64,000 bases of DNA from Capsulimonas corticalis (GCF_003574315.2 NZ_AP025739.1:7130001-7194000); one strand, 5' to 3'; shown: positions 1-64,000, counted from the stretch's first letter. A program made the numbers and translations. The notes: generated by a model not told the origin, from the sequence alone.

Positions 1-1025
1 GTTTGTACGAAGAACTCATCATAGTCGGCAGCCGTCGATCCCAAGCCTGCGTCGATGGACAATGCGAAGCCCGGGCTTTCGAGCAGACGGCGGGTAGAAA
101 GGTTGTCGACTCCAGCAAGAAGGATACGGGGATCCGCATCGGCCAGAAGTAGCCGCCCGTCGAACCGGCGCTCCACAAGCCGCGTGGCGAAGCCGCGCGC
201 CTCGAGCCAGCGGGAAACGACTCTCGTTTTTAGGTGCCCGATATGCCTGTGGTACGTAAGAACGCTGGTGCTCGGGGTTGAAAGCGTCACATGGTCGTCG
301 TCTTGCAGGCACACCAGCGCCTTGCTGTCAGGATACGGCAACGCGGCCAGTGTCCAAGCGTAGGCTTGTCCAAGGTGCCCCAGGCCGAGCAGCCAAAGGC
401 CGCTCGGGAGATAATATGGCTCAAGCCCCTCTCCGTGCCGCCAGTCCGTTCCGGGCATGGCGAGTGAAAGCCCGAGGCTGCGACGTCCGGCCCACCGATC
501 CCGCCCCAGGAGATATGCGAAGCATTCCGATACTGCTAAGGCACCGGCCAAGACTGCCGCCAGCGGAAACATCGAATCCTCGGGCAGGCGGAACCCGTCT
601 TCCGCCGGGAGCACACCGCCTGACCAGCCGCCATAGGTCACCCGTATGGCCGGGACGTCAGCCCCCTGGGATGTGCAGTCGCCGAGCAAAACAAGCGGCG
701 CGTTGCTGAACGCCTCGCCAGCGATCTGGCCGCCCAGCCGCTGAATTGCCTGCCCAAGCGTTTGACCGCTACCGAGCCCCGTCACCAGTCTTTCATCCCC
801 GTCAACTCCCACGATTCGAACGCCGCCGGCACAGGCCCTGGCCCCTGCATTTGCCATGGTCAGGAGGCATACCTGCCCGGATTCCGTGCGTACGGCGTCC
901 TTCCCCACGACAATAGTGAAGGCGTATCGCCCGAGCATGGCGTATGCTGCGTCCACGGATTGGGCAAGCTGGAGATCGATAAGGATCTTGGCTGCTCTGT
1001 TTAGGTTTTCGCGATTGTGTTGCAT
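1..1025 (-). CDS. ThiF/E1-like adenylyltransferase (partial, runs off the left edge)
   Basis: About 341 codons are visible and no stop falls inside the window. The ATG at 1025 sits 4 bases after the JAB gene stop, so the gene closes the ubiquitin-like operon. Residues 1-205 form an alpha/beta region that I do not recognise. A Rossmann P-loop GLGHLGQ follows at 214-220, then an acidic strand end (QDDDH, 241-245), a lysine in GHLK (266) and AGVDN (304-308), which match the nucleotide-binding elements of ThiF/MoeB/E1 enzymes. Family knowledge: these adenylate the C-terminal glycine of a ubiquitin-like protein and pass it on. Any catalytic cysteine would lie beyond the edge. The long N-terminal region and the Ubl/E2/JAB neighbours argue for protein conjugation rather than thiamine or cofactor synthesis. 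The family call is firm; the substrate is inferred. Confidence 0.85.
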   Translation of the reverse strand, partial: MQHNRENLNRAAKILIDLQLAQSVDAAYAMLGRYAFTIVVGKDAVRTESGQVCLLTMANAGARACAGGVRIVGVDGDERLVTGLGSGQTLGQAIQRLGGQIAGEAFSNAPLVLLGDCTSQGADVPAIRVTYGGWSGGVLPAEDGFRLPEDSMFPLAAVLAGALAVSECFAYLLGRDRWAGRRSLGLSLAMPGTDWRHGEGLEPYYLPSGLWLLGLGHLGQAYAWTLAALPYPDSKALVCLQDDDHVTLSTPSTSVLTYHRHIGHLKTRVVSRWLEARGFATRLVERRFDGRLLLADADPRILLAGVDNLSTRRLLESPGFALSIDAGLGSTAADYDEFFVQ

Positions 1026-1029
1026 TCTT

Positions 1030-1491
1030 TCAGCTCCAACGGCCTACGTATAGCTTTTGAGCGGAAGGCCCAGGTTTGACCTCGCTCCACTGGTGGTTTC
1101 CCAAGAACGTGTAGTACGCGACGTCCGCTGGCTGCGGTCTCCCCTGCGCATAATTGGGGACGATGAAGGCCAGGTGGCCGCTGGAGGCCATCATGGGATT
1201 ATCACGGTCCAGCGGGCTTTGGAAGGGGGGACCGGGATGGGTATGGACATCCGCTACGACTTGCAGGCCGGATTCCTTCAGTATCTTCCAGAGCTTTCTG
1301 TAGCCCACTGAGGTGAAAATGATGTAGCCGGCCTCAAGGCACCCCGGCTCAAGGTCGTCGTAGAAGGCGAATCGGACTGCCTCCCTCCGCCCTTTTACGG
1401 TTTGCCCGAGGAGGAAGGCACCGCTTTCCCTGACACCGTCCCCACGGGCGGCAAGCTCAGAAACGAGATGGCTCCAGGCTGAGATGGGCAT
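1030..1491 (-). CDS. JAB/JAMM metallopeptidase (Prok-JAB family)
   Basis: The product is 153 residues if it starts at the ATG at 1491, nine bases after the E2-like gene stop. A longer frame upstream exists but overlaps the E2 gene and is not needed for the domain. The JAMM zinc site is visible: Glu22 in RESGAFLLG, then His83 and His85 in VHTHPG, Ser92 and Asp95 in QSPLDRD. Known role of the family: zinc isopeptidase that trims ubiquitin-like precursors or removes them from targets. Here it lies between an E2-like and an E1-like gene, so it is the likely deconjugase or processing enzyme of this operon. The His-to-Ser spacing looks one residue shorter than the usual pattern, which does not disturb the metal ligands. 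Confidence 0.85.
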   Translation of the reverse strand: MPISAWSHLVSELAARGDGVRESGAFLLGQTVKGRREAVRFAFYDDLEPGCLEAGYIIFTSVGYRKLWKILKESGLQVVADVHTHPGPPFQSPLDRDNPMMASSGHLAFIVPNYAQGRPQPADVAYYTFLGNHQWSEVKPGPSAQKLYVGRWS

Positions 1492-1498
1492 AGAGAGT

Positions 1499-2487
<989 letters not shown>

Positions 2488-2714
2488 TGTTTTGTCTCCT
2501 CTTGCTACCGCTATCTCGTATTGTAGTTCCGCAAGGCGGTCATAGTCGGCAAGAACAGCAAAGTGCCGGGACCGGCCGCTCTGCGTCCTCTAACTAATCC
2601 ACTACAAGGGAGCATGCAGTATGTGTAAGCAAGGGATAAATTATTTTTGTGGCTTGGAAACGCACCCGCCGATTGCGGGTGGGGAGGTCACGAAACATGA
2701 CCAGCATATGGAAC

Positions 2715-5700
2715 TCACGCAGCCTCGATCGTATCCTTTGGCCGCTGGGGGCAGATCAGCGAGAATCCGCAGAGCTGGCAGGCTTGGTCCGAGGCAGGGT
2801 TAGGCGCGAACACGCCGCTCCCGAGCCCAACGGCGGCGTTCTCGTACTTCTCGATCCGGCCCTTGTCGTGATGCGCCTGCGGCTTGAACCGCTTGGAGGA
2901 GCCGTCCGCCAGGAACCTGGCCTCCACGGATACCAGCCGGTCTGGATAGCTGTCTGACGCCGCTCGATACAGGATGGAGAGGCGGCGGTTCGCGCTCGGG
3001 TCTAGCTCTTGAGGCTTGCCGGTGAACAGCTTGGCGAGAACGAGCGCTCCGTCGCTGCTTCGGTTGAACGCTGCGTCAGGCTCGACGGAAACGCGGCAGT
3101 TTCCCAGCATGGCGATCGCGACGATGCCCTCTGCCGCCACTTCGTCGTCTTTAGCCCCGGATCGCGCCCGCTCGGCCATTTCCACGGCAGCCGTGAGGTA
3201 TTTCTGCTCGTTGACGTGCCCGACTGGACCGCTGGACACCCACGCTTCCCTCAGCATGGCCTCGGCCTGCACCGCGTCGGGGCGTCGCCCCGCTTTCCGC
3301 TCGGACTGAATCCATCCAAGCGCTTGGTATAGGCAAGACTGGAACTGCTGGTACCCCGCCCCAAGCCACGCCCCCCTTACACCGGCGACGCGCCTGTAGT
3401 AGTACTGTCGTGAGCATTTGAGATACGCGTCAAGATCGGACACCAAATACAGCGGGAGATCGCCTTGGCGCGCCGCCATGGCTGCAGCGGCAGGTTTGGC
3501 GGACTGCCCCGATGCCCAGGACAGTCGTTCCACCAGAGGATCGTTGAGGGCGTCGTTGATCAACTGCACCAAGGGAGACCGCAGCGCGGCCCTCCCTGCC
3601 ACGCCATACTGCCGCGCATGGGACAGCACGATGTGCTCGCGAGCACGCGACAGGGCCACGAAGAACAGACACGCCTCTTCGCCGACTGCTGCGTCGTTCC
3701 CGTCCCCCAGTCCGGGCGGCTCAGGAACGCCGTCGTGCGTTCCCTTAGATGGAAACCTGCCCGAAGCCAGGTTCGGCACGTAGACGATCGGGAACTCGAG
3801 CCCTTTCGCCGCATGCACGGTCATGATGCGCATGGCGTTCCAGGACTGCGCCTCGTCCGGCACCTCCCCCTTGAGGCCCTCGCCCGTTGCCACCATCCTC
3901 TGAAGGTGATTCAGGAAGTCTCGCGTCTTGGTTCGCGGCGGTTGGTTCCCGGCGCCGTTTCCTGCCTCCCCCTCCATATCGGCGCTTGGCCCTTCGGCGG
4001 CACCGTGGGTGACGGGCGCGACGATGCGTCGGTCGAAACTGGACGCAAGACGCAGCAACTGATGGATGGCCATAAGTTGCTGAGCGGACTGGAACTCGTC
4101 GTCTGCTCTGCCCCAGAAGTTGCGCAGGTAATCACTTTCCTCGAACAGGTACCTGCGGAGAAGCGTGGTGGGCTCTCCCAGCGCTGACGCGAGGGATCGC
4201 AAGTGCCGCTGCAAGGCGGTGACGCCGGGAAGCGCCGCCGGACTAAGCTGGTCCACGAGGCGGCTGTCCTCGGCGGCGGCGCGGAATCGCAGTCGATGCT
4301 TTTCCATATGGCTGGCAATCAGGAGGGCGTCGGAGGCGGGGATGGCATATTCGGGGATCGAGGCCACCCGTAAGATCTCGTACCCGTTGCCGCCGCTGCA
4401 CAGGGAGATGACGCTGAGCAGATCCTTTATCTCGGTGCGCTCGAAGAGGTCTCCCAGGTAGAGGGTCGGTATGCCTGCAGCGTTGAGGACGGAGACCAGC
4501 GCTTCTGCCTGATTGTGCGACCGGCAAAGGATGGTCTGGTCCCGAAACAGCCACCCCGCAGCGCAGAAGGACTGCGCCATGCGCACGATGCCGGTTGCTT
4601 CCGCCGCCGCGTCGTCTGCCGTCGCGATGGCAACCGCCGCATGTGAGCCAACAGGTGTCGTTCCCCGGTGTGCCTCCCAATCCGAGAAGCCGCCGTCTTC
4701 CTCCCCGCGTGCGCCCATCGCCCTCGCGGCGGTGCTGAAGAGGCGGACGATCGGCTCACGCGACCGGTAGTTCCGCTTCAGATCCTTTCGTCGGCCTGTC
4801 GCGTAGAGTGTCGTGAACAAGGAAACGTTTGCTGCCGATGCTCCCCGAAACCGGTAGATGCTCTGCAGATGGTCCCCGACAACCCACAGGCCTGTGGCCC
4901 CCTCCCCAGCCAGCAGGCGTAGGAGGCGGGTGCAGGCGCGGTTGACGTCCTGGTACTCGTCGGCCAGCACCTGGGGAAACTGGCGTTGCAGTTCCTGCAA
5001 GCACGCCGGGTGCTCCTCGAGAATCCGCACCGCAAGGTAAATCAGGTCGCCGAAGTCGACAAACCCGTTCCGGCGCAGCAGGCCCTCGTACACGGCATAG
5101 CAAGCGCTGACTTCCCCGGCGCGTATGGCTTGGTCCATCTGCTGCTCGACGGCTTCCCGTTCGGGCGCGGTGATCTTGTCCGTGCGAGCAGCCAGGGTGC
5201 GGGCGGCGGCCTCCGCCCCGGCGCGCATGTCCGCGCAGAGCTGTGCGTAGTGGTCGGTTGGGCACAGTTCGTCCTTGGCGCGCGAGATGGCCTTGAGAAT
5301 GCCGGGAAGCTTGAGGGCGGGGTTGTATAGGTTAGCCAAGGCGTCCAGAGGCAGCAGGGACAAGTTGTTTTCGAGAAGGGTGATGCAGTCCAGCCGGTCT
5401 AAGAGCTTGAAGTCGGTGGGCAGGCCGACACGGTCACCATACCGCCGCAGGACCTCCAGTCCAAAACCGTGGAAGGTGCCGACCCACGGCCCTGCGTCTC
5501 TCGTTCCCACGTCCGCAGCCGCGAGGCGTCCACGCATCTCCTCGGCCGCCTTGTTCGAAAAGGTGAGGGCCAGGATGCTCTCGGACGGGATACCTACCGA
5601 GTGCACAAGGTGAGCGCAGCGTCCTACGAGCGTCTTTGTCTTGCCAGTTCCTGGTCCCGCCCCAACTAGAACAGGGAACGCAGAGAACTCCGCAGCGTCT

Positions 5701-6302
5701 TTCTGTGAGGGGTCCAGGTCTGCGCTCACGGGCGGGGCCTCGACCGGCCCGTCCTGAGAAACTGGGAGCAGAACGGCGTTAGCGACCTGCGACAGGACAA
5801 CATGCCTGGACAGGCCAACCATCTCGGCAATCTGTGCGGCGCTCAGCCCCCCGTACCTGAACATCCTTCGGGCAAGCGAGCGTGGCAGCAGCAGTTCCGC
5901 CGCGAACACATTCGCCTCGGACTCACGTCGCTGTCGCGGCGAATAATCATCCACGCGGCGGAGACCAGCGGGAACGGCGTCGTGGTCTGCGTCAAGGTCG
6001 TCCGTCTGGCAGTGGCAGTCGCACTGGTGAAGCTCATTGTGCGCGTACTCATGCGCGGCATGCGAGGGCTGCACGTCAGCTGGCAAACTCTCGTCGATCC
6101 AGATCTCCGAGATCTCTCGGTCGAGCACGGCTTCGGCACCGTTCAGGAGTGCGTCCCCGTGCGGCCTCGGCGTTACCCGTATCTGCGTACGCTCGGCCAG
6201 AGCGGCCAGGATATCACCCGCCCTAATAGGCTCGTCGGACGGAAATCCGAGATCCCGACGCTTCGCAACGGCCTGCCGTCGAATGTTGTCTTCCCACGAC
6301 AT
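2715..6302 (-). CDS. ImmA/IrrE metallopeptidase - UvrD/PcrA (SF1A) helicase - Cys-cluster nuclease-like fusion
   Basis: The product has 1195 residues. The N-terminal domain carries the gluzincin site HEYAH (84-88) and ESEANVFAAELLLP (127-140), typical of ImmA/IrrE proteases, with an unusual run of cysteines (94, 96, 98) just after it. The UvrD part follows: Walker A GAGPGTGKT (214-222), TFSNKAAEEM, LADEYQDVN (motif II), VVGDHLQSIYRFRGA (motif III) and VALSRAREH (motif VI). The C-terminus has a split cysteine cluster (YLKCSRQYYY, then CQLCGFSLICP), as in AddB/Cas4-type Fe-S nucleases, but the expected D and E-x-K residues look replaced (KLFTGK preceded by LVLA), so the nuclease may be inactive. 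The start has GGGAGGGG ahead of it. It follows the putative regulator by 32 bases, and IrrE proteins usually cleave a partner regulator. Confidence 0.9.
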   Translation of the reverse strand: MSWEDNIRRQAVAKRRDLGFPSDEPIRAGDILAALAERTQIRVTPRPHGDALLNGAEAVLDREISEIWIDESLPADVQPSHAAHEYAHNELHQCDCHCQTDDLDADHDAVPAGLRRVDDYSPRQRRESEANVFAAELLLPRSLARRMFRYGGLSAAQIAEMVGLSRHVVLSQVANAVLLPVSQDGPVEAPPVSADLDPSQKDAAEFSAFPVLVGAGPGTGKTKTLVGRCAHLVHSVGIPSESILALTFSNKAAEEMRGRLAAADVGTRDAGPWVGTFHGFGLEVLRRYGDRVGLPTDFKLLDRLDCITLLENNLSLLPLDALANLYNPALKLPGILKAISRAKDELCPTDHYAQLCADMRAGAEAAARTLAARTDKITAPEREAVEQQMDQAIRAGEVSACYAVYEGLLRRNGFVDFGDLIYLAVRILEEHPACLQELQRQFPQVLADEYQDVNRACTRLLRLLAGEGATGLWVVGDHLQSIYRFRGASAANVSLFTTLYATGRRKDLKRNYRSREPIVRLFSTAARAMGARGEEDGGFSDWEAHRGTTPVGSHAAVAIATADDAAAEATGIVRMAQSFCAAGWLFRDQTILCRSHNQAEALVSVLNAAGIPTLYLGDLFERTEIKDLLSVISLCSGGNGYEILRVASIPEYAIPASDALLIASHMEKHRLRFRAAAEDSRLVDQLSPAALPGVTALQRHLRSLASALGEPTTLLRRYLFEESDYLRNFWGRADDEFQSAQQLMAIHQLLRLASSFDRRIVAPVTHGAAEGPSADMEGEAGNGAGNQPPRTKTRDFLNHLQRMVATGEGLKGEVPDEAQSWNAMRIMTVHAAKGLEFPIVYVPNLASGRFPSKGTHDGVPEPPGLGDGNDAAVGEEACLFFVALSRAREHIVLSHARQYGVAGRAALRSPLVQLINDALNDPLVERLSWASGQSAKPAAAAMAARQGDLPLYLVSDLDAYLKCSRQYYYRRVAGVRGAWLGAGYQQFQSCLYQALGWIQSERKAGRRPDAVQAEAMLREAWVSSGPVGHVNEQKYLTAAVEMAERARSGAKDDEVAAEGIVAIAMLGNCRVSVEPDAAFNRSSDGALVLAKLFTGKPQELDPSANRRLSILYRAASDSYPDRLVSVEARFLADGSSKRFKPQAHHDKGRIEKYENAAVGLGSGVFAPNPASDQACQLCGFSLICPQRPKDTIEAA

Positions 6303-6334
6303 CGGCTGCCCCCTCCCAAGCAGATCGCCTGGCC

Positions 6335-7012
6335 TTAAACTTCCAACTGCTTGGTCCAGAACTCGCGATCCGCTTCGGTAAGCGACGAGGCGGTGCTGAG
6401 TGCGTCGGCAAACGATTCCTGCGCCGAGTCGGAGACGCGGGGCGCGGATCGTGCTTTGTAGGAGGCCTGGGCTGACAGGCGAGGATCAGAGCGTAGATAG
6501 GTGACGATGGCCTCAGAAGCGTAGTCGAGTTGCTCAGCTATCCTATCCACGAGGATGATGGGGATTGTGTTCAAGTCAATCCGACGTTGGTTCAGCTTCG
6601 CGAGCACGGTCGTGTCGATCCTGAGGGTTGCTGCCAGCTGTCTTGGCTGTATCCCGAGACTCCGCGCGCGGTCGAGTAGGTTAGTGAGCGGCGGAACGGC
6701 GTTTCGGGCAGCACGGATAGCAAGGGAGAAGCCAGGAAAAAAAACGGCCAACACCTGATCACCAACCGCGCCAATGCGTTCCTCCACTTCCGCGTCGCTG
6801 TCCGTCTCAGTATCTTCCGTCAGATGCCGACAAACCGCCAATTCCGTCAGGTCTTCAGCGTGGTCGGGATATCGTGCGAACCAGGCTTTCAACGTACGTT
6901 CGTCATCACCGTTCTTCTCCAAATCCTCCAGGAACGCATACGCTACGGCATCACCGTCAGAAGATCCGATGGGAATGCCTGCGGTACCGTCCGGCCTATC
7001 AAACTGCGGCAT
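6335..7012 (-). CDS. Putative helix-turn-helix partner protein of the IrrE-helicase
   Basis: The product has 225 residues. The start at 7012 has AGGAG eight bases upstream and lies inside the 3' end of the sigma-like gene (14-base overlap), so translation is probably coupled. Residues 1-75 are acidic (DLEKNGDDER, TEDTETDSDAEVEER). The middle segment (about 115-160) reads RARSLGIQPRQLAATLRI then DTTVLAKLNQRRIDL, which resembles an XRE-like helix-turn-helix followed by a linker. Family knowledge: ImmA/IrrE proteases commonly act on such adjacent regulators. The inference is that this is the cleavable repressor or sensor for the downstream helicase gene. No database family is recognised with certainty, and the DNA-binding helix is weak by eye. 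Confidence 0.6.
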   Translation of the reverse strand: MPQFDRPDGTAGIPIGSSDGDAVAYAFLEDLEKNGDDERTLKAWFARYPDHAEDLTELAVCRHLTEDTETDSDAEVEERIGAVGDQVLAVFFPGFSLAIRAARNAVPPLTNLLDRARSLGIQPRQLAATLRIDTTVLAKLNQRRIDLNTIPIILVDRIAEQLDYASEAIVTYLRSDPRLSAQASYKARSAPRVSDSAQESFADALSTASSLTEADREFWTKQLEV

Positions 7013-7781
7013 CTTGCTTCTCCTTGCGCCAGGCGCTTAAGATGGACTCGGCTGTTGCCAAGTAGTTGTATACGGTCTTTCTTTTAAGGTCAAGATGCTT
7101 CATGACCGTAGGTTCTTCCGGATCCGCGCTGGAAACCGGAAGGCTGACATAATGCACCAGCCAGAAAGTCTGGTAGATCGGCTTGGGATGCCTCGGCAGC
7201 CGCGACAGCGCGTCGCGGACGAGGACCTCCTGCACGGGCGACAGCGCCAAGGACGGCATACCGTCGAACGCATCGACCTCTTCCCCGTCTTTGTCCACCG
7301 TCAGGGCAGCCTCTTCGGTTCGTAGGCGCTGTCGGTACCGGCGAACAATCTGCGTGGCTTTCCGTATTAGGCAGACACCAAAGCGGCATTCCCAAAACTC
7401 CTGCTCGGCCGACAGGTCGCACACAGATGCAGCTACGAGCTGGAAGATATCGCGCCAGACCTCCTCGGCGGGGAGCTCCACTTCGAGGATATTGTCAGTG
7501 GCACCGACGTACTTCCGGATCCAAGGACGTAGTCGCACGAACAGAGCGTTCATTGCCCTTCCTGCTCTGTAGTCGTCTCCTACGGCGATGAAAAAGCGAA
7601 TCACTGTAACCAGGGCTTCGTCAGACAACATCTCATGCGATCGTGGCCCTTGTACGAGCGCGAGCAACCGGCCCGCGTCCAGGTGCTCGATGCTTTTCAG
7701 CTGCTCAGCGACGTGCGGCTCGCGGTGGCGCGCAAGTGGTCTTATGAGAGACGGAGCGCGGGTTTCTTCAGTTGAATGCAT
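6999..7781 (-). CDS. Sigma-70-like (ECF-type) factor heading the IrrE-helicase operon
   Basis: The product has 260 residues, with GGAGTGG upstream of the ATG at 7781. The C-terminal third resembles sigma region 4: LSRLPRHPKPIYQTFWL, an acidic SSADPEEPTVMKHLDLKR, then KTVYNYLATAESILSAW, where a recognition-type helix would lie. The middle region (AEEVWRDIFQLVAASV, FGVCLIRKATQIVRRYRQR) would be region 2-like. It is the first gene of the minus-strand set. A dedicated sigma-like factor ahead of a regulator and an IrrE-helicase suggests self-contained control of the whole locus. The alternative is a sigma-derived DNA-binding or signalling protein that no longer recruits polymerase. Confidence 0.65.
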   Translation of the reverse strand: MHSTEETRAPSLIRPLARHREPHVAEQLKSIEHLDAGRLLALVQGPRSHEMLSDEALVTVIRFFIAVGDDYRAGRAMNALFVRLRPWIRKYVGATDNILEVELPAEEVWRDIFQLVAASVCDLSAEQEFWECRFGVCLIRKATQIVRRYRQRLRTEEAALTVDKDGEEVDAFDGMPSLALSPVQEVLVRDALSRLPRHPKPIYQTFWLVHYVSLPVSSADPEEPTVMKHLDLKRKTVYNYLATAESILSAWRKEKQDAAV

Positions 7782-8161
7782 TTATTCCACTCCGACAGCA
7801 TGGTGTATATGTGTAAGTTCGGATGGAGATAGTGCAATATCCATCTGACCATGCTGGCCGACGAACCTATAGGTCTATTTGGTAATTATAGCAGGAGAGC
7901 GCACAAAATCGGCACTCGACAAAATAGAGTTAGAACACGTGGAACTCACCGACACGGAAGTTCGCGAACAGATACATAGCGCAGTAGAAAGTGCCCTGCT
8001 AAACTCGGAATAGGTATGTTAGTTGGATTTTATAGATTATGCCCCCGTATACGCGGCCGCGCACCTTAGATCGCACCCGAAGAACGTGATCGGTTGGAAT
8101 GCTCCTTGCGCGGCGACTTGCCTCCTGTTATAACGGTCGAGTCTATCGTTAGTTCCAACCC
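7782..8161. other. Intergenic region, 380 bases, no convincing gene
   Basis: This separates the minus-strand sigma operon from a plus-strand small gene and should hold promoters for both, but I see no textbook -35/-10 pair. A short open stretch at about 7950-8013 (VELTDTEVREQIHSAVESAL...) has no good start and is left out. A weak inverted repeat TAACG...CGTTA lies just before 8162. Confidence 0.4.
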
Positions 8162-8377
8162 ATGAACCTGCCCGTCCCCACCGACGCCGAGGTTGAGGAG
8201 TTCGCCGGCATCTACGAGAGGGAGCTTGGAATCCGGCTGGATGGGGAGCAGGCCCGCGAGGGGGCGACCCTCTTCCTCCAGCTCTTCTACCTCGGCACCT
8301 ACGGCCTGGCCCATATCGAGTGGGAGAAGAAACAGGCGAAGCCTCATGGCGACGGCGTTAGCGGGGCGAAGGAGTAG
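8162..8377 (+). CDS. Small acidic hypothetical protein
   Basis: The product has 71 residues. It begins MNLPVPTDAEVEEFAGIYER, followed by a helix (GEQAREGATLFLQLFYLGTYG). This pattern, a short acidic start, Y.rE.Gi.L..EqA, then a hydrophobic LFLQLFYL helix, is one I associate with small conserved proteins encoded beside mobile elements in several phyla, without known function. The start at 8162 has no clear Shine-Dalgarno. The codon pattern (G/C-ending) fits a real gene. Confidence 0.6.
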   Translation: MNLPVPTDAEVEEFAGIYERELGIRLDGEQAREGATLFLQLFYLGTYGLAHIEWEKKQAKPHGDGVSGAKE

Positions 8378-8553
8378 TGCCCTTCTTTTACCAGGGTGAG
8401 AATAGCTTCTCTGATGCGGCACCAAGCAGGAAGTCATACTCTGCGCCTTTAGATCCCGAGTTCCCTAGGGATGATGCGGGCCTTCCCCGCTCTGCTAGGT
8501 CTCCGGCGCCGAGCCCTCGATCCGCCTCTATCTTACCGACCAGGAGGCGGCAC

Positions 8554-8787
8554 TCAGTCCTGATGGAGGCCGCTGGGACCGCCTGGAGCCGTGACGCCCT
8601 TTCGCTTCGGCAACTTGGATTCCTCCCACGCACGGACGTCTATCGCTGACGCAAGCTCAATTTTCTGCATATTCCCTTCCTGGAGCGCTTTTATAAGCCT
8701 TTCTGCGCCTTCGATTTCCCCATAATTGGGTCCACCAGCAAAGACATGTTCAACGTATCTGACGCTTTTACGGCCCCATGCGGTCAA
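8554..8787 (-). CDS. Small hypothetical protein at the end of the sensor operon
   Basis: The product would have 77 residues. The ATG at 8787 lies 20 bases inside the 3' end of the upstream membrane-sensor gene, which would allow coupled translation. The sequence (YVEHVFAGGPNYGEIEGAER, LIKALQEGNMQKIELASAID) looks protein-like but matches nothing I know. It could equally be a chance frame or the relic of the lost output domain of the adjacent sensor. Confidence 0.4.
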   Translation of the reverse strand: MTAWGRKSVRYVEHVFAGGPNYGEIEGAERLIKALQEGNMQKIELASAIDVRAWEESKLPKRKGVTAPGGPSGLHQD

Positions 8788-9319
8788 CGGCTCGTTCCAG
8801 CCAGCGACGCACCAGCTCTTGGGTAAAGGCGTTAATGGCTGACGCGAGCGCCGTAGCGGCGAAGGCGTGTTCGGATGGGCTACCCAACAGAAGCAGGCGC
8901 GCCAGGAAGTTAAGGGCTAACCGGTACACTTCTAGCGCCAGCGTTGTCAGCCCGGCGTAGACGACCGTGGCCCGGACGACCACCTGGACGTCGAAAAAGT
9001 GGTGTGAGAATATGGCCGCGCCTAAAGTCATCAGAAGCAGGATGGTCGAGGGTGTGTCCAGGTGAATCCATCGGAAGTCTCCGATCCAGTACGGCACTAA
9101 AGCGTTACTCACGAGGGCGACCGAGGCCGTCGCCAGGATGCCCCACCCGATCAGGCGCAGATGATCCCGGACCTCGGGCGCAACCGGCCGGGGCGACCGA
9201 AATGCAGCCGTGACCGCTCCGGCACGAAAAGGGAGTGAGTGGAGAAACGTATTAAGGAGGGGATAGGTGCCTCTCAAGTCGAAGCTGGAGCACGCCCGCA
9301 TGGCGCTTCTCGCGGGCAA
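8768..9319 (-). CDS. Truncated 7TM-type membrane sensor, paralogue of the next gene
   Basis: The product has 183 residues. From about residue 45 it aligns by eye with residues 150-290 of the 307-residue protein encoded at 9506-10429: LIGWGILATASVALVSNALV against LIGAGILATASVAVTTNIVL, then VPYWIGDFR against LPYWYGDFR, and matching helices to the C-terminal RWLERAVDRM. The first four or so membrane helices of the paralogue are missing, and the first 20 residues look unrelated, so this is probably a 5'-truncated duplicate. It resembles the N-terminal membrane region of 7TM histidine kinases but has no kinase domain. It may be non-functional. Confidence 0.55.
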   Translation of the reverse strand: MPARSAMRACSSFDLRGTYPLLNTFLHSLPFRAGAVTAAFRSPRPVAPEVRDHLRLIGWGILATASVALVSNALVPYWIGDFRWIHLDTPSTILLLMTLGAAIFSHHFFDVQVVVRATVVYAGLTTLALEVYRLALNFLARLLLLGSPSEHAFAATALASAINAFTQELVRRWLERAVDRMGP

Positions 9320-9505
9320 GGCGGCTTGGACGGGCTGGGCCGTATGGCGGAAGCGTTCCTTGCGGACCCACGGAACGCCCGGTACGCCGACCGGAGGTGC
9401 AAGGTGGCCCTGATGGAACTGTACGCTGCTACCGGGGAGCCCCGACCCTTCCGAGACTACACCCTCGGCCGCCGCGTATCTGATCCCCGCCTATTCCCTG
9501 CCGCC

Positions 9506-10429
9506 CTAACTCCTACCCTCCGCTGGCATGGGCCTCCCCTTCCGCGCGACGTGATCGACCACCCGCTCCAGCCAGTCCTTCAGCGCCCGGTTGGTGGTCG
9601 CGTTGATTATCAGCGCGATCGCGGTGGCGGCGAAGTGCCGCTCGGTCGGGTTGCCGAGCGGCAGGAGGTCGGCCAGGAACGCCACGGCTGCCTGATAGAC
9701 TTCAAGCGCAAAGGATATGATGACCGCGTAGATCACCGTCGTCCTAACGATCACCCGGATATTGAAGAGGTGCTGGACGAACACGGCGTAGGCGACAGTG
9801 CCGAGGAGAAGTATTGTGGAGAGAGTGCCGACGTTGATGAGGCGGAAGTCGCCGTACCAGTACGGCAGGACGATGTTCGTGGTGACCGCGACCGAGGCCG
9901 TAGCCAGGATGCCGGCCCCGATGAGCTTCAGGGTATTGCGGTCCCTTGCGGCCAGCCGGACGCCTGGCCGCAAGGCGGTGGCCACCGCGCCTCCGAGCAT
10001 GGCTACCACGTGCGCGATGTACAGTGGAAACAGGACGCCGTAGGCCGTCAGGTGCTGGCCCGCCTGCACGGTTTCCGCGCCGTCGATCAGCGGGGTGAAG
10101 GCGGAGACCGCGACAACGAACGATGTCTCAAGCCACAGCCGGGCGTACAGCCTGCTTCCACGCCCGGCGAGTTCCGCCATGAAGAGATAGCTCGCTGTGG
10201 CGACGAGAGCGGCGGCGGCGAAGTTCGCCCTTCCGACCAAAAGCAGCGTCCTGCCTTCGGGCAGGCTGCCGAAGACGAAGAGCGTCCCGACCCACCCCAG
10301 CAGGGCGATGGCGAGCAGAGAATAGTAGCCGTGAAGCCTCGATCCCGGATTCCGGGAAAGGACGAAGACCGCCGATCCGAGGAGGAACGCGAGGCAGAGG
10401 AGGTAGAGGGACGCCGTGAGGAGGGTCAT
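9506..10429 (-). CDS. Seven-helix membrane sensor domain protein without output domain
   Basis: The product has 307 residues and about eight hydrophobic segments, starting at once with LLTASLYLLCLAFLLGSAVF. The layout (N-terminal helix pairs, loop FGSLPEGRTLL, then LPYWYGDFRLINVGTLSTIL and a final amphipathic helix DWLERVVDHV) is like the membrane half of HisKA_7TM-type sensor kinases. The protein ends right after the linker helix, so no histidine kinase or GGDEF domain follows. It is followed 186 bases downstream by a shortened paralogue and preceded 53 bases upstream by an acyltransferase gene on the same strand. Role unknown; possibly a membrane partner for the acyltransferase product. Confidence 0.65.
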   Translation of the reverse strand: MTLLTASLYLLCLAFLLGSAVFVLSRNPGSRLHGYYSLLAIALLGWVGTLFVFGSLPEGRTLLLVGRANFAAAALVATASYLFMAELAGRGSRLYARLWLETSFVVAVSAFTPLIDGAETVQAGQHLTAYGVLFPLYIAHVVAMLGGAVATALRPGVRLAARDRNTLKLIGAGILATASVAVTTNIVLPYWYGDFRLINVGTLSTILLLGTVAYAVFVQHLFNIRVIVRTTVIYAVIISFALEVYQAAVAFLADLLPLGNPTERHFAATAIALIINATTNRALKDWLERVVDHVARKGRPMPAEGRS

Positions 10430-10482
10430 GGCTTCGGGAGTTAGGCGGTAATTGAGGTCTCCGACCGGAAAGGCGGGCGCGG

Positions 10483-11133
10483 CTACGAGACCTTCGCCAA
10501 TACTGTCTCAAAATCCGCCGTCCGTTGCAACGGACTTGGGCGTTCCAACGGCCTGCCCATCATCGCGACGATATGCCGGTAGCTGTGGGAGCGCATCGCC
10601 CTGACGACCATCGCGCCGGCCACGTCCGTGACGCCCATCTTCGCGAGGAAGCACTCCTCGCCCCAATGCGGGCGCAGTTCCCCGATGATCTCAAGCGGCC
10701 AGCCCAGGCGCAGGTACAGCTTGTAGGTGCTCGGCGTGACTTCGAGCGAAATGTCGGCGATTGCGTGCGCCGCGCAGTACCGCCACATCTCAATACACAG
10801 CGGCCAGAGCAGCTGGGCCGTTCCCCGGTACTCGGGACGGACGGCCATGATCGAGATGTGCGCCCTCGCGCTTCTACTTGGGATCAGGACATCCGGCCAC
10901 ACCATCTCGCAGGGAAGGCTTTCGCAGGAGCTTCCCGGAACGAGCTGCAGTCCCCCGGCCAGGGATGCGCCGACATGCGCCGCGAAGTGGACGGAGGCCC
11001 GAGCGTAGTCCAGCAGTTGGGAGCCGGGCCGCCATGACTGCTCGTCGGCGATTTCGTGAAACATCCTTATGACGGCTGAAACGCCGTCGTCGTCCGCGAC
11101 CTCCCCAACGGTGTACTGCGCGTCATGTCCCAT
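10483..11133 (-). CDS. GNAT-type acyltransferase (autoinducer-synthase/N-acyl amino acid synthase-like)
   Basis: The product has 216 residues from the ATG at 11133, chosen because GGGGAGG lies seven bases upstream; a longer frame to 11175 lacks one. A core similar to LuxI-like and exosortase-associated GNAT enzymes is visible: ISIMAVRPEYRGTAQLLWPL (strand plus acetyl-CoA-binding helix) and the later YLRLGWPLEIIGE turn. Such enzymes transfer acyl groups to amines such as amino acids. The gene heads a minus-strand set with two membrane sensors, which raises the possibility of signal synthesis and sensing, but this is inference only. It diverges from the XRE regulator gene. Confidence 0.6.
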   Translation of the reverse strand: MGHDAQYTVGEVADDDGVSAVIRMFHEIADEQSWRPGSQLLDYARASVHFAAHVGASLAGGLQLVPGSSCESLPCEMVWPDVLIPSRSARAHISIMAVRPEYRGTAQLLWPLCIEMWRYCAAHAIADISLEVTPSTYKLYLRLGWPLEIIGELRPHWGEECFLAKMGVTDVAGAMVVRAMRSHSYRHIVAMMGRPLERPSPLQRTADFETVLAKVS

Positions 11134-11177
11134 CCTGTCGCCTCCCCGCCTCACGAATATCCGCGAGTATACCACAT

Positions 11178-11199
11178 AATGACCCTACTTAAGGTCATT
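11178..11199. promoter_or_regulatory. Inverted repeat (operator-like) between divergent genes
   Basis: AATGACC (11178-11184) and GGTCATT (11193-11199) form a perfect 7-base inverted repeat around an 8-base centre. It lies between the GNAT gene (minus) and the XRE regulator gene (plus), where an autoregulatory operator is expected. The XRE protein is the obvious candidate ligand. Confidence 0.5.
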
Positions 11200-11297
11200 C
11201 GGACTGTCGTTATTCTGGATAATGAGGAGGCAAGTAACGGAGTCAGGTGGTAGACATGCCTCGGGGTTTCCCACGGCTTCGGACAACAGACGGGGCG

Positions 11298-11570
11298 ATG
11301 AACCAGGTTGGCTCACGAGTGGAGGACCGGCGGATACGGCTTGGGCTTGCGCAAGACGAGCTCTGCGCAAAGCTCGCTCAGGTCACCGGCGGGGCCTGGG
11401 TCGCCGACCGCCGCGACATCTACCGCATCGAGAAGGCGCGTAGGACGGTGACCGACCTTGAGGTGCTTGCGCTGTCGCTGGCTCTGGGCTGCCCAGTGGT
11501 TTGGCTTTTGGTGGGCGAACCGCCCGAACCTGTCGTCTTTCAGAAAAGCGACGACAATGCCCGTGCGTGA
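11298..11570 (+). CDS. XRE-family transcriptional regulator
   Basis: The product has 90 residues from the ATG at 11298; the frame stays open to 11247 but the upstream residues look non-coding. The helix-turn-helix covers about residues 5-60: VGSRVEDRRIRLGLAQDELC, then WVADRRDIYRIEKARRTVTD and LEVLALSLALGC. This is the classic XRE layout, with the conserved DRRDIYRIE recognition-helix region of short phage/element regulators. A palindrome lies 100 bases upstream, between it and the divergent GNAT operon. Confidence 0.8.
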   Translation: MNQVGSRVEDRRIRLGLAQDELCAKLAQVTGGAWVADRRDIYRIEKARRTVTDLEVLALSLALGCPVVWLLVGEPPEPVVFQKSDDNARA

Positions 11571-11715
11571 GCGTGTTCTTCCACAATATCCCGCCTTTGT
11601 TTGCTACTTATTGATCCCTTTCATTTCTCAATTGGCTACTCAGATCACGTGGGTCGCGACGTGCGGTAACAAAATCGATCACCTCTTTGTGTCTTGATCC
11701 ACCTGTCTTTCACAT

Positions 11716-11910
11716 TTAGGTGTTCTCCACGTAGCCCGTAGCGAAACGATAAAGCAAGGCGCGATGACGGAGTTTCGCTGGCACCGCGAGGCGCTCGGCG
11801 GCCTCCTCTTGGAGTTCGTCCGCCGCAACGAGGAGCGCCTCCGGCTTCAGCCCCGACCAGTTCAAGGCAATCCGCAGCAGTCTTCGTGCCCCCCACCTCT
11901 TATTTCCGAT
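11716..11910 (-). CDS. Candidate small protein without an ATG start
   Basis: A minus-strand frame encodes a helix-rich, protein-like sequence: WGARRLLRIALNWSGLKPEA, then LLVAADELQEEAAERLAV and a tail ending YRFATGYVENT. GC-rich third positions fit real coding. No ATG or GTG lies between the previous in-frame stop and this stretch. An AAGGAAG Shine-Dalgarno sits 8 bases before an ATC codon at 11910, and a TTG lies further in. It would follow the Rep-like gene on the same strand. Alternatives are a start by rare ATC, or a 5'-damaged relic. Confidence 0.3.
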   Translation of the reverse strand: MGNKRWGARRLLRIALNWSGLKPEALLVAADELQEEAAERLAVPAKLRHRALLYRFATGYVENT

Positions 11911-11998
11911 CTTATTTTCTTCCTTTTATTAACGCTTCCCACGATAGTGGGATGCAGCTTCACAATAGGCTGTGACAGTCCATCCCAGGTCGATCAAA

Positions 11999-12020
11999 GA
12001 TATCCACAGGATTATCCACA
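11999..12020. promoter_or_regulatory. DnaA-box pair next to a Rep-like gene (origin candidate)
   Basis: TTATCCACA at 12012-12020 matches the DnaA-box consensus exactly. ATATCCACA ends 12 bases before it in the same orientation. The flanking 60 bases are AT-rich (TTTATTAACG, ATTTTGATTG) against a GC-rich background, and the sites lie just downstream of the Rep-like winged-helix gene. This is the expected look of a small replication origin, but two sites are few. Confidence 0.45.
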
Positions 12021-12035
12021 TTTTGATTGGCACCA

Positions 12036-12425
12036 TCATACTGCCTTCGTCTCGACTAGGCGGCGGGGAAACCGGAACCGCAGCGCCCGGTGGTAGTGGC
12101 GGCGCTGCTCCGAGGTCGCGAGGATAGCGCCGCCGTCCGACAGCGTCTCCAGCAGACCGCGCCGCACGAGGCCATCGATGGCGGCGCTGATCGTCGTCGA
12201 GGAGCGGCATCCCGTCGCCGCTTTGAGCTGACGGTGGGTCAGGGCCGCCGTTGACCTCCGCCGGCCCGGCTCGCCGGACTGCCAGCCCAGGGTGGACCTG
12301 GCAACGGCGATTACGACCAGGCACTCGGCCCGGCTGGCCGTTGCTAGCATCTCGTAGATCCCGAGCGGCACCGGGAACGTGCGCATCTTGCGCAGATCGT
12401 AGGCATCGTTGGCATGTCTATCCAT
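12036..12425 (-). CDS. Winged-helix replication-initiator-like protein
   Basis: The product has 129 residues. After a short leader, residues 20-100 read as a winged helix of the phage O/plasmid Rep N-terminal kind: MRTFPVPLGIYEMLATASRA, AECLVVIAVARSTLGWQS, ALTHRQLKAATGCRSSTTIS and AIDGLVRRGLLETL. The spacing of the ATGCRSSTTIS recognition helix and the RRGLLE wing strand is typical. DnaA-box-like sites lie immediately downstream. A transcriptional regulator with the same fold cannot be excluded. Confidence 0.6.
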   Translation of the reverse strand: MDRHANDAYDLRKMRTFPVPLGIYEMLATASRAECLVVIAVARSTLGWQSGEPGRRRSTAALTHRQLKAATGCRSSTTISAAIDGLVRRGLLETLSDGGAILATSEQRRHYHRALRFRFPRRLVETKAV

Positions 12426-12656
12426 GGCGTATGCGGTTAGCTGGTAGCGAGGGAATCATCTCCCAGCCAGCGGGATACCGCGACGACGCTTTCCTTCGGG
12501 CAACTACTGGAGAACATACCGAGGAGCACCGGTTGCCTGTCTTCCCACAAAGCAACCCGCTTTGAACCGAGGTTGGCCGCGTGCGAGGATAAGGAGGCTC
12601 TCCCGAAGCATACATCGAACGGTCGGGGTAACCCTTATTCGCGCTAACTCCGGCAT

Positions 12657-12887
12657 ATGGCTCCGCACAACGGCACACGGCCCGACGGGATCGACAATGC
12701 GCACTCTCCCGAATCTGGGCCGCATATTGCGGATGGGCTCCCGCCAGAGTATGCTCTGATTCTTCGCGACATCCCCGCCTCCGAAGCCAACAAGGCCGAG
12801 TTCGTCCGGCGCCTGCGCACGGTCGTGCGGCAGGTGATCCGGCGCTGCCTGGAGGAGCGGGACGGAATGCGCGAAGGCGACCAATAA
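12657..12887 (+). CDS. Small hypothetical protein upstream of the recombinase
   Basis: The product has 76 residues. A disordered start (MAPHNGTRPDGIDNAHSPES) leads into an amphipathic C-terminal helix (KAEFVRRLRTVVRQVIRRCL). It ends 13 bases before the serine recombinase and shares its orientation, so the two are probably cotranscribed. A directionality or accessory factor is possible from position alone. Confidence 0.5.
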   Translation: MAPHNGTRPDGIDNAHSPESGPHIADGLPPEYALILRDIPASEANKAEFVRRLRTVVRQVIRRCLEERDGMREGDQ

Positions 12888-12900
12888 GTAATCGATTCGC

Positions 12901-14571
12901 ATGGTGACAACAACAGAGGAGGCCGTCATCTATTGCCGCGTCTCTTCAGCAAGGCAGATCCAGGAAGGAAGCGGCCTGGAGAGCCAGGAGCAGCGCTGCC
13001 GGTCGTACGCGGAGGCGCACGGCTACTCGGTAGTCGAGGTGTTCCGGGAGGAGGGGGTCTCCGGAGGCACCCTGCTTCGTCCGGCAATCCACCAGGCGCT
13101 TACGTTCCTGCAGAAGCGCTCCTCGCCCACCGTCCTGATCATCGACGACCTCAAGCGCCTCGCCCGGAGCGTCGAAACCCACATCGCGCTGAAGGCGGCG
13201 GTAGCGAAGTGCGGCAGCCGACTGGAGAGCCCGTCCTTCCGGTTCGAGGACAGCCCCGAGAGCAACTTCATGGAGACCGTACTGGCAGGCGCTGCGGAAC
13301 TGGAGCGCAACCAGAACCGCCAGCAGGTGCTCAATCGAATGAAGGCGCGCCTTGAGACGGGGCACTGGGCCTTCCGCTGCCCGCCGGGATACGTCATGGG
13401 CAGGACGGGCGCGCACCGGAAGGTAATGGTGCCGGACGGCGGGCGGGCAGAGCTGATCCGGGAAGCGCTGACGGGCTTCGCCTCGAACCGGTTCTTCTCG
13501 CTGATGGACGTGCAGCGGTTCCTGAGCGCGCACGGATTCTTCGGCTCGGGACGACGCGGAAGCGTGACGGTGGAACTCAACCGCGTGCGCACTATGATGA
13601 CCGAGATGCTGTACGCCGGGTGCCTTGAGTACAAGCCGTGGGGGATCCAACTTTGCAGGGGCGTGCACGAGCCGCTGATCAGCCTGGAGACGTTCCAGAA
13701 GATCCAGGACAAGCTCGCCGAGCGAAGGGCTCCGATCAAGCGGGCGAGCGATCACGACGAGTTTCCGCTCCGCCGCCTCATCTCGTGCGGCGTATGCGGT
13801 CACCCACTCACCGGGAGCGGCACAACGAACAAGGGACGCCGCTACCTCTATTATCATTGCTATCACAAAGGATGCGCCGAGTACGGCAAGACCACGGGCG
13901 CGGACGACCTTGAGCGGGAGTTCGAAGGGCTCCTCCGCAGGTATCACCTCAAACGTCCTGTCCTACAGGCGGCGCGGCAGATGGTTGTTGAGACGTGGGA
14001 AGAAGAGTACCGCGACATGGACAATCGAGCCGCAGCCCGGCAGATGGAGGCCGGCCGCATCCAGGGTCAGGTGCGTGAATTGACGCAGAAGCTTGTCATC
14101 CTCAGCAACGAGACGGCGATCCGCGCGGTTGAGGAAAGCATCGTGGAACTGGAGCGAAAGCGCCTTATTCTCACACAAAAACCGGCCGAGGCGACACGTG
14201 GGGACGTGGATGTTGGAAGCGCCTTCGACCGGGTTGTCTGCTTGCTGGAAGATCCCTACCAGACCTGGAAATCGGGGGATACCCACAACAAGCGACTGAT
14301 CACACAAATGCTGTTTGACAGCCCTCTGACGTACAGGCGAAAATCGGGTTTTGGAAGCGCTGAAATGTCGCTCCCATACCAGGTTTTAACCTCTTTGGAC
14401 ACACCTAAATATAGGTTGGTGGACCTTCCTGGAGTAAGTTGGAAGCTTTTCGCGGAAGCAATCCTCTCGTGGCTTCCTATGATCGACAACACTCAAGGTA
14501 CGGGCATACTGTACCGCACACCATCGCCCGGCGCGAGCCCGTTTGCGCGAAGGCAACGCACGTCCCCTTGA
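12901..14571 (+). CDS. Large serine recombinase (site-specific integrase)
   Basis: The product has 556 residues, with a three-part layout. The N-terminal resolvase domain begins AVIYCRVSSARQ, where the serine of CRVSS (about residue 16) is the nucleophile, with IIDDLKRLARS and the long E helix following. The recombinase domain carries PPGYVMGRTGAHRKVM and VRTMMTEMLYAGCLEYKPWG. A zinc-ribbon domain reads RRLISCGVCGHPLTG and later YYHCYHKGCAEYG, followed by a coiled-coil region (QMEAGRIQGQVRELTQKL). Family role: integration and excision of phages, ICEs or cassettes between short att sites. It is the strongest mobility gene in the left half and implies that neighbouring genes arrived on an element. 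No att core could be recognised. Confidence 0.95.
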   Translation: MVTTTEEAVIYCRVSSARQIQEGSGLESQEQRCRSYAEAHGYSVVEVFREEGVSGGTLLRPAIHQALTFLQKRSSPTVLIIDDLKRLARSVETHIALKAAVAKCGSRLESPSFRFEDSPESNFMETVLAGAAELERNQNRQQVLNRMKARLETGHWAFRCPPGYVMGRTGAHRKVMVPDGGRAELIREALTGFASNRFFSLMDVQRFLSAHGFFGSGRRGSVTVELNRVRTMMTEMLYAGCLEYKPWGIQLCRGVHEPLISLETFQKIQDKLAERRAPIKRASDHDEFPLRRLISCGVCGHPLTGSGTTNKGRRYLYYHCYHKGCAEYGKTTGADDLEREFEGLLRRYHLKRPVLQAARQMVVETWEEEYRDMDNRAAARQMEAGRIQGQVRELTQKLVILSNETAIRAVEESIVELERKRLILTQKPAEATRGDVDVGSAFDRVVCLLEDPYQTWKSGDTHNKRLITQMLFDSPLTYRRKSGFGSAEMSLPYQVLTSLDTPKYRLVDLPGVSWKLFAEAILSWLPMIDNTQGTGILYRTPSPGASPFARRQRTSP

Positions 14572-14809
14572 GGGAATCCGCCGTTAGTAATGGCGGCATG
14601 AACACCATCGAACAGCGAAGCTGGGACGAGTACAGGCGGGCTCGGCAACGGGAGTGGACCAAGTAGGCGAAGGAAGCCATGCGGCACAAGTCGGAACGCG
14701 TGGCATCGTGCTGAACAACTATTTGCCTAACAAGGGCAGGATGGTTGTAAACACGATGATCTCCTGTGACGACATAGGAACTATCTTCCGTCAATACCAA
14801 TTCGCTTGT
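14572..14809. other. Spacer between recombinase and CRISPR leader
   Basis: No convincing gene. A small hairpin CCGCC/GGCGG lies near 14580, and a 22-codon frame beginning MNTIEQRSWDEYRRARQR (about 14599-14666) is interrupted by an amber stop, after which it stays open for about 15 codons. It could be a relic of an element gene. An att site of the recombinase might lie here. Confidence 0.35.
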
Positions 14810-14966
14810 GTCGTCGGCCTCCGATAGCCCCTCTCACAGTAAAGGCCGACGACTCTTGAAGGAAATTTCCATCCCCGACGACCCTATCAGATCCCCATGA
14901 TCGGGGGTACAATATATTCGTCTACTGTATATGGGAGTATGTTTTCCGAGGACGTCAAGATGTGGG
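14810..14966 (+). promoter_or_regulatory. CRISPR leader 1, with a perfect hairpin at its outer end
   Basis: GTCGTCGGCCT (14810-14820) and AGGCCGACGAC (14843-14853) form a perfect 11-base inverted repeat. The rest is AT-rich just before the first repeat (GGTACAATATATTC, TATATGGGAG). The same hairpin and sequence recur before array 2 at 25287-25444, so the block is a conserved leader. It lies at the end away from the degenerate repeats, as leaders do, so transcription runs left to right. Confidence 0.8.
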
Positions 14967-15808
14967 CTTTTAATTGAACCGTAGCGGTATTGAAACACCT
15001 CTAAAACGAGGACGATAGCGCACAATAAAACTTTTAATTGAACCGTAGCGGTATTGAAACCGCTTTGGCGCTATAGGAGGTTCTCTTGAAGCACTGGGCC
15101 TTTTAATTGAACCGTAGCGGTATTGAAACCTCTGCGCCTCGAAGATCAGCGAACGGCGGCGCGAGGCTTTTAATTGAACCGTAGCGGTATTGAAACCAGC
15201 TCACGCGTTCCGGGAGTTACGAGGTCAATGTTCCGCTTTTAATTGAACCGTAGCGGTATTGAAACAAGTGGCTGCACGAGGCTACAGCGGGACAGCCGAT
15301 CTCCTTTTAATTGAACCGTAGCGGTATTGAAACTCTCCCAGTCCGCTGCCGAGGAAATCGTCCATCGCGGACCTCCTTTTAATTGAACCGTAGCGGTATT
15401 GAAACTATGTAAATAGGCTATGGGCATCAGCCTGGACGGACTTTTAATTGAACCGTAGCGGTATTGAAACAGGAGATTGCCTATGATGCTGATGCATTTC
15501 TTGACCGCTTTTAATTGAACCGTAGCGGTATTGAAACTCTCGTAGCTCGTCGCTTCCGCCTTGCGCCCGTCCAGCTTTTAATTGAACCGTAGCGGTATTG
15601 AAACAAGGGCTCCAATGAGGCGGAAATCATCGCGTGGCAAACTTTTAATTGAACCGTAGCGGTATTGAAACTTTGAAGCGCAAATCTCCGGCGGTTCGAT
15701 AATCGCTATCTTTTAATCGAACCGCAGGGGTATTGAAACGTATGACGGCTTCCCGCGTCGCTTTCGCCCTCGGGACTTCTGCTAACTGAACCGTTGCGGT
15801 ATTGAGAT
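14967..15808 (+). CRISPR. CRISPR array 1: 13 repeats, 12 spacers
   Basis: The repeat is 30 bases, beginning CTTTTAATTGAACC and ending GGTATTGAAAC, so mature crRNAs would carry the usual ATTGAAAC 5' handle. Repeats start at 14967, 15031, 15100, 15167, 15236, 15304, 15376, 15441, 15508, 15575, 15642, 15710 and about 15779. Spacers are 34-42 bases, mostly 37-39. The first eleven repeats are identical; the twelfth has three changes and the last is heavily degenerate, so the trailer end is on the right. Within the repeat, ACCG (12-15) and CGGT (19-22) make a 4-base-pair stem with a TAG loop, as expected for Cas6 recognition. Confidence 0.98.
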
Positions 15809-15884
15809 CCAAAACACGCTGAGAGGGAAGACGAATTTCGCCCCCTTGCTTCTGCTCTCGCACATATTGTAAACCACCGGCGTT

Positions 15885-16844
15885 ATGAGTCAACCCGAGC
15901 GATTACAGTGGATCGACGCCGCGATCCGAGCTGAGCAGTTTCCGAATGTGAAGGTTGTCCAGCAGCGGTTTGAGGTCTCGCGCCGAACCGTGTTCGGGGA
16001 TATCCGATACCTACGCGACCGAATGAACGCCCCCATCGTCCACGACCGCGTACGCGGCGGATGGACCTATACGAGTACGTCCTTTGTCTTTCCCACCCTG
16101 CTGATTACCACCCAGGAAGCCGGCGCTCTGAGCCGGGCGCTGATCGCCGCCGTGGAGTTCCTGGGGAAAGGCGACGCGGAGCCGCTGCGTCTGCTGCTCC
16201 AATCCTGCACACGCTTTCTTCCCGACCTGGATCAGCGTCACCTGGAAACCGTGACCGGCGCCATCCGCCCGTCGCACAACGTGAGCATCCCCGACGCACT
16301 GCTGGAGGACTGCCGGCGCGCGGTAAAGACACGCCAGCGCGTCCTCATCCTTTACTATAGCCTCCACCGAAACGAAATGCGCGAACGCACTGTCCGCCCC
16401 TACCACATCATCAACCACCTCGGCGAGTACCACCTAGTCGCCTGGTGCGAAATGCGGTCCGCCATCCGGCAGTTCTACGCCGGGCGCATCCGCGAATGGA
16501 CCGTCCTCAGTCCGGCAAACGCATTCCTCCCGGACCCTGACTTCGACATTAACCACTACCGGCGCGGCCTGCACCTGCGCCACGGCGAGGAAACCGTCCT
16601 CGTGAAGGCCCGCTTCACCCCCTACCAGGCGCGCTGGATCCGCGAGCGCTCCTACCATCCCACTCAGACAATCGAAGATCTCCCCGACGGCGGCCTCGTC
16701 TTGACCTTGCATGTCGCCGGCGTCGCCGAAGTACGGCGCTGGCTGCTTGGCTACGGCGGCGAGGTCGAGGTGCTGGAGCCGGCCACTTTGCGTGACGAAA
16801 TCGCCTGCGAAGCAAAAAGACTTTCAAAAATTTATGACGCATAA
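15885..16844 (+). CDS. WYL-domain HTH regulator beside CRISPR array 1
   Basis: The product has 319 residues. The N-terminal DeoR/HTH_11-like winged helix reads RLQWIDAAIRAEQFPNVKVV then QQRFEVSRRTVFGDIRYLRD. The WYL domain spans roughly 140-230 (YYSLHRNEMRERTVRPYHII, GEYHLVAWCEMRSAIRQF), followed by a WCX-like C-terminus (VLVKARFTPYQARWI, RRWLLGYGGEVEVLEP). WYL proteins are ligand-responsive regulators frequently linked with CRISPR-Cas and other defence loci. It lies between array 1 and cas6 and reads in the same direction, 56 bases ahead of cas6, so it may regulate the cas operon. Confidence 0.9.
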   Translation: MSQPERLQWIDAAIRAEQFPNVKVVQQRFEVSRRTVFGDIRYLRDRMNAPIVHDRVRGGWTYTSTSFVFPTLLITTQEAGALSRALIAAVEFLGKGDAEPLRLLLQSCTRFLPDLDQRHLETVTGAIRPSHNVSIPDALLEDCRRAVKTRQRVLILYYSLHRNEMRERTVRPYHIINHLGEYHLVAWCEMRSAIRQFYAGRIREWTVLSPANAFLPDPDFDINHYRRGLHLRHGEETVLVKARFTPYQARWIRERSYHPTQTIEDLPDGGLVLTLHVAGVAEVRRWLLGYGGEVEVLEPATLRDEIACEAKRLSKIYDA

Positions 16845-16899
16845 TCCAGTGCAACTTTATTGCACTCTCGGTGTGCTATCCTTATTCCAGGAGAACCTT

Positions 16900-17655
16900 A
16901 TGAGATTGCGCGTATCCCTTGAAGCAGCCGAGCCAGTGATGATTCCGATCAACTATCAGGAGTACCTAACGGCGATTGTGTACGGTTTGCTGGACAAGTC
17001 CGACGCCGACTACGCCCGCTTCCTCCACGACGAAGGCTACCCTACCGACGATGGCGCGCGGCGCTTCAAAATGTTCTGCTTCTCCTGGCTGCGCGGCCGA
17101 TGCTCCCCCGCTCCCCCGCAAATGCTGCGTTACGCTCCGGGCGTCATCGACTGGATCATCGCCTCGCCCGTCGAGCAGTTCCTGCAAAACATCGCCATCG
17201 GCCTACTCGCCTCCGAAACCCTGCGCGTCGGCCCCGCAACCCTGCGCATCCAGGCCATCGACTCTCTGACGCCTCCACAATTTTTTGAAACAATGCGCTT
17301 CACCTGCCAGTCGCCTATCGTCGCCTCCGTGCGCAACGAACGCGGCACGCGCTACCTGCGCGCCACGGATCCGGGAGAGTTCTCGCAAGCCGTCCGCACC
17401 AACCTCCTGCGCAAGCACCAGGTCCTGCACGGCAAGCCGCCCCTTGATGACCGACTCGAAGTGCGCTTCGATCCCGCTTTTATCGAGCGCGACAAGTACG
17501 CGGGGGCTAAAAAGGTCACCGCCCACGGCATCGACATCATCGGCGTCTACGCGCCGTTTGCCGTGACGGGGTCCGCAGAGTTGATAGAGGTGGGTTATCA
17601 GTGCGGCTTTGGGGAGAAGAATGCGAGCGGGTTTGGGATGATCGCGCTGACGTGA
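16900..17655 (+). CDS. cas6: Cas6, CRISPR pre-crRNA endoribonuclease
   Basis: The product has 251 residues from the ATG at 16900, which has CCAGGAG upstream; the frame is open further back but overlaps the WYL gene. It begins MRLRVSLEAAEPVMIPINYQ, a typical Cas6 ferredoxin-fold start. The C-terminal glycine-rich loop is clear: GYQCGFGEKNASGFGMIAL. Role: cuts the repeat RNA 8 bases from its 3' end to leave the ATTGAAAC handle. It must accept repeats of both arrays, which differ at two positions around the stem. Confidence 0.92.
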   Translation: MRLRVSLEAAEPVMIPINYQEYLTAIVYGLLDKSDADYARFLHDEGYPTDDGARRFKMFCFSWLRGRCSPAPPQMLRYAPGVIDWIIASPVEQFLQNIAIGLLASETLRVGPATLRIQAIDSLTPPQFFETMRFTCQSPIVASVRNERGTRYLRATDPGEFSQAVRTNLLRKHQVLHGKPPLDDRLEVRFDPAFIERDKYAGAKKVTAHGIDIIGVYAPFAVTGSAELIEVGYQCGFGEKNASGFGMIALT

Positions 17656-17772
17656 TAAACGTCGAAGCGATACAAGATAAACCCTCCGCCAAATTCGGCC
17701 AAGCAGCCTCCGTTCTGGCTCCCCAGGTCGCTTCGGATTAAAATTGTGCGTACGAAGAGAGACATTAATACG

Positions 17773-18492
17773 ATGATCCAAGATCTACACCTTCTTGAGG
17801 CGAAGCCGGAATTCTCGTCTGTCGGTATTTTGACGATCGATGCGCTCGCTCCCCTCTCGATGGTTGTCAAAATGCCGGGAAAATATTATCGCAGTCAGCC
17901 GGCTCCGTCGGATGATATGCTCTACGGCATGCTGGAGAATGCCCTGGGCTGGCATTTTTCGGAAGCACGGGGCGCTTTGCTGAAGCGCATGCAGAAGATT
18001 CATGGAGCCGCTCCGCGCTTTTCCGGAGTCGGCTTTGGAAGTTTGCTGCAGCACCATGTGCGTTTCACAACACCCCATCTGCCCGCTGTGATTCATTTCG
18101 AGGACTTGTGGGCGCAGCATTTGAACGGGCCATCGTTCGTCGGGGGCAGCCGAACCTATGACGCCAGAGCGATTCCGCTGATGGACGCGATTGCCGGAGG
18201 AAAGGTCACCGTCAATGATCGGGCCGAGGCAAGTAAAGACCCGAAGATGCTGACAGACTTTCAGGACGGCGATACCGTTCATCTCAATGTGCTGAGTTCG
18301 CTTTTTCCGCAATATTATATCAGCCCGACTCGCAGAGAGTACGTACTGCCACTTGGTCCATATATGTATCGTGTCGAGACTTCTCTTGCAATGGCGCAAG
18401 CTTTGGAGCAGGCGATCCTGGCCCCGGCGGCTCCTTTGTATCTGGGATCGAATGACGGGTGGGTGGATGCGGAATGGAGAACAATGGAATGA
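17773..18492 (+). CDS. cas5: Cas5, Cascade subunit
   Basis: The product has 239 residues. An in-frame GTG lies at 17746, but the ATG at 17773 has GAGAGA about ten bases upstream and gives a natural start. The segment TIDALAPLSMVVKMPGKYYR, then SDDMLYGMLENALGWHF, is the Cas5 N-terminal RRM with its PxxxMLYGMLENALG signature. This form reminds me of the Cas5 variety of Bacteroidetes I-B-like ('PGING') loci. Role: caps the crRNA 5' handle in the interference complex. It is coupled to cas8 by a 4-base ATGA overlap. Confidence 0.85.
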   Translation: MIQDLHLLEAKPEFSSVGILTIDALAPLSMVVKMPGKYYRSQPAPSDDMLYGMLENALGWHFSEARGALLKRMQKIHGAAPRFSGVGFGSLLQHHVRFTTPHLPAVIHFEDLWAQHLNGPSFVGGSRTYDARAIPLMDAIAGGKVTVNDRAEASKDPKMLTDFQDGDTVHLNVLSSLFPQYYISPTRREYVLPLGPYMYRVETSLAMAQALEQAILAPAAPLYLGSNDGWVDAEWRTME

Positions 18493-20075
18493 TTGCCCGT
18501 ATGCTAAACATTGTCCATCCCTACCCCAAATACGGCCTCGCCGCCGCCGTCTATCATCAGAGCAATCGTCTCAATGATCTGCAAGATGATGATCTGCGCC
18601 TACTTCTTATTGAGGCGATTGAACGCGGATTGGAACATTTCCGAATGAAGACGGACGATATGCCTGGGCTTGGACAGCCGATGACATATCACCCTATCAA
18701 GGCAACGCAGTTAACGGACGAGCCAAAGCTCGTGCAATCTGCGGGCTTAGCCGCTCGCGGCGTGTTTCTGTTCCCCACGATTGTCACCACCGACGGAGAC
18801 GCAAAGGGCACTTACGACAACGCCAGCACGATTTTAAAGGATTTGAAGTCAGGACGCGGACTGGATACTGCAATTGATTTAAGCCGGTCTTATGCGCCCA
18901 CCACGGCGAAGATCAATAACGGCAAGCGCTCTCAGTCTCCGCCCCGCAGCACGCTCTTTGAAGCGGCATGCTCCGTCATAACTACTCTGACGCCTGTAAA
19001 ACCCGCAGCCTGGATCAATCAGCGAAACACTGTCATCCTTCCTGATTTGGAAATTGAGCAATTGTGCGGTTTTATCGAACTCTTTGAAAAAATGGCCGCC
19101 ACCGAGAACATAGAGTTACTGGCATCGTCGGCGCCGAAAAGCACCGATACGCGTCGCGCAAAACCAGAGAAAAAGTCGGAGTTTCAGCGCCCTCCAATGT
19201 TTCACGGGAACTATCCTTACGCGCCTCAGCGGGATGCGGCGACGTTTGGCCCCGTCGGGCTTTTGGGGGCGATCGGTTACTGGGCGCATCGTTACAATCA
19301 GCTTCCTTGGGCGGACAAAGTATTGAGCGATCTAGCAGGGCGACCTCTCTATATCATTAGTTACGACAGCATCTCACAGGTTCACTTTAGCCATCATGTC
19401 ACGGACCTTGCTCGTGAGGGCAAGCTGTCAGAGATCGTGAATAAACTCGCTTATGAGACTCGTCTTGGAGAGGAAATTGATGAAGACCGCCCGCTCTGGT
19501 CTGATCCCAAACGGCAGCTCTTCCATCTCGCAACCAGCCGGTTTCTTCAATTGTTCACCCTCCCGGCTTTTCGGGACTTTCTTGCCATGAGGACCGCCTA
19601 TCCTGCGGAAACGCAGATTTTATTCGAGAGGTATTTTATGAATGAAGCTTCTGACCGGCCTTTGATTGATCGTTCCATTGTTGAGGCCGCCGGCGTCCTG
19701 GGGCAGTGGCTCAACCGCGTCGCTTACTTCGCCGCCTATGCCGACGTGAGTGAGAAGAAAGCAGATCGCGACAAAGAGGTGCGTAAGGCCAAGGCGAAGA
19801 TCATTGTCACCTTCGAAAGTGTGGCGATGAGTGCGCGCGATCCGCTCGCCATGATCTCACAAGTCATTTCGCAGGCTGGCCGCCTGGGTCAAGGCGATGT
19901 TCCCGACGAAGCGAAGCCGTTTCTAGACGCCGCCATGATTGGCCCGGCAAATGGCGGCATCACGGCAGAGCAAGCGCGGCACTTATTGATGGTCTATATG
20001 CGCCTTCGCTCCTCTGCCACGAAAGACAAAGAGAGCGACATAAGCCCGGCCTCAGACTACGATTTGAACGGTTAA
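18489..20075 (+). CDS. cas8: Cas8-like large subunit of the type I effector
   Basis: The product has 528 residues from the ATG at 18489, whose ATGA overlaps the cas5 stop and which has GGAG nine bases upstream; an ATG at 18474 is a possible alternative. It begins MIARMLNIVHPYPKYGLAAA. No short catalytic motif is expected in this rapidly evolving family. Identification rests on size and its position between cas5 and cas7. The N-terminus (HPYPKYGL) and the C-terminal helical region (EKKADRDKEVRKAKAKIIVT) fit a large subunit that recognises the PAM and recruits Cas3. Subtype I-B-like is the best guess. Confidence 0.8.
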   Translation: MIARMLNIVHPYPKYGLAAAVYHQSNRLNDLQDDDLRLLLIEAIERGLEHFRMKTDDMPGLGQPMTYHPIKATQLTDEPKLVQSAGLAARGVFLFPTIVTTDGDAKGTYDNASTILKDLKSGRGLDTAIDLSRSYAPTTAKINNGKRSQSPPRSTLFEAACSVITTLTPVKPAAWINQRNTVILPDLEIEQLCGFIELFEKMAATENIELLASSAPKSTDTRRAKPEKKSEFQRPPMFHGNYPYAPQRDAATFGPVGLLGAIGYWAHRYNQLPWADKVLSDLAGRPLYIISYDSISQVHFSHHVTDLAREGKLSEIVNKLAYETRLGEEIDEDRPLWSDPKRQLFHLATSRFLQLFTLPAFRDFLAMRTAYPAETQILFERYFMNEASDRPLIDRSIVEAAGVLGQWLNRVAYFAAYADVSEKKADRDKEVRKAKAKIIVTFESVAMSARDPLAMISQVISQAGRLGQGDVPDEAKPFLDAAMIGPANGGITAEQARHLLMVYMRLRSSATKDKESDISPASDYDLNG

Positions 20076-20102
20076 TATTCACTGAAGAAACAGGAAAAGC
20101 AA

Positions 20103-21029
20103 ATGATCATCAAAGGAATTCTGGTAACGCTGATCGCTCCCATGAGCGACCATATCGCGAACGCCGGCGATAAGATCTTAGGGAACGCGTCTTCGATCAA
20201 GCAGCGCCCCGACGGCAGAGTATACATCTCGGGCCAGAAGCAGCGGCATGCCCTTTTCAGCGCTATGGATCGCCTGAACTTCTCCGATCCGAAGCACGGT
20301 GAAACCTATATCTCAAATGGAGATGGGGTGACGACGATCGTTGAGAATGACCTACGGGCGGACCTCGGCGGCTTTTTGGACACCAATAAGGGAAGCTATA
20401 GCGGCCGGCGCACAGCTCCGCTCAGTGCCACGCCGGCGGTTGCTCTGGAGGAAAGCCGTGTCGGGCGAGATTTGCTTATTCGCCTTAAGGTCAATCAGGA
20501 CAAGGAAAGCGAACGCAGCCAGGCGCTGGCGACACGGGAATATAGCCAGGACGATCTGATGCTGATGAACTTCTTCATCGATATCGGCGCCGTCAGTATC
20601 CGCAAGCGGCATCGCTACGAGAAGGATATGCATGTCTCCACGGAATACGTCAAGCACGTCGATGAACCGGAGCGGCTGCGCCGTGTCCAGCTTGCCTTGG
20701 AAGCAACCGGATCTCTCGTCGATTACGCCAATCAGGCGCGCAATGCCGTCAGCGGCGAGCCGCAGCAAGTTCTCATCGTATTCGACACAAAGCTTAGCCG
20801 CAAGACAAGCCGATACTTCCGGGCGAAAGACACGGAACGAAAGAACATACTGAACGAGCTGGAGCATCGGGGCGCAACCTATTTCTTCGGCGACGATACT
20901 TCGGCTGAAGGCGACAGCGTCTCCATCGCCTATGTCAAGGCGCTGAAATTTCTCAATGAGAATTCCCTCTTCGATCCGACCGATGGCGCCGCTCCTATCA
21001 CGACTTCCCAGTTTGAGGCGGGAAAGTGA
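20103..21029 (+). CDS. cas7: Cas7 (DevR/Cst2-like), Cascade backbone
   Basis: The product has 308 residues. It begins MIIKGILVTLIAPMSDHIAN, with an RNA-recognition-motif strand, and has DKILGNASSIKQRPDGRVYI followed by SGQKQRHALFSAM, the typical Cas7 start. The DevR/Cst2-type family is the likely one. Cas7 forms the filament that covers the spacer part of the crRNA. It lies 27 bases after cas8 and its TGA overlaps the GTG start of cas3 by four bases. Confidence 0.88.
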   Translation: MIIKGILVTLIAPMSDHIANAGDKILGNASSIKQRPDGRVYISGQKQRHALFSAMDRLNFSDPKHGETYISNGDGVTTIVENDLRADLGGFLDTNKGSYSGRRTAPLSATPAVALEESRVGRDLLIRLKVNQDKESERSQALATREYSQDDLMLMNFFIDIGAVSIRKRHRYEKDMHVSTEYVKHVDEPERLRRVQLALEATGSLVDYANQARNAVSGEPQQVLIVFDTKLSRKTSRYFRAKDTERKNILNELEHRGATYFFGDDTSAEGDSVSIAYVKALKFLNENSLFDPTDGAAPITTSQFEAGK

Positions 21030-23278
21030 CCTATCTGGCGAAACCCAGCGGAATTACTTTGGAAGTTCACGTCGCAGACCTGGAGGCACAATGCGACGTG
21101 ATCTTTCCAAACCGCTCCTTCACGAGTGAAAAGTATCGCCGCCGTACCGGCGGCGATCTTGAAGCGCTCACACGGCTTGCGGTCAAATGGCACGACGAGG
21201 GAAAAAAATGCAAGCCGTGGCAAGATGCTTGCCGCCGCGATTATGAATATCTTCAACTGACCAAGAAGCAGGGAACAGTTCTTCGGAATGCAAAAATCCG
21301 CCATGAATTGGCATCCTTGGAATTCATCCATAAAGCAGGAATTGCTCTCCCTGATGTCGTGCGTGTTGCGATTGCCGCGCACCATAGGAAATTGAGCCGT
21401 CGGCACGAGCACCGCTGGGGAGAAGAGCGTTCAGAGTTCGGTAAGTTCTGGAAGGAATTTACCGCTATCGCCGATGGGTTTCGTATCTATGAAATAGAGC
21501 GCGCCCTTGAGACTCGTTACCGTTATGCCGGCCCTCGATCCCTGCTCCAGTTGGCCGACCATCGCGCAAGCGCGATCGAAGGCGGATCTCCCGTCGCCGC
21601 AATCAAACCTTTCGAATACAACTTCCCTTACAATGAGAAGCGCGGCGTTCAAGCTAAGATCGAAGAACTTAAGGACGAAGCGTTCGCAATCCTGCGTGCG
21701 CCGACAGGCTCTGGGAAGACAGACGCCGCACTACTCTGGGCAAAGCATAAAATCGAGAAAGGGCTTGCCGATCGTTTGATCATCGCCATGCCAACCCGTT
21801 TCACGGCAAGCGCATTGGCATCAAGCAATGTAAAGCAGCTCAGTCAGTGCGGCTTGTATCACTCCACAGCTTGGCTGAAGCCTCAGAGTGAGGATCTGGA
21901 TCTCGCTCGTACCCTCGATTCGTCTGTTACCGTCACGACAATCGACCATTTGTGTATCTCCTTGACGGGAACGCGTGAAGATCATCACGCTATTTTCTTC
22001 AATTTGATGAATTCGTGCGTTGTGATCGACGAAGCGGATTTCTACGACGATTTCACTCAGCACAACATCGTCGCCCTGCTGCGCGCGCTGCGCCAATTCG
22101 ACGTTCCTGTATTGTTGATGAGCGCCACTGCTCCCGATTCCGCACGTCACCTCTATTCGCTCTCAGGATTCACAGTCGAGAAAATCCACGAGGATTTGAC
22201 GGATTATGATCGCGTGCGCTGCCACCTCACTCGGCTCGGCAAATCTAGCCATCCCGAGGATATTGCTTCCCATCTACAGAGGGCATTGGACGGCGAAGCC
22301 ACCATTATCTACACGAATACTGTCGCCAGGGCGCAAGAGTATTACGACTGGTTCCAGAAAAGCATTCGCACTGAGCATAACCTTCGCCCCGAACACGTAG
22401 TGCTTTACCATAGCCGTTTTCTAGAACATCACAAGGCGCAAAAGGAAGAACTGCTATACCAGATGCTAGGGCGCGAAGCTTGGAAACAGGAAGCGCCGCC
22501 AACCGGGGTAGCGATCCTTACCCAGATTGGCGAACTCAGCGTCAATATCAGCGCGGACCTTATGATCAGCGACCTCTGCCCGGTGGACCGCCTTACCCAG
22601 CGCGCCGGACGCCTCGCCCGCTTCTACAAGGATCGCGTTGGAGAGCTCAAGGAGAAGCGGGGAGAATTATTCATTGTCGATCCCTATCAAGATATCAACG
22701 ACGATTCCATTTTTTATCCCGCGCCTTATGGAACTTACGTGATGGGAAGCGGATGGAGAATCGGGGAGGCGTTGTCTCGCTCCGCAGAGTTAGTTGTCGA
22801 TGGCGAGTATACCGCACACCGATTCGTGGATTTGGTCAACGAAGTCTATCCTACGATCTCCGCCATCGCTCCGCATGTGCGCGACAATTGCCGGGAACTA
22901 GAAACATGCATTGTCGGCAACTGGCTCATACTTCCCAAAGCAGAGGCGCGCGAAGATGATGATGAGACGAAGGACTGGCGCAGCCGCGATATTGCCCCAC
23001 AAACGAAAGTCTATGCGGAAGTCAACGCCAGCGGTGTAGAGAGCGACGGACTGCTAGACGCCATGACGTGGAATGGATTCCGCCGTTTTCAACTGGATCA
23101 TGGAATAGAGTGCCCGCAATACCGTCTTGACGCCGCAATCAAAGCGGGGATTTTGAACAAAGATCGTGATCATGTTCTGCTCACGGTCGGCGAGGAAACG
23201 ATAGAGATCTGGACAGTTCCGCCAGCGCGCTATTGTGTGGAAACAGGGCTAAGTCTTGGCGATAAGAAAACATCATGA
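21026..23278 (+). CDS. cas3: Cas3 HD nuclease-helicase
   Basis: The product has 750 residues, with a GTG start at 21026 overlapping the cas7 stop (GTGA). The HD nuclease residues are visible: EVHVADLE (His15), KWHDEGKK, RHELASLEFI and AAHHRK. The SF2 helicase follows: Walker A RAPTGSGKT (about residue 230), VVIDEADFYD (motif II), LLMSATAP (motif III), a TNTVARAQ segment and QRAGRLAR (motif VI). Role: shreds target DNA recruited by Cascade. All catalytic residues seem intact, so interference should work. Codon use looks less GC-rich than in cas4-cas1-cas2 that follow. Confidence 0.95.
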   Translation: MTYLAKPSGITLEVHVADLEAQCDVIFPNRSFTSEKYRRRTGGDLEALTRLAVKWHDEGKKCKPWQDACRRDYEYLQLTKKQGTVLRNAKIRHELASLEFIHKAGIALPDVVRVAIAAHHRKLSRRHEHRWGEERSEFGKFWKEFTAIADGFRIYEIERALETRYRYAGPRSLLQLADHRASAIEGGSPVAAIKPFEYNFPYNEKRGVQAKIEELKDEAFAILRAPTGSGKTDAALLWAKHKIEKGLADRLIIAMPTRFTASALASSNVKQLSQCGLYHSTAWLKPQSEDLDLARTLDSSVTVTTIDHLCISLTGTREDHHAIFFNLMNSCVVIDEADFYDDFTQHNIVALLRALRQFDVPVLLMSATAPDSARHLYSLSGFTVEKIHEDLTDYDRVRCHLTRLGKSSHPEDIASHLQRALDGEATIIYTNTVARAQEYYDWFQKSIRTEHNLRPEHVVLYHSRFLEHHKAQKEELLYQMLGREAWKQEAPPTGVAILTQIGELSVNISADLMISDLCPVDRLTQRAGRLARFYKDRVGELKEKRGELFIVDPYQDINDDSIFYPAPYGTYVMGSGWRIGEALSRSAELVVDGEYTAHRFVDLVNEVYPTISAIAPHVRDNCRELETCIVGNWLILPKAEAREDDDETKDWRSRDIAPQTKVYAEVNASGVESDGLLDAMTWNGFRRFQLDHGIECPQYRLDAAIKAGILNKDRDHVLLTVGEETIEIWTVPPARYCVETGLSLGDKKTS

Positions 23279-23808
23279 CCTCCATTCCTCCCTTCCCTAA
23301 CACTCCCCTCACCGGAACCGAGGTCCACTACTACGCGCTCTGCCCGCGCAAGCTCTGGTGGTTCTCACACGGCATGGAGCAGGAGCACGTCACCGGGGGT
23401 ACCGGGCATGAGAATGTGGAGATCGGGACGCAGCTGCACCGGGACAGTTACGCCGGGCGCGGGCAGAGGGAGGTCATGATCGATGGCCTGCTGCGGATCG
23501 ACTTCACCGAGGACGGCAAGATTCACGAGATCAAGAAGAGCCGGGGCGGCGAGCGCGCGGCGCAGATGCAGGTGCTTTATTATCTCTGGTATCTCAAGCA
23601 CGAGAAGGGCGTCGTGACGACCGCCGTCATCGACTATCCCAAGGAGCGGCGGCGACTGGACATCACGCTGACGCCGGCGCGGGAATCGGAGGTTGAGGAG
23701 GCCATCGCGGCGGCGCAGGCTGTCAAGGAACTGCCCCGGCCGCCGCATGTCCCGGCGCCGATGCCGCTTTGCAAGAACTGCGCCTATCAAGACCTGTGCT
23801 GGGGGTAA
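23275..23808 (+). CDS. cas4: Cas4 Fe-S exonuclease
   Basis: The product has 177 residues; the start overlaps the cas3 stop by four bases (ATGA). The N-terminal cysteine lies in HYYALCPRKLWWF and the C-terminal set in LCKNCAYQDLCWG, giving the four-cysteine iron-sulfur site. The RecB-type nuclease motif is visible as LLRIDFTEDGKIHEIKKS (acidic residue, then E-I-K), with QMQVLYYLWYL as the QxxxY motif. Cas4 trims prespacers and selects the PAM side during adaptation with the adjacent Cas1 and Cas2. Confidence 0.95.
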   Translation: MTSIPPFPNTPLTGTEVHYYALCPRKLWWFSHGMEQEHVTGGTGHENVEIGTQLHRDSYAGRGQREVMIDGLLRIDFTEDGKIHEIKKSRGGERAAQMQVLYYLWYLKHEKGVVTTAVIDYPKERRRLDITLTPARESEVEEAIAAAQAVKELPRPPHVPAPMPLCKNCAYQDLCWG

Positions 23809-23813
23809 CTTCC

Positions 23814-24983
23814 GTGAAGAACTACTACGTCCTGTCCAACGGCCGGGTGCGGCGCGAGTCCAACACCCTTTACATCGAGACGGCCGACGGCGCCAAAAAG
23901 CCGCTGCCGGTGGAGGACGTCGAGAGCCTGTACGTCTACGGCGAGGTGGACATCAACACCAAGCTGCTGAACTTCCTGAGCCAGAAGCGCATCCCGCTCC
24001 ACGTCTTCAACTACCACGGCTTCTACAGCGGGAGCTACTATCCGCGCGAGTACCTGCACTCCGGATACCTGCTCGTCCAGCAGGTCCAGCACTACCAGGA
24101 CGCCGAGAAGCGGCTGGCCCTGGCGCGCGAGATCGTGCGCGGCTCCGCCCACTCCCTCCTGCGCAACATCGCCTACTACGACCGGCGGCGCCCTGGAACG
24201 GCTGCGGAGCGTGAGCCCGAAGGGGAGATCGGGAACGCCGAGCTCCCCGGCGATCCCGAAACGGAAGCCGCCGTTGACGCCGCCCTGGACGATCCGTCCG
24301 TCGATACTAACTTCCAGGCCGATGACGATCTCGACCCGCTCGAATCCTCTCTTACGCTGAACGACGACGCTCCCTCCCTCGGGCAGATCCGCGCCACCGT
24401 CACCGCGCTGGCCGCTCTCATCGGCGCCCAGACGCACGTCAACGCCGTGCGCGGCGTCGAAGGCAAGATGCGCGAGCGCTACTACCAGGCCTGGCGGCAT
24501 ATCCTGAGCAGCGAGTGGCTGTTCGAGCGCCGCGTGCGCCGCCCGCCCGACAACGAGGTCAACGCGCTGATCTCGTTCGGCAACAGCGTCCTCTACACCA
24601 CCTGCCTGGGAGAGATCTACCGGACGCAGCTCACCCCCACCATCTCCTACGTGCACGAGCCCGGCGCGCGCCGCTTCTCGCTGGCGCTCGACCTCTCGGA
24701 GATGTTCAAGCCGCTGATCGTGGACCGCGCCATCTTCCGGCTGATCAACACCGGTCAGCTCGACGCCTCGCACTTCGACAAGAGCATGGACGGCTGCTTC
24801 CTCACGGACGCCGGCAAGCGCCTGTTCCTGCGCTCCCTGGAAGACCGCCTCGCCACGATCATCAAGCACCGCCGCCTCGGCCGCCACGTCACGTACCGCC
24901 ATCTGATCCGACTGGAATGCTACAAGCTCGTCCGCCATCTGACGGATGTCGAACCTTACCGCGCCTTTCGCGCATGGTGGTGA
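23814..24983 (+). CDS. cas1: Cas1 integrase with a long acidic insertion
   Basis: The product has 389 residues from the GTG at 23814 (MKNYYVLSNGRVRRESNTLY), five bases after cas4. The N-terminal beta domain is normal (PVEDVESLYVYGEVDINTKL). Catalytic residues are present: Glu in VRGVEGKMRERYY, His in SYVHEPGARRFSL and the acidic DLSEMFKP. Between the two domains lies about 70 residues rich in Asp, Glu and Pro (from RRPGTAAEREPEGEIG to DDLDPLESSLTLNDDAPS), which I do not expect in the family; ordinary Cas1 of this class is about 320-340 residues. It may be a disordered regulatory or DNA-mimicking loop. The frame is open throughout, so it is not an artefact of a wrong start. Confidence 0.95.
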   Translation: MKNYYVLSNGRVRRESNTLYIETADGAKKPLPVEDVESLYVYGEVDINTKLLNFLSQKRIPLHVFNYHGFYSGSYYPREYLHSGYLLVQQVQHYQDAEKRLALAREIVRGSAHSLLRNIAYYDRRRPGTAAEREPEGEIGNAELPGDPETEAAVDAALDDPSVDTNFQADDDLDPLESSLTLNDDAPSLGQIRATVTALAALIGAQTHVNAVRGVEGKMRERYYQAWRHILSSEWLFERRVRRPPDNEVNALISFGNSVLYTTCLGEIYRTQLTPTISYVHEPGARRFSLALDLSEMFKPLIVDRAIFRLINTGQLDASHFDKSMDGCFLTDAGKRLFLRSLEDRLATIIKHRRLGRHVTYRHLIRLECYKLVRHLTDVEPYRAFRAWW

Positions 24984-25003
24984 CGACGAGGGAAAGGACC
25001 GTC

Positions 25004-25267
25004 ATGTATATCATTCTCGTATACGACATCGGGGAGGAGCGGGTGCACAAAGTCTGCAAGTACATGCGCCGCTACCTGCCACGCATCCAGAACTCGGTCT
25101 TCGAAGGCGAACTCTCGGACTCCAAGCTCGCCAAGATGAAAGCCGGCCTGGAAAAGATCATCGTCTCCGGCCGCGACTCCGTCCTGCTGTGGGTGATGCG
25201 CGACGACCATTTCGTTGACCGCCAGATCATGGGCGTCGAAAAGCTGCCGGTCGACAATTTCTTCTGA
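25004..25267 (+). CDS. cas2: Cas2
   Basis: The product has 87 residues from the ATG at 25004, preceded by GAAAGGA. An upstream ATG at 24973 would overlap cas1 and adds a poor extension. The ferredoxin fold starts MYIILVYDIGEERVHKV (Asp at the end of strand 1), then YLPRIQNSVFEGELSDSKL, and ends MGVEKLPVDNFF. It bridges two Cas1 dimers in spacer integration. It is the last cas gene; the leader of array 2 begins 20 bases downstream. Confidence 0.95.
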   Translation: MYIILVYDIGEERVHKVCKYMRRYLPRIQNSVFEGELSDSKLAKMKAGLEKIIVSGRDSVLLWVMRDDHFVDRQIMGVEKLPVDNFF

Positions 25268-25286
25268 CCAATCCCCCTTCCGCATC

Positions 25287-25444
25287 GTCGTCGGCCTCCG
25301 GTACCCTCTCTTCACAGTAGAGACCGACGACTCTTGACGGGTATTTTCCCCATCGGCAGCCCTGTCAGAACGCAATGATCGGAGGTACAATATATTTGCC
25401 CTCTACATATGGGCGTAGGGCTTCGACGGAAGTCTAAATGTGGC
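25287..25444 (+). promoter_or_regulatory. CRISPR leader 2, homologous to leader 1
   Basis: GTCGTCGGCCT (25287-25297) pairs with AGACCGACGAC (25321-25331), the same hairpin as in leader 1 with one mismatch. Further shared blocks are CGACTCTTGA, TGATCGGAGGTACAATATAT and TATGGGCGTAGG. The match runs over the whole 155 bases up to the first repeat, so one leader was duplicated with or before its array. Confidence 0.8.
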
Positions 25445-26307
25445 CTTTTAATTGAACCGTTGCGGAATTGAAACTGGTTGTTCCCGTGGTGGATCCCGTG
25501 GTTGTTCCCGTCTTTTAATTGAACCGTTGCGGAATTGAAACCAAGCTGGATCCCAGTTTACTACCTATGACACATTCCCGGCCGCTTTTAATTGAACCGT
25601 TGCGGAATTGAAACGGTTTCCAGCTCATCACATGCGCCCATTGTTTAGGGCGCTTTTAATTGAACCGTTGCGGAATTGAAACAAGGGCGAATAATGGATC
25701 TTTCAGAATTCACGATTAACTGCTTTTAATTGAACCGTTGCGGAATTGAAACAGATTATCGCTCATCCCGACACCGCCGTACACATTCGTCTTTTAATTG
25801 AACCGTTGCGGAATTGAAACAAAATTGGGTCGAGAGATAACCCTGCCTCCCGCGCGACCACTTTTAATTGAACCGTTGCGGAATTGAAACATCTTCGACG
25901 TCGTCCGCACATTGTTCGACAAGGGCCGCTTTTAATTCTTTTAATTGAACCGTTGCGGAATTGAAACATGATGTATGCGGTCCCGGATTTCCGCGTACTC
26001 TTCCCCTTTTAATTGAACCGTAGCGGAATTGAAACAGGCTTGCGCTCAGCTTTTGCGTATGCCTGCCGCTCTCTTTTAATTGAACCGTAGCGGAATTGAA
26101 ACCTGGATACACGTTCACGGCCAGCGGCGAACCCGTCGCCCCAGCCTTTTAATTGAACCGTTGCGGTATTGAAACAGATTGATATAGCTGCGAAGCGCGG
26201 AGCGTTTGATTTCTTTTAATTGAACCGTGGCGGAACTGAAACCCTTAATAAGCCGCAGCCACTTCCAGGAGAGCGTCCTTTTAATTGAACCGTTGCGGCA
26301 TTAAAAT
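25445..26307 (+). CRISPR. CRISPR array 2: 13 repeats, 12 spacers
   Basis: The repeat is 30 bases, beginning CTTTTAATTGAACC and ending GGAATTGAAAC. It differs from array 1 at position 17 (T for A) and position 22 (A for T), the second of which removes a stem base pair. Repeats start at 25445, 25512, 25585, 25653, 25723, 25791, 25861, 25938, 26006, 26073, 26146, 26213 and 26278. Spacers are 35-43 bases. Repeats 1-8 are identical, 9-10 are A17/A22, 11 is T17/T22, 12 and 13 are degenerate. A 9-base partial repeat CTTTTAATT directly precedes repeat 8 (25929-25937). The last repeat touches the stop codon of the next gene. Confidence 0.98.
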
Positions 26308-27153
26308 CTAGCCTCGCCGGGAGATGCCGCCACTCTGTGCTCTGTTACCACGCAGCGCAGGCGGCTCCTCGTAGTCTTCCGCGATGGCGGCGATCAGCAG
26401 CCGGGATCTCTCCCGCGCCTTTCGGTACGGCAGCCAGTCCAACTGCCGGCGGATCCGCCCGGCTGGAAACTCATCGAGGATCGCCTCCGCCTGGTCCCCG
26501 CCGATGCCGACGCTGAACAGGCGGCGGCGCAACTCGACGCGCTCCCTATCTTCCGCCCCCCCGCCCGTGGACCCGGCGTTCGAACCGCTGCCGCCAGGAA
26601 GCTCCCACCCGTAGAACTCGGCGATATCGCGCTCCACCTCGTCCCTCGGCCTCGTGTAGCGCGCGCGAGAGTGGGCGATCGCGGCGTCGCGGGTGCTCCG
26701 CTGCGGCTCCTCCCGAAGCCCCTGCCCTGAGTTCGACGGGGGCTCGGGCTCGCGGAGAACGTCCGCCAGGACCCCGCGCCCGGGCGCGAACGCGTCCATG
26801 CCGCTCTCCCGCTCGACCTCGTGCGCGAGCGGCTGCCCGCGCCACTGCGCCCCGGCCAGGCGCTCCATGCGCTGGCGCACGCTACGCTCGGGCTCCCCCG
26901 TCGCCGCCACGAGCTCCTGGACCGAGGGAAGGCACCGGCCGTTGGGCGTGACGAAGCTCAGCAGGAAGAGCAGGCTTTGCATCTCCGCCGCCGGCAGCGA
27001 CGCCAGCAGGCCTGAGGTCCGTAGAGCCGGCGTAATGAGCACGCACGCGGCCGGCCGGAAGCTGCCGTCCGGCTGAGGGTCCAGCCTCAGGTGCTCGACG
27101 ACGAACGGCGCCGCCTCCCACGGCGATAGGGCTTGGGTCTCGCTGCTGTCCAT
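26308..27153 (-). CDS. Winged-helix replication-initiator-like protein of a mobile element
   Basis: The product has 281 residues. The N-terminal half reads as a winged helix (LRTSGLLASLPAAEMQSLLF, CLPSVQELVAATGEPERSVR, QRMERLAGAQW), a low-complexity middle follows (GSGSNAGSTGGGAEDR), and the C-terminus is IRRQLDWLPYRKARERSRLL then IAAIAEDYEEPPAL. I associate that C-terminal pattern with DnaD/Rep-like proteins of plasmids and integrative elements, where it contacts helicase or primase. Its stop codon abuts the last CRISPR repeat, so it marks a hard boundary between the CRISPR locus and the element-like region to the right. Confidence 0.6.
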   Translation of the reverse strand: MDSSETQALSPWEAAPFVVEHLRLDPQPDGSFRPAACVLITPALRTSGLLASLPAAEMQSLLFLLSFVTPNGRCLPSVQELVAATGEPERSVRQRMERLAGAQWRGQPLAHEVERESGMDAFAPGRGVLADVLREPEPPSNSGQGLREEPQRSTRDAAIAHSRARYTRPRDEVERDIAEFYGWELPGGSGSNAGSTGGGAEDRERVELRRRLFSVGIGGDQAEAILDEFPAGRIRRQLDWLPYRKARERSRLLIAAIAEDYEEPPALRGNRAQSGGISRRG

Positions 27154-27232
27154 GGGCGGATGCTGAGATAATGTCTACGATGGCGACAATCAGTGGATAC
27201 ACGATGGCGCCGGTCAGGGGTCCGCGCCGGCC

Positions 27233-27481
27233 TCACCTGCCGGGCGGCGCAGGCACCGCGCCGAGCGCCTCCTTCAGTATGTCTGCGGCTTCCATTGCGG
27301 CCGATTGGTCCGGTCCGCTGAGACGGGACCACGGGACCCGGCGGGCGAGCCGCAGCATCATCCGGGCGAGATGGAGGAGGAGGGCAAGCTGCTGGTTGCG
27401 CGGAGCGGCGTGGCGCTGATCCTGGTGCGATGACAGGCAGCCGGACCTCGGCAGTCGGTGGGAATAGCGGCGTTCGGCCAT
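27233..27481 (-). CDS. Small basic hypothetical protein
   Basis: The product has 82 residues. It begins MAERRYSHRLPRSGCLSSHQ and continues with a helix QQLALLLHLARMMLRLARRV and an end AMEAADILKEALGAVPAPPG. It has no clear Shine-Dalgarno and no family I know. It lies between the Rep-like gene and the YdjM-like gene on the same strand, in keeping with an accessory operon. Confidence 0.45.
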   Translation of the reverse strand: MAERRYSHRLPRSGCLSSHQDQRHAAPRNQQLALLLHLARMMLRLARRVPWSRLSGPDQSAAMEAADILKEALGAVPAPPGR

Positions 27482-27515
27482 GGCGGTTCGTTTAGGGTTC
27501 GGAAAGTCGTGCGGG

Positions 27516-28049
27516 CTACATCACGGCGTGGACGAGCAGGACCGACAGGGCGGTAACAGCGAGCAGCGGCAGAAGCGCGTCCTCGGCCGGCGAGCCGGTG
27601 GAGATGCGCAGCCATGGCGGCAGGAGCCAGCAGCGGCGCTTGCGCCACGGCAGGAACGGGATGCCGGTGCGCGTGCAGGCGTCGGCGGCCAGGTGGCTTG
27701 CGTACCCAAGCAACAAGGCTGACGCCGGACGCCATCCCCATATAGGAATGAGCATGCCGCCGACACCGGCGACCAGGATGAGACCGTACAGCGAGTGCAG
27801 CGGGCCGCGATGCCCCCAGGCGCGATGCACCATGGCAGAGAGCGGGACCAGCGGACGCACGCCGGCAACTTCCCAGGCAGACAGCTTGGACCGGGAGGCG
27901 TCGAGGTCCGGAAGCAGCGCCCCGAAGGCGGCGATCGCCGCCAGAACGCTGATGCCGTCCAAAGGGCCGCTTCCAGACAGCCCGCCCGGCACGGCGGCGA
28001 GCAGCCACAGGGAGGCGACGCCGGCCAGCGCGTGCGAGCGCCCCATCAT
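27516..28049 (-). CDS. YdjM-like membrane-bound metal-dependent hydrolase
   Basis: The product has 177 residues from ATG 28049, overlapping the Mrr-like gene stop by four bases (ATGA). Family marks of the LexA-binding/YdjM inner-membrane proteins (DUF457) are present: MMGRSHALAGVASLWLLA (His6), FGALLPDLDASRSKLS (Pro-Asp-x-Asp), HRAWGHRGPLHSLYGL (repeated His) and LLGYASHLAADACTRTGIPF (H-x3-D). About five membrane helices are predicted. In Escherichia coli the relative is SOS-linked; the role here is unknown, but the coupling to an Mrr-like nuclease suggests a stress or DNA-damage link. Confidence 0.85.
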   Translation of the reverse strand: MMGRSHALAGVASLWLLAAVPGGLSGSGPLDGISVLAAIAAFGALLPDLDASRSKLSAWEVAGVRPLVPLSAMVHRAWGHRGPLHSLYGLILVAGVGGMLIPIWGWRPASALLLGYASHLAADACTRTGIPFLPWRKRRCWLLPPWLRISTGSPAEDALLPLLAVTALSVLLVHAVM

Positions 28050-28750
28050 TGGCCCCCTTCCCTCTTGGGTTCGTCCGCCCGTACCAGCGAGACGGTCACG
28101 CGGAAGCGAAACTCCGGCCGTGTTCCTTGCCCGCAAAGGCCGGCGGCTTGTTCCGGCGGACCGTCGGGACCGGCTTCCGCTTCGCCCGCTTTCGTGGGCG
28201 CAGCGGCATATGCCTGCCGGCTGGACGAGATGCTCTTCCAGTAGCCTTCGTCCAAGGCCGCGCCGCCCGCGTCGCGAATAACCCCTATGCCGTGGCGGAC
28301 CATGAGTCCCGCCAGCTCCGTCCCGTCGATCAGCCGGATGGGGGTCGCAGGGACGGACGCGGCGGCGGCGCGGGCGACCGGCGAGACGCCGGCGGTTGTC
28401 AAGATCAGGCCCTGGCGAGCGTCCAGCCTCAGGGCCGCTCCGCGCAGCTCGTCCACGCTGCGCTTCTGCACCGGCTCCGTCAGCTGCTTGGCCTGCGCGA
28501 CGATCCGGAACCGCGTAACGCCCGCCTGGAGCCACGCCACCAGGTCGGCCCCGCCGTCTGAGTTGTGGCCCCGCCGCCGGGTGCGGCCGGTCGCCGCGAC
28601 GTCCGCGTAGCCCATCGCCTCCATCAGCTGCTGGAGGCAGCGCTGGAACTCGGGATAGCTCAGGGCGAGCAGCCTCTCGCGGACGCGGCGCAGGATCTTC
28701 GGCTCTTCGGGCTTGCCTGCCGGCGGGCAGGCGCATCGGGATGCTTTCAT
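28046..28750 (-). CDS. Mrr-family restriction endonuclease-like protein
   Basis: The product has 234 residues. The Mrr catalytic core is visible: LSYPEFQRCLQQLMEAMGY (helix entering the fold), HNSDGGADLVAW (the acidic residue in the GGxD-like motif) and FRIVAQAKQLTEPV, where QAK stands for the usual ExK/QxK, then VDELRGAALRLDARQGLILT. A disordered C-terminal tail (KAGEAEAGPDGPPEQAAG) follows. Mrr enzymes cut modified DNA and are found as type IV restriction proteins. The start overlaps the upstream regulator gene and the stop overlaps the YdjM-like gene, making a tight three-gene operon. Confidence 0.85.
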   Translation of the reverse strand: MKASRCACPPAGKPEEPKILRRVRERLLALSYPEFQRCLQQLMEAMGYADVAATGRTRRRGHNSDGGADLVAWLQAGVTRFRIVAQAKQLTEPVQKRSVDELRGAALRLDARQGLILTTAGVSPVARAAAASVPATPIRLIDGTELAGLMVRHGIGVIRDAGGAALDEGYWKSISSSRQAYAAAPTKAGEAEAGPDGPPEQAAGLCGQGTRPEFRFRVTVSLVRADEPKREGGQ

Positions 28751-29214
28751 CGGTCCTCCTTTTGGTTTGCGATTAAAGGCTGCAAATAAGTTGCGGGGAG
28801 AAACAGCCCAGGCAGCGACCAGTCGCCCGGCTTCACTCCCTGGAATTCGGGGCGCAGGCGCTCATCCTCGTCATAGGCCTCGTCCGGCAGGCAGCCGGGA
28901 CAGCCGGCGAGGCGGCAGACGGAGGGCGTCGGGTAGGAGCCGCCGTAGGAGACGATCTCGTCCGGCGACAGCGGCCGGCCCAGCGCCCTCTCCAGCGCCC
29001 GCGTCACCGCGTATACCAGCCGGTAGGACGGGTGTGAGCACCCGTTGACCAGGCGGCTGACGGCGGCCTCGGACGCCCCGGCGTCCTTCGCCAGGCGGGA
29101 CTGGCCCTTGAACGCGTAGCGCGTGGTGTGCGCCATGATCGCCGCGACTCGGTTTTGGACCCTGCTCCCTGCCCGATCATGCTCTCGCTCCTGATGCCCC
29201 ATGGGGCTTTCCAT
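28747..29214 (-). CDS. HTH regulator of the Mrr-like operon
   Basis: The product has 155 residues from the ATG at 29214, which has GGAGGGAG just upstream; the open frame reaches 29346, but without a site. Residues 25-75 carry an XRE-like helix-turn-helix: KGQSRLAKDAGASEAAVSRL then VNGCSHPSYRLVYAVTRALE. The C-terminal part holds a CRLAGCPGCLP motif, perhaps a zinc knot. It is first in the three-gene operon with Mrr and YdjM-like genes. Confidence 0.7.
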   Translation of the reverse strand: MESPMGHQEREHDRAGSRVQNRVAAIMAHTTRYAFKGQSRLAKDAGASEAAVSRLVNGCSHPSYRLVYAVTRALERALGRPLSPDEIVSYGGSYPTPSVCRLAGCPGCLPDEAYDEDERLRPEFQGVKPGDWSLPGLFLPATYLQPLIANQKEDR

Positions 29215-29344
29215 GCTCCCTCCTTTCCGAATGGTTAGTAGCTCTTCCGTGTGCGTCGCTCGTTCGTCCAAGCCATCGTGAACGGATTCCCGGACGCTCT
29301 CCAGCACGCTTGCGCGCGGGAAATCGCCATCTGGTCTGCACACC

Positions 29345-29370
29345 AAAAGGCCGCCGATGGTTCGGCGGCC
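29345..29370 (-). terminator. Rho-independent terminator, minus strand
   Basis: Perfect 9-base stem (GGCCGCCGA at 29349-29357, TCGGCGGCC at 29362-29370) with a 4-base loop; read on the minus strand it is followed by TTTT. It would end transcripts from the small gene at 29537-29770 and insulate the Mrr operon. Confidence 0.8.
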
Positions 29371-29536
29371 TCAGGCAGCAGGGTCTCAGTCGTATTCAGG
29401 CGTTCCTCCTGCCGGGTCCCGCCCCGGCGAACTGTTTCCTCCAGTAGAGCTCAATGCGCCAAGAGGCGCAACGAGACGCCCTACACTTAGGAACTTGCGG
29501 TTCGGAAAGGAGCTTGAGGAGCAGAATTTTCAAGGA

Positions 29537-29770
29537 TCAGTCCAAGTCGCTTACTTTTGGAGCAACGAGCGTCACGCGAACGCCCTCGCTCCAGGCGTAC
29601 CAGAGGCAGGCGTAGAGCCCGAAAGGGTCGTCGTTGAACTGCTCGAGCGACACTTCGACCGCTGGAAGCAAGCCGCCGGCTTTCGCCGCCTGGACGGCGG
29701 CGGTAAACGCCGGATATCTCTTCGCGTCCGCCATAAATTTCGGAGTGATCTTTCTCAGGGGCTGCGTCAT
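29537..29770 (-). CDS. Small hypothetical protein
   Basis: The product has 77 residues from the ATG at 29770 (MTQPLRKITPKFMADAKRYP); the frame stays open to 29821 and that longer start cannot be excluded. It continues FTAAVQAAKAGGLLPAVEVS and ends YAWSEGVRVTLVAPKVSDLD. Not recognised. A terminator follows 166 bases downstream. Confidence 0.5.
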   Translation of the reverse strand: MTQPLRKITPKFMADAKRYPAFTAAVQAAKAGGLLPAVEVSLEQFNDDPFGLYACLWYAWSEGVRVTLVAPKVSDLD

Positions 29771-29980
29771 TGCGATGGTATTTAAATTCCGGGTTTCCAA
29801 CTGCCCATCCCGTCCGTTCACTTTAACAAAAATTTACCATTGGGCAACCGATGTCATTTCACGCGGAAAAGCCGCCTTGCACGCTGCCGCCCGTGGAGTT
29901 ACGGTTGATGGGAGAAGCAAGGAGGCAGCGGGCTCCGCCCTTCGACCCAGGCTTCTCGTACAATTGAGAGGAGAATCCGA

Positions 29981-30451
29981 ATGACCCTGTCACGAACTTT
30001 GCGGAGTGAGCCGGCCACGTTCGTCGGCTACTGCTACCTGGAGGACTGGGCGCGGGCGGTCGATCCGTCCCGGCCGGTGCTCGCCGCCCCGCTGATCGAA
30101 CCGGGCCGGACGTCCTGCGGCATGCGCCAGGACCGACTGGTCGTCGCCTGCATGCAGCTGGCCGAACGGAACGCCGTCATTTACTGCCGGGTCAGCGCCG
30201 GATCGGTCGCCCGCCTGCACGGAGAACCGGTCGCCCCGGACTGGCGAAACGTACACTCTGCCTGGCGCAGCCTTTGGGAGGAGGTGGCCTCGTTCCTGTC
30301 GGAGCAGGGGCTAACTGCCCACCGGGCCACCGTCTCCATTCCGGAGGACCTGATCCTGCTGGACGGGCGGGCGGGGTTCCTCCGTGTCGACCCGGAAGCG
30401 TCCGTGTTCCGGCGCGTCGATGGCGCGCCGGAAACCGCTTCTGCACTATAG
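29981..30451 (+). CDS. Hypothetical accessory protein
   Basis: The product has 156 residues. The ATG at 29981 follows GAGAGGAG. It begins MTLSRTLRSEPATFVGYCYL and later has LLDGRAGFLRVDPEASVFRR. No motif recognised. Strong G/C-ending codons and its position ten bases ahead of the next gene support a real, cotranscribed gene. Confidence 0.6.
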   Translation: MTLSRTLRSEPATFVGYCYLEDWARAVDPSRPVLAAPLIEPGRTSCGMRQDRLVVACMQLAERNAVIYCRVSAGSVARLHGEPVAPDWRNVHSAWRSLWEEVASFLSEQGLTAHRATVSIPEDLILLDGRAGFLRVDPEASVFRRVDGAPETASAL

Positions 30452-30461
30452 GAGGCGAGCT

Positions 30462-30743
30462 ATGGACAATCCCACGCCGTTCCCCCTGGGGCAGGTCGTG
30501 GCCACCCCAGGAGCGCTCCAGGCCCTTGAGAGGGCGGAGCAGTCGCCTGAAGAGCTCCTGGAACGCCACCGCAGGTGCGACTGGGGCGAGGCGGACGCGG
30601 AGAACTGGGCGGCGAACGACTCCGCCGCGCGGAAGGGGCTGCGCCTCCTATCCAGCTACCGGCTGGCTGGCGGCGCTGCGCTTTGGATTATTACGGAGGC
30701 CGACCGCTCGGTTACGACTTTGCTCCTCCCATCGGAGTATTGA
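30462..30743 (+). CDS. Plasmid/ICE-type small conserved protein
   Basis: The product has 93 residues. The ATG at 30462 follows AGGAGGCGAGC. It begins MDNPTPFPLGQVVATPGALQ, then ALERAEQSPEELLERHRRCD and ends LWIITEADRSVTTLLLPSEY. I recognise this sequence pattern from plasmid- and ICE-borne genes of many phyla; their function is unknown to me. It supports the mobile-element origin of the region. Confidence 0.75.
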   Translation: MDNPTPFPLGQVVATPGALQALERAEQSPEELLERHRRCDWGEADAENWAANDSAARKGLRLLSSYRLAGGAALWIITEADRSVTTLLLPSEY

Positions 30744-30755
30744 GACGACTTTCCC

Positions 30756-30785
30756 GCCCGCGAGCATATTGCTCGCGGGCTTTTT
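30756..30785 (+). terminator. Rho-independent terminator
   Basis: Perfect 11-base stem (GCCCGCGAGCA at 30756-30766, TGCTCGCGGGC at 30770-30780), loop TAT, then TTTTT. It closes the 29981-30743 transcript. Confidence 0.9.
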
Positions 30786-30838
30786 CGATCTCCCGGAAGC
30801 ACTCTCACAAGCGGGATGCCCCCGACGTATTCCAGAAG

Positions 30839-30960
30839 GCCCGCTCTCCTCTCGGAAAGCGGGCTGAAACGGTGCGTTCCGTCAGGCGACGGGCGCGGAC
30901 GGTTACCATCCATCCCTCAGCAGGGACAGCAGGAACGAGGCGCGACGACCTGAGCGCGGC
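30839..30960 (-). pseudogene. 3' remnant of a gene like 32157-32669, with its hairpin
   Basis: A hairpin (GCCCGCT 30839-30845, AGCGGGC 30858-30864) and the following 70 bases match 32115-32230. On the minus strand the remnant encodes RASFLLSLLRDGW, against AASFLMSLQRDGW at the end of the intact gene. Upstream of that the match is lost. The remaining sequence up to 31222 holds no gene I can support. Confidence 0.55.
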
Positions 30961-31222
30961 CGCAGCGGGGCCGTTGCCCCCGCCTCCCCGCTATCCGTAT
31001 GCGGCGCGTTAAGCTCACTGTGCCGCCCCTCGTCGTCCGGCTGCGCCAGGCCGACCGGCTCCAGCCCACTACCAATCAACACATAGAGCCGCGGTCGCCT
31101 GCGGAAAGATCCACGAGACACGATGTCACGTCTTACTGTGATGATCCCCCACCCTTTGCTGAGGAGAGGGGGATAGCAATCTTGAGGCAGTACGACGTGG
31201 TAGGACTGTTGGTCCCATGTGA

Positions 31223-31684
31223 TCAATCGTCGTGTTCGGCGCTTGTATCCGTTCCATGCATGGATGTCCAGTCAGGCTCGTGACCATCAAGGGCGACTTC
31301 CGCCAGGGTCTCCCATCGGGGCCTGCCGCGCCCGTCGTGGGCCGCCAGAATACGCATGGTCGGCGCGCCGCGCTCGGGAGCCTCGAACGCGTATACGAAC
31401 TCGCAGCACAGCCGGTAGGCGTTTCTCTGGGTGACGGTAAGCCGGCGCGTCTCGCCCCGGTCGTGGCAGTAGCAGCTGTCGGGGTAGTCGTCGATGCTCG
31501 ACCAGCCAGCCGGGTGCCGGTCGATGATGGCCTCGAGCATGCGGTCGAGGTCCCCGTCGAACTCGCCGTGGTAGAGGTCCCAGAGGGCCTGGCCAACGCC
31601 GGCCGGGTAGCCGTCGAAGTGGACGTAGCGCCCGGCGAACGTGCCGGGGCCGGTTGCGCGAGCGATCGCGGATCGGGTGCTCAT
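31223..31684 (-). CDS. MSTRSAI-type accessory protein, copy A
   Basis: The product has 153 residues from the ATG at 31684, downstream of a strong promoter. It begins MSTRSAIARATGPGTFAGRY, then VHFDGYPAGVGQALWDLYHG, and is paralogous to the gene at 38540-38983. Such MSTRS proteins occur on actinobacterial and other plasmids and are of unknown function. This copy has a cysteine pair (YPDSCYCHDRG) that the other lacks. It is transcribed away from the basic small protein at 31814. Confidence 0.75.
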   Translation of the reverse strand: MSTRSAIARATGPGTFAGRYVHFDGYPAGVGQALWDLYHGEFDGDLDRMLEAIIDRHPAGWSSIDDYPDSCYCHDRGETRRLTVTQRNAYRLCCEFVYAFEAPERGAPTMRILAAHDGRGRPRWETLAEVALDGHEPDWTSMHGTDTSAEHDD

Positions 31685-31712
31685 ATCGGAGCGATTACTT
31701 GTCAGTGCCTCC

Positions 31713-31741
31713 ACACTATAAAGCGTTGGGTATGGTGTCAA
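31713..31741 (-). promoter_or_regulatory. Promoter a: TTGACA-17-TAGTGT with embedded TACCCAACGC
   Basis: On the minus strand TTGACA (31741-31736), a 17-base spacer containing TACCCAACGC (31732-31723), then TAGTGT (31718-31713). The same arrangement recurs at 38119-38147 and 38482-38510. It lies 29 bases before the MSTRSAI copy A start. Confidence 0.8.
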
Positions 31742-31813
31742 TACCGCGACGGTCGATGCCATCGGCGCGCCGCTCCGGTTGACCGGCGGCCGAAACTAGG
31801 CGATGCTGCGGCT

Positions 31814-32143
31814 ATGCGCACCGACGACAGTCCAGCAGGCGATCAGCCCCGAGAACCCGGCCTCGACTCCGAGACGGCCCGGCGGATGGGTTCAGCGCGC
31901 TCTCCGGCGAAGCGACGGGCGGCTCAGGAAAACGGCAAGCGCGGCGGGTGGAAGAAGGGCAGTCCGAAGAGCGAGGCAACGAAGCGGAAGACCAGCGCGA
32001 CGAAGACCCTGCAGATGCTGCGGCGCGTCCTCGGCTCGCCACCGGAGGCGGCGCCGGACGATAGACCCAGATCGACTGTCTCCCAAGGAATGCTGAGACG
32101 CCATGTACAAGAAGGCCCGCTCTCCTTTCGAAAAGCGGGCTGA
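31814..32143 (+). CDS. Small basic protein, copy A
   Basis: The product has 109 residues from the ATG at 31814. The core ETARRMGSARSPAKRRAAQE then NGKRGGWKKGSPKSEATKRK and SATKTLQMLRR is paralogous to the product of 38208-38456. The glycine/lysine-rich pattern resembles NUMOD-like or AT-hook-like DNA-binding segments, so DNA binding is plausible. The last 15 residues run into the hairpin repeat at 32115-32140 and are probably non-native. Confidence 0.6.
   Translation: MRTDDSPAGDQPREPGLDSETARRMGSARSPAKRRAAQENGKRGGWKKGSPKSEATKRKTSATKTLQMLRRVLGSPPEAAPDDRPRSTVSQGMLRRHVQEGPLSFRKAG
32115..32140. repeat. Hairpin repeat, copy of 30839-30864
   Basis: GCCCGCT (32115-32121) and AGCGGGC (32134-32140) form a 7-base stem between two converging genes; the same element with flanks occurs at 30839-30864. 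It may act as a weak bidirectional terminator. Confidence 0.6.
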
Positions 32144-32156
32144 AATGGTATGCCCG

Positions 32157-32669
32157 TCAGGCGATGGGCGCGGCGGACGCTCCCCATCCGTCCCTTTGCA
32201 GGGACATCAGGAACGACGCCGCCTCGATCTTCGTCAGAAGCTCCACGGAATCCCTGGCGAACCGCTCGGCGGCCAGCGCGTCCAGTTCCGCGCGGCTCTT
32301 TCCCGCCCGGAAGGCATGGGACCTCAGCGCGATGACCTGCGGAGCGGTCGCCGGAGCGTCAGAAGGCCCGTTCCCTGCGCCCGCCTTGGGCGGCTCAGGC
32401 TCCGCCCGTTGCGGCTCGCCGCGCGGCTGAGCCAGATCAGTCATCTCCAGCGGTGGCTTTTCCGGATTTGGCAGCGACCCGCCGCCTTGGACGCCGCGCC
32501 AAACGGCGGAATGCGCCCGTTCGAGATCCGCCGACAGACTGTCCGCTAATGTCTCCAGGTCGTCATGGCGCTCCAGCGCCCACGTAACGCATACGCGGAC
32601 GTTCTGGTCGCCTCCACCCTCGCGGACGACGCCTCCCGTCTCGATCGTAATTTCCGTCGGATACGCCAT
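32157..32669 (-). CDS. Hypothetical accessory protein (intact copy of a decaying family)
   Basis: The product has 170 residues. N-terminal part MAYPTEITIETGGVVREGGG, DQNVRVCVTWALERHDDLET, LADSLSADLERAHSAVWRGV; a Pro/Glu-rich linker; C-terminal helix SRAELDALAAERFARDSVEL ending ASFLMSLQRDGW. A 5' relic lies at 35684-35867 and a 3' relic at 30839-30960, so the family was duplicated and lost twice. Function unknown. Confidence 0.65.
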   Translation of the reverse strand: MAYPTEITIETGGVVREGGGDQNVRVCVTWALERHDDLETLADSLSADLERAHSAVWRGVQGGGSLPNPEKPPLEMTDLAQPRGEPQRAEPEPPKAGAGNGPSDAPATAPQVIALRSHAFRAGKSRAELDALAAERFARDSVELLTKIEAASFLMSLQRDGWGASAAPIA

Positions 32670-32683
32670 ATACCTATCCTTTC

Positions 32684-32899
32684 TCAGAACGCGACCGGTA
32701 TGGTCCCCTCATGGATTCTCGGCCGCCGGCGCTTATGTCTGCGGGAAGCGCCCAGCCAAATCTGTATTTCTGTTAGCCGCCGCATAACTTCTTGGGCTCC
32801 CTTGCGATAGACGGCGAGACAGACCAGATCTCCTCGCGCGTCATAGACCGCCCAGTGGCGGCCGTACGGCTCGATACGCACAGCTATCCTCCTCTTCAC
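32684..32899 (-). CDS. Small hypothetical protein
   Basis: The product has 71 residues. MKRRIAVRIEPYGRHWAVYD then ARGDLVCLAVYRKGAQEVMR and a basic tail. The WAVYD..GDLVCLAVYRKGA pattern is known to me from plasmid-borne small proteins. It lies 14 bases upstream of the 32157 gene. A shortened relic with the same segment lies at 35984-36073. Confidence 0.65.
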   Translation of the reverse strand: MKRRIAVRIEPYGRHWAVYDARGDLVCLAVYRKGAQEVMRRLTEIQIWLGASRRHKRRRPRIHEGTIPVAF

Positions 32900-33102
32900 G
32901 CAGGTATTTGCGGAACACGATCGTGCCGCCTGTCCAGCCTAGGCCGGCTCCCACAAGTAGTCGAGACGGGTTGCGCGGGTGCAATCTCGCGTGCAAGGAG
33001 ATGCTTCAGTCGGCTATGGTGGCGTGGGCGGCGGCTCACTCGGACCAACAAGTAGGCCATCGCAGCTCTCACGGGTGTCGCGCAAATTCAAGAAAGCGCT
33101 GC

Positions 33103-33420
33103 TCATTCTCCGAGAAGGAGACTGAGCCCGAGGGCAAGAAGCAGGCCCATCGCGAGGAGAAAGAGCAACATTCCCTCAACGTTGCGCCGTCCCTTCGTCC
33201 CCTCACTATCCTTCTGCATGGAAAATATCTGAAGCGAGAAGAGGCAGATCAGGGGCCAGACGATCAGAGATGAGCCGGAGATAAATGATTCCACCTCCCC
33301 GGCATACGGGAGAGAGCCCGAAGGCCCGAGCCCATACCAGCCATATGCGATAAGAATGCCGTAGAACACCGCGCCGGCGATGAGCGGGCGATAGCCCGGG
33401 TTGATTTTGGGCAGTGACAT
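33103..33420 (-). CDS. Small membrane protein
   Basis: The product has 105 residues and three hydrophobic helices (LIAGAVFYGILIAYGWYGLG, SSLIVWPLICLFSLQIFSM, MLLFLLAMGLLLALGLSLLL) with a basic loop (KDSEGTKGRRN). No family recognised. The flanks (32900-33102 and 33421-33641) show no other gene. Confidence 0.6.
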   Translation of the reverse strand: MSLPKINPGYRPLIAGAVFYGILIAYGWYGLGPSGSLPYAGEVESFISGSSLIVWPLICLFSLQIFSMQKDSEGTKGRRNVEGMLLFLLAMGLLLALGLSLLLGE

Positions 33421-33641
33421 GGCAGACAGTTATATGTTCCCCCAGCCTACGCTAACAGGCCTCCCTCGTCAATGCCAAGGGCGGAATCCTGATTGCGTAC
33501 GGTAGGCAAAGTTATGAATAAGATATGCTGCCAGACACCCAAATCCTGACGTGGGTAGTATAATGCAGCGTATGGAGCAATCGGACTTCATGGTTCACTT
33601 TCCGGACGTTCAACACATGCTCATAGTCCAGGAGGACGACA

Positions 33642-35105
33642 ATGACCTACCTATTACTGAAGTTTAACGCCATTTTGTGGGCGCTCATTCTCTTTAGTGC
33701 TTTAATTACGCCCCTTCACGCCGCCCCATATGCGACGCCAGACGCTCCAGTAGCGTCTTCGATTAAAAAGCCCAGTGTCACGCTCGTCTCATCGAGAATG
33801 TCCGGTGGACACACACTTACACTGGCAGTCACCGCCAGCTTTCCAAACTTCCAGCTTGGGGACCAACGCCAGATTAGGTTCGCGTTCGAGCTCAATGGGA
33901 CGACCTTTGACTACAAAACTGCTCCACAACTGACGATTATCAACCTCACAGGCTTTGACGGCGTGACCGTTCGAAAGATCATCCGTATTGACTTGACCAA
34001 CTGGGACGGAAAGGGAAGTCGGGTGAACCGCTTTGAGGAGAATATTCACACCTTTGTGATCTTCGAGGCGTTCACGACATCGGGCGGCCAGAAATACTCT
34101 TCGGGCGTCACTGAAAGCCAACTCGTAATACCACTGCCAGTCGTACACATTCACGGCATGTGTACCGATCTTGACCCGGACCGCGTCCCTCACAAGCTGT
34201 TCGATTCGCTGAAACAGCGGTTCCCCAGCTATAAGGAGGACGATGGCCACAGCGGCGACTTTTTTGCGCACAATATGCTTACGACCAACGAGTATCCGAC
34301 GCTTGTATCTTTCGATTACCCCTCGTTTAAAGAGCCGATCTCGTACGACGGCCAATCGTTCGGCAACTGGATTCAGACGGAATTGCTGCCTCGAACGTAC
34401 GCCGCAAAAGTAAACATCGTGGCCCATAGCATGGGGGGCATCATTGCGCGCGACATGATCACCCAGTTTAGTGGCCGGTTCGTCAACCGCCTGATTCTTG
34501 TCGGTTCGCCCTCAGAGGGAGCCACGGCGATCGCGGCGCTTCGCGGGAGCAATTGGCTGCCTACTCAAATCATTGCAGACACGTTAATCCCCAACGTTCA
34601 TCGGACTTTTCTCGCGAGTATCCGACGCTGCATGTTGGAAGGGGATGACGAGAACGCCCGCGAGATGTGTCCCACGTTTCCATGGTACTCGAATTATCCG
34701 CTCGGGGACCGCACCATACCGTCTGATTATCGGAACTTCTTCCTTGAGTATCTCAACGCGTACGGACTGGACCCGGGAGTCTACTATTACACGATAGTCG
34801 CCAGTGATGGCGCGGCGATCCCGCACTTGCACCAGACAACCTTAGATGGTCTGTGGGGGCCCAAAGAAACGTTTATCCTGCAGATGGGCGTCCCCGGTCT
34901 CACTGGATTAGCGTCCGAACTCGGCCCAGGCGACGGATGCGTGCCGCTCCGCAGCCAGCTTGCATCAGATACCAATTGGCCGCGCGGCAGCGGTCCGGGG
35001 CAGTTGAACAATTACGATGATGTCGGCTCCGTGTATCACACGGCCTACTTCAATGACGCACGGACCAACCAGGACATAGGCAACATTGTGGGACAGGGTC
35101 TTTGA
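33642..35105 (+). CDS. Secreted alpha/beta-hydrolase (PGAP1/lipase-like)
   Basis: The product has 487 residues. A signal peptide spans residues 1-28 (LWALILFSALITPLHAAPYA). A beta-rich domain (about 40-165) precedes the hydrolase: VVHIHGMCTDLD (oxyanion-hole strand), VNIVAHSMGGIIARDMI (nucleophile serine in AHSMGG), then GPGDGCVPLRSQ (likely Asp) and SVYHTAYFND (likely His). This is the triad order of extracellular lipases and PGAP1-like esterases. AGGAGGAC precedes the start. A short upstream frame (33564-33668, MQRMEQSDFMVHFPDVQHML) overlaps the start and might be a leader. Confidence 0.85.
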   Translation: MTYLLLKFNAILWALILFSALITPLHAAPYATPDAPVASSIKKPSVTLVSSRMSGGHTLTLAVTASFPNFQLGDQRQIRFAFELNGTTFDYKTAPQLTIINLTGFDGVTVRKIIRIDLTNWDGKGSRVNRFEENIHTFVIFEAFTTSGGQKYSSGVTESQLVIPLPVVHIHGMCTDLDPDRVPHKLFDSLKQRFPSYKEDDGHSGDFFAHNMLTTNEYPTLVSFDYPSFKEPISYDGQSFGNWIQTELLPRTYAAKVNIVAHSMGGIIARDMITQFSGRFVNRLILVGSPSEGATAIAALRGSNWLPTQIIADTLIPNVHRTFLASIRRCMLEGDDENAREMCPTFPWYSNYPLGDRTIPSDYRNFFLEYLNAYGLDPGVYYYTIVASDGAAIPHLHQTTLDGLWGPKETFILQMGVPGLTGLASELGPGDGCVPLRSQLASDTNWPRGSGPGQLNNYDDVGSVYHTAYFNDARTNQDIGNIVGQGL

Positions 35106-35159
35106 TTCCGATCAGGAACAATTTAACACAAGCCATTCTGCAAGGATGCGCCTCTAATT

Positions 35160-35200
35160 GTGGTGGACAGATTCATTTTCTCAATGAACCTGTCCACCAC
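35160..35200. repeat. Long imperfect hairpin after the lipase gene
   Basis: GTGGTGGACAG (35160-35170) pairs with CTGTCCACCAC (35190-35200), and TTCATT pairs with AATGAA inside, giving about 17 base pairs with one unpaired base on each side. No T-run follows on either strand, so it is not a standard terminator; a processing site or insertion relic is possible. Confidence 0.7.
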
Positions 35201-35382
35201 GATAGACTCTCACGAACTTAGACTTAGCGCTGACGACACCAAGCTTATCCTGAACCCTTAGGAGGAATCGTGAGCATCCGTGTCATCTCGCACAAGTAAC
35301 TGCCACACTTGTCACATCGGGCACATCTGTAGGGGGAGTACTGTTTCAGAGATGGGGCATCCACCAAGATGGTACAAGGAAA

Positions 35383-35691
35383 TCAGCGGAATATGCCAGG
35401 AAGCAATGATCCATACTTCGCTTTACATATGGCGTCGATGAAATCTGGGTGGCTCTCGAAGCCTGACATGAATTTGGGGTAATTCCTCAAGTGCCTGCTT
35501 CGTTGCCATAGGATCTTACAATATTTCACTTTCCTGCCGCTCCACTCTTTCGGAAGCCGCGCCGGAGGCAAGAATTTGAAATCCGATTGGCTTCCTCCGT
35601 GCGCAGACGGATGCTGGCGCCAGACGATTGTGATTAATGCTATGCAGCTTGATTTGAAGATTTCCTCTTTGGGCTCGGCCGCCCTAGACAC
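35383..35691 (-). CDS. Doubtful hypothetical protein
   Basis: An open frame of 102 residues, MSRAAEPKEEIFKSSCIALI ..., ending SGFESHPDFIDAICKAKYGS then LLPGIFR. It begins inside the relic of the 32157-type gene and has weaker codon bias than neighbours. It may be a real replacement 3' end or a chance frame. No other gene is seen in 35201-35382. Confidence 0.3.
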   Translation of the reverse strand: MSRAAEPKEEIFKSSCIALITIVWRQHPSAHGGSQSDFKFLPPARLPKEWSGRKVKYCKILWQRSRHLRNYPKFMSGFESHPDFIDAICKAKYGSLLPGIFR

Positions 35692-35867
35692 CGCGCCATA
35701 CTTCGGCGTGTAACCGTCTTAGAACCGCTGCCAGGTCGTCCGCCAGCATCTCCAGGTCGTCGCCCCAGTATCTAGACCCAGACACCCCACACGCGGACTC
35801 TCTGGTCGGCTCCTCTCTCACGTACTACTCCCCGGGTCTCAAGAGTAATCTGGATGGAATACGCCAC
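35684..35867 (-). pseudogene. Frameshifted 5' relic of a 32157-type gene
   Basis: From GTG 35867 the frame gives VAYSIQITLETRGVVRERGA then DQRVRV, matching MAYPTEITIETGGVVREGGG DQNVRV. It then hits a stop. In another frame DDLEMLADDLAAVLRRLHAE then VWRGV continues, matching DDLETLADSLSADLERAHSA. So one frameshift and a terminal stop destroyed it. Confidence 0.7.
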
Positions 35868-35983
35868 GTCCAATTCCATTCCCAAGTCGGGCTTAAATAA
35901 TCCCTTCGTGCCTCGTCGATGGCAATGCTTGTTGAATCGGCAAGCAATTCCCACCTTCCTTTCTTGTCTCGCCCCTCGCCGCA

Positions 35984-36090
35984 CTACCTCAAGACGGCCA
36001 GACAGACGAGATCTCCCGCTGCATCATAGACGGCCCAGTACCGGCCGTGTTGAGCGAGACACGCAATTACGCTCCTCTCTAGCCTACTCT
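35984..36090 (-). pseudogene. Truncated relic of a 32684-type gene
   Basis: HGRYWAVYDAAGDLVCLAVL matches YGRHWAVYDARGDLVCLAVY, after which the frame stops instead of continuing RKGAQEVMRRL. The DNA upstream to 36200 also resembles the DNA upstream of 32899 (GGTGGCG, GGGCGGCGGCTC), so a whole segment was duplicated. Confidence 0.55.
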
Positions 36091-36237
36091 TCCGAGACAG
36101 ACCAGACAGATTGCGCCGGCGTAAGCGCATGTGCGAGGCTAGGGCGATGTCGGATACGGTGGCGCGGGGCGGCGGCTCGCCCGGGCCGGGGAGCCAGACC
36201 ACGCCGCCCTACTTGACTGCAACGGAGGATTGTGACG

Positions 36238-37395
36238 ATGAAACAAGGACGCACCCTGCCGGACCTTGCCGAGGAGCTGAGGCGGCAGGCGGACGCGAAG
36301 CGGGACATCCTCGCGCCGGCGGAGCAGATCCGCCTGACGACGGACGGAACGACGCGCCTGTCGCTCTTCGGGAGCAACACTGAGGCGGAAAGATACGAGG
36401 TCAGCGACTTGGCCCACGGGCAGATCGCCGATTATGCCGGCATCCCCAAGCTCTTCTACGACCGCCTGCGCGCAGACGGCGACATGCGGTCGCTGCTGCA
36501 CGTGGCTCGTGACTGGGAGATGTTCGAGGACACGCCGCTCTTCGACGTGCTGGTAAGCCACCTGCTGAAGAAGAAATCGGGGGAACGGCGGCTGGTGCGA
36601 ACGCTGGACGGGAAGGCCCGCGCCTTCCTGTCGGACAGCTACTGCGTCGACCTCGATAACTTCGACATCTTCAGGATGGCGGCCGCCGCGATCGAGCGGG
36701 CGGGCCTGGGGCCGGAGCACGTCGTCTCCTGCGAGGTCACGGAGAAGCGCCTGTACCTGAAGGTGGTGAGCCCGAAGCTGGAGGCGGCGGTGCGGCCGGA
36801 GAACCTGCACGCAGGGAGCGGCATGCTCCGGGAGCCGCAGGTGGTGCAAGCGGGGTTCGTGCTCTCGAACTCGGAGACGGGCCAGGGAGCGCTGTCGGTA
36901 CGGCAGGTGGTGTACAAGCTTCTCTGCACGAACCTGTGGATCCAGGAGGAGACGACCCGCCAGCGGCACGTCGGGCGCGCCCTCCAGTCGGACGACGCAG
37001 GAGGGATCTACCGGGACGACACTCGTCTCGCGGACGCGCAGGCAAGGCTGCTGAGGATCCGGGACCATGTCGCCGAGGCGCTGGACGAGGCGCGCTTCCG
37101 GTCGCTGGTCGCCCGGATGCAGGAGACGGCGGGCATCCGGATCGAGGGAGGCGTGGAGACGGTCGTCGAAAGCGCCTCGCAGCGCCTTGGCCTCAGCGCC
37201 ACGGAGAAGGACCGGGTGCTGGCCCACCTAATCGAGGGGGTCGACCTTTCGCTCTGGGGACTGAGCAACGCCGTCACGGCGGCGGCCCAGGAGGCGGCGA
37301 GCTACGACCGCGCCACGGAGATCGAGGCGATCGGCGGACGCTTCTTCTCGATGTCCGACGCGCAGTTGCGGGATCTTGCCCTCGGGCGACCGTAG
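36238..37395 (+). CDS. DUF932 (phage/plasmid-like) protein
   Basis: The product has 385 residues from the ATG at 36238, preceded by GGAGGATTGTGACG. The DUF932 pattern is clear: ADYAGIPKLFYDRLRADGDM, LVRTLDGKARAFLSDSYCVD, SVRQVVYKLLCTNLWIQEET. The family is widespread on plasmids and phages and has no firm biochemical role known to me. It supports a mobile-element backbone. A hairpin terminator follows at 37428-37459. Confidence 0.85.
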   Translation: MKQGRTLPDLAEELRRQADAKRDILAPAEQIRLTTDGTTRLSLFGSNTEAERYEVSDLAHGQIADYAGIPKLFYDRLRADGDMRSLLHVARDWEMFEDTPLFDVLVSHLLKKKSGERRLVRTLDGKARAFLSDSYCVDLDNFDIFRMAAAAIERAGLGPEHVVSCEVTEKRLYLKVVSPKLEAAVRPENLHAGSGMLREPQVVQAGFVLSNSETGQGALSVRQVVYKLLCTNLWIQEETTRQRHVGRALQSDDAGGIYRDDTRLADAQARLLRIRDHVAEALDEARFRSLVARMQETAGIRIEGGVETVVESASQRLGLSATEKDRVLAHLIEGVDLSLWGLSNAVTAAAQEAASYDRATEIEAIGGRFFSMSDAQLRDLALGRP

Positions 37396-37427
37396 GGCGT
37401 ACATTCGATCGTAGGAGATACATTCCA

Positions 37428-37459
37428 GGCCGCTCCCGATAACCGGAAGCGGCCCTTTC
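37428..37459 (+). terminator. Probable terminator after the DUF932 gene
   Basis: GGCCGCT (37428-37434) and AGCGGCC (37448-37454) with a 13-base loop, followed by CTTTC. The T-run is weak. Confidence 0.55.
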
Positions 37460-37567
37460 AAATTCGGATGCAGCTTCAAATACGGACGCATCCCAGCGGG
37501 ATCAGGCACGCTTCCGGACCGGCAACGGCAAGAGAAGCAGCCCCAACGGGCCGGACCTCACGCCGCG

Positions 37568-38089
37568 TCAGCTCTGGAGGAGGCCGTCGAGCTCGTCGAG
37601 CAGATCGAACGCCCTCTGGCCGAGCCGACGCCGGGTGGCGAGAAGCCGTACCTGGTCCACCGCCACCGCCGCGTCCCGCAGGGACCGCTCCTGGGCGCTA
37701 CGCTCGCCCTCCTCCGCCCCCTGCCGCCTCACCTCGGTCGTGCGCAGGCAGCCGACGCAGTCCACGAACCGCAGGCCCCGGCGGGAGACGACGCCCTCCC
37801 CCGCCTCGTCGAGCGCCCGGCAGCGGGCCGCCGAGCCCTCCAGCCCCGCCGCCTCCGCCGCGGCGAGGGCGGTCTGGATGAATGCGCAGACCGCCTCCCG
37901 CACCCTGGCGTCGGCCTTCCGGCTGAACATCGCGAAGTGCTTGGGGAGGACATAAGTCTCGTCGGCGTCCGCGTAGCCCCGCTCAAGGGCGAGATAGATC
38001 TGCTCGCGCACCGCCGAGTCCCAGACCTCGGGATGGTCCAGAGCGATGGCGTCGAGCGTACCGACCAGCTTCAGAATGGCTGCCTTCAT
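37568..38089 (-). CDS. Hypothetical accessory protein under the shared promoter
   Basis: The product has 173 residues from the ATG at 38089, 30 bases from promoter b. Largely helical: MKAAILKLVGTLDAIALDHP, REQIYLALERGYADADETYV, LPKHFAMFSRKADARVREAV. A cysteine pair FVDCVGCL follows. No family recognised. Control by the same promoter type as the MSTRSAI genes suggests a common regulon. Confidence 0.6.
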   Translation of the reverse strand: MKAAILKLVGTLDAIALDHPEVWDSAVREQIYLALERGYADADETYVLPKHFAMFSRKADARVREAVCAFIQTALAAAEAAGLEGSAARCRALDEAGEGVVSRRGLRFVDCVGCLRTTEVRRQGAEEGERSAQERSLRDAAVAVDQVRLLATRRRLGQRAFDLLDELDGLLQS

Positions 38090-38118
38090 GATGTGGTTGC
38101 CTATTGCTTGATAGCGCC

Positions 38119-38147
38119 ATCCTACCAAGCGTTGGGTAGTGTGTCAA
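38119..38147 (-). promoter_or_regulatory. Promoter b: TTGACA-17-TAGGAT with embedded TACCCAACGC
   Basis: On the minus strand TTGACA (38147-38142), 17-base spacer with TACCCAACGC (38138-38129), TAGGAT (38124-38119). It drives the gene at 37568-38089. Confidence 0.8.
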
Positions 38148-38207
38148 TACGTTGACGGTCGTGGTAACGGCATTGACGCGCGCGCTCCAGGGAGCGATAC
38201 TGGCGCT

Positions 38208-38456
38208 ATGCCTAACGAAGACATCCAACCCGATTCTCTACAGAAACATCATCTCGCACCGGACGCCGCGCGGCGCATGGGCTCGGCCAGCACGCCCGCC
38301 AAGCGGGAGGCCGCCCGCGAGAATGGCAAGCTTGGCGGCTGGGCGAAAGGGCGACCGCGCAGCGAGGAGACCCGCCGCAGGATCAGCGCCACGAAGACGC
38401 GGAAGATGCTTGAGCGCCTTCTTCACCCGGGGACCCAACCGGGAGACGACCGGTGA
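38208..38456 (+). CDS. Small basic protein, copy B
   Basis: The product has 82 residues from the ATG at 38208. DAARRMGSASTPAKREAARE, NGKLGGWAKGRPRSEETRRR and SATKTRKMLERLL align with copy A at 31814. A DNA-binding role is plausible from the basic, glycine-rich repeats. It is followed by promoter c and the MSTRSAI copy B, so the gene pair is conserved in both duplicates. Confidence 0.65.
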   Translation: MPNEDIQPDSLQKHHLAPDAARRMGSASTPAKREAARENGKLGGWAKGRPRSEETRRRISATKTRKMLERLLHPGTQPGDDR

Positions 38457-38481
38457 GCAGCGCGTATCGACCCTCGTGGCA

Positions 38482-38510
38482 TTGACACATTACCCAACGC
38501 CGTTTATGCT
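38482..38510 (+). promoter_or_regulatory. Promoter c: TTGACA-17-TATGCT with embedded TACCCAACGC
   Basis: TTGACA (38482-38487), 17-base spacer with TACCCAACGC (38491-38500), TATGCT (38505-38510), 29 bases before the MSTRSAI copy B start. It is the best of the three promoter matches. Confidence 0.85.
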
Positions 38511-38539
38511 GGCGGTAACTTAAAGGTAGGCAGCCAGCC

Positions 38540-38983
38540 ATGAGCACACGTTCGGCAATCGTCCGCAAGACCGGCGACAGTACCTTCTCCGGCCGCTTCG
38601 TCCACTTCGACGGGTACCCATCCGGAGTTGGACGCGACCTGTGGCGGCTCTACCACGGCCCGTTCGCGAGAAACATGGAACGGATGCTGGCGGCGGTCAT
38701 TGACGGACGCCAGGGCCCATGGCTGGCATTGGACACTCACTCAGGCATAGGCGGCCACGGCATCCAGGACGGCTCCGCGCCTGCGGTTACCGAGCGGAAC
38801 GCGGGCGAGTGGGGCTGCTGCTACGTCTACCAGTTCGACGCCGCTCCGGACGGCGGCGCGCGGATGTCCGTCCTGCTTCGAAGCCCGCAGGACGACGGCT
38901 CCGTCCCGTACCCGCTCCTCGCGGAGATCGCCCTCGACGGCCCAGAGGCGGACTGGACGGAGCTCGACGGGCGAGACGCGTGA
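38540..38983 (+). CDS. MSTRSAI-type accessory protein, copy B
   Basis: The product has 147 residues. MSTRSAIVRKTGDSTFSGRF, VHFDGYPSGVGRDLWRLYHG, later EWGCCYVYQFDAAPDGGARM and ending LAEIALDGPEADWTELDGRD. Paralogue of the gene at 31223-31684. It is controlled by promoter c, and AGGTAGGC lies ahead of the start. Function unknown; the family is typical of plasmids and ICEs. Confidence 0.8.
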   Translation: MSTRSAIVRKTGDSTFSGRFVHFDGYPSGVGRDLWRLYHGPFARNMERMLAAVIDGRQGPWLALDTHSGIGGHGIQDGSAPAVTERNAGEWGCCYVYQFDAAPDGGARMSVLLRSPQDDGSVPYPLLAEIALDGPEADWTELDGRDA

Positions 38984-39040
38984 TCAGGGTCATCTTTGAG
39001 GTCCGACGAACGCAAATGCAACGTAGCGGGCCTCAGAACG

Positions 39041-39533
39041 CTATCGTGGCCTGAACGCTCGATCCGGGAACGCCAGGAGAGCGCCTTCCGGATACGGGCG
39101 GAGGAGGCCCTGAAGGTCCTGGGGGTTGTGTCGCTGGAAAGCCACGACCGCGCTCCGTCCTGGTCCAGGATCACCGGCATGCGGTCGTGGTACGGTCGGA
39201 CGTCGCCGCTGGGGTCGCAGGTCAGGGCGGCGCAGGAGCGTCGGACGCCGCCGTCTGGCGTACGCCACTCGTCCCAGATCCCCGGCAGCCCGAACGCCGG
39301 CAGGTCCGTGACGGAGAACGGCAGGAGCAGCTTGCCTCCTTTCTCGCCCATCCACTCGTAGAAGCCGGTTGCAGGGACCACGCAGCGGCAATGGGCGAAC
39401 GCCTGCCGGAACATCGGCGTCTGCGCCACCGTCTCGGCGCCCTCGCTGCATTCTGGAGCGAGGGCGTTCACTATGCTCGCAAATGAGCCGATGGCTGCCG
39501 CCTGCTCGCCGTACGCATTCCGTGCGGCTCTGC
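39041..39533 (-). pseudogene. Broken SRAP (HMCES/YedK) gene
   Basis: The SRAP core is clear: RCVVPATGFYEWMGEKGG, LPAFGLPGIWDEWR and RPYHDRMPVILDQDGARSWL. Three defects are visible. The N-terminus with the catalytic Cys2 (MCGR) is shifted out of frame by a short deletion near 39533. About 70 residues that normally lie between it and the NA-x-x-ET segment are missing. The C-terminal LLRPYPEGALLAFP motif is in another frame. SRAP proteins shield abasic sites in single-stranded DNA by crosslinking; this one cannot. Confidence 0.7.
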
Positions 39534-39602
39534 CCCATCACGAACACGATGATCTAGCGCAGCTCCGAGCCGATCCGAGGACGACGCGCCCGATTGACCG
39601 TT

Positions 39603-40499
39603 CTACGGGTACCAACAGCCGTAACCGCCCTTCGTGCTCGTTCTGCATCCGACGTCCCCCGCCCCTTGTAATACTGACCACTCCCTGAAGTCCAGCAGTT
39701 GGGCGGATGAGCGGCTGGCGACGTGCCCATCCGCGAAGGCGACGTTCACGCGAGCGAATCCAGACGGTGGGACGCACCAGGCAGGCTTTCGCTCCGTATG
39801 CCGCCATGACAGATTATTCAGCATGCGCGCGGGGCTGAACGCCGGTTGCGCGCGAAGGTCGCAGGCAGAGAACAAATAGCCCGCGTCTCCCCCGTCAACC
39901 GGCGTCAGTGCCAAGCTCAAGCCCGGGTACGCCTGGTCGTTATCGATTAACGTTTCAGCGAGCAGTATCGTGCCGGAAGGAGCAACAGCTTCGGCAAACG
40001 AGTGCGACTGGCCGGTTCCGTTGTTGCAGTCGTCCGGGCAATACCAGTCGGCCCAGTTGTCGGAAAGCCCGTAAGAAGAGACGTTTGATATGCCGTGGGC
40101 TCTGATCGTCGGCGCATCGTAGGGAGCCGATGGGCACACGAACACCCTGGAGGCGGAGTTGAAGTCATGGGAGTCTTGGCGCTGCACGTAAGGGGATACA
40201 AGCTCGGTCCAGTACATGTCTGGGAAGCCGGTGTCACCGTGTACTCCTGGGCTGCGGCTTCCAGGCGTGACGTTCACCCCCGCATAGTACAACGGACATC
40301 GCCCGTCGAAGTCATCCGAGTACTCGATTATGGCGGTGGCGACCTGACGCATATTGGAGAGACAGGCGGCGCTCCGCGCCTTTTCCCGAGCATGAGCAAA
40401 CGCGGGAAATATGACCGCCGCAATTATCACGACGATTGCGATGACAACGAGCAACTCGATTAATGTGAACCCCTGAGCACTATTGGCACGACTTGGCAT
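39603..40499 (-). CDS. Type IV prepilin-like secreted protein (DUF1559-like)
   Basis: The product has 298 residues. The N-terminus MPSRANSAQGFTLIELLVVI is a prepilin peptidase site followed by a long hydrophobic helix, then AHAREKARSAACLSNMRQVA and a C-terminal FARVNVAFADGHVASRS, the classic H-X9-DG-type end (DGH) of these proteins. They occur in dozens of copies in Planctomycetes and Armatimonadota genomes and form pilus or surface assemblies. It supports the taxonomic guess and looks chromosomal rather than mobile. Confidence 0.9.
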   Translation of the reverse strand: MPSRANSAQGFTLIELLVVIAIVVIIAAVIFPAFAHAREKARSAACLSNMRQVATAIIEYSDDFDGRCPLYYAGVNVTPGSRSPGVHGDTGFPDMYWTELVSPYVQRQDSHDFNSASRVFVCPSAPYDAPTIRAHGISNVSSYGLSDNWADWYCPDDCNNGTGQSHSFAEAVAPSGTILLAETLIDNDQAYPGLSLALTPVDGGDAGYLFSACDLRAQPAFSPARMLNNLSWRHTERKPAWCVPPSGFARVNVAFADGHVASRSSAQLLDFREWSVLQGAGDVGCRTSTKGGYGCWYP

Positions 40500-40695
40500 A
40501 GGGACGCCTCTCGTAGAGCGGGATGGGAAGTGCAGGTAATGTAATATAACACATGTTCAAAATATTTTGTCGCGATCGTCTCGTTTGTCACAAATATTGG
40601 AAATTGATCCGCAAAAAACGCGCTTGCGCGTCGATCATGGGCTATAATCTTACGTTTCGCGTAGTCGGGGAACACGGGAAAGAGTCTTTTGCCCT

Positions 40696-41718
40696 ATGAG
40701 AGGACCACCGCCAGTGCCCGAGGTTTGTACACCAGACGCTGTCGCACTCATTCAAGCGATGCGCACATTGGAGTCGGAAATCGCCCGCATTCCGTCCAGC
40801 GAACCGTTTCAACTCTACCAATCGCTGCACGAAGCATCCGCCCAGATGCTCCCCACCGATGCGTTTTACATTTGCCTCTACGCTGCCCATGAACAGCGAC
40901 TGTTCTTCCCCTATAACTTCGACGGCCAGCTCTACGACGGCCCTGTGAACATTCCCCTCGGTAATGGCCCCACGTCGTGGGTGGTCCGCAACCGTGAACC
41001 GTTCGTCCTTGAATGTGATGATCGCAGAGTCCAAGACGGCGGGGTCAGCTTCGGAGATTCCGAGCGCTGCTCACAGTCCGCCATCCACGTCCCGATCATG
41101 CGCTGGTCAGGTGACTCCCTATACGGCGTGCTGTCGGCGCAATCGTACACGCCGGGCGTGTACGGCGCGTTTGCGGTCGCATACCTCCAGTGGCTGGCGG
41201 ATCGTGCGGGAGCGGCGATGGATCGAACGCACAATGAGAGCGATCTCAGGCGCCAACTGGCGGCTTCGGAGGATCTTGCTGCCGACCGCTGGCGACAGGC
41301 AATCGACATGTCAGATTCATTCGTGTGCACTCTCCGAGAAATTGGAGCGCAAGCAGAGATGGTGCGATCCTTATCGTCGGACGCGGCGGAGCCGCTCAAG
41401 CGGGCAGCGCAAAAGCTTGCCCAGTGCTGCTACCGCGCCCAGACGGAAGCCAGCATGTTCCCGCTCACTGGCAAATCTTCGTCGTCTTCTGCGCAATCCC
41501 TGGAAGCGTCCGCAATCGGAAGTCTTACTGAGAGGGAACGTGAGGTGCTGGGACTGCTCGCCCTCGGTCGCACGAACCGCCAGATCGCCGACGAGCTCTA
41601 TGTCAGCGCTGACGCCGTCAAGTTCCACTGCAGAAACATCTTTCAAAAGCTCAATATCACCAGTCGCCACCAAACCGCCAGCATAGTGGCTAAGCTCAAC
41701 GCCCGTTCGCCCCGTTGA
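40696..41718 (+). CDS. GAF-domain LuxR-type transcriptional regulator
   Basis: The product has 340 residues. A GAF domain occupies about residues 25-175 (QLYQSLHEASAQMLPTDAFY, INIPLGNGPTSWVVR-like strand, SAIHVPIMRWSGDSLYGVLS). The LuxR helix-turn-helix is C-terminal: LTEREREVLGLLALGRTNRQ, IADELYVSADAVKFHCRNIF, QKLNITSRHQ. A TATAAT box lies at 40643-40648. It diverges from the prepilin-like gene and precedes the TerY-P-like cluster, so it may control either. Confidence 0.9.
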   Translation: MRGPPPVPEVCTPDAVALIQAMRTLESEIARIPSSEPFQLYQSLHEASAQMLPTDAFYICLYAAHEQRLFFPYNFDGQLYDGPVNIPLGNGPTSWVVRNREPFVLECDDRRVQDGGVSFGDSERCSQSAIHVPIMRWSGDSLYGVLSAQSYTPGVYGAFAVAYLQWLADRAGAAMDRTHNESDLRRQLAASEDLAADRWRQAIDMSDSFVCTLREIGAQAEMVRSLSSDAAEPLKRAAQKLAQCCYRAQTEASMFPLTGKSSSSSAQSLEASAIGSLTEREREVLGLLALGRTNRQIADELYVSADAVKFHCRNIFQKLNITSRHQTASIVAKLNARSPR

Positions 41719-41877
41719 ACTACCCCATAGCCTAGTACATTCCCACCCGTTCGGTCAGTTGCTGCAAGGTTACTCGAAGCCGTACAATACTTTCGTCAGC
41801 GCGCAATTGGCGCAGACGGATTGTTGGCCGCAATCAGACGTGCTAGCCTGGGGATGACTAAACATTAGCGCATCCCC

Positions 41878-42477
41878 GTGCCAGAACACGCCCTAAACGC
41901 AACCGGCCAGCCTGCGGAACATCTGCCGCATCCGTCCACGCCGCAACCTAGTCTGTACCGGAAGGAGGAGTTCCTAGCCGCAGATCTGACGGACAAGGAG
42001 ATTCTGAAAGACATCTTCGAAGAAGGCACGAAGCGCCATGATGGGAAGTATTCGTCAGCGCTGTTCGGCAAGAACTTTGACCTTGTCCCTTCGCAGATAG
42101 ACGAGGTCGGTAAGTTGATCGACATCACCAAGTCTAATCTGGACCGCCTGATACGTGCAGAACCACTCTGGCAACCGTTCCAGGTTCTGCTTGAAGAGCG
42201 ACGACAGAAGTTTGGAGGCCTCGGAGAGTCCAATGGGCTTGTGGAAGATCCAGACGCCGATGCGGTCTCGAAATCCCTAATCAACGGGAAGATTCCTGCG
42301 ATCCTTCTCCCGACGCGCGTCAAGCGACTATATGACTGGAACGACCTGGTAATGCGGACGGAACGAACCCTGCACGACTACGTCGCCGGGAAGCGCGACG
42401 GCAATTCAGCCGTTGACTTCGCGGAGGCGCTCAAGGAGCTTTACCGCTTCAACCGAGAACTCGCGAAACACAATTGA
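41878..42477 (+). CDS. Hypothetical protein, first gene of the TerY-P-like cluster
   Basis: The product has 199 residues, starting at GTG 41878. LYRKEEFLAADLTDKEILKD, GTKRHDGKYSSALFGKNFDL, later VKRLYDWNDLVMRTERTLHD. Not recognised; mostly helical and charged. It ends 52 bases before the vWA gene on the same strand. Confidence 0.6.
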   Translation: MPEHALNATGQPAEHLPHPSTPQPSLYRKEEFLAADLTDKEILKDIFEEGTKRHDGKYSSALFGKNFDLVPSQIDEVGKLIDITKSNLDRLIRAEPLWQPFQVLLEERRQKFGGLGESNGLVEDPDADAVSKSLINGKIPAILLPTRVKRLYDWNDLVMRTERTLHDYVAGKRDGNSAVDFAEALKELYRFNRELAKHN

Positions 42478-42529
42478 CGGATACCGGACTAAAGGTCTGC
42501 AAAAGCCACGCAAAGGGAGGATTGAAGGC

Positions 42530-43267
42530 ATGAGCGAGACACCTGGGGGACAGATCAAAGGACGCCCCCTCCATTTCATCTGGATGTGCGACTGCTCGCT
42601 GTCGATGGAGGGTCAGAAAATAGAAGTACTCAACTTCGCAATCCGAGAAGCGATCCCAGCGATGCAGGCAATCGCCAAACTGCACGACGAGGCTGAGATA
42701 TTGGTTCGGGTCGTCGCTTTCTCGGACAGCGCTCGATGGCATGTCTCGCAGCCGACCCGCATCGAAGATTTTCGATGGCTCGATTTGCAAGCGGACGGAA
42801 TGACGGCAATGGGCGAGGCGCTGTCCTTAGTTGCGGCGCAACTCGATGTCTCCAAAATGCCGGCCCGAGGGCTTCCGCCGGTTCTGGTCCTCATATCCGA
42901 CGGTATGCCGTCGGATAACTTTGAGCAGGGACTGAAGCGATTGATAAGTCAGGGATGGGGCGCAAAAGCGGTCAGAGTAGCGATTGCAATTGGCGGCGAT
43001 GCTGACAAAGCAGTTCTGAGTCGATTTGCGAGTAATTCGGAAGGGACCGTCTTAGAAGCACATAATTCCGCTGACTTAGTTAAGCACATTAAGTTTGCTT
43101 CAACGCAGGTGGTGTCCAACTCGATAAGGCCACCTAGCCAGGGCGGCAGTCCGAAGCCTGGCTCTCTCAGTTCTGGGAGCGCTCCTACTGCTGTGACTGC
43201 GCCGAACCTAGTCACATCACCCACAGCCACCGCTGCACCTTCCGGAGGCGCTGAAGATGTCTGGTAG
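42530..43267 (+). CDS. vWA domain protein, TerY-like
   Basis: The product has 245 residues. GGGAGG lies 13 bases ahead of the ATG. The metal site MIDAS is present: FIWMCDCSLSMEGQKIE (D-x-S-x-S), the Thr in LDLQADGMTAMGEALSL, and LVLISDGMPSDNFEQGL (Asp). The C-terminal 50 residues are Pro/Ser/Thr-rich. TerY-type vWA proteins act with a PP2C phosphatase and a kinase, and the next two genes are exactly these. The stop overlaps the PP2C start by 11 bases. Confidence 0.85.
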   Translation: MSETPGGQIKGRPLHFIWMCDCSLSMEGQKIEVLNFAIREAIPAMQAIAKLHDEAEILVRVVAFSDSARWHVSQPTRIEDFRWLDLQADGMTAMGEALSLVAAQLDVSKMPARGLPPVLVLISDGMPSDNFEQGLKRLISQGWGAKAVRVAIAIGGDADKAVLSRFASNSEGTVLEAHNSADLVKHIKFASTQVVSNSIRPPSQGGSPKPGSLSSGSAPTAVTAPNLVTSPTATAAPSGGAEDVW

Positions 43268-44492
43268 CCCCATTGCCGGAAACTCACCGTCTGTCGAACC
43301 AATCAAAATTCAGAATTCCGTTTCCTCGCAATGCGAGAATGGAGATTTTCTCTGGAGGGTTACTGGGGCCAGCCAAATCGGTTCCGCGCATGTACGGTCC
43401 GGTCTCCCGAACCAAGACGCCATCGCCTGGTCTGCAAACGAGGAGGGCGGATCAGCCTCGGTGTATCTGGCCGTGGCTGACGGCCATGGCGGCAATAAGC
43501 ATTTCCGCAGCGGCGTCGGGTCACAAATCGCCGTGAAAACCCTTATGGATGAGTTTTCAAATTTCCTTCAAAACTGCGCTTTACAGATCAGTATGTCCTC
43601 GGTAAAGCGCCAAGCCGAAGAGCGTCTGCCGCATCAAATTGTCAAAGGATGGCGATCCAAGGTCAATGAACACTTGAGAGACAATCCATTTGTCGAAGCG
43701 GAATGGGAGCAACTGGCGAGCAAGCAAGGAGCATCTGTGCGCAAGCTTATAGAAGCATCCCCAATGCTGGCCTATGGGTCGACAATCCTAGGAGTTCTCA
43801 TCACTCCATCGTTTATCCTTTACATCCAACTCGGCGACGGCGACATCCTCTGTGTCAGTGGAACTGGAGAGGTCAGCGTCCCTCTTCCAGTCGATGAACG
43901 GCTAATGGGCAATGAAACGACGTCGCTTTGCGACCAGGACGCCTGGGCGCAGTTTCGCACTCGTCTCACTCCATTGTCTGACGCGTCTCCTGAGATGATC
44001 CTAATAAGCACGGACGGATACTCGAATTCGTTTCCCGCCGATGATGCAGACTTCTTTAAAATCGGCTCGGATTATCATTGCATGGCGAATGAGCATGGCC
44101 TCGACTACATAGAAGAACATTTGCCTGATTTCTTGGCGGATACATCAGCGCGCGGCAGTGGAGACGATATCACGCTGGGGCTTATCAAGAGGAGAAGTCG
44201 GACTGGCATGGATGCCCTTTCGCGACGCATTGATCGAATGGCTAAAACGGATGATCTGAAGAAAGTAGAAACCGCTGTCGAAAAACTAGAAACGCATATT
44301 CACGAAGCCGGGGCGGATCAGCTCGATGAAACGAAGCGACTCATCAAAGCCCAAGCGATCAGCTTCCATCGAAAGGCGAATGTTGCCCTCGCACTGGCAG
44401 CGATAAGCCTTATTTCTATAATCGCGATCTGTTCCCTTGTAATGGCTTCTTCGCGGGAAAGCACAATAACACGCGCCATTCCAACTCGTTAA
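43257..44492 (+). CDS. PP2C-type Ser/Thr phosphatase with C-terminal membrane anchor
   Basis: The product has 411 residues. PP2C motifs are SGLPNQDAIAW, VYLAVADGHGGNKH (metal Asp), ILISTDGYSNSF and SARGSGDDITLGLI. After the phosphatase comes a helical linker (KTDDLKKVETAVEKLETHIH) and one membrane helix near the end (VALALAAISLISIIAICSLV). It would reverse phosphorylation by the adjacent kinase at the membrane. Confidence 0.9.
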   Translation: MSGSPIAGNSPSVEPIKIQNSVSSQCENGDFLWRVTGASQIGSAHVRSGLPNQDAIAWSANEEGGSASVYLAVADGHGGNKHFRSGVGSQIAVKTLMDEFSNFLQNCALQISMSSVKRQAEERLPHQIVKGWRSKVNEHLRDNPFVEAEWEQLASKQGASVRKLIEASPMLAYGSTILGVLITPSFILYIQLGDGDILCVSGTGEVSVPLPVDERLMGNETTSLCDQDAWAQFRTRLTPLSDASPEMILISTDGYSNSFPADDADFFKIGSDYHCMANEHGLDYIEEHLPDFLADTSARGSGDDITLGLIKRRSRTGMDALSRRIDRMAKTDDLKKVETAVEKLETHIHEAGADQLDETKRLIKAQAISFHRKANVALALAAISLISIIAICSLVMASSRESTITRAIPTR

Positions 44493-44541
44493 AGCTGGCG
44501 CATGGAAACGTCGTTTGAAGGATTAGGCGGAGGAATTCCTT

Positions 44542-45885
44542 ATGGGCGAATTGTTGCGTAACGGGCAAGTAATTACCACGACTGTTTCTGGCTTACCTTG
44601 CGAGATTACCTCATTTATTGGGGGAGGAGGGCAAGGTGAGGTCTATAGCGGCAAGATACGGAACCAGTCGGTCGCCGTGAAATGGTATTTCCCGAGCTAT
44701 TTGAACGACGATCCGAATATCCGGGAACGCCTTAGCGTCTCCATCCAAAACGGAGCGCCAAGTGATCGTTTTTTATGGCCAATGGAACTGGTGGACATGA
44801 CGGGCAGCGATTCATTCGGCTACATCATGCCGCTGCGCGAGGCGCGTTTCAAAGGGATGTCTGATCTGATACGTGGCCGCGTCAACCCTTCGTTTCGAGC
44901 GCGCGCCACCACGTGCTGGGAAGTGGCCAGCAGCTTTATGTCTTTGCATTCGCGGGGCTTGTGCTACCGAGATATCTCAATGGGCAACATCTTTTTCGAC
45001 CCTTTATCGGGAGAGGTCCGTATCTGCGACAACGACAACGTCGACGTCAACAAGCGCCCAGGTTTCATTGGCGGAACCCCCGAGTTCATGGCCCCGGAGA
45101 TCGTAAGCGGCAGGGCGACGCCAAGCACGCAAACGGATCTATTCTCGCTCGCATTATTGTTATTCTACATACTGTGTATGAACCACCCCTTGAAAGGGCG
45201 CAGGATACTGCATATCCGTGTGTGGGATCCACCCGCTCATCGAAAAATCCTTGGAGATGCTCCGCTCTTCATCTTTGATCCTGATGACTCGTCTAACGAA
45301 GCCGTCCCTAAATCGGAGGACGACCTCTGCGAGGCCGGCGGGAACGCGCTCGCCTACTGGCTTATTTATCCCGTCTTTTTGAGGGATCTCTTCGTTCGAT
45401 CATTTACTGTAGGGCTAACCGATCCTGAACATGGCCGTGTCCGCGAAACTGAGTGGCAGGCGGCAATGGGCCGCCTGATCGATTCGATCCTCTATTGCGG
45501 CTCGTGCGGCAAGCAGAACTTCTACGATCGAGACGCGCTTCAGGCAACTCGGTCGGCAGGATCCTGCTGGTCGTGCTCTCAGGCGCTGGTGCTCCCACCG
45601 CGGCTCCGGATTGGGCAAGATACGATCATCATGCTCAACCACGACTCTAAAATTTATCCCCATCATCTAGGCGCGAAGCAGATGAACTTCAATGGCGCTC
45701 TAGGGGAAGTGGTTAGGCATCCAAGCAATCGAACCCTCTGGGGGCTAAAAAACACCGGGACCGCGAAGTGGGTCGCCACTACCGGCTCAAACGAGATCAA
45801 AGATATCGAACCAGGCAAGAGCATCACTCTCGCTGCGGGGACGAAGGTGCACTTTGGCAAGGCCGAGGGACAAATCCACGCGTGA
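44542..45885 (+). CDS. Ser/Thr protein kinase with zinc-ribbon-like tail
   Basis: The product has 447 residues, with GGAGGAATTCC ahead of the ATG. Glycine loop GGGGQGEVY (27-35), Lys47 in AVKWYF, YRDISMGNIFF (142-152) in place of HRD, and ICDNDNVD (161-168) with DND instead of DFG, then GGTPEFMAPEI. After about 310 a CGSCGKQNFYDRDALQ ... CWSCSQ pair suggests a zinc ribbon, followed by a beta-rich, FHA-like end (GALGEVVRHPSNRTLWGLKN). This is the kinase architecture known from TerY-P triads. The altered HRD and DFG motifs are seen in that branch, so activity is likely but not certain. Confidence 0.88.
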   Translation: MGELLRNGQVITTTVSGLPCEITSFIGGGGQGEVYSGKIRNQSVAVKWYFPSYLNDDPNIRERLSVSIQNGAPSDRFLWPMELVDMTGSDSFGYIMPLREARFKGMSDLIRGRVNPSFRARATTCWEVASSFMSLHSRGLCYRDISMGNIFFDPLSGEVRICDNDNVDVNKRPGFIGGTPEFMAPEIVSGRATPSTQTDLFSLALLLFYILCMNHPLKGRRILHIRVWDPPAHRKILGDAPLFIFDPDDSSNEAVPKSEDDLCEAGGNALAYWLIYPVFLRDLFVRSFTVGLTDPEHGRVRETEWQAAMGRLIDSILYCGSCGKQNFYDRDALQATRSAGSCWSCSQALVLPPRLRIGQDTIIMLNHDSKIYPHHLGAKQMNFNGALGEVVRHPSNRTLWGLKNTGTAKWVATTGSNEIKDIEPGKSITLAAGTKVHFGKAEGQIHA

Positions 45886-46017
45886 CACGAAGCGTTCCGG
45901 CACGCGCTGTAACGAGTGCGCTATGTCCAATTGCGCCTCCCCGCGATTCGGATTCATAACGTTTCCGTCGCAGCTGGCAACGGCCATTGGGGCGAAGCGA
46001 CCGCATGAATAGGACTT

Positions 46018-47058
46018 ATGAAAACTTACACGCTGAACACCGTGCCCTGTGAGAAGCTCTGCGAGATCACGACGCGTTTTGGTCAAGATATCGCTCAAGA
46101 CGCCGGGCAGACGCGAGCGATCCTGAACGACTTTTGCGGTCAGAACGCGCAGCAGTACCGTCGTGAAATATTTGCTCTTGTGAGCGCCGTTGAGGAACAC
46201 GTTCCAGCGCTTTTGAGCGCGCATGCCGGTGAGCCAATGGAAATCGTGGTCGCGCGGATGTCTAAACGTCTGCACGATCATCGCGGGCTTGACGTTGATC
46301 TCGCTAATTGGACGGTCGCTTCCTGGGCTCTGGCGCTGGAGATATGGGATAGCACCCAGATTAGTGCGTATTTGCAGGCGCTGCAGTATTCACCCCCGTC
46401 CGTGACGGTCTCCATGGCTGCATTGAGCCCCACAGGATCTACGCCGACACCTCCTGCGCGCTCCAATCTCGGCAAGCCGGCCCTCGTTTCCCGCAGTGCG
46501 CGTTTCGTACGTATGGCGCCAGGAAGGAAGGGGCCGATAATCGCGACTTCAGTAGCGCTGGGATGCGCTCTCGCGAGCCTAGGAGCTGTCTCTGTGTACA
46601 ACCAGAGCACTCATGCAATCAATGATGGTAAGCCTGTGCATCAAACGGTTCCCTCCCCGCATCAATCAACTCCGCTGGATAACCAGATGGCTCGCGATAT
46701 CATCAATAACGCAGTAGAACACCTGATCGTCCTTCAGTCTAAAACAGAGCTGGGAGCGCTTACGCGGCCGGAGGCGGCGTTGGCGCAGAGCAGCATTCGC
46801 CCACGGCTGCGCCAAGCGGACGATTTGATGCAGCGAGCCATTAGACAGAACCAGCAAGACCAGGAAGCGTGGGAACTAAGCGCTCGCGCTCGTTACTACC
46901 TTGGCGATTACAACGGGGCGGAGGCGCGCGTCAATGCCGCCATTCGCCTTTTTCCAAGCAATAGCAACCTGCCTACATTGCGAATGCGCATTCAAGCGAT
47001 GCGAAAAAAGCAGATGAGGAGCATATCGTCGCACGAGAAGTACATCCCAAACCTCTAA
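46018..47058 (+). CDS. Membrane protein with kinase-associated N-terminal domain and TPR-like end
   Basis: The product has 346 residues. Residues 30-125 (LNDFCGQNAQQYRREIFALV, RLHDHRGLDVDLANWTVASW, ALALEIW) match a helical module I know from proteins beside or fused to bacterial Ser/Thr kinases. One membrane helix lies near 175 (PIIATSVALGCALASLGAVS). The end has a TPR-like pair (DQEAWELSARARYYLGDYNG, AEARVNAAIRLFPSN). It is the likely substrate or adaptor for the kinase. The start lies 132 bases after the kinase gene. Confidence 0.65.
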   Translation: MKTYTLNTVPCEKLCEITTRFGQDIAQDAGQTRAILNDFCGQNAQQYRREIFALVSAVEEHVPALLSAHAGEPMEIVVARMSKRLHDHRGLDVDLANWTVASWALALEIWDSTQISAYLQALQYSPPSVTVSMAALSPTGSTPTPPARSNLGKPALVSRSARFVRMAPGRKGPIIATSVALGCALASLGAVSVYNQSTHAINDGKPVHQTVPSPHQSTPLDNQMARDIINNAVEHLIVLQSKTELGALTRPEAALAQSSIRPRLRQADDLMQRAIRQNQQDQEAWELSARARYYLGDYNGAEARVNAAIRLFPSNSNLPTLRMRIQAMRKKQMRSISSHEKYIPNL

Positions 47059-47068
47059 GGAAACGCGC

Positions 47069-49555
47069 ATGAGATTGATCCGGGTCTTTACATTGGGTGA
47101 GCTTCTCTGTCCCGCCATCTTCGCGGCATCCCTCCTGTCGGGCGTTCGCCTTCTAGCTCAGACGGATATCGACTTCACGCTCACAGACCTGGCAGGCGTC
47201 GCAAGTTCTTATGAACTGCGCAGAGCCCAGTTACAAACCGCCCGTGCTCAGGATAAGCGGGGGCGCCGTCAGGCCCAGCGCATGCGGCAGGTGGCCCTGG
47301 ATCGCCAGCAGGACCAAGAATGGCTCATCCATCACCGCAGTCAGGAGCATTCCGTACTTGCGTCCAGGCGCGAAAGCGGCACTCGCCGCCAGGATCAAAT
47401 ACAGAGAGACGTCCCCATCACTTTTCTGCAAAACCTCACGTTCACCTTCGTCACCCCACAACGCCAGGGCGTGTCTGGCGTGGCGATGCGAGCAATGATC
47501 CATCCAGCACGGGGATCGGACCGGGTCGTCTCGGGCCTGACGACGGATTTGGGCGGACACATTCGACTGATGCGCGTCGGCCCCCTGCCGGCCACCGTCA
47601 GCTTTGACCGTGAACAAGCGACAGGCGCGTCGCATCCCCAAGATCCAGTGTCCGAGCCCGAGTGGGAGTTTTCAGACCCGCACGCCGCACGGTTCCGGCT
47701 CTCGACCGGGATAGGACGCCGCATCGCGACCTATACCGTTGCGGCTTCCGATTCGTCGAGCGCCAAGCCTGAGCGAGTCGCCAGCTTGATCGCCAGCCGC
47801 CCTTTTTTGAGACCTCTCCGGCGGACTGTACGTAAGGTAATGGTCTTCGAGGACAACGCCGCCCCTATCGTGCTTGAACGCACTGTGGTCGATCTTGATC
47901 TCACTGCGCCGCCAGGCGCCACGGCGACGACACCCGCGCTCCCGAACCAGGAGTTTCCAGTAGGCGATACTGGCCACGTAGCGCTGCGCCTCCCTGTCGC
48001 GGCTCTTGCGGACGGACCCGTTACTCTTCGCGTCGGACGTATTCTGCCCGGCGGAGAAGCTGAAACGACCGTGGAATCCTACGGAACGGATCCCTACAGT
48101 AGCAACGTCGTCCAAGCCGGTCCGTTGCGCCTGGCGCGCATCGACCGCTGTCAGATTACGGGGGGCATCGGAGTTCTCGATACTCAAGCGGAAATTATGA
48201 TGGCCCTCGGAGACAAGAAGAGGGCCGGCGTCTCGAAAGAGGACGACCGCGGCGAGTGGTGGGATTACGGCAAGGGAGGTCTGTCCGTCCGAATGCGCAA
48301 AATCGCCTCCGGCGCGACGGTCGCGGAGCGCATTCGCCTCACGAGCGCTGCTGGCGGCGGCGTCGGCGGCATTTCGGTCGGCGACTCCTGGCAAAGCGTC
48401 CAAACCGCCTTTGGCCCTGCGGATATTGAGACACCTGTGAACGGCGCCACATCGCAATTTGAGGCAGCCTCATACCTTGACGGCGGCCTGCGGGTCGTTC
48501 ATGACGACAAGGTCCGGTGGATCGACATCGCCCGGCCTACCCCGCTGCTCGTCGAAGGAACGACGGCGTTCGTCCGGCGCGAGCCGGCGCGCCTTTTCGT
48601 CAAGAGCTTCCTTGGCCGCGAGAGGACTCCGCTGTCCAGCAAGCAGGATATGGAAGCGTGTCTCCGGCGCCTGCCGTCCGTCCGTATTGTGGGATCGGAG
48701 GGCGAAGCCGACCTGATCCTGACGGGAGAGGTAGCCGACTTCACGGAAAAGAAGGAGAACTTTCTGATTGGCTCGCTTCCATTCAAGTATCGCTGCGACA
48801 CCGGCCTGCGGTACAGCCTCTTCGACGCCCGCACATCCACGTACGTCGTGCGGGATAAAGAAGTGGGAGCCACCGCCGGAGCGGATTACACGAAAGAGAC
48901 GATCGCCGGCCTGATCGCCTTGGGCGTCCTCGGGAGCCAGAAGGGCGACGCTCCCAAGCTGCTCGGGCTCGTACTCGGCATCGCGGGCGCCGCCGAGTTG
49001 CAGCGCGGCGTGCGCAACGCCGTCAACCGCTGCCCGTCGATCGCGACGCGCACGGCATGCGACACGCTGTCCTCGGACATCAGCCGGGCCGCCGACTTCT
49101 CGGTCCGGGTGACCGGCGTTGACTACGGCCGCGCCCTGCTGACCATCAATGCCGGTTCCGAGGACGGCGTCCGCGTATCCACTCCGGACAGCCCCTGCGA
49201 GTTCGAAGTGCTTGTCGAGGGCGTCCCGCTTCCCGGCGGGGAATCCGGCGGGAAGGCGGACTACAGCACGGCGGTCGTGGTGTCCGCTGGCCCGCATGAC
49301 GCGGTATGCGAGCTGCGGCGCGTGCGGCGGCGCATCGACCGCTTCCGCGAGAAAATCGACCAGAAGCTCGATCCCGACATGGCGCGGCTCATCCCAGCCC
49401 CTGCGAGCGGAGCGGTATCCGCCAGAGCCACGTTGCGCTTTCCCTCCGTGGAGGTCGTTCCCTTGCGCGATCTCGTGTCCGACGACAAGGCGGACGACGC
49501 GCTCCGCCAAGGGGCGCTGCGGCTTTCCAGGGCGAACGAAGACCATTCGAGATAG
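47069..49555 (+). CDS. Large secreted protein of the TerY-P-like cluster
   Basis: The product has 828 residues with a signal peptide (GELLCPAIFAASLLSGVRLL). A coiled-coil-like stretch (RRAQLQTARAQDKRGRRQAQ) is followed by beta-rich domains. The segment LVEGTTAFVRREPARLFVKS ... GEADLILTGEVADFTEKKEN ... TYVVRDKEVGATAGADY is reminiscent of the CsgG/lipoprotein-like fold. It lies 10 bases after the previous gene, so it is in the same operon. Codons become more GC-rich from about 48.9 kb. Function unknown; perhaps the envelope output of the phospho-signalling genes. Confidence 0.55.
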   Translation: MRLIRVFTLGELLCPAIFAASLLSGVRLLAQTDIDFTLTDLAGVASSYELRRAQLQTARAQDKRGRRQAQRMRQVALDRQQDQEWLIHHRSQEHSVLASRRESGTRRQDQIQRDVPITFLQNLTFTFVTPQRQGVSGVAMRAMIHPARGSDRVVSGLTTDLGGHIRLMRVGPLPATVSFDREQATGASHPQDPVSEPEWEFSDPHAARFRLSTGIGRRIATYTVAASDSSSAKPERVASLIASRPFLRPLRRTVRKVMVFEDNAAPIVLERTVVDLDLTAPPGATATTPALPNQEFPVGDTGHVALRLPVAALADGPVTLRVGRILPGGEAETTVESYGTDPYSSNVVQAGPLRLARIDRCQITGGIGVLDTQAEIMMALGDKKRAGVSKEDDRGEWWDYGKGGLSVRMRKIASGATVAERIRLTSAAGGGVGGISVGDSWQSVQTAFGPADIETPVNGATSQFEAASYLDGGLRVVHDDKVRWIDIARPTPLLVEGTTAFVRREPARLFVKSFLGRERTPLSSKQDMEACLRRLPSVRIVGSEGEADLILTGEVADFTEKKENFLIGSLPFKYRCDTGLRYSLFDARTSTYVVRDKEVGATAGADYTKETIAGLIALGVLGSQKGDAPKLLGLVLGIAGAAELQRGVRNAVNRCPSIATRTACDTLSSDISRAADFSVRVTGVDYGRALLTINAGSEDGVRVSTPDSPCEFEVLVEGVPLPGGESGGKADYSTAVVVSAGPHDAVCELRRVRRRIDRFREKIDQKLDPDMARLIPAPASGAVSARATLRFPSVEVVPLRDLVSDDKADDALRQGALRLSRANEDHSR

Positions 49556-49679
49556 TCGACAACATCAGTACGTATGCTCGCTGAAGCCCGGATGGTGTTC
49601 GAGCAGTTGCTGGCGTGACGTTGCTCGAACGGAAGGGCGCGGATCACCCTGAGATCGATAGATTTGGAAACCTGATTAT

Positions 49680-51335
49680 ATGGTGTCTCGTCTGATTGAA
49701 TCATTCCTCATCCAAACCTTCAACTCCGTCCGGAAGCGCCCTCCTGCGCCGCTTCCGGCCGCTGCTGTTCAGCCACCGCCCCTCGCCGTCGGCGAAGCCG
49801 CCCTCGGCCACGAAATCCCTGGCAGCGAGCGGATTTTTTCGGACGCGCCTGCGGCAGACGCCGAGGACGACAAAGCCCCCTGGCTCGCGCCAGATGTCAC
49901 CGCCGCTCCAAGCGCAGGCGACGCACGGCGTGTCATTACCATTGCAGACGAGACGAGGCGACGCCACCTCTACGCCATCGGGAGCACGGGCTGCGGCAAG
50001 ACCAACCTGCTTCTGCGCCTGATCGAGGCGGACATCGCCGCCCGGAGGTCGTTCTGCGTGGTTGACCTGCGCGGTGACCTGGTGGACCGCGTACTGCTCC
50101 GGCTGGCGCACAGCGAGACGGCCGCCTCCCTCGGCAAGAGACTCCTCCTGCTGGACCTGCGCGACGCGGACACAATCGTCCCGTTCAACCCGCTCATGGG
50201 GGACGGGGATCCGTACAACCGCGCGTTCCACATGCTGGAAGTACTGAAGCAGCAGCTGGAATCCTGGGGCGTGCAGCTGGACGAGACGCTGCGCAACTCG
50301 CTGCTGGCGCTGGCGGAGGCGGGCGGGTCGCTGCTCGACGTCGAGCCGCTCCTCACCTGCGCCCCGTTCCGGCAGGAGGTGCTCGGGCGCGTCACGGACA
50401 GCCGGGTCCGGGCGTTCTTCGACCGGTACGGCCGGATGTCCGACGACCGGCAGTCCTCGTGGTACCTCCCCGTCTTCAACAAGATAACGCCGCTCCTGGC
50501 GATCCCGCAGATCCGACTGATGCTTGGCCGCCCCGAGACGATCCCGCTCAGGCGCATCCTCGACCACGAGCCGGGCGCGATCGTCCTGGTGTCGCTCGCC
50601 GTCGACCGGCTGCACGGGATTGCGAACCTGGTCGGCGGCCTGTTCATCAGCGCCTTCCAGAACAGCATCATGGCGCGGGTGGACCAGCCCGAGGACCAGC
50701 GCGTGCCGGTGCACCTCTACGTCGACGAGTTCGAGACGATGGCGACGCAGCGCTTCGAGGCGATCATCGCCGAAGGCAGGCGGTTCGGCCTCGGCCTGAC
50801 GCTCTCCCACCAGAACCTCACCCAGCTGCCGACGGGCCTGAGGCAGATGGTGCTCAACAACGTCCACACGCGCCTCTTCTTCCAGACCGGCGCGTCCGAC
50901 GCCGGCGAGCTGTCCAAGGAGGTCGCCGTGGGCGGAGGGAAGCTGCGGAGTTCCGTGACGGCGGCCCTCCTGGCGCAGAAGGTGGGCGAGGCGGTCCTGG
51001 CGCGGAAGGGGCAGGCGCCATGCCAGATCCTTGTCATCCCCTGCCCCGACCCCGTGGTTTCCATCGCAGCCCAGAGCGCCGTCGCCGACTGCGCCAAGTC
51101 CGCGTACGGCGCGGCGCGCGCGCAAGTCGAGCGGCAGGTCGCGGCGCAGGAGGAACGCATACTCGCGATGTCGCAGGACGACGACGGCGCAGACCAGCAG
51201 AAGCGCGGGCGCAGGCCGGGCGGCGCAAACCCAGCCCCGGCAAAGGGGCGCAAGGCTGCCTCTCCCGCCCCGACGTACGTTATCCGCCACGTGCAGGACG
51301 CCGGGGAATTCAGCCCGAAAGAGAAGAAGCCGTGA
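49680..51335 (+). CDS. VirD4/TraG-HerA-like conjugative coupling ATPase
   Basis: The product has 551 residues. Walker A YAIGSTGCGKTNLLLRLIEA lies near residue 100, Walker B HLYVDEFETM near 350 and a sensor-like GLGLTLSHQNLTQL after it. DLRGDLVDRVLLRLA and IVPFNPLMGDGDPYN are typical of the AAA conjugative family. The C-terminal 60 residues are disordered and basic. No N-terminal membrane helices are seen, so this is a soluble coupling protein. It overlaps the replication-relaxation gene by four bases. No relaxase or type IV secretion genes lie in the window. Confidence 0.88.
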   Translation: MVSRLIESFLIQTFNSVRKRPPAPLPAAAVQPPPLAVGEAALGHEIPGSERIFSDAPAADAEDDKAPWLAPDVTAAPSAGDARRVITIADETRRRHLYAIGSTGCGKTNLLLRLIEADIAARRSFCVVDLRGDLVDRVLLRLAHSETAASLGKRLLLLDLRDADTIVPFNPLMGDGDPYNRAFHMLEVLKQQLESWGVQLDETLRNSLLALAEAGGSLLDVEPLLTCAPFRQEVLGRVTDSRVRAFFDRYGRMSDDRQSSWYLPVFNKITPLLAIPQIRLMLGRPETIPLRRILDHEPGAIVLVSLAVDRLHGIANLVGGLFISAFQNSIMARVDQPEDQRVPVHLYVDEFETMATQRFEAIIAEGRRFGLGLTLSHQNLTQLPTGLRQMVLNNVHTRLFFQTGASDAGELSKEVAVGGGKLRSSVTAALLAQKVGEAVLARKGQAPCQILVIPCPDPVVSIAAQSAVADCAKSAYGAARAQVERQVAAQEERILAMSQDDDGADQQKRGRRPGGANPAPAKGRKAASPAPTYVIRHVQDAGEFSPKEKKP

Positions 51336-52255
51336 CCGTCACCGACCATCCGGGTGACGGCGACCGGGTCGCCGCGCTCCCGCGCAGCCGCTTCGTCGCC
51401 TCCCCCAAGCGCCGCCTGGCGCTGGGGCCGCGCGACCGAGAGATGCTCGTGGACCTGTACCACCACCAGGCGATGCTGCGCGGCCAGATCCAAGCGCTCT
51501 ACTTCGTCTCCGTGGCGCGCTGCAACGACCGGCTGCGCCAGCTGTTCGACCACGGCTACGTCCAGCGCTATTTCCATCCCGCCTCTCCCTACGGAGCCCA
51601 GGCGATCTACACGGTCGGCAGGAACGCGGCTCCGGTCATCGCGGCGGCTCTTGGAACAGACGCTGCAGAGGTCCGGCGGCGATGCCGCGCCCGGACGCCG
51701 GCATTTCTGGAGCATACGCTTGAGATCGTCCGCTTCTACCTGGCGGTAAGGGCGGCAACCCAAGGCCCGGAGCAGGCGCAAATCGAGCTTTGGCTGCCGG
51801 AAGCCCGGTGCCGCCATGAGTACGAGATGGCGGCGGCCGGCGCGGCGAACCGGTGGCGCAAGGAGGTGTTCAAGCCGGACGGCTTCATCCGGCTCGACGC
51901 CGGCGACAAGGGATACCGCAGCTACTTCCTGGAGATCGACCTCGGGCACACGTCTTCGCGCCAGTTCCGCAACAAGCTCGCGGACCACGAGCGCTACCTG
52001 CGGAGCGGTCTGTTCGAGGAGCGGTTCGGCTGCTCGGAGTTCCGCACGCTCGTAGTCACCACGGGAGCGCGGAGACTGAGCAACCTGCTGTCGCTGGTCA
52101 GGAAGGAGGCCGAAGACTTGGCGTGGTTCACGACCTTCGAAGAACTGGAAGAACACGGGGCGTTGGGCGCGATCTGGCGATCGGCGCGGTCTCCGTGCGC
52201 AAGGTCCCTTGTCTCCGACGGGCAGACGGAGGAAGCGGCATGCGGCTCTGCCTGA
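51332..52255 (+). CDS. Replication-relaxation family protein
   Basis: The product has 307 residues from GTG 51332, whose GTGA overlaps the coupling-ATPase stop. A winged helix starts LGPRDREMLVDLYHHQAMLR, GQIQALYFVSVARCNDRLRQ, LFDHGYVQRYFHP; the second half reads FKPDGFIRLDAGDKGYRSYF, LEIDLGHTSSRQF, resembling a PD-(D/E)xK-like fold (D, then LEID). The family is found next to coupling ATPases on plasmids and ICEs and is thought to take part in DNA mobilisation. Confidence 0.85.
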   Translation: MTVTDHPGDGDRVAALPRSRFVASPKRRLALGPRDREMLVDLYHHQAMLRGQIQALYFVSVARCNDRLRQLFDHGYVQRYFHPASPYGAQAIYTVGRNAAPVIAAALGTDAAEVRRRCRARTPAFLEHTLEIVRFYLAVRAATQGPEQAQIELWLPEARCRHEYEMAAAGAANRWRKEVFKPDGFIRLDAGDKGYRSYFLEIDLGHTSSRQFRNKLADHERYLRSGLFEERFGCSEFRTLVVTTGARRLSNLLSLVRKEAEDLAWFTTFEELEEHGALGAIWRSARSPCARSLVSDGQTEEAACGSA

Positions 52256-52692
52256 CCTGCCGCCACATGGCCCCGGCGGGCGCCCCATTCTGCGGGCACT
52301 GCGGACGCTCGTTCGGAGGCAGGCTCTGCTCCCAGTGGCACCTGAGCCCGCCCTCGGCGCGCTACTGCGTCCACTGCCGCCGGACGGCACTGAGCGATCC
52401 CACGTCGTTCATACCGCTGGGCTGGGTCGGCCCGGGGATTACAGTGCTCATGTTTATTATCGCCGCGACTGGGATTTGGCGCGTAGCGGGGCGCCCGGTC
52501 GAGGCAATGGCCGTCCACCTCCTCAGAATTGGAATAGTGCTCTTCATCTTCTCCCTGTTCCTGCCTCCGCCGGTTCGCTCTGGGCTGCACAGAACGGCGG
52601 TCGCCAGCATTGGCTTCCTCGGCAAGATGGCGGGGAGACTGATTGTGTTTGCCGCCCGGTGGATGATCGCCCAAATCAAGGCGAAGCCGTAA
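52240..52692 (+). CDS. Zinc-ribbon membrane protein
   Basis: The product has 150 residues from ATG 52240, overlapping the preceding gene by 16 bases. MRLCLTCRHMAPAGAPFCGH, CGRSFGGRLC and YCVHCRR give four CxxC-like pairs for two zinc sites. Two hydrophobic helices follow (VGPGITVLMFIIAATGIWRV, LLRIGIVLFIFSLFLPPPV). Zinc ribbon plus membrane helices is a common accessory form; its partner may be the coupling ATPase. Confidence 0.7.
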   Translation: MRLCLTCRHMAPAGAPFCGHCGRSFGGRLCSQWHLSPPSARYCVHCRRTALSDPTSFIPLGWVGPGITVLMFIIAATGIWRVAGRPVEAMAVHLLRIGIVLFIFSLFLPPPVRSGLHRTAVASIGFLGKMAGRLIVFAARWMIAQIKAKP

Positions 52693-52741
52693 CCAATCGG
52701 ACCATAGTAAGATCAGCGACCTTGGGATATACAGGATAACT

Positions 52742-53971
52742 ATGAGCACTGACTGGGTCTTCGGTCTCGTTGACGCAATTGAGGAATTCGCACATCGCTC
52801 CGGCCACAGCAAGCTAGCGGTCGCGCGGGCGCTCGGCTTCACCCGCCATCTTTCCCCGAGCACGCTTACTGGCAGGGATTCCGAGGTTCTTTACTACCGG
52901 CTCTGCGGCGCGTTCGCCGCGCGGCACATCCCAACGGTTGCAATTTCGCTCGGGCTAGAAATAGGCAGCTATGTCCTGCTAGAGAATTTCTTCAAGAAGG
53001 CTGTCATGGCTCTCCAAGGATGGGAGATCGACCCGCTCGCTGCTCGCGGCGCGCCGCGCGAGGCGGTAGACTGGGGAATGGCGGGCGTCGATCTGTACGA
53101 CCAGGGGCTGTGGGAAACCGCCGTTCCCTACCTGGAGAAGGCGTGGACAGCCCTCCATGCGCAGCCGCACGCCGACGACCCTATTCGCACGCACGCCCTG
53201 CTCCGGGTCGGCAGCCAGCTCGTCGCCTACGACGGGCACTGCGGCCAGACGTCAAGGACCCAGCGGATCATCAGCGAGCTCTCAGGGGTATGCCGCTCCG
53301 TCGCTTCCTCCCGGTCCTCATCGGCGCTTCTGATTGACGCCGCAGGGCTGTTTCTAACCGGGGCGGGTATCGCCTACCGCCTCTTCGGCGCGTTCCCGCC
53401 CCTGGAACTTGTCGCATACGGCCGCGAGGCCGAAGAGCTTCTGGCGCGAACAGGCAGCCACATTCCTGGACGCATCGGCGCCCTGCGCGATCAAGCCAAG
53501 CCTCTTCTCCGATTCGCCATTGAGCAAGCGGGCAGACGCGAGGCGCAAGCATATGCGCAGCAGGCGTGGGAAGCGCTAGAAGGGGCAGAATTCCACGCCG
53601 GAGGGCAAGACCCTCCAGAGGAGCTCCGGGAACATTGGCTACTGACCAGGCTGACCGAAATAGAATGCCGTTTCGGCGCCGGCCAGTCCGACCATGCTCA
53701 GCGGCTGTGGAACGAGACGATAGGACGCGGGTGGACACAATCGCTGATACATGCGAGATCGCGAACTCCGCTCGCGTCTAAGGTCGCCATAACGAGAATC
53801 GCCGTCGCGGCAGCCGGGAAACGCTTTGACGAGGCGGGCGAACTCGCGGGCGCGTTCCTAAGCGCCCGCGAGAATGCCCGCTTTCGAAACCGCATGGCGC
53901 GCGCGGCCGAAATGCTGCGCCTCAGCGGCTGCGGAGATTCTGCGGCGCTCGAAGCCCGCGTGCTCAAATGA
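52742..53971 (+). CDS. Helical-repeat (TPR-like) protein
   Basis: The product has 409 residues. N-terminal 1-50 could be a helix-turn-helix (FAHRSGHSKLAVARALGFTR, HLSPSTLTG). The rest is helical repeats (AVDWGMAGVDLYDQGLWETA, VPYLEKAWTALHAQPHADDP; SKVAITRIAVAAAGKRFDEA). This resembles regulators with TPR sensing domains in mobile elements. It is last in the 49.7-54 kb set. Confidence 0.6.
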   Translation: MSTDWVFGLVDAIEEFAHRSGHSKLAVARALGFTRHLSPSTLTGRDSEVLYYRLCGAFAARHIPTVAISLGLEIGSYVLLENFFKKAVMALQGWEIDPLAARGAPREAVDWGMAGVDLYDQGLWETAVPYLEKAWTALHAQPHADDPIRTHALLRVGSQLVAYDGHCGQTSRTQRIISELSGVCRSVASSRSSSALLIDAAGLFLTGAGIAYRLFGAFPPLELVAYGREAEELLARTGSHIPGRIGALRDQAKPLLRFAIEQAGRREAQAYAQQAWEALEGAEFHAGGQDPPEELREHWLLTRLTEIECRFGAGQSDHAQRLWNETIGRGWTQSLIHARSRTPLASKVAITRIAVAAAGKRFDEAGELAGAFLSARENARFRNRMARAAEMLRLSGCGDSAALEARVLK

Positions 53972-54260
53972 GGAGGGCACTGAGAGAGGCTCAGTCCTCA
54001 GCCATCCCCTCCAGAAGTAGGGCGACTTGATCAGGCTCAGGAAGCTGAGCCAAATGGTCCCCTGGGAGCCGTTTTCCTCGCGGAACACGCGGTGTCGACG
54101 ATTGGGCGGGTGGCGTCCCGAAGCAAATGTTCGAGGCTGCTGCGGTTTTTGAAGCGGCAGAGGAGGATAATTAACACGATGTGCAAGTTTCGGACATAAG
54201 AATATCTAGGCCCTTCGTGTAGGTACTTTTCAAGTGCTAACGCTGGGAGGTACTTTCCCG
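53972..54260. other. Intergenic region with a possible gene relic
   Basis: No complete gene. On the minus strand 53991-54110 stays open without a start and ends in a protein-like tail (KRLPGDHLAQLPEPDQVALL, LEGMAED), which may be the end of a lost gene. From 54180 the DNA is AT-richer and leads into the transposase relic. IS ends could not be delimited. Confidence 0.35.
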
Positions 54261-55001
54261 ATGGACCTAGACGAGCTTATTATATCCTTGTTTATCATAT
54301 CCATGTTTGTCCTGATTGACGACGAATTGCACATTGCAAAACAACGCCTGTATGTCAGTCGGCTGCGGCTGCGAAGACCGAAACCTAAACTCGCCGATGC
54401 GGAGGTGCTCACGATGGAATGCGTGGGAGAAATCCTGGGTATCGACTCCGATAAGCATCTCCTTACCTACCTCGCCCCCATTGGAGCCACTTCTTTCCCG
54501 CGTTGGCGAAGACCAACCGAACGACCTTTGTGCGTCAAGCGGCCAAATGGAAAAGACCACAGCGGGCGGCAAACATTTTACGGATTCCGGCTGCATGCGC
54601 GTATCACTTGGCCTGCGTTCATCACGGAGTTTTTTCTCGCTCCAGCTAATCAGTCCGAGCAGTCCATTACGCTGCCATTGGTGCAGTCGGCTCCGATGGA
54701 CTGCCCCATCTTGGGAGACCGCAACTATTGCATTCCTGAGATCAAGGCAAAACTGGCGGCCAACCAACAGTACCGGTTGACGCCGCCTGCCCGCCATGCC
54801 AAGCGTGATCCCGATACGGCGCAAGGTAAGAAGTGACGCTATAGTGATGTCCGTTACTTATTCAAATGCGTGCGCGCCCGAGATCTGTGGCATTTGGACA
54901 GCCGCATCTATCGCAAGGTACTGGCGCACAGGCTGGCGATCATTCTCAATGTGCAACAGGGGAACGCCCCGCTTCAATTCGAGCATCTCGTGCAGGCATA
55001 A
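54261..55001 (+). mobile_element. Decayed IS982-like transposase (pseudogene)
   Basis: From the ATG at 54261 the frame begins MDLDELIISLFIISMFVLID and has RRPKPKLADAEVLTMECVGE then ILGIDSDKHLLTYL, the usual IS982-family start. An internal piece is missing after TYLAPI, and RTTFVRQAAxxWK is readable only in another frame. GDRNYCIPEIKAKLAANQQY belongs to the catalytic core. An in-frame stop at 54834-54836 separates the last part (LWHLDSRIYRKVLAHRLAII). It cannot encode an active transposase. Confidence 0.75.
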
Positions 55002-55026
55002 AAGAAAACCTGCACATCACGTTAAT

Positions 55027-55344
55027 TTAGATGTTCTCAATAGGTTTGATACAGTCGAAAAATTTCTGCCGACACATATCTTCAAGTGCGGTTTCTATAT
55101 TTTTCATCGTAATGTCAGGAATAACTATTAAGCCCGGCTCACTGAACCATATTTCTCCAGAGTCTAAAGATGCCTTAAGTTCTGATTTTATTCTTTCTGG
55201 TGTTATAAAGAACAGAGAGTAAATTGAATCATCTATTGAGATTAATAACGGGCCTAGGAAACCACGAGTGGACATTTCATCCAAAGTTCGCTGGTCTATT
55301 TGTGTCAGTATTCTTATGTCTGAGTATCGGCTATCGTCTGTCAT
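55027..55344 (-). CDS. Probable immunity protein for the RHS/HINT toxin
   Basis: The product has 105 residues, MTDDSRYSDIRILTQIDQRT, LDEMSTRGFLGPLLISIDDS, ending QKFFDCIKPIENI. It is AT-rich and acidic, with an alpha/beta pattern. It directly follows the toxin-ended RHS gene on the same strand (98 bases), the place where immunity genes of polymorphic toxins lie. No immunity family is recognised, so the call is from context. Confidence 0.65.
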   Translation of the reverse strand: MTDDSRYSDIRILTQIDQRTLDEMSTRGFLGPLLISIDDSIYSLFFITPERIKSELKASLDSGEIWFSEPGLIVIPDITMKNIETALEDMCRQKFFDCIKPIENI

Positions 55345-55442
55345 TGCACAGCTCCTATTCGCGAAGCGGTTGATTCTGTATGCCGGACATATGGAATTTT
55401 AAATCGGATGCCCGGCATAAGCTTATAAAATCCTAAACGAAT

Positions 55443-58400
55443 TTACAATGGTGTTAATTCAATCATATTCAAAAGCTGCTGATATTGCTCCAGAGACATT
55501 TCCACTTCAGGGGCGATTTCGTAGTGCCCCAAATCATCGCCATGCTGTATAGCCTTCAACCCCTTGGGAATATCACCAAGCATATGGGCTCCGCGGTTTG
55601 CAACATTTTTGTTTAATGGATTAGTATTAACGGACATTCCTCGACCGGGTTTGACCATCCCTGTGGCTCGATTAATTCGAACATCAACATTAGGACGCAC
55701 TTCGAGCGAGTCACCTCCTCGATAGAGTTTCAAACAATCTGCAGTTGTATTATGTACCCATATCCCGCCATCAGCTTTTCCAACAAAATATGTATGGAAA
55801 TTCTCGACAGTAAAGTTATAAACGGTAGACCTGGCAAGCCGCTTGATACTTTTGATAATTGTATTTGATTTCGACCGAGTAACAATCACATCCCCGACCG
55901 CAAGGTCGCCAGCTTTTATAAAACCTCTGCCTTGAACATAGAAAGGATGCGGCCCAGTGGTTACTAGCGTTTCGCCGTTGCTGAAACGCAGTTCTATGGT
56001 AGCAACGTTCTTATGAACAATGGTGTCGGAAACGCGCTGAGAAGCTGTCTTGCCAGTTGCCCTATCTCGACTGACAACAAAATCACCAATTTTAACCTGC
56101 TCAATGGCCATGAAGCCACCATCAGCCATCTGTACCGGCGTTCCAGCGACGAAGCATCCTGTTCCTTCGGCAAGTTCTGGTAGATCTTTTCCTAACGCCT
56201 TTTCTAGGCCAGGAGCCATATCAGCTCCAGCAGCCTCAAGGCCCCCTTCAGCGGCGGGCGCCGCCAATATATCCGCCTCGGGTAATCCCGCAGCTGCGGT
56301 TGCTCCCATGGCTCCCCAGTTCAGTACTTGTACCCAATCGATATCGCCGCAGGGATTGGTGTACATCTGATAGACGAGGTTACCACCCGCGCCGAGTACG
56401 GCGCCAGCCACAATCCACCAGAAGTGCCCAGTAGGATCTATTCTGTTTACCGGATTGTTGCCTACGTAACTGTAGAGATTAATCCCTCCGGCGTAACCGA
56501 TGCCGTCGCGCGTGAGGAAGCGACCGTCCTGCGGTGAGTAGAATCGACTTCCCACAATCTCCTGACCGCTTGCACTATCGTAATAGTATCCCCACTGGCC
56601 GCCGAAGTTGCTGTATGGGTCGTCCGAGTTGTCCGTGCCGGCCCGGGCGCCGTAGGCATCGTACATGTACGATGCTAGGGTCGTACTGTTTTGATCGAGC
56701 CGCTGTACGGTGTTGCCCTGTGGGTCGTACATGTAATAGCTGGATGCAGAGGCAGTATGCCGAGACGAAACTCCATTACTAGTAGACGTTGTTACGGCGC
56801 CGATCGCGCCGGAGCTATTCATTTCGCAGACGAGATTGCTCCCATCATACAGGAGATAGGTGGTGTTTCCCCCCGCAACCTTTTTTGTCAATAATCCATC
56901 GGAAGAGTATTCCATGGAAGGACTTGCCACCAGGGACGACGCCGGAGCAAGCGGAGTGGCGGCTGCATCGATGGATGGCAGTGTTTCCCCTTGGCTAAAG
57001 ATCGCGGACACGACATAATAATAGGTCGTCCCGTTGCTGACCGCCGAGTCATTGAACGATGTCGTGGTACTTCCCAGCGATATTGTGCTATATGGACCTT
57101 CACTAGCCGTGGCGCGTTTAATGTTGTAGCCAATCGCGTCGGTCACGGGAGCCCACGCAACATGAACCTGAGCATTTCCGGGAGTAACGGCCAGCCCTGT
57201 GGGGCCCGATGGCGACGCCAGCGGAACACAACTCGATTCGTTTGAATTGTTGCTGTCTCCCTGGGCGCTGCTGGCCTTTACGACGTAATAATAGGTTGTT
57301 CCCGCATTGACGCTGGTGTCTCGAAAGGTCGTAGCAGTGCTCGTTCCAACGCCACTGTACGGACCGCCGGGTGCGGAACCCCTGAGAATGGAATAGCTGC
57401 TCGCACCGCCGGATGCGTTCCAGGACAACGCGGACAAACTGTAGCCGGGCGTCGCCGTTAACGAGGTTGGTGTAGCCGGCGGGCCAACCGGACTCGCAGT
57501 CGCTTCCGTGGAATTCGCGCTTTCGCCGCCTTCGTTCGCCGCCGACACCACGTAATAATACGGCGTTCCATTGGTGACCTGGCTATCCGTATAAGAGGTG
57601 GTAGAGACGTTTCCGCCGATTTGGGAGTATGGCCCGCCCGACGTTGTCGATCGTTTGACTTTGTAGACCGTCGCTCCCGTGACCACCCCCCAAGACAGCC
57701 CGACTTGACCATTCCCGCCGGACGCGCTCAAGCTTCCAGGGGCGCTGGGGGCGGAAACAGCCGCTCCGGAAAGTGTTGCGGCTTGGATCGCTACGTTGGC
57801 GTATGGCGAATCAAACCCTTCTTGCACGCTCCAAGTCACCGAGAGGGTTTGATTGGCCGAAGCGGCATGGTAGTTCAGCGTGTAGGCGCAGTAATAAACC
57901 CCTGTCTGGTTCGTGAACGACGCGTCCGTGTAGTCAACAGCGGATCCATCGGAAAGATGAGCCGTGAAGGAGCCAGTAGACTTCCATCCGCCCAAATACA
58001 CCGTCAGAGTGCGTGTTGTCGTATCCGCCGGAGCCGTGATATTGAATCCTGCTCCGGTGTTAAATGTCCAAATATCTCCGCTGTTGCCACTGTCACTGGA
58101 GGTTGGCGCCCCGTCGCTCCATGTGGCGGTCGTCGCTGCGCCTCCAGCGGTGTTCAAGGAACCGCCTCCAACCAACGTGTAATTGCTGATCTTACCACCG
58201 CCGGTCGCCTTGTGATCGTAACCTGGCCAGTGTGCCCAATCGGATGTCCCTAGGGCGGTCAGATCCACGGGGCCGGACGAGGTCGCTCCGCTGCCCACGA
58301 TCTCTCCGCCGGTTTGGGCGAACGCCCCTGACGATGACAGTCCACACGCCAACCCAATGGCGACCGCCAGCGGAGCCACCACTCGGCGGCCGCGCTTCGA

Positions 58401-58448
58401 TATGTTGGACGGAATGGCCCACGGCCATCCCAAATGATCGTTCTTCAT
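55443..58448 (-). CDS. Secreted FnIII - RHS-core - HINT - toxin protein
   Basis: The product has about 1001 residues. An earlier in-frame ATG at 58484 overlaps the upstream RHS gene; the ATG at 58448 gives an export signal (KRGRRVVAPLAVAIGLACGL, cut near SGAFAQ). Order: carbohydrate-binding-like beta region (to 220), three fibronectin III repeats (each ending TYYYVV or PYYYVV), RHS end repeats (YLLYDGSNLVCEMNSSGAI, YYMYDPQGNTVQRLD), the core GSRFYSPQDGRFLTRDGIGY ending NPVNRIDPTGH, a HINT domain (CFVAGTPVQMADGG ... FHTYFVGKADGGIWVHN) that should self-cleave, then a 100-residue toxin (LYRGGDSLEVRPNVDVRINR ... HYEIAPEVEMSLEQYQQLLN). Toxin activity is unknown. Confidence 0.85.
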   Translation of the reverse strand: MKNDHLGWPWAIPSNISKRGRRVVAPLAVAIGLACGLSSSGAFAQTGGEIVGSGATSSGPVDLTALGTSDWAHWPGYDHKATGGGKISNYTLVGGGSLNTAGGAATTATWSDGAPTSSDSGNSGDIWTFNTGAGFNITAPADTTTRTLTVYLGGWKSTGSFTAHLSDGSAVDYTDASFTNQTGVYYCAYTLNYHAASANQTLSVTWSVQEGFDSPYANVAIQAATLSGAAVSAPSAPGSLSASGGNGQVGLSWGVVTGATVYKVKRSTTSGGPYSQIGGNVSTTSYTDSQVTNGTPYYYVVSAANEGGESANSTEATASPVGPPATPTSLTATPGYSLSALSWNASGGASSYSILRGSAPGGPYSGVGTSTATTFRDTSVNAGTTYYYVVKASSAQGDSNNSNESSCVPLASPSGPTGLAVTPGNAQVHVAWAPVTDAIGYNIKRATASEGPYSTISLGSTTTSFNDSAVSNGTTYYYVVSAIFSQGETLPSIDAAATPLAPASSLVASPSMEYSSDGLLTKKVAGGNTTYLLYDGSNLVCEMNSSGAIGAVTTSTSNGVSSRHTASASSYYMYDPQGNTVQRLDQNSTTLASYMYDAYGARAGTDNSDDPYSNFGGQWGYYYDSASGQEIVGSRFYSPQDGRFLTRDGIGYAGGINLYSYVGNNPVNRIDPTGHFWWIVAGAVLGAGGNLVYQMYTNPCGDIDWVQVLNWGAMGATAAAGLPEADILAAPAAEGGLEAAGADMAPGLEKALGKDLPELAEGTGCFVAGTPVQMADGGFMAIEQVKIGDFVVSRDRATGKTASQRVSDTIVHKNVATIELRFSNGETLVTTGPHPFYVQGRGFIKAGDLAVGDVIVTRSKSNTIIKSIKRLARSTVYNFTVENFHTYFVGKADGGIWVHNTTADCLKLYRGGDSLEVRPNVDVRINRATGMVKPGRGMSVNTNPLNKNVANRGAHMLGDIPKGLKAIQHGDDLGHYEIAPEVEMSLEQYQQLLNMIELTPL

Positions 58449-58473
58449 CTGTGTGTCTTTAGTTCCTAAGCGG

Positions 58474-61400
58474 CTAGTGACCATTCGTCACCAGCCTGTT
58501 CTCCTCGTCAAAGGAAAGCGGAACCCCATGATATTGGATGGGATTACCGTTGGCGTCGAAGGTAAATGCGCCATTCTGGTTATTCGAGTTGAAGGAATTA
58601 CCTTGTCCTCGGAACGTCGTCGTATTACCGACGGCATCGTATGCGAAACCATGCGTGTAGCCGCCATTTCGGCTGGACTGCTCTCCCAGGAGCTGGTCAA
58701 GGGAGTCGTACGTATAGTCAGTGACGCCGCTGTAGGACGTCATGCCGGGCATGGTTGAAGTGATGCTGAGCCGATTGCCGGCTCCGTCGTAGGTAATGTT
58801 GCTAAATTGAGAAAGAACAGTACCGTCCGCCGCTTGATTCAACTGGCCAAACAATTGTCCAACGGCATTGTACGAGTAGGAAGTAACTGCTCCGTTGCCA
58901 AGCTGGTGCGATTGCAGCCATCCGTTATCCATGTAGGACATCGTGTCCGTTTCCGAAAACGGATTTCCGACCTGTTTCAGGCGTCCTGCCGCATCATAGG
59001 AGTAATTGAAGTCGCCGGCGGGCGTTGACATCGTCTTACGGCTGCCGTTTGGATAGTAGGCGTAGGCGAACGTCTTCGACGGAGCCCCAACATAAGCCGT
59101 TGTGGCCGACGTTGTCAGGTCATTGTCATTGTAATTATAGGTTCGCGTTCCGGTGTTATCGGTAGCGGAGCCACGACGACCGTAGCCATCAAATGTAACG
59201 TGAACATTGTTATCGGTATGCAGCGGGTACAGGACATCGGTCAGCAAGCTTTCTACGTCGTTATACACATAATCGGTCTCGACACCCCGGCCATCGATAC
59301 GTGTCAGCGGATTACCATTGAGGTCGTAAGAGGTCATCTGTGTCGTATCCCCTCCCGGATAGATGACGCTTGACAGGTAACCTGCGGGATTGTAGTAGTA
59401 CTTCGTCGAGTGACCGTTGCTGTCGGTGAGTTTTTTCAGGCGATAGAGCGCATCGTACTCATAGTTGATGGGATGGGTGTCGCCGCTGGTTCCCACGGTT
59501 TCGCCTTCTAGGCCGTAACTGCTATTCACCTGGCGCATCAGATGGCCGTCTTCATCGTATTTTTTCACTTTGGACGGCTGGCTGCCTGGATACAAGTACT
59601 CGAACTCTTCGTACAGGCTGCCTGGGCTTGCCGGGCCGGCTAAGGGTGAGATTACTTTCCATTTCTGTCCTGAAATGTTATACGCAATGTTCAATGCGTG
59701 CCCCAGGGGATCGATCGTCGTGGCCGCCTGACCGAGCGCATTGTATCGGATGTGAATCACTTGACCAAGTGCGTTTGTGATCGTCAGCGCCTGTCCAAGC
59801 GCTGCGGGTTGGCTGTACGGAGCCACACCATGCGCTGAATCTCCTGGATCTAGCGTGTAATTAAATGTAGACGTAATCGTGGCGCCGGTATTATTTCCCG
59901 GACTGACGATCGTCAATGGATTACCGAGCGAGTCGTAAGTATAGGAAACCATGGACAGGCCGCCAGCCGGGCTTGGACCGGTTGATGTCTGAAGGAGTCC
60001 AGAAGGTTCGCAATACGTGTACGTAATCGGGGTCTTTCCGCCTTCTTGTGCGGCCACGAGTTCGCCAAACGGAAAGGCTGAGTAATCCCATGTGAAGCTC
60101 GTCACGACGCCTCGCGGCGACGTCGCTGAGGTGAGATTGCCATACTGATCCCACCGGTAGTAACTGGTCCCTCGGGCGCCGCCAATGTTGAAGTACGCCG
60201 AGTAGCTATGCAATGAGTATGTGGCGCGAACTTCATAGCGAGAGCCGGCCACAGCATTCGACGGCGCCGAAACCGTCAGCGAGCCACCAGTGAATGAGAC
60301 AGTCCAACCGAACGGGCTGCCCGACGACGCGACGAATGCTCCCGTCGGGCCGACTATTTCCCAGGGAATTCCTCCGGTGGCGCCGTCTGTGCCTCCTGCG
60401 TCTAACGCTTGCGTTCCTCCGGGCGCAATCGTGCCGTAACCGTTTCCATCCGTGACTGAGGATGCCTTCGTCGGATTATTGGGATCGGAATACGCCGCAG
60501 CATAAACCACGGTGCCTGCGCCGTCCGTTTTCGTTGTAAGGCTCATGTTGTTATCAAAGCCATAAACGTAGGAGTAGATTGCCTGTCCCAACGGGTTGTA
60601 TGTCGTGACGCGTGTGTGATTAAGATTGTCTGGTGTGTAAGCCGTCATGTTTCCATTGCCATCCACCGTGCTTGAAACTGTGGCCGGCTGATCGTTATAG
60701 TTGATCGTTGAGGTGCTGACGCCTACTCCCGTAGGACTCGGGACAGTAATCGTGTGCAGCATCGGACCCGATCCGGCATAGACGCGCTGATAGTCATAAG
60801 CGTAGCGCATCGGCGGGTTGCTTGTCCCGCTGGGAACGATTTGCGACACTTGAGTAACTTCCGGGAATGCTGCATTCGCATGGTTAAATGGCGGAACGAC
60901 ATAAACTTGGCTGGAATAATAAACACTCCGGCCTTGGGGATCCGATACCGAATGGATATGTCCGCTGCCATCAGAGTCACGGGCGATGGTCAGTAAGGCC
61001 GACCCGTTGCTGGCGTCATTGATACTCGAGAGTAAGGGGAAACCGTTGACGGACCGTTGCGCTCCGTAAACAAGGTTTAGGGGGCTGCCGGTCGCGTTGG
61101 AAATTTGGGAGACCAGCGAGCTCACCATAAATGCATTGTCGCCAAGCGCGTAAGCAGCCACTGGAGGCGTGGTCCGCATAACCGTCCGGTTTCCAAGCGT
61201 GATTGTGTAATAGCCAGACGGATTGCTGGAATCGTAATGCCAATCGACAAGTGTATGATATGTCGGAAGCACCGAGCAACGTACAACTGTGTTGCCAGCA
61301 GTTGGTGCGGAAGCCGCCGTGAACCGTATTCGGGCGCCATTTGCCAGCAGGATATATTTGTCACCCAACCCCACCGAGAAGTGACTGTCGATCACACTAA

Positions 61401-63351
61401 ACGTAGCTGAGGGGCCTTGAGCGAATCGAACTTCGTAGTTTCCTGTCGAGACCATCGGAGCGGAGATTTGGAATCCATACGTATACAATCCAACACTCCA
61501 TCCCGAATGGCTGTTGCTGGTGGCGATCGTCGTGGAGCCCTGAACGATGTCCCATTGCAGCCCCGATGCGGCCGCGTTCGCGCCCGTGGGCGGAATGATA
61601 ACCGACATTCCTTGTGGGACCGAGGCGTTTGGGACGACTTCGAAGAACGCGGAGTAGAACACTCCATATCCCGCATCCCATCGAACCTCATATCCTTGGC
61701 CGACCGCAGCCGAGCTTGACGCGGTTACGGTTCCATTTTGCCGGTCGAACGTCCAGCCGTTAAGGGAGCTGGATGACGCGACCGTTGAGCCGGCATAAAC
61801 AATATCCCAAAGGACACCCGAGGCGCAGTGATCCGTCCCATTTCCTATTGGAACTCCTGATCCTCCTTGGGGAACGGGAGTAAACGGAGCCGTAGCCGTC
61901 GAATCTTGAACGAGGATGTTATAAGGATGCGACCATCCGGCGCCGAAATCATCCGCTTCGTAGCTGAATTGGGCGACGCCGCCGCCTGCGATCGCCATAT
62001 TCCACGGTCGAAGGCTGTTGTAAATCCGGTTCCAGACCACAGCCGGGCCATGGAGATTGTAGACTGTGATATCCGCAGCAGGCGAGTATTCCTCTTCACC
62101 CGTCGCCAAATTCACAGGGTCTCCGCTGGATGGACCCGAACATCCGCCGTTACCGCCGGCGCCGTCCGCCATTGGACACGTCACGTTGGGAGGGCAGTGA
62201 AGCGAATAGGAGGCAGAGGCGCATCCAAGCGTAGCGGTCCCTGTATAGCGGGCCACATGGCGCAGCGCAGGCAGAACGGAAACATGGGCGAGCAGCTGTT
62301 TTTTCAGGTGCAGGCTCGCCAGCGATCCGATTGAGCTGATTTGCACGCCCTCGGTCGGCTTGGTGTTTTCACAGGCGTGAGCCACTATTTTATCAGACGT
62401 GGAACCTGGCTTGGTCACCGCAATGTAGAGGCCTGGATCCATCGCGCGCCACTGCTTCCACGTGAGATTGACACGGCCGCCTGGCCAGCATCCACAGTCA
62501 GAGCAAAGGTACGATATTCCGGATTTGTCTGCTCGAATGAGTGCGACAAAATGGTCATGCTCCACGAAGGCCACGAGAGGCTTAGGCAACGCGATCAATC
62601 CGGCCTCATCCGCAACAACGGCTCGTGTAGCAAGTTTGAGATGTGGTCCCGCCTTGATGACATCGTCCACAGTGCTGCCGATACCGGTCACATTACAAGC
62701 GGCAAGAATTGTCTTTTTGTCGAATGGCTGATGCAGAGATTGAACGCATGCCGCCAACGCGGCGGCTCCGCAGAGCGGATCAAGATTGGGAGGCTCGGGA
62801 ATACCAAGCTTTGAGTGCTCGGCATGATATCCAGCGCAAGCGCGAGCGTGTCGGAGCCACAGGGTACAATTTTGCGTATTCAGGCCAGGCTGTTCATTCG
62901 CCGTCCGCAACAAACGCTGAAACGCTTCCGTGGAATCTTGATATGAGCCTTTTGCTTCAAGCGTAATAGCGTCATCGTAGGATGCGAGAGTTTTGTATTC
63001 AGCGCTTACGTCTGGTTGCGCGCTTACGGAGGCGAATCGTTTGCGCGCGGAGATCGGATTGAGATTTTTACTCAGCTCATATTCTCCGAGCCAGATGTTT
63101 AGCACCGCCGATCGATTAGCCGACGGCTTCAGGAGGTGAAGTTCGGTCTTCCAGGCGTCAACGCTTTGTTGAGACACGGGGTGAGCGAGGTGTCCACTTT
63201 CATCAAGCAAAGTCGATGGACCAACGGTGGGCAGAGGAGGCTTAGCTCCGAAGGCTTGCGGTGTGATCACCGTGCCGAATAAGATAGCGATAATAGAATA
63301 AGCTACCGGAATTTTCTTCCGGAGGTTATCTACGTGGCGAGGAAATGGCAA
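58474..63351 (-). CDS. Secreted RHS-repeat protein with C39-type cysteine peptidase domain
   Basis: The product has 1625 residues. Signal peptide (IPVAYSIIAILFGTVITPQA). A helical region (60-160) leads to a C39-like peptidase: LDPLCGAAALAACVQSLH (Cys near 195) and VAFVEHDHFVALIRADKSG (His near 265), followed by a CSDCGCWPGG cluster. A DUF6531-like segment (GDPVNLATGEEEYSPAADIT), Ig-like beta domains, then about 30 RHS/YD repeats (for example TDYVYNDVESLLTDVLYPLH). It stops at FDEENRLVTNGH, before the RHS-associated core, which is found instead in the next gene. The RHS shell is therefore encoded in two pieces. C39 peptidases clip leader or linker segments and may release the cargo. Confidence 0.85.
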   Translation of the reverse strand: MPFPRHVDNLRKKIPVAYSIIAILFGTVITPQAFGAKPPLPTVGPSTLLDESGHLAHPVSQQSVDAWKTELHLLKPSANRSAVLNIWLGEYELSKNLNPISARKRFASVSAQPDVSAEYKTLASYDDAITLEAKGSYQDSTEAFQRLLRTANEQPGLNTQNCTLWLRHARACAGYHAEHSKLGIPEPPNLDPLCGAAALAACVQSLHQPFDKKTILAACNVTGIGSTVDDVIKAGPHLKLATRAVVADEAGLIALPKPLVAFVEHDHFVALIRADKSGISYLCSDCGCWPGGRVNLTWKQWRAMDPGLYIAVTKPGSTSDKIVAHACENTKPTEGVQISSIGSLASLHLKKQLLAHVSVLPALRHVARYTGTATLGCASASYSLHCPPNVTCPMADGAGGNGGCSGPSSGDPVNLATGEEEYSPAADITVYNLHGPAVVWNRIYNSLRPWNMAIAGGGVAQFSYEADDFGAGWSHPYNILVQDSTATAPFTPVPQGGSGVPIGNGTDHCASGVLWDIVYAGSTVASSSSLNGWTFDRQNGTVTASSSAAVGQGYEVRWDAGYGVFYSAFFEVVPNASVPQGMSVIIPPTGANAAASGLQWDIVQGSTTIATSNSHSGWSVGLYTYGFQISAPMVSTGNYEVRFAQGPSATFSVIDSHFSVGLGDKYILLANGARIRFTAASAPTAGNTVVRCSVLPTYHTLVDWHYDSSNPSGYYTITLGNRTVMRTTPPVAAYALGDNAFMVSSLVSQISNATGSPLNLVYGAQRSVNGFPLLSSINDASNGSALLTIARDSDGSGHIHSVSDPQGRSVYYSSQVYVVPPFNHANAAFPEVTQVSQIVPSGTSNPPMRYAYDYQRVYAGSGPMLHTITVPSPTGVGVSTSTINYNDQPATVSSTVDGNGNMTAYTPDNLNHTRVTTYNPLGQAIYSYVYGFDNNMSLTTKTDGAGTVVYAAAYSDPNNPTKASSVTDGNGYGTIAPGGTQALDAGGTDGATGGIPWEIVGPTGAFVASSGSPFGWTVSFTGGSLTVSAPSNAVAGSRYEVRATYSLHSYSAYFNIGGARGTSYYRWDQYGNLTSATSPRGVVTSFTWDYSAFPFGELVAAQEGGKTPITYTYCEPSGLLQTSTGPSPAGGLSMVSYTYDSLGNPLTIVSPGNNTGATITSTFNYTLDPGDSAHGVAPYSQPAALGQALTITNALGQVIHIRYNALGQAATTIDPLGHALNIAYNISGQKWKVISPLAGPASPGSLYEEFEYLYPGSQPSKVKKYDEDGHLMRQVNSSYGLEGETVGTSGDTHPINYEYDALYRLKKLTDSNGHSTKYYYNPAGYLSSVIYPGGDTTQMTSYDLNGNPLTRIDGRGVETDYVYNDVESLLTDVLYPLHTDNNVHVTFDGYGRRGSATDNTGTRTYNYNDNDLTTSATTAYVGAPSKTFAYAYYPNGSRKTMSTPAGDFNYSYDAAGRLKQVGNPFSETDTMSYMDNGWLQSHQLGNGAVTSYSYNAVGQLFGQLNQAADGTVLSQFSNITYDGAGNRLSITSTMPGMTSYSGVTDYTYDSLDQLLGEQSSRNGGYTHGFAYDAVGNTTTFRGQGNSFNSNNQNGAFTFDANGNPIQYHGVPLSFDEENRLVTNGH

Positions 63352-63669
63352 CTAGTACTCCATACGTTTCACGGAACGCTCTGTATTTTTTGGAACACCT
63401 AAACACTACATTGGAATACACTATTCCGGAATGGTCCCTTGGTAATATACCATGGCTATTCGAGAATCCGCCAAACTTTTTCGGCAGAGTTGTACACCTT
63501 CGGCCCCTTCAGAGTGGCGTCACCTTACTTCGTATTTTTAAGAGCGTGTTAAAACACTGTTGATTCTTTTGGCGCCGAGTGCTAGCCAAGCCCGAAACTT
63601 GCGAATGCAGAAGACGTTTACAATCAAATAAATTAATCGCAATTATCTCATTAAGCTGTAATCTAGCCG

Positions 63670-63698
63670 AAAAGAGCCTGTAGCACCGCTACAGGCTC
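63670..63698 (-). terminator. Rho-independent terminator, minus strand
   Basis: Perfect 11-base stem (GAGCCTGTAGC 63674-63684, GCTACAGGCTC 63688-63698) with a 3-base loop, followed on the minus strand by TTTTC. It would end a transcript entering from the right of the window. Confidence 0.75.
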
Positions 63699-63730
63699 CA
63701 GAACTTATTCTTCGAAATGCCAGGTAAGCT

Positions 63731-63756
63731 GTAGTTCAGGCTCGCGCCTGAACTAC
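63731..63756. repeat. Perfect hairpin
   Basis: GTAGTTCAGGC (63731-63741), loop TCGC, GCCTGAACTAC (63746-63756). No T-run on either side. It lies 33 bases from the terminator hairpin and may work with it. Confidence 0.6.
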
Positions 63757-64000
63757 TTGCCGCCGATCAGATCGGAAACTGTACAGTATATGGATGCTCC
63801 GTGACCTACTGTTTTTTAGGCCAGGATCAAATTGCAGAAACGCTGATGCAATATCGAGCATGCTTCACTACGTAGGACTTAGCCACTATTTTGCGCTATT
63901 TAACTGGCAAAATGCATTAGCACGCCTAGAGACTGTCTTCCTCGTTCGCCCTGGCGCTCGCGACCGCTAGCCGAAGCGCGCGTATTGTCATTCCTGGGCA

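What the first reader, a model, noticed from the sequence alone, without database searches (positions are those of the whole stretch)
2715..6302. IrrE protease fused to UvrD helicase, with a cysteine run in the protease and a degenerate nuclease tail
IrrE proteins normally cleave a repressor in trans. Here the protease is welded to a DNA motor, and the likely target is the next gene upstream. The CDCHC run right after HEYAH is unexpected and might bind metal as a redox switch. The C-terminal four-cysteine cluster without clear D/ExK residues suggests a structural Fe-S domain.
Basis: partly seen in the sequence, partly recalled or inferred. Interest (0 to 1): 0.7.

Follow-up and report, generated by a model that had tools for sequence, protein, structure and literature searches.

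The report
Helicase-fused protease controlling a bacterial immune operon
A protein-cutting enzyme fused to a DNA-unwinding motor sits, with a sigma-like transcription factor and a DNA-binding partner protein, directly upstream of a bacterial ubiquitin-like anti-phage operon, and the evidence suggests this three-gene cassette is a switch that turns the immune operon on when DNA is damaged or invaded.

Summary
Window 2715-6302(-) encodes an M78 (IrrE/CapP-like) protease domain, a complete UvrD-type helicase and a catalytically dead RecB-type nuclease tail that keeps four invariant cysteines. This is a widespread family of uniform size (about 1,130 aa; 91 loci compared), not a one-off fusion. The CDCHC run is not conserved.

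The gene is third in a conserved cassette: an ECF-sigma-like protein, a protein with a CapH-like helix-turn-helix, then the protease-helicase. In the window the cassette directly precedes a complete BilABCD (ISG15-like) anti-phage operon. Related loci carry BilABCD (19/91), multiubiquitin/E1 genes (46/91), or CBASS (one locus).

Most likely it is a controller: DNA engagement by the helicase activates the protease, which cuts the middle protein and frees the sigma factor. Supporting evidence: a conserved two-block promoter lies just after the helicase gene in 38/46 multiubiquitin loci; every locus with the middle gene keeps HExxH; all four loci that lost it lack the middle gene; CapH+CapP-like pairs occupy the same slot in other Bil operons. 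No step is tested experimentally, and the promoter was not found in the window itself. It works like CapH/CapP but is a new variant.

The parts
6999..7781 (-). First cassette gene (P0003, 260 aa): divergent ECF-sigma-like protein, proposed to drive the downstream operon
   Evidence: P0003 itself has no Pfam hit, but 34 of 47 family members hit Sigma70_r4_2. The family profile hits ECF sigma structures (6in7, 6.5e-5). Present in 81/91 loci.
6335..7012 (-). Second cassette gene (P0002, 225 aa): helical N-terminus, lambda-repressor-type HTH (108-175) and a conserved SYKA..P segment near the C-terminus; proposed protease substrate and sigma inhibitor or repressor
   Evidence: AF2 pLDDT 85. The HTH aligns with the CapH N-terminal domain 7t5u (Z 7.5, rmsd 1.7 over 61), ImmR and DdrO, tied with other lambda-type HTHs. 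Present in 84/91 loci. P191 invariant in 55 sequences. Overlaps the sigma gene by 14 bases.
2715..6302 (-). Third cassette gene (P0001, 1195 aa): M78 protease + UvrD/AdnB-like helicase + dead RecB-type nuclease with four Cys
5793..6191 (-). M78 domain, residues 38-170
   Evidence: Pfam; family profile matches CapP 7t5t (whole-sequence E 1.7e-5) and IrrE 3dte (7.2e-4)
6039..6053 (-). HEYAH zinc/catalytic motif, residues 84-88; third ligand E127 at 5922-5924
6009..6023 (-). CDCHC run, residues 94-98: present but not conserved
3612..5717 (-). UvrD-type helicase, residues 196-897, checked motifs intact (Walker A 5637-5657)
2748..3443 (-). Degenerate PD-(D/E)XK/RecB-type nuclease tail with C963, C1175, C1178, C1184
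   Evidence: Pfam sub-threshold; D/ExK intact in 0/91; four Cys conserved
2488..2714 (-). Intergenic region between the helicase gene and bilA, where relatives carry the conserved promoter; no significant match here
1999..2487 (-). BilA, ubiquitin-like (ISG15-like) protein
   Evidence: PADLOC BilA 3.8e-32
1499..2002 (-). BilB, E2-like
   Evidence: PADLOC BilB 5.6e-47
1030..1668 (-). BilC, JAB/JAMM protease (the open frame extends to 1857; exact start not determined)
   Evidence: PADLOC BilC 2.4e-58
3..1025 (-). BilD, E1-like; cut by the window edge, complete at 466 aa in the genome
   Evidence: PADLOC BilD 2e-113; full ORF

Best explanation
The cassette is a transcriptional controller of the adjacent immune operon. 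The UvrD-like motor engages single-stranded or damaged DNA, or a phage intermediate (inferred). This activates the fused M78 protease in cis (inferred), which cleaves the HTH protein encoded just upstream (inferred, supported by linkage and by co-loss). Cleavage frees the ECF-sigma-like protein, or relieves repression (inferred). The sigma factor then transcribes the Bil or multiubiquitin operon, and in some loci its own gene, from a two-block promoter TT(A/T)CCGGT-N14-nCGATT (shown as a conserved sequence in relatives; use by this sigma is inferred). The dead nuclease with its four-Cys cluster is kept as a structural or DNA-binding part (inferred). Shown by sequence: the domains, the conserved gene order, the promoter-like element and the partner operons. 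Not shown: any activity.
For: Gene order conserved: middle gene in 84/91 and sigma-like gene in 81/91 loci across many phyla, usually overlapping or within a few bases. The loci carry BilABCD (19) or multiubiquitin/ThiF genes (46), as a rule just downstream, and a CD-NTase plus patatin, a CBASS arrangement, in L106. The M78 profile's best credible PDB hit is CapP 7t5t, and the partner HTH matches CapH 7t5u. A CapH+CapP-like HTH and M78 pair occupies the same slot in other Bil operons. Promoter element in 38/46 multiubiquitin loci, expected 0.0097 per window; held-out test 21/29 above the 99th percentile of random windows, 0 on the reverse strand; in several Bil-type loci it also precedes the sigma gene. 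HExxH intact in 90/90 deduplicated loci with the middle gene, lost in 4 loci that all lack it (Fisher 3e-5, not corrected for kinship). Nuclease dead family-wide, helicase motifs intact. Literature: CapP is activated by ssDNA and cleaves CapH (as stated in PMC13373217).
Against: No biochemistry. The promoter is not found in the window's own intergenic region and is clear in only about 4 of 19 Bil loci. Five loci keep HExxH without an adjacent middle gene. The four loci with a broken HExxH are only about two independent lineages. The window's protein groups with relatives from its own phylum (Armatimonadota by inference) that have no ubiquitin-like operon next door, so its link to Bil is an independent association. 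P0003 itself has no Pfam hit. One Bil locus (L180) has the sigma and HTH genes but no protease-helicase.
Confidence: 0.66

Rival explanations
1. The protease-helicase is itself an anti-phage effector (GajB-like motor attacking or sensing phage DNA), and the Bil operon is only a neighbour in a defence island.
For: The helicase part resembles defence helicases (GajB hits). Conjugative and other plasmids carry it.
Against: The GajB hits cover only the generic UvrD part. The nuclease is dead in all 91. Tight coupling to a sigma-like and an HTH gene and the conserved promoter element at its 3' end fit control, not attack. It occupies the slot that CapH/CapP-like pairs occupy elsewhere.
Confidence: 0.14
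2. In this lineage the cassette is a general DNA-damage regulator acting on other genes, and its place next to BilABCD is incidental.
For: Its closest relatives have no ubiquitin-like operon, and several stand next to metabolic or signalling genes. No promoter match in the window.
Against: Gene order, strand and spacing (228 bp) match the pattern in Proteobacteria and Chloroflexi loci.
Confidence: 0.13
3. The M78 domain processes or removes the ubiquitin-like protein, as a second deconjugase of the Bil or multiubiquitin pathway.
For: Genomic linkage to ubiquitin-like systems.
Against: BilC (JAB) already fills that role in Bil. The family also occurs without any ubiquitin-like gene. Loss of the catalytic Glu goes with loss of the HTH gene.
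Confidence: 0.05

Closest known systems
CapH + CapP (M78 protease and HTH repressor; controllers of CBASS, Bub and other immune operons)
   Same: M78 protease plus a lambda-type HTH partner encoded upstream of an immune operon; best credible PDB sequence match of the protease domain is CapP, and the HTH matches CapH; CapHP-like pairs hold the same position in other Bil operons
   Different: Here the protease is fused to a UvrD-type helicase with a dead nuclease, the HTH protein has an extra helical N-terminal domain, and an ECF-sigma-like third gene and a sigma-type promoter element are added
IrrE/DdrO and ImmA/ImmR
   Same: M78 domain with HExxH and a downstream Glu; partner HTH similar to DdrO and ImmR
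   Different: Those proteases lack a helicase and have no dedicated sigma factor (family knowledge, not tested here)
AdnB / AddA / RecB helicase-nucleases and UvrD/PcrA
   Same: Same SF1 helicase core (AdnB: Z 31, rmsd 3.5 over 656) and a RecB-type tail with a four-Cys cluster, as in AddB/AdnAB-type nucleases (family knowledge)
   Different: The nuclease catalytic motif is intact in none of 91; an M78 domain is added; not known as part of a repair complex
CapW and CapK+CapS controllers
   Same: Encoded next to immune operons, CapK+CapS including five Bil operons; respond to DNA damage via ssDNA (PMC13373217)
   Different: WYL repressor or kinase-STAS switch rather than a protease plus sigma factor

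Membership tests
M78 (IrrE/ImmA/CapP) metallopeptidase | HExxH plus third Glu ligand and M78 profile | tested here: met
   Pfam M78 36 bits over cutoff 22; H84, E85, H88, E127 present
M78 (IrrE/ImmA/CapP) metallopeptidase | Proteolytic activity on a partner HTH protein | not testable with these tools
   Only indirect: linkage and co-loss
CapH+CapP controller | Two-gene HTH plus stand-alone M78 protease upstream of an immune operon | tested here: not met
   The protease is fused to a helicase and a sigma-like third gene is present; filed as similar in function, not as a member
UvrD-type SF1 helicase | Walker A, DExQD and other SF1 motifs; fold | tested here: met
   Motifs essentially invariant in 91; fold matches UvrD/PcrA/Rep/AdnB
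PD-(D/E)XK / RecB-type nuclease | Catalytic D/E-x-K | tested here: not met
   Intact in 0/91; Pfam match below cutoff
ECF sigma factor (P0003) | Sigma regions 2 and 4 | tested here: inconclusive
   Region 4 in 34/47 family members; region 2 only weakly seen in PDB hits; P0003 alone has no hit
BilABCD | BilA, BilB, BilC, BilD in one operon | tested here: met
   All four PADLOC hits in order, BilD complete
Lambda-repressor-type HTH (P0002) | HTH fold | tested here: met
   AF2 model with CapH/SinR/434-type matches, Z about 6-7.5, rmsd about 2; no Pfam hit for P0002 itself

The most novel reading that the evidence does not exclude
A new class of immune-operon controller in which a DNA motor is the sensor and a fused protease is the output: helicase action on invading or damaged DNA triggers cleavage of an HTH anti-sigma protein, releasing a dedicated sigma factor that switches on bacterial ubiquitin-like pathways (Bil and multiubiquitin) and occasionally CBASS.
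Probability: 0.5. Interest if true: 0.82.

Novelty: new variant of a known kind. Interest (0 to 1): 0.7.

Why it matters
How bacterial ubiquitin-like immune systems are kept silent and switched on is largely open. This cassette is found with many Bil and multiubiquitin operons, so it makes that question directly testable: one reporter construct and a few point mutants decide it. It would also be a case of a helicase used as a signal sensor coupled in one chain to a protease and a sigma switch. It offers a practical marker for finding undescribed immune operons, since the cassette and its promoter element mark what lies downstream.

Tried and rejected
Redox or metal switch by CDCHC: rejected, not conserved. 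Active nuclease: rejected, 0/91 D/ExK. Looking for the promoter in the window's own locus: no significant hit. Iyer class 6e zinc-finger signature in DUF6527: the published pattern found in 0/42, though a CCCGC...C..H arrangement is present. PADLOC/Pfam on downstream genes of loci without ubiquitin-like genes: mostly unrelated metabolic or signalling genes, one CBASS. Paper searches: none found describes this fusion or cassette, but the main Bil, Bub and CapH/CapP papers are not in the library, so prior mention cannot be excluded. M78 structural matches did not show in the PDB fold search because the helicase fills the list; that absence was not used as evidence. A search of phage records gave only partial, generic helicase matches, none covering 80% of the query. 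A survey of Bil in 385 alphaproteobacterial genomes was too small to give a rate: of four strong Bil loci besides the centre genome, two had the helicase gene upstream.

Full report
1. The thing itself. The reported ORF is present, 2715-6302 on the minus strand, 1195 aa. Pfam finds an M78 (IrrE-type) peptidase domain, both UvrD helicase halves and a sub-threshold PD-(D/E)XK match at the C-terminus. The AlphaFold2 model from a 42-sequence alignment has pLDDT 85.5 and pTM 0.88. Its helicase matches UvrD/PcrA/Rep (Z up to 39) and AdnB (Z 31, rmsd 3.5 over 656 residues). A profile of the protease domain finds CapP (7t5t, 1.7e-5) and IrrE (3dte, 7.2e-4) among solved structures; the nominal top hit, 8vd6, is a short repeat match and not credible.

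2. A family, not a one-off. A genome scan plus own-phylum and plasmid searches gave 91 loci scoring as this family, nearly all with one open frame of about 1,130 aa, in Proteobacteria, Cyanobacteria, Chloroflexi, Planctomycetes, Verrucomicrobia, Acidobacteria, Myxococcota, Nitrospirota and Armatimonadota. The window's genome is a 7.6 Mb single contig; a same-family genome is a Capsulimonadaceae MAG (contig length 174,005), so it is Armatimonadota by inference. Helicase motifs are essentially invariant and the nuclease D/E-x-K is intact in none of 91. The four tail cysteines are conserved, and the CDCHC run is not.

3. Two constant partners. Immediately upstream, usually overlapping, lies a protein of about 190-225 aa (P0002 family, 84/91 loci), and before it one of about 240-285 aa (P0003 family, 81/91). 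P0003 family members match sigma-70 region 4 (34 of 47) and ECF sigma structures; several are annotated as sigma factors or sigma-like. P0002 has no Pfam family, but its model (pLDDT 85) contains a lambda-type HTH like CapH, ImmR and DdrO, which are cleaved by M78 proteases (family knowledge), though unrelated HTHs score about equally.

4. The neighbours. In the window the cassette is followed, same strand, 228 bp later, by BilA, BilB, BilC and BilD (BilD complete in the genome). BilABCD is an ISG15-like conjugation system (described in PMC11354881). Among the 91 loci, 19 have all four Bil genes and 46 have multiubiquitin and/or E1 (ThiF) genes, most with DUF6527. One locus, L106, is followed by a CD-NTase and a patatin, as in CBASS. 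Conversely, Bil operons on plasmids carry either this cassette (and matching coordinates), or a CapH/CapP-like HTH plus M78 pair, or another HTH protein, in the same place.

5. A promoter-like element. Comparing the DNA before the sigma gene with the DNA after the helicase gene in the same locus showed a shared TTTCCG/TTCCGG element in 13-15 loci against 0 in the reverse-complement control. Modelling gave two blocks, TT(A/T)CCGGT-N14-nCGATT. It lies close to the helicase stop codon, mostly within 30 bases after it, in 38/46 multiubiquitin loci, 4/19 Bil loci and 2/26 others, against 0.0097 expected per window. A matrix trained on 17 loci scored 21 of 29 held-out multiubiquitin loci above the 99th percentile of random windows, with none on the reverse strand; L106 (CBASS) also scores above it. 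In several Bil-type loci (L046, L053 and L057 above the threshold, L011 and L052 just below) it also precedes the sigma gene, suggesting autoregulation. Many multiubiquitin loci are close relatives, so the effective number is smaller. In the window's own locus no significant match exists.

6. The protease and its likely substrate. Among deduplicated loci with enough upstream sequence, all 90 that carry the middle gene keep HExxH; 5 keep HExxH without an adjacent middle gene; 4 have lost the catalytic Glu and all lack both the middle and the sigma gene. Fisher p is 3e-5, but these four are only about two lineages (L029/L030/L031 and L164), so this is supportive, not decisive. One of them is a second copy in the window's own genome (L029).

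7. Phylogeny. On a quick FastTree of 96 proteins the multiubiquitin loci are strongly clustered, while the Bil label needs about 8 changes. The window's protein belongs with relatives from its own phylum that have no ubiquitin-like operon, so its pairing with Bil arose separately. That fits a controller exchanged among immune operons, but equally leaves room for chance adjacency in this one genome.

8. Mechanism and status. Most likely: helicase engagement of DNA activates the fused protease, the HTH protein is cut, the sigma-like factor is released and the immune operon is transcribed. Each functional step is inferred. In known controllers, CapW and CapP respond to ssDNA and CapP cleaves CapH (stated in PMC13373217). 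The present cassette differs by the helicase fusion and the sigma factor, so it is filed as a new variant that works like CapH/CapP, not as a member. No held paper found describes it, but the central Bil and Bub papers were not available.

Noticed in passing
L029:8648-12046 (G000:C1:2009648-2013046): A second copy of the family in the window's own genome, with HAEAH instead of HExxH and no sigma or HTH partner; a natural inactive-protease variant.
   Followed up: partly
L106:13356-16214: The cassette is followed by a CD-NTase and a patatin-like phospholipase (CBASS) instead of a ubiquitin-like operon.
   Followed up: partly
L180:3126-4546: Cupriavidus plasmid Bil locus with the sigma-like and HTH genes but no protease-helicase between them and bilA.
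   Followed up: partly
L183:3538-5821; L184:3509-5814: Bil loci with a divergent HTH + ImmA/IrrE pair followed by an exonuclease-domain gene; possibly another controller type.
   Followed up: no
L108 and L110, gene just upstream of L108:8847-12173 and L110:9926-13234: The middle protein is about 360 aa and no separate sigma gene is detected; possible fusion or replacement.
   Followed up: no
L038, L054, L159: Extra copies of the middle gene upstream of the protease-helicase in Chthonomonadaceae-type loci.
   Followed up: no
window 12901-14571: Serine recombinase (Resolvase + Recombinase + Zn ribbon) on the plus strand about 5 kb from the cassette; the region may be mobile.
   Followed up: no
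window 10483-11175: FeeM-like N-acyl amino acid synthase / GNAT-type gene near a small HTH gene (11247-11570).
   Followed up: no
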